A stretch of DNA of 9,766 nt from Candidatus Sumerlaeota bacterium (lineage in GTDB: Bacteria; Sumerlaeota; Sumerlaeia; JAFGJS01), in assembly GCA_016928995.1 (NCBI GenBank), contig JAFGJS010000033.1, positions 1 through 9,766 on the forward strand, read 5' to 3'. The notes beneath the pieces were generated by a model. The model saw only the letters and a program-made list of their open reading frames with translations. It was not told where the DNA came from and did no database searches. Numbering within the stretch: the first letter of the stretch is position 1; each line of letters opens with the position of its first letter. Made by a program: the position numbers and the translations under genes. Below, piece by piece: positions 1-9,766 of this stretch.

Positions 1-272
1 ATGCGCCCCGTGAACGTGTTTCCATTCACCGTCAATCCGCCCACGCTCACTGTCCGGTCCGTCGTCGCGCCCGTCTGCGTCACCTGTTGCAAGGTGCCCG
101 GAATCATCCCCGCCAGGCTCTCGGTCAATGTGACGCTCGTGCCGTCGCGATCCGAGTCCAAACACAGCACGCTTACCGCGCGGCTGGTCAAGGTCGCCGT
201 AGAATACTCCGCGCCAAAGGCGCCGCCGCACATCGCCGTCAGCGCCGCAAACATCCACACTGCTCGCTTCAT
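1..272 (-). CDS. Partial secreted protein of unknown function (N-terminal 90 residues)
   Basis: The gene starts at the ATG read leftward from 272 and runs off the left edge without a stop, so only about 90 residues are visible. A strong Shine-Dalgarno (AGGAGG) lies 5 nt upstream, which fixes the start. Residues 1-21 (MKRAVWMFAALTAMCGGAFGA) form a Sec-type signal peptide with a basic start, a hydrophobic core and a small-residue cleavage site before EYS. The mature part is rich in Thr, Ser, Val and Gly (TLTSRAVSVL, TVSVGGLTVNG), which suggests beta structure. I recognise no family. It is the last visible gene of the leftward virion series, where a further tail or fibre gene would be expected. 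An export signal is odd for a tail protein, so it may be a host-interaction or conversion gene, or mark the edge of the phage region. A terminator-like hairpin lies directly upstream. Confidence 0.72.
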   Translation of the reverse strand, partial: MKRAVWMFAALTAMCGGAFGAEYSTATLTSRAVSVLCLDSDRDGTSVTLTESLAGMIPGTLQQVTQTGATTDRTVSVGGLTVNGNTFTGR

Positions 273-293
273 GTTTTCCTCCTGAAATCAAAA

Positions 294-314
294 ACGGCCG
301 CGTCAGGCGGCCGT
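294..314 (-). terminator. Hairpin plus T-tract directly upstream of the secreted-protein gene
   Basis: On the minus strand ACGGCCG and CGGCCGT form a perfect 7-bp GC-rich stem around a 7-nt loop, followed at once by TTTTTGATTT. This is the form of an intrinsic terminator. It could end transcripts of the tail gene, but it lies only about 20 nt before the next start codon, so that gene would then need read-through or its own promoter. A leader-processing or 5'-stabilising hairpin is the alternative. Confidence 0.6.
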
Positions 315-365
315 GTGAATAGCACACTGTTCGGAAATTTTTCTCATCCAACTTGCGTGATAAAT

Positions 366-516
366 GGGTCTGGGGTCTAGGGTCTAGGGTCTGGGGATGG
401 AGCGGCTATCGCCTTAAAAAAGAGAATCATCATTTCATATTTTCCCAAACATTTTCTCTTTTTTTTGGCGCGTTAGCGCCTCCAACACCAGACCCTAGAC
501 CCCAGACCCCAGACCC
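366..516. repeat. R1: long imperfect inverted repeat with 7-bp word arms (GGGTCTR)
   Basis: The left arm (366-393) is four 7-bp words: GGGTCTG, GGGTCTA, GGGTCTA, GGGTCTG. The right arm (489-516) is four complementary words: CAGACCC, TAGACCC, CAGACCC, CAGACCC. The arms pair at 27 of 28 positions. Between them is a core that begins GATGGAGC (396-403) and ends TCCAACA (481-487). It folds on itself through an A6GAGA tract (416-425) facing TCTCT8 and GGAGCGGC facing GCGCCTCC. The whole unit could form a hairpin of about 150 nt. It begins 5 nt past the stop codon of the tail-like gene. No ORF lies within it. The core closely resembles that of the repeat at 1441-1600. Confidence 0.85.
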
Positions 517-521
517 ATCCC

Positions 522-1379
522 TCACCCTTCCACAACCACGCTGACCATGAGATCCTGATGCCCGCCCGGCGCCTCGCAATAAATATAAAGACTCTCGCCA
601 GCGCTGAGGGTGAACGATCCTGTGTTGCGGCTGAAACGTTCATCGTAGTCGAGCGTCAGCAAAATCGAATGCGTTGTTGCGCCGCCCTTGGCCTCGCGGC
701 AAACGCGAATCTGCGTCGATCCGCTCGCGCCGGTCGACACGTTGCACGTCGCTTGGATTGAAACCACCTCCAGCGTGTCGCCGGCTTCCGCCTCGGGCGC
801 GATGATGAAGTCATAGCCCTCCGGCGTTTCGGCGATCACGCCCGGAAACGTCACGCTGTAGCTTGTCTTTTGCTTAACCATACTCGTCGCCGCTCCTGTC
901 TCTCCCGGATACAAATCATCCTCATACGGACTCGCGCCCACTGAGTCGTCGTCATACACGGACGGATCGCCCGCCGTGAAACGAACGCAATAACCGATTA
1001 CGCCGAACGGCGCGCGCGACACATCGAACTCCAGATCATCCTCGCGTTCCACGTAGCAGTGGCGCCAATACTCGTCGTGAAACTGGAAAAACCGGAACGT
1101 GCCGTCGGTTCCGCCGCGCAAAGCCGTCAGCATGTTCTGCATTTCCGTGCGCGCATCGCCCGCCGTGGCCGCGTTGATCTCGCCGGTCAGCTCGAAGCGC
1201 GCCACGGACTCGGAAAAAGCCTCCAGCGTCGCGCCGTCCGTCAGCGGATCGTCCGCTACGCTGCTCTGCCGGCCGCGCCAGAATCGCACGCGCGGCCCCC
1301 AATCCGGTCCATACGGCGGAAAATAATACGCGTTCGAACCGCCATAATCGATCCCCAGCCGGGGATATATCTCGCTCAT
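522..1379 (-). CDS. Phage tail/baseplate-like protein with C-terminal beta domain
   Basis: This 285-residue protein follows the gp37-like gene in the leftward series. Residues about 28-145 resemble the N-terminal region of distal-tail or tail-tip proteins: a strand-rich stretch (RVRFWRG, ARFELTGEI), a helix (DARTEMQNMLTALRG), then FRFFQFHDEYWRHCYVERED and the closing VIGYCVRFTAGDPSVYDDD. An acidic Gly/Ser/Tyr linker (142-165) leads to a second domain (about 168-285) rich in Thr, Ser and Val, reminiscent of receptor-binding or carbohydrate-binding beta sandwiches. There is no signal peptide. The start is the first ATG, with a G-rich sequence (GGGGGGAGAG) 1 nt upstream that gives a usable but badly spaced GGAG. 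Virion association is inferred from position and fold-like features. The exact role (distal tail, tail tip or fibre anchor) is unsure. Repeat R1 follows the stop and R2 precedes the gene. Confidence 0.72.
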   Translation of the reverse strand: MSEIYPRLGIDYGGSNAYYFPPYGPDWGPRVRFWRGRQSSVADDPLTDGATLEAFSESVARFELTGEINAATAGDARTEMQNMLTALRGGTDGTFRFFQFHDEYWRHCYVEREDDLEFDVSRAPFGVIGYCVRFTAGDPSVYDDDSVGASPYEDDLYPGETGAATSMVKQKTSYSVTFPGVIAETPEGYDFIIAPEAEAGDTLEVVSIQATCNVSTGASGSTQIRVCREAKGGATTHSILLTLDYDERFSRNTGSFTLSAGESLYIYCEAPGGHQDLMVSVVVEG

Positions 1380-1413
1380 GCTCTCCCCCCAATCACGATC
1401 ATAATTATGCGTT

Positions 1414-1430
1414 TGCTCTTGCTCTTGCTC
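1414..1430. repeat. Short tandem repeat of GCTCTT
   Basis: A 6-bp unit (GCTCTT) repeats almost three times just outside the left arm of R2, upstream of the tail-like gene. It has no visible coding or regulatory role and may be an arm-like word without a partner. Confidence 0.5.
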
Positions 1431-1440
1431 ATATTCTCAA

Positions 1441-1600
1441 TCGGGTTTGGGGTTCCGGGCTTCGGGTTCCGAGCTCCAGGTTCTGAGATGGAGCAGTTGC
1501 CATTAAAAATGGATTCAATTGTGATATTCCAGGCAACTTCTGTATCATATTCCAACGACGGAACCCGAAGCCCGGAGCCCGAAACTCGGAACCCGTTCCC
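1441..1600. repeat. R2: imperfect inverted repeat with GGGTTCCG-type arms and the R1-type core
   Basis: The left arm (1441-1486) is built of words such as GGTTCCGGG, CTTCGGG and TTCCGAG. The right arm (1558-1600) has the complementary words (GGAACCCGAAGCCCGGAG and onward). The best block, TTCCGGGCTTCGGGTTCCG against its partner, pairs at 18 of 19 positions. The core begins GATGGAGCAGTTGCC (1487-1501), continues with TTAAAAA, and ends TCCAACG (1551-1557). AGTTGCC pairs with GGCAACT (1532-1538). The core matches that of R1 in order and spacing, while the arm words are unrelated to R1's. The right arm runs directly into the stop codon of the gp37-like gene. Confidence 0.82.
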
Positions 1601-2091
1601 TACACCTCATCCCACTCAATTTGAGGGATCGTCACCTCGCAATCCAACCGCACCACAGCCAGCCCTTGCGCGCTCTCGATCCATTCCAGTCCGGTGAACG
1701 TCACTCCCAGCGTATCCTTATCGCCCGCCGTCAGGCGCTTGCGCCGGAGCAGCCGCAGCACGTCCTTCGCGATGTCGAATGCGCCGGGATCGGCCGACAC
1801 GCTGTCACCCTGCGCCGCATCCTCCTGTCCGCGCAGATTCAACGCCACGCACCATACGCGATAACGCAGCGTCGCATCGTCGCGCTTGAGAAACGGCCCT
1901 GCTTCGATCTTGCCATTGCGAAACGACACCACCACCGCCGGAACAGCCAGTTCCAGCGTCTCCATCAATTCCGCCGCATCGGCGCCCTGGAACGCCTCGC
2001 GCCGCTGCAGATAACCATCCTCCTGGTCCGCATCCAGCTCCGCTAACTCGCTTAACAATCCATCCTGCGCCACCGAAATCCAATCCGCCAT
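1600..2091 (-). CDS. Mu gp37-like head-tail joining protein (DUF1834)
   Basis: This 163-residue protein directly follows the gp36-like gene in leftward order, as in Mu-like phages, and its length is normal for the gp37/DUF1834 family. It opens with a helix (MADWISVAQDGLLSELAEL), then a mixed region with LAVPAVVVSFRNGKIEAGPFLKRDDATLRYRVWCVALNLRG. The internal AFDIAKDVLRLLRRKRL and the C-terminal beta run GLEWIESAQGLAVVRLDCEVTIPQ fit the family, whose members act at the head-tail connector or tail terminator. The start has GAGGTGAG a few nt upstream. The stop codon abuts the arm of R2, and a 355-bp repeat-filled gap precedes the gene. The family call rests on pattern and synteny. Confidence 0.75.
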   Translation of the reverse strand: MADWISVAQDGLLSELAELDADQEDGYLQRREAFQGADAAELMETLELAVPAVVVSFRNGKIEAGPFLKRDDATLRYRVWCVALNLRGQEDAAQGDSVSADPGAFDIAKDVLRLLRRKRLTAGDKDTLGVTFTGLEWIESAQGLAVVRLDCEVTIPQIEWDEV

Positions 2092-2149
2092 CGCCTCACC
2101 TCGACATAGTATTTAACGCAAAGACGCAGAGCCGCTAAGAACTGTCAGG

Positions 2150-2260
2150 GATGAGAAAGAGAAATAGGGGATATGGAGATATTGGAGATTATAAAAATAT
2201 TACAGCGCCATTCTTCTCGTAATCTCCAATATCCCCCTATCTCCTTTTCTTTTTTGCATC
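2150..2260. repeat. R3: inverted repeat with GGAGATATT-type arms
   Basis: The left arm (2150-2191) and right arm (2220-2260) are imperfectly complementary along their length. GATATTGGAGATTA pairs exactly with TAATCTCCAATATC. The outer ends both read GATG plus an A/G tract plus AGGGG when oriented inward. The 28-nt loop (2192-2219) contains TAAAAATATTA and GCGCCATT. The arms again consist of variants of one short word (GGAGATAT, GGGGATAT). Confidence 0.8.
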
Positions 2261-2271
2261 TTTGGTTTTTT

Positions 2272-2406
2272 CACCACAAAGGCGCGAAAGCACAAAGAAA
2301 TATTACCGGCGATTGAAATATTTATTGCATACAAACAACGCTCAATAAATTGAATCATAGATCATGCTTTATAAAAAATATCGTTGTGACTTTGTGCAGT
2401 TGTGGT
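2272..2406. repeat. R4: inverted repeat with CACCACAAAG/CACAAAG arms
   Basis: The left arm (2272-2300) starts CACCACAAAGGCGCGAAAG. The right arm (2381-2406) ends CAGTTGTGGTG. Read inward, both begin CACCACAA and contain CACAAAG or CACAA words with small offsets. A second imperfect pair lies inside: GATTGAAATATTTATTG (2311-2327) facing CAATAAATTGAATC (2343-2356). A left arm of the same type recurs at 7151-7177. Confidence 0.75.
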
Positions 2407-2446
2407 GAATAATAAATAAATTCTCTGCGCCTTTGCGTTTTATTGG

Positions 2447-2902
2447 TTAGTAGTTATCCAGGTTGCTCGCGCCGTCTTCATCGTCGCGAAACACCGGATC
2501 ATGCTCGCTCAGCGGCGTCGTGATTTCCGGCAAGCCGACTTCGCTCACATCCTCATCCGCGCCGCCCACGTCCAGACCGCCGCGCCCCTCGGCCAAGCCC
2601 TTCAGCATCGCCATCGCGTCCTCATACGCCTGCCGGTCGCGCGCCGACATCGTCTCGCGTCGCGCCTGATGCAAGTAGTATAGCGCCAGGTCCGAGGCCA
2701 ACTCCTTCACCGCAGCCGGCGCCGTCTCAAACGGCACAGTATACCGCCCGCGCAAATGCAGATCGATCACGCCGTCCGCCCGCTCCAGCGCCGCTGTCAG
2801 CACATCCGCATCCGCCGAACCATCGCCGTCCAGATCCGCCAGCCGCGCCAAACGCGCCGCTCCGATCCGCTTCTCCAACTCCGCCTGTGAACTATAACTC
2901 AT
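2447..2902 (-). CDS. Mu gp36-like head completion protein (DUF1320)
   Basis: This 151-residue protein shows the gp36/DUF1320 pattern: an opening MSYSSQAELEKRIGAARLARLADLDGDGSADADV, then VLTAALERADGVIDLHLRGRYTVPF, APAAVKELASDLALYYLHQARRE and a final basic/acidic helix (DRQAYEDAMAMLKGLAEG). Family members sit at the head-tail connector and stabilise the filled head, like gp16-type neck proteins. An acidic C-terminal tail (from about residue 112) follows. An AAGGAAAGGA Shine-Dalgarno lies 6-7 nt before the start. The capsid gene lies upstream but is separated by the plus-strand membrane gene at 3070-4407, which is unusual for this module. Confidence 0.85.
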   Translation of the reverse strand: MSYSSQAELEKRIGAARLARLADLDGDGSADADVLTAALERADGVIDLHLRGRYTVPFETAPAAVKELASDLALYYLHQARRETMSARDRQAYEDAMAMLKGLAEGRGGLDVGGADEDVSEVGLPEITTPLSEHDPVFRDDEDGASNLDNY

Positions 2903-2969
2903 ACGTTGATCCTTTCCTTCGATTCCGCCGGTTCGAAAAAGTTAAACGTGTTCCGTTCCCGCCAATGCG

Positions 2970-3010
2970 CAATTCACAATTGCCAATTGACCATTGAAAA
3001 TTGCGAATTG
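2970..3010. repeat. R5: short inverted repeat with CAATT words, no core
   Basis: The left arm CAATTCACAATTGCCAAT (2970-2987) and right arm ATTGAAAATTGCGAATTG (2993-3010) are complementary except at a few positions, and only 5 nt separate them. The arms are again made of one short word. It lies between the divergent starts of the gp36-like gene and the membrane gene at 3070. It is not next to a stop codon, unlike the other repeats. Confidence 0.75.
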
Positions 3011-3069
3011 ATGTGCATAGAAATAGCTATATTGATTTTATTGTAAATGACCTGAAGGGCTGATCCGCC

Positions 3070-4407
3070 GTGTCGCAACCGATCGCCGCACAAATCACAT
3101 TCACCCTCGTCTTCCACGCCCTCTGGTGGATCGCCGCCATATATTTCATCCGTTTACGCAAGAAATTGTACGACTACAAACCAGACAGACCGGATTTCAT
3201 TAAACTTGTCCGCCGCAGCCAACTGCTCATCATGATTCTTTATTTTGCGCTGCCATTAGTCTTGCTCGCTGTTATCCTCGGCGTTACGTTCTCCGGCCGT
3301 TCTCCCGAAGCCATACTGGGCGGCGCGCCACGCGACTTCATGCGGCTGATCTTTTTGCTGCCAATTCCATTCACCGCATCAATACTCATTCTCATCGCCA
3401 TCCTGTTTCGACAGCACAATAGATACCGTACTCCTTGCACATTTTGGCAAGTACTACGCTTATATTTCAGCATTCTGCCAATTATCGCGCTCAGCCTGTA
3501 TTTCTCCGTACAAGAATGCTTGACTTTGACCGCCTACACCCATCAGGAAATGCCAAATTTTCCGCTGCTGATTATTCTGATCGCGCTGCTTCTCCTGATT
3601 TCACTACTGCGACGCCGCATCGGCGGCGTCAAATTTGGTCTTCCTATCGAGATGGAAGCCTGTCCGCTCCGTGACGAAATCGAGCGCATCGCGCATAATC
3701 TCGGATTTCGTAAAACCCGTATTCGTATCCAGCCGATGCGCCGCCCAAATAAAATCCGCCGCAATGAAACATACAACTCCACTATTCGCATCGCCCAATG
3801 GTGGCGTAAATTCTCTCCGCAACGGTTTATTATCCCCATCGAAATCATCCAACGCTCTGAACCTGAAGCGTTCACTGCCGGACTGGCATGCGCATTGCTC
3901 CTGCACAGTCCACTGCTGGCTCCGATACATCGTTTGAAGATCTGGATTAAAAAGCACATATGGCAAGCCGCGCTTATTGCGCTATGTATGTATGCCGCCT
4001 GGTTATCCTTCAATTACTGGTTGTTCAATGACAACTCCGATCCATCCGTCATGTTTGTTACCGCTATATTCACATCACTATGCTTCCTTATTCCAATTGT
4101 ATTGCTTGCAGCGTTGGTGCTGTTGCTCGTTGACAGAAACATACGCCGGAACGGTAAAAAACGTCTGCATCTCGGTGTCGAATGCTGGATCGTCGCCGAT
4201 CCGTTCTCCAACCGCACGCCATTCGATTTTTTCCGCGCTGTGCATCATTTCAACATGGCGCTTAACCCGCAGATGAACGAACAGCAAACTGCCAGCATGA
4301 TGCTGGGCATGTCCGCTGTGCATTACTACCTCAACAATAAAATTGAATCCGAACAACGCGATGCAATCTTCGCATACCTCATGCAAAAAGCGGAAAAAAA
4401 CGAATGA
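3070..4407 (+). CDS. Polytopic membrane protein, M48 (Ste24-type) peptidase-like, lacking the zinc motif
   Basis: This 445-residue protein has about seven hydrophobic segments: near residues 11-28, 52-73, 92-113, 128-146, 165-180, 297-319 and 327-354. The cytosol-facing stretch 199-282 (PLRDEIERIAHNLGFRKTRI...SPQRFIIPIEIIQRSEPEAFTAGLACALLLHSP) lays out like an M48 domain: a helix, 'LGF', a basic strand, a re-entry strand and the helix that normally carries HExxH. Here that helix reads C274-A-L-L-L278 in place of His-Glu-x-x-His, so zinc peptidase activity is not expected. A soluble tail of about 90 residues follows. The start is GTG at 3070, because an in-frame TGA at 3061 excludes earlier starts; the Shine-Dalgarno is weak. 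It lies opposite the virion genes, divergent from gp36 and convergent with the capsid gene. The M48 kinship is my inference from layout; an unrelated membrane protein remains possible. Confidence 0.7.
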   Translation: MSQPIAAQITFTLVFHALWWIAAIYFIRLRKKLYDYKPDRPDFIKLVRRSQLLIMILYFALPLVLLAVILGVTFSGRSPEAILGGAPRDFMRLIFLLPIPFTASILILIAILFRQHNRYRTPCTFWQVLRLYFSILPIIALSLYFSVQECLTLTAYTHQEMPNFPLLIILIALLLLISLLRRRIGGVKFGLPIEMEACPLRDEIERIAHNLGFRKTRIRIQPMRRPNKIRRNETYNSTIRIAQWWRKFSPQRFIIPIEIIQRSEPEAFTAGLACALLLHSPLLAPIHRLKIWIKKHIWQAALIALCMYAAWLSFNYWLFNDNSDPSVMFVTAIFTSLCFLIPIVLLAALVLLLVDRNIRRNGKKRLHLGVECWIVADPFSNRTPFDFFRAVHHFNMALNPQMNEQQTASMMLGMSAVHYYLNNKIESEQRDAIFAYLMQKAEKNE

Positions 4408-4500
4408 CGAAAACTGATGTATTATGCTTTTGAAACACATAACCCATTCCTCACCCACAACGCACTCCGTCAACACAGCAACCGTCCGTCGTCCAACCAT

Positions 4501-4577
4501 CCCGGCATAAAAGTTTCGGAGAGAGGGAGCGCGAGGGAGAGGCCCTTTTTCAAAGGGGCCTCTCCCTCGCATTCTCC
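4501..4577 (-). terminator. T1: strong hairpin terminator-like element after the capsid gene
   Basis: GCGAGGGAGAGGCCC (4531-4545) and GGGCCTCTCCCTCGC (4556-4570) form a perfect 15-bp stem around a 10-nt loop. In capsid-gene sense the stem is followed by CTCCGAAACTTTTATGCCGGG, whose T-run is weak. The element shares its ends with T2 at 7281-7390. It lies between convergent genes (membrane protein stop 4407, capsid stop 4602), so it could stop transcription from both sides. Confidence 0.7.
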
Positions 4578-4601
4578 TTCATCCCTTCATTCCATCCATG
4601 C

Positions 4602-5543
4602 TTATGTCAACACGTCGGCCATCTTGCACGCTGCGCCGGCGGCCACGAGTTTCTGATCGTAGTAGAACGACACGCGCACCTGGTCGCCGCGTCGCGCGTC
4701 ATTGCGCCACTGCTCCACCATACGGCCTTCCGTGGCCGCGCCGCCGTTGGTCCAGGCGAACGTATAGCCCAGCGCCAAACGCCGCAGTCCTGGACGCTCC
4801 GGCACGTACGCCACGTACGCCGTGTCGCTCCACACCGCCGAGACGCTCGCTGTCTGGCCGCGCGCCGCCGTGTTCTTGAACGAACGGCCGATCAGCACGC
4901 GCTCCAGGCCGAACACCTGCGCCAGCGCCTCGCGCGTCACCACCGAAGCCTCGCCGCCCGACTGGAACTGCACGCGATCCACCAAATCCGGGTGATCCTT
5001 CAGCGCCAGGTAAACCGAATAGTCGATCACCAGCACGTTCGGCACGGCCTGCACCGCGTCGATCACCTTCTGAATCGAAGCGCTCACATCGCCCACCGGA
5101 TCGCCGTTGGTGTAATCGTCCCATTTGTTGCTGACCGTCTGCGAATTCGAAACGCCGCTCGACAGCGCCGACGCCAGCGCGATCTCCTTGTTCAGCAGGA
5201 TCTTGCCGCTGAGGAACTCCACCTTGTCGATGTCGGCCTGAATCGCCGGGTCCGCGTTCGCCCGTTCCTCATCCGCCACGATCGCCTGCAACGCGTGATC
5301 CTCGCAGAAATACGTGTCCGTCGAAGCGCCGAAGTCCGCCTCCAGCGCCTCCGCTCCGGCCGCGCGGCGATCATCGCTCTGCCGCAGGCCCTCGCGCTCC
5401 TCGTCCAACACGAAATACTTGTCGCTCTGCTTCGCCACCGGCACGACGGGAAACAGCAAGTTCGACAAAAACTCATTCCGGCCATACTGAACGCTTACGT
5501 TCGTCAAGGCCGAATCAACATGAACATCGCTTACTTCAGGCAT
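4602..5543 (-). CDS. Major capsid protein (HK97 fold)
   Basis: This 313-residue protein is the main shell subunit. It opens with a short N-terminal arm (MPEVSDVHVDSALTNVSVQY), then LFPVVPVAKQSDKYFVLDEE and a helical stretch (HALQAIVADEERANADPAIQADIDKVEFLSGKIL) like the spine helix region. The central part (VIDAVQAVPNVLVIDYSVYLALKDHPDLVDRVQF) and the C-terminal strands (RRLALGYTFAWTNGG, QVRVSFYYDQKLVAAGAA) fit an HK97-type P and A domain. Similar capsid proteins occur beside DUF2190 and gpI-type proteases in Mu-like modules. AAGGAGG lies 7 nt before the start. Upstream is a hairpin leader, and a strong terminator (T1) follows, as expected for an abundant product. The precise capsid subfamily cannot be set by eye. 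Confidence 0.85.
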   Translation of the reverse strand: MPEVSDVHVDSALTNVSVQYGRNEFLSNLLFPVVPVAKQSDKYFVLDEEREGLRQSDDRRAAGAEALEADFGASTDTYFCEDHALQAIVADEERANADPAIQADIDKVEFLSGKILLNKEIALASALSSGVSNSQTVSNKWDDYTNGDPVGDVSASIQKVIDAVQAVPNVLVIDYSVYLALKDHPDLVDRVQFQSGGEASVVTREALAQVFGLERVLIGRSFKNTAARGQTASVSAVWSDTAYVAYVPERPGLRRLALGYTFAWTNGGAATEGRMVEQWRNDARRGDQVRVSFYYDQKLVAAGAACKMADVLT

Positions 5544-5560
5544 ACCCTTGCCTCCTTCGC

Positions 5561-5601
5561 AAAATTTAAAATAAGAAAGCCCCCGTCATTTCGAGAGCCT
5601 T
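5561..5601 (-). promoter_or_regulatory. Capsid-gene leader: wobble-paired hairpin and U-rich tract
   Basis: In the minus-strand RNA, AAGGCUCUCG pairs with CGGGGGCUUU (10 bp including three G-U pairs) around a 6-nt loop, followed by CUUAUUUUAAAUUUU and then the AAGGAGG ribosome-binding site. The G-U pairs mean that only the capsid-sense RNA folds well. It may be an attenuator, a terminator of upstream transcription or a 5' stabiliser. Confidence 0.5.
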
Positions 5602-5652
5602 GGTCTTGCTTACAAAAGTTTTTTGACTTCGCCGCTCCGGCGTTATCAATGC

Positions 5653-5682
5653 ATAATAATTTCCATCATTGTTTCCGCACAA
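5653..5682 (-). promoter_or_regulatory. Possible sigma70-type promoter for the capsid gene
   Basis: On the minus strand TTGTGC (5677-5682) is followed after 18 nt by TATTAT (5653-5658), five of six matches to the -10 consensus. The position, about 110 nt before the capsid start and upstream of the leader hairpin, is sensible. The -35 box is weak, so this is tentative. Confidence 0.25.
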
Positions 5683-5791
5683 TAGCGCTAAAAATTAACA
5701 TTCTTGGCCTAAGTTCCGGCCAATCCACGCCGATAAGACCCCTAGCGCAGTCCATGCGCCTATAAATCCATAATAAGGCGGCATCGCGTAT

Positions 5792-6169
5792 ATGCTCCTT
5801 AGACTGACCATCTGTGCCGCCATCGGCTGTGGCATGGCGATGATGCTAAGCCCCGGCTCCGATGTTTTGCTCGCTCCGGTTCGGCTTGTGCAAGGCGCTA
5901 ACTCCGGCATGGAACTTCAGAACATCGCCGCTATGATCATCCGCCATTACTATGCGGATGGCGGCCAGCTCGTGCCTGAAAGCGAATTCCAGGATTTCGT
6001 GAAAAGCAACTTCAGCGCTCTGACGGAAAAGCCCGTCAACATCGATAGTTGGGGCACGCCTTACGGTTACCGCATCGTCGATGGCGGCTTTGAAGTCCGC
6101 AGCTATGGCCCTGACCGGACAGAAAACACCCCGGATGACATCGTATACCAATGGAGACCAAAAACATGA
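5792..6169 (+). CDS. GspG-pseudopilin-like secreted or anchored protein
   Basis: This 125-residue protein has a hydrophobic N-terminus (LLRLTICAAIGCGMAMML, 2-19) that could be a signal peptide or anchor, then a helix (ELQNIAAMIIRHYYADGG, 41-58). Its C-terminal motif strongly resembles the end of type II secretion major pseudopilins: DSWGTPYGYRIVDGG (85-99) and SYGPDRTENTPDDIVYQW (104-121). In GspG these positions hold the calcium-binding loop (D-WG-PY... GPD...DDI). The usual prepilin cleavage site (G followed by F/M-T-L-I-E) is missing, so it is not a classical pseudopilin; it has only the C-terminal domain type. The ATG at 5792 is the best start, since an in-frame TAA at 5774 excludes most of the region upstream; the Shine-Dalgarno is weak. 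It overlaps the next gene by ATGA, which indicates translational coupling. Confidence 0.72.
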   Translation: MLLRLTICAAIGCGMAMMLSPGSDVLLAPVRLVQGANSGMELQNIAAMIIRHYYADGGQLVPESEFQDFVKSNFSALTEKPVNIDSWGTPYGYRIVDGGFEVRSYGPDRTENTPDDIVYQWRPKT

Positions 6170-6591
6170 GCAAAGATAACCGCCGCCGGCAATTCATCAT
6201 TAATCCACGCGCTCAGTGGACCTATGTCCTGCGCATCATCGCCCTGGAAATAAGCGTCGCCATCGTCGCCACGCTTCTCACCGCCACCACGACCGTGCTC
6301 AGTCTGCAAAGCGACACCGGCGGCATGATCCAGCCCTACGGCTACTGGCACAATCTCATCGCATCCAGCGTTTTCCTCTGCCTCATCCTCGCCGCCGGAC
6401 TTATCTTCATCGGGATTCGCATCTCGCATCAGATCTTCGGACCGGCCTATCACATCCAGCGCGTCTTTCTTGAAGCTTTGGCCAACCAGGAGATTCCCAG
6501 CAAAATTCACCTCCGCGAACACGACGAGTTTCACGACGTCGCCCAAACGATCAACGCCTGGATCGACGCGCAGAAGGACAATCGGCAATAG
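6166..6591 (+). CDS. Two-TM HAMP-like membrane protein
   Basis: This 141-residue protein starts at the ATG of the ATGA overlap with the pseudopilin-like gene; GGAG lies 9 nt upstream. An ATG 15 nt earlier is possible but has no better ribosome site. After a basic start (MSKDNRRRQFIINPRAQW) there is TM1 (about 20-46), a short outer loop (47-62) and TM2 (about 64-84). Then comes a HAMP-like region: ISHQIFGPAYHIQRVFLEAL (86-105), a connector and REHDEFHDVAQTINAWID (117-134) with the DE of the second helix. No kinase, cyclase or methyl-accepting domain follows, so it is a stand-alone HAMP unit. It probably acts with the pseudopilin-like product at the inner membrane; the signal it senses is unknown. 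It converges on the decoration gene. Confidence 0.72.
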   Translation: MSKDNRRRQFIINPRAQWTYVLRIIALEISVAIVATLLTATTTVLSLQSDTGGMIQPYGYWHNLIASSVFLCLILAAGLIFIGIRISHQIFGPAYHIQRVFLEALANQEIPSKIHLREHDEFHDVAQTINAWIDAQKDNRQ

Positions 6592-6667
6592 ACATTGGAC
6601 GCTGGAGTGTAGAATCCATAGTCCATAGTCTAGAGTCTAATGTCCATAGTCCACAGTCCATCGTCCC
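6590..6667. repeat. R6: word repeat with GTCCATA/GTCTA arms
   Basis: The right part (6618-6667) is a run of words such as ATAGTCCATAGTCTAGAGTC, GTCCATA and GTCCACAGTCCATCGTCC. The left part (6590-6612) has inverse-sense words (TGGACGCTGGAGTG), giving a weak inverted repeat without a core. The right part touches the stop codon of the decoration gene, and the left touches the stop of the HAMP-like gene, so it fills the whole convergent gap. Confidence 0.7.
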
Positions 6668-7078
6668 TTACGCCGGCACGCTTTGCGTTCCGCGCGCGAT
6701 CATCACCGGAATCACATCGCCATCCGCCGACGAAGCCGCCAGCGCAATCGCGCCGTACTCCTCGCCATCCGCCGCTGACTTCACGCCCATACCGTCCGCG
6801 TCGCTTTTCAACCGATCACCCGCGGCGATCGCCGTGCCGCTGCCGTCCACCTCGAGGAAGCATACGCCCTCCAGGTTCACGCCCACGGTGCGATCCGCCG
6901 CCGCCGTGCTTTCATACGTCACGCCCAGCGCCAATTCGCCCGCGCCTGCCAGCGCCACGACGGTCTCCGCCGCCGTCGAATTGCTCGCATCCACCGTTAC
7001 GAAGCGATACGCGCTGATCGTCGAATCCGAACATTTAAACCCCGCCTGACGCGTGGCTTTTCCCTCGCTTGCGCTCAT
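6668..7078 (-). CDS. Capsid decoration protein (DUF2190-like)
   Basis: This 136-residue, Ala/Gly/Val-rich, cysteine-poor protein lies between the protease and the capsid gene, the usual place of DUF2190 capsid cement proteins. It shows their pattern: strands such as YRFVTVDASN, ELALGVTYES and TVGVNLEGVCFLEVDGSG. Then comes TAIAAGDRLKSDADGMGVKSAADGEEYGAIALAASSADGDVIPVMIARG, with the typical 'AAGD-LK-D--G' turn. Such proteins bind the outside of the shell and strengthen it after expansion. GAGGAGG lies 6-7 nt before the ATG. A hairpin leader with a T-rich tract lies upstream, and repeat R6 abuts the stop. There are two plus-strand genes between it and the capsid gene. Confidence 0.78.
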   Translation of the reverse strand: MSASEGKATRQAGFKCSDSTISAYRFVTVDASNSTAAETVVALAGAGELALGVTYESTAAADRTVGVNLEGVCFLEVDGSGTAIAAGDRLKSDADGMGVKSAADGEEYGAIALAASSADGDVIPVMIARGTQSVPA

Positions 7079-7090
7079 TGCACATCCTCC

Positions 7091-7121
7091 TCAAAATAAA
7101 ATAAGCGGACGCCATGTCCGC
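7091..7121 (-). promoter_or_regulatory. Decoration-gene leader: hairpin and T-rich tract
   Basis: GCGGAC (7105-7110) and GTCCGC (7116-7121) form a 6-bp stem with a 5-nt loop. In gene sense it is followed by TTATTTTATTTT and then GAGGAGG. The layout is the same as upstream of the capsid gene and the left-edge gene. Confidence 0.5.
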
Positions 7122-7150
7122 CAAAGTAACACTCGAAAACCAAAAATGAT

Positions 7151-7232
7151 CACCACAAAAACACAACGACACAAAGAACCGATTTCTTTATATGCGCTGT
7201 TATACTATTCAAAATAATCAGTTCTCTGCGTT
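7151..7232. repeat. R8: decayed or composite repeat with R4-type left arm and outer-type right arm
   Basis: The left sequence CACCACAAAAACACAACGAC...ACAAAG (7151-7177) matches the R4 left arm (2272-2300). The right sequence TTCTCTGCGTT (7222-7232) matches the outer right arm at 2421-2439. The two do not pair well with each other, so this looks like a worn or mixed copy. Confidence 0.55.
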
Positions 7233-7280
7233 ATCCTACAACCAATCCTTCAACTCGAACAAATGTCCGTCCTCCATCCA

Positions 7281-7390
7281 TCCCGATATAAAAGTTTCGG
7301 GAGCGAAACAGTCCGGTGGACTGTTTCGCAATGCGGTTGCCGCTTTTGTTTCGTCCCTTTCCAAGGGGGCCTCTTTCCCGCAATCTCTTC
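7281..7390 (-). terminator. T2: terminator-like element after the protease gene, with exchanged stem
   Basis: GCGAAACAGTCC (7303-7314) and GGACTGTTTCGC (7318-7329) form a perfect 12-bp stem with a 3-nt loop. A smaller hairpin, GCGGTTGCCGC, lies at 7333-7343. The ends match T1: in minus sense a GGGAAAGAGGCCCCCTT block lies near the protease stop, and CCGAAACTTTTATATCGGGA lies at the far end. The stem differs entirely from that of T1. It probably ends protease transcripts. Confidence 0.6.
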
Positions 7391-7401
7391 AATCCTTCCC
7401 G

Positions 7402-8067
7402 CTACACTTCCCGCGACACAGCCGCCAGCGCCTCGGCGAAACTCGCCCCCGGATGCTCCTCAATCCACGCCTCCGCGCGTTGCGACAGCTCCAGTGAATC
7501 CAGTGATGCCTCGCGCGGACTTGCTCCCGTAGATGCGAATCGCTCTGAACCCGCGCCAGCCAACTCGCCGAAGCGCACCACGCCCGGAGTTGATTCCAGC
7601 ACGCGCCTCAGCGCCTCGCGCGCCGAAGAGTCGCCCTCGCCGAACGACACATGCAGCCGACCCAGGCCGTCGTGCAAATCCACTACGCCCTGTTCGATCC
7701 ATGCCCCCACCGGCTTTCCCAGCTCCCGTTGCGACTCCAGGAACCGCTCGAACTCCTCGCGCTCACGCTCACGCTGCAACACCTTCAGCTCCTGCCGCAG
7801 CAAAGCGTTCTCCGTCCGCGCCGCCATCGCCTTCGCTTCGTGCTCCGCGAATGAAGCCGCCACCTCCCGCTCCTGCTTTTGTTCGAAGCAATCCTCCGCC
7901 GCCGGTTCCACATTCACATTTTCCGCAGCACCCGCATTTTCCTCCGTCACGCCTGCTGCATCCTCTTCCGGCTCTTCCACTCTCGCGGCCACGCTCCCGT
8001 CATCCGTAACGTCCACCGCATCCGCCGCAGCAACGCCCGGATCTGAATCCAGCTCCCCCTCGCTCAT
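7402..8067 (-). CDS. Probable nested scaffold protein from an internal start in the protease gene
   Basis: Met169-Met170 of the protease (codons at 8070-8065) are preceded by GAGGTG (8074-8079), which lies 3 nt before the first and 6 nt before the second ATG. Starting at Met170 gives a 221-residue protein holding only the acidic region, the coiled coil and the C-terminus, that is, the scaffold without the protease. Mu makes its scaffold (Z) from an in-frame internal start in gene I, so this is the expected arrangement. The evidence is the ribosome site and its position exactly at the domain border; use of the start is inferred. Confidence 0.5.
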   Translation of the reverse strand: MSEGELDSDPGVAAADAVDVTDDGSVAARVEEPEEDAAGVTEENAGAAENVNVEPAAEDCFEQKQEREVAASFAEHEAKAMAARTENALLRQELKVLQREREREEFERFLESQRELGKPVGAWIEQGVVDLHDGLGRLHVSFGEGDSSAREALRRVLESTPGVVRFGELAGAGSERFASTGASPREASLDSLELSQRAEAWIEEHPGASFAEALAAVSREV

Positions 8068-8574
8068 CATCGCCACCTCGTCCGTTTCGATCATTGGCGT
8101 TTCGCATTTCGAATTTGTTTCGGATTTCGGATTTGGAATTTCGAATTTAAACTCCAGGTACTCCCCCTCATCCTCACGAAACTCCACGTCGCGCAAACCC
8201 TTCACCGCCGGCGCCGCCGCGCCCAGCAACGCCACCGCCCGCAAATACGGGCCGCGCCCCAGCAAATCCCGGTAGAGCTCCACGCTCCGCTTCTTGAACG
8301 CCCCGCTGCGCAGCGCCTTGGTCAGCCAATCCGCCGCCTGCGAAAGCCGCGCCAGCAGCAGCGTCCCCTCCGCCTTCAACTCCGCCACCCACGCGCCCGC
8401 CGGACCGCCGTCCCCGTGATCCAGTTTCACCGGCGCCTCATGAAACTTCGGATCATAGTTCTCCGCGATTCGCCGCACCTCATCCGCCGACACGGGCCAC
8501 TCCCGCCCATGCCCCGCCGCGTCAAACACCTCGATCCACCGCCCCTCCAAACCATCCGCCTTAGCCACGCCCAT
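7402..8574 (-). CDS. Mu gpI-like capsid maturation protease with C-terminal scaffold region
   Basis: This 390-residue protein has the Mu-like prophage I protein layout. Residues 12-128 are the protease domain: WIEVFDAAGHGREWPVSADEV, RRIAENYDPKFHEAPVKLDHG with H53, GAWVAELKAEG, then LRSGAFKKRSVELYRD with S97 and GPYLRAVALLGAAAPAVKGL. H53 and S97 may be the catalytic pair, by analogy with other herpes/HK97-type assembly proteases; this is inference. Residues 141-159 are encoded by a low-complexity word repeat. Residues 170-230 are acidic and Ala-rich, 231-285 form a probable coiled coil (KQEREVAASFAEHEAKAMAA...), and 286-390 end the scaffold part. It cleaves scaffold and prohead proteins during capsid maturation. 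AAGGAGGT lies 8 nt before the ATG. No separate scaffold gene is present, which fits a fused or nested scaffold. Confidence 0.87.
   Translation of the reverse strand: MGVAKADGLEGRWIEVFDAAGHGREWPVSADEVRRIAENYDPKFHEAPVKLDHGDGGPAGAWVAELKAEGTLLLARLSQAADWLTKALRSGAFKKRSVELYRDLLGRGPYLRAVALLGAAAPAVKGLRDVEFREDEGEYLEFKFEIPNPKSETNSKCETPMIETDEVAMMSEGELDSDPGVAAADAVDVTDDGSVAARVEEPEEDAAGVTEENAGAAENVNVEPAAEDCFEQKQEREVAASFAEHEAKAMAARTENALLRQELKVLQREREREEFERFLESQRELGKPVGAWIEQGVVDLHDGLGRLHVSFGEGDSSAREALRRVLESTPGVVRFGELAGAGSERFASTGASPREASLDSLELSQRAEAWIEEHPGASFAEALAAVSREV
8097..8151. repeat. R7: ATTTCG word repeat inside the protease coding sequence
   Basis: A run of TTTCGAA, TTTCGGA and ATTTGGAA words encodes protease residues 141-159 (EFKFEIPNPKSETNSKCET) in frame. 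It sits in the linker between protease and scaffold parts. Its base composition is sharply more AT-rich than the GC-rich gene around it. The words resemble those of intergenic repeat arms. Confidence 0.75.
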
Positions 8575-8764
8575 ACAAAAATACCTCCTTCAGAGAAACT
8601 CAAAATCAAAGCCGTGACAATAAAGCAGCGGTCGACGAACCCATCGCCCAGCCGCTCCCTTATTGCCGCCGCTCGATAATTATGAATCTTTGCCTAAAAT
8701 GAAAAACCTTGCGCTAAAACTGTTGTCACAATCAAATAAACCCAACACAACAAAGCGCACCGCT
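8575..8764. promoter_or_regulatory. Divergent intergenic region between protease and second M48-like gene
   Basis: The region holds the AAGGAGGT site of the protease gene (8586-8593 on the plus strand, read leftward) and a possible leader fold in which AGCGG pairs with CCGCT and CAATAA with TTATTG. It must also contain promoters for both directions, but I see no convincing -35/-10 pair. If the membrane gene starts upstream of 8765, part of this region is coding. Confidence 0.35.
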
Positions 8765-9733
8765 ATGAAACTCATCCTCATCGCCCTCATCTTCCACGCC
8801 GCCTGGTGGGGCTTCTGTCTCTTACGCGCCCCGTTGCGCCGAGCGATCCTCAACATCTCAAACAACGCTCGTACCAGCCTGCTGGCCATCGACGGATTTC
8901 ACGCCTTCTGCAATGTTCTGCTGATCCTCGAGCTCGACGCGCTGCATTATGATCTGCGCGCAGCAATCGTCTGGATCATGCTGCCGAACATCGTCTCGCA
9001 ATTCATCTGGAGCTGGCGCATCGCCTCTCAGGAAGGAAAAATCTTCCTCGCGCTACGCCCCTTCCGCATCGGCGCCGCCGCGAAATTTTTCGCGGCCAGC
9101 ATCTGCTCCCAGCCGCTGCTCCTCATCATCATTATATGGAGCGGCAATTATGGACTGATCTATCTTGTGTTTTTCATCGGCTGGATCATCGGCCATTATT
9201 TCTCGCGTAAAAAGCCTGCGTATGGCCGCTCGATCCGTGCCGATGAATCGCCGCTCACCGGCGAAATCCACGCGCTTTACCGCCAACTGCAACTCGATCC
9301 GCCCGATGTCCTTTATCGAATCGCCGAATGCGAACCGGATGAATTGCGCATCCCCACTTTGAAAGTAATGAACCGTAATGAAGGGCGGCAATCGCTGAAA
9401 ACCGTCTATCCTTCCTGCGACGCGATCCGCGCCGTAGGACCGAGCGTCTACACCGCCCTGACCGCCGCGCGCCTGGTTAACATAGCGACCTTTGGATTGA
9501 ACAACACATTACGCCGCTACGTGTTCACGACGCACTTCGAGGATAATCCAGAACGCTTCAGTTTGGCGCCGGTCGTCGTGTGGAGCATCATATCGATGAT
9601 CATCATAATGATGCTGGCCGTTTCGCTGAGTTATGCTTTGATCGTTCCCATCATGGCTTTTCTGCTGCTTTTCATCATCCCCGGATTCAACTTCCAAGTG
9701 CCCCCCCCCACGGGGTGGTTGACAAAGCAGTGA
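8765..9733 (+). CDS. Second polytopic M48-like membrane protein lacking the zinc motif
   Basis: This protein has 322 residues from ATG 8765, and shares layout with the protein at 3070-4407. Both open with a TM segment containing FHA-WW (LIFHAAWWGFCLL here, LVFHALWWIAAIYF there). Further hydrophobic segments lie near 44-60, 66-84, 106-127, 129-146, 267-288 and 290-306. A soluble stretch (162-250) starts SPLTGEIHALYRQLQLDPPDVLYRI and includes AVGPSVYTALTAARLVN, where an M48 HExxH would read A234-A-R-L-V238. A peptidase role is therefore unlikely. ATG 8765 fits the paralogue best; 8699 (ATG) and 8663 (TTG) are open in frame, and none has a clear Shine-Dalgarno. It lacks the 90-residue tail of its relative and ends after a run of nine C (9701-9709). 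Kinship of the two is inferred by eye. Confidence 0.65.
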   Translation: MKLILIALIFHAAWWGFCLLRAPLRRAILNISNNARTSLLAIDGFHAFCNVLLILELDALHYDLRAAIVWIMLPNIVSQFIWSWRIASQEGKIFLALRPFRIGAAAKFFAASICSQPLLLIIIIWSGNYGLIYLVFFIGWIIGHYFSRKKPAYGRSIRADESPLTGEIHALYRQLQLDPPDVLYRIAECEPDELRIPTLKVMNRNEGRQSLKTVYPSCDAIRAVGPSVYTALTAARLVNIATFGLNNTLRRYVFTTHFEDNPERFSLAPVVVWSIISMIIIMMLAVSLSYALIVPIMAFLLLFIIPGFNFQVPPPTGWLTKQ

Positions 9734-9766
9734 GTTGAGGCATCCTCGCTCCTGCGATAATCAATC

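Follow-up and report, generated by a model that had tools for sequence, protein, structure and literature searches.

We propose that two hairpins, R1 and R2, in the genome of a Candidatus Sumerlaeota bacterium belong, as ORF-less (MITE-like) copies, to a family of mobile hairpin elements that at full length carry a PF05635 gene (23S rRNA-intervening-sequence/four-helix-bundle protein, here IVP) or other cargo. We give this reading a probability of about two in three and hold it less surely for R2 than for R1. A full-length element would run from an inverted tandem-word arm through a short subterminal hairpin core to the IVP gene or other cargo, and out again through a second core and arm. The proposal is based on a full-length copy in the same genome, arms at most sampled IVP genes, arm words that track the IVP protein, insertions between genes next to stop codons and two sister sites that are empty. 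The window, which is the whole stretch of 9,766 nt that was analysed, is the entire contig C76 of a 4.55-Mb MAG.

First, we find that R1 and R2 are true hairpins, as a sequence-only reading of this DNA had held. The predicted RNA minimum free energy is -98.9 kcal/mol for R1 (366-516; z -14.1 against shuffled sequence) and -82.5 for R2 (1442-1595; z -7.5), and both have complementary borders that give a long stem, as IVS/IVP elements have. In Rfam the hairpins gave only sub-threshold matches to microRNA hairpins, which we regard as chance. Their parts, with arm limits from the inverted-repeat listing of the window (approximate for R2), are:

366-395, + strand: R1 left arm, (GGGTCTR)4 followed by GG, G-rich toward the inside
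396-420, + strand: R1 left subterminal core, GATGGAGCGGCTATCGCCTTAAAAA (family consensus GRTGGAGCGGCTNNGCCGC)
421-465, no strand: R1 loop, AT-rich and without a gene
466-487, - strand: R1 right subterminal core, inverted (reverse complement GTTGGAGGCGCTAACGCGCC)
488-516, - strand: R1 right arm, complementary heptads; edge 5 nt beyond the stop codon of the gene at 522-1379 (- strand)
1442-1486, + strand: R2 left arm, made of degenerate heptads (GGGTTTG/GGGTTCC/GGGCTTC/GGGTTCC...) whose register to the core equals that of R1
1487-1557, + strand: R2 core, starting GATGGAGCAGTTGCCATTAAAAATGG and ending ATATTCCAACG, alignable to the R1 core
1558-1595, - strand: R2 right arm; edge 4 nt beyond the stop codon of the gene at 1600-2091 (- strand)

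The common core is also borne out. Aligned in the same orientation, the two cores score 41 against 18.5 +/- 3.6 for dinucleotide shuffles (0/300 reach 41), and with their common GATGGAGC start removed they score 31 against 18.9 +/- 3.4 (P = 0.003). The reverse-complement alignment stays at chance level, so that the cores do share an orientation, as had been claimed, although the R1 core is nearly palindromic in itself and this orientation therefore depends on a slight asymmetry of its ends. To call the arm words unrelated, however, was too strong: both arms consist of period-7, G-rich GGGTYYN tandem heptads, (GGGTCTR)n in R1 and a degenerate GGGTYYN series in R2, and in both hairpins the last heptad ends 2 nt before GATGGAGC. 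With a core model built from the other contigs of the genome, the R1 ends rank 1st and 2nd of 19,502 window positions and the left end of R2 ranks 7th, which makes the family membership of R2 the weaker of the two. R2 resembles R1 but only weakly the remaining family members, and a blastn search of the same genome found no second copy of its core.

Second, the core occurs at further loci of the genome and again between complementary arms, as the same reading had predicted for a search outside the window. The genome holds nine PF05635 matches, seven of them above the curated cut-off. One of these genes (E 2.9e-35) lies between GGGTCTR arms at C104:12126-12723, with GATGGAGCGGCT directly inside each arm. 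This is a full-length element with the R1 core at both ends, and because it places the arm word and core of R1 around an IVP gene, R1 is best seen as the same element minus the gene. The R1 arm word GGGTCTR occurs at about 16 loci, of which nine are pairs, all convergent (G-rich toward the inside), and seven are single arms with no clear mate. ORF-less sisters of R1 lie on C110, C115 and C127, whereas other elements carry a DUF6882 ORF (C37) or ORFs without family assignment (C109 and C137); the C37 locus (L203, about 610-1360) seemingly has two successive right-arm-like arrays, as if elements had inserted side by side. The pattern GGGTCTNGGGTCT has 46 matches in this genome against 5 for its reversed control, and at most one in each of 30 class relatives, GGGTCTR copy numbers being pattern matches only. 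As in MITEs, then, several ORF-less copies (R1, C110, C115 and C127) share their ends with a gene-bearing one (C104); no transposase was found in the gene-bearing copies, which carry IVP, DUF6882 or other small ORFs. Neither R1 nor R2 contains an IVP (PF05635) ORF, and we therefore class them as derivatives and not as IVS elements; they lie not in 23S rRNA but between phage structural genes. The seven IVP elements read in this genome have differing words (for example AGGCATYR, GGGTCTR, CGTTCT, AATCCT and AAATYCG), and for one of them (L012) no matching second arm was found.

Third, inverted tandem-word arms accompany IVP genes at large. Among 108 IVP loci from this genome, its class relatives and named genomes of many phyla, 78 have an inverted repeat across the gene (score at least 34), compared with 0/138 shifted controls and 33/855 swapped flanks; about a quarter of the IVP genes at these loci have no detectable arms. 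The 80 arm pairs that we characterised, taken from a wider search, have a unit period of 6-8, mostly 7, with the arm G-rich toward the inside in 72/80 and with words that include GGGATCG, GGGAGTC, GGCAGTC, GGGTGTA and GGGGCTA. Hence the observation that arms vary in word and remain self-complementary extends to many lineages. A reading of such arms as products of chance or as ordinary parts of the host genome (terminators, or simple sequence repeats pairing by accident) has some appeal in that G-rich heptamer repeats are frequent in some bacteria (PMC4692102), but it is extremely improbable in view of the shifted controls, the 46 versus 5 pattern matches, the many loci with the core and the empty sites described below. 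Wherever we read the flanks of an IVP locus, and in annotated plasmid cases considered for gene context only, the locus lies among protein genes and not in 23S rRNA. IVP genes sit within CRISPR operons on a plasmid of Anabaena sp. 90 (L239) and on one of Picosynechococcus PCC 7003 (L240); their neighbours are cas6 and cas4 in one case and cas10 and a cmr3-family gene in the other. No IVP match was found in phage records, and viral contigs gave one IVP relative.

The arm words are inherited along with the protein. Arm similarity increases with IVP protein identity, and at 70-80% identity it reaches 0.51, compared with 0.17, the chance level, for the DNA flanking the arms (the 28 nt directly inside and the 28 nt directly outside). 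Since the arms are conserved with the IVP and the adjacent DNA is not, the words appear to be inherited and constrained with the protein and not, as the earlier reading had supposed, freely rewritten around the core; within this genome, too, one word has been passed on to about 16 loci. The same result bears on the idea that the arms are the product of a reverse transcriptase or another polymerase, for example a DGR-like reverse transcriptase with an Avd-like IVP. Consistent with this, the genome has one RVT_1 gene, and IVP is distantly related to the DGR accessory protein Avd (a weak bAvd match, E 1e-4). However, words that are inherited with the protein speak against it, as does the finding that genomes with 3-9 IVP matches (G001, with nine, G003, G006 and G023) have no RVT_1 match, so that the reverse transcriptase that a DGR needs is absent from several IVP-rich relatives. 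We consider this explanation very unlikely, and the gene that the elements have in common is the four-helix-bundle IVP and not the polymerase or reverse transcriptase that had been anticipated.

Fourth, the elements behave as insertions. Two orthologous operon junctions lack both element and arms, namely those of L063 (G009) in G016 and of L057 (G030) in G007, and at L063 the arm starts 2 nt downstream of the stop codon that ends the upstream gene. No transposition event was observed, and no target duplication was recognised at these two empty sites, where the intergenic DNA of the sister genomes has diverged too far for comparison. A stop codon lies entirely outside the arm and 0-6 nt from its edge in 24/80 IVP elements, compared with 3.8% of displaced edges (P about 1e-15), and at -8 to +6 nt in 44/80 IVP elements, 12/16 GGGTCTR loci and 1/19 Y1 elements; R1 and R2 lie 5 and 4 nt beyond stop codons. 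Stop-adjacent edges are upstream in 20 cases and downstream in 6, mostly a gene-sense orientation. All distances refer to stop codons only, start calls being biased, and the preference for stop codons may in part reflect selection against damage to ribosome-binding sites.

These positions also help to judge whether a Y1 (IS200/RAYT-type) transposase moves the elements in trans in a REPIN-like manner. In favour of this, 9 Y1 matches are present in the genome, and IVP matches are often numerous in class relatives that are rich in Y1. Nevertheless, the position next to stop codons is not common to Y1 elements (1/19), and the 20 Y1 loci examined have palindromic ends of their own without tandem words. 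A terminal palindrome common to R1-type and Y1-encoding elements was not found, the Y1 palindromes being distinct and non-tandem, and G023 has 5 IVP matches and zero Y1, which together make a role for Y1 unlikely.

The two arms of an element are more alike than a common word would need. In a test of in-register matches against unit-shuffled arms, 34 of 44 informative elements have variant units mirrored between their arms to a degree above the mean of the shuffles (Wilcoxon P 3.5e-7), P values for single elements being mostly modest or not significant. Arm mismatches on the gene-sense strand comprise 85 G-U and 92 A-C, and thus give no sign of RNA-level selection that tolerates wobble pairs. 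These data bear on the view that the arms act as RNA: like the intervening sequences of 23S rRNA, they would fold into a hairpin that RNase III cuts, and they would stay complementary because selection favours an insert that is cleanly removed from operon transcripts or insulated within them. This is possible but doubtful: the Coxiella IVS is such an S23p-encoding, stem-bordered and RNase III-excised element (PMC4990558), insertion just past stop codons in operons and mostly in gene sense fits transcription of the element, and R1 and R2 are strong RNA folds, but selection on RNA should have left an excess of G-U over A-C, and mirrored unit order exceeds what pairing a common word requires. We believe that mirrored units and the absent G-U excess may instead point to symmetry that is kept at the DNA level, although the mirroring could also stem from a single duplication event or from hairpin selection and not from ongoing correction. 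Of the proposed copying origin of the arms, a DNA-level symmetrising process thus fits the data but is unproven, and free rewriting is not upheld.

The surroundings of R1 and R2 are rich in similar repeats. Positions 3-8574 of the window encode phage head genes on the - strand (Mu-like gp36/gp37-like, major head protein, cement/scaffold and head maturation protease), and because this cluster is cut at nearly every junction by hairpins or by family-less + strand genes (3070-4407, 5792-6591), it resembles a prophage that has decayed or been heavily invaded. Tandem-word arrays at 2963-3012 (AATTGNN) and 8100-8148 (AAATYCG) have the words that flank two other IVP genes of this genome (L012, L013). 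Directly outside the left arm of R2, at 1413-1440, lies a GCTCTT array, a word that also occurs near the GGGTCTR elements of C105 and C161, which suggests nested or adjacent insertions. Two more inverted repeats with word-like arms (GGAGATAT at 2156-2255; CACAAAG words at 2267-2412) share one 350-nt intergenic stretch, and a second dispersed repeat, an ATAAAAGTTTCGG ... GGGGCCTCTY hairpin, is present at 4479-4584 and 7260-7395 in two copies that are 76-85% alike.

As to how the elements move and keep their arms symmetric, we infer the following. The arms would be the ends recognised by IVP or a partner, and R1 and R2 would be mobilised in trans. Complementarity may be kept by foldback or template-switch correction at the DNA level, one arm being copied from the other, while slippage would alter the number of units and the spread of rare variants could then give rise to new words. 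More broadly, and only tentatively, mobile hairpins of bacteria might form one widespread class with IVP as its sequence-specific core. Each IVP lineage would read its own heptad, insert elements at stop codons and move, in trans, both diverse cargo and copies without an ORF; foldback copying of DNA would keep the two arms identical, and protein and word would co-evolve. We know of no catalytic activity of IVP proteins; relatives with solved structures are 2GSC and 2RLD. IVP/S23p proteins are common and have been described as without known function (PMC4990558), and their link to lineage-specific arms, ORF-less relatives, cargo and stop-adjacent insertion gives them a testable role as the arm-binding component of a mobile element. 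S23p-encoding IVS with complementary ends and G-rich heptamer repeats are both known already; in a search of the open-access literature we found no paper that connects inverted heptad arms outside rRNA with IVP genes. This link may account for part of the heptamer repeats in Xanthomonas and Nostoc and of those in the Coxiella IVS.

Finally, the family is partially similar to several known systems. Like the 23S rRNA IVS of Coxiella burnetii (PMC4990558), which has tandem heptamers (GACAGAT) upstream of its ORF in numbers that differ between strains, the full-length relatives of R1 and R2 encode the same protein family, measure about 430-600 nt and have complementary border arms. In contrast, R1 and R2 lack an ORF and lie between protein genes, and here the arms are mirrored arrays of many units in a copy family with common ends and other cargo. 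The GGGAATC/GGGGAYT heptamers of Xanthomonas and Nostoc likewise form intergenic G-rich heptad arrays, with 70-75 convergent inverted pairs in Xanthomonas, but they are treated as G-quadruplex repeats in a paper that mentions neither 23S, S23 or intervening sequences nor four-helix proteins (PMC4692102). The P6b stem of the Nostoc trnL intron is built from one of two 7-nt words and keeps its pairing despite the difference in word (PMC4476775), although it is part of a group I intron and not a dispersed IVP element. Moreover, MITEs and REPIN/RAYT systems are also short, ORF-less inverted-repeat elements with a gene-bearing relative, whereas the terminal repeats described here are tandem words that differ from Y1 ends, and the gene-bearing form carries IVP in place of a transposase.
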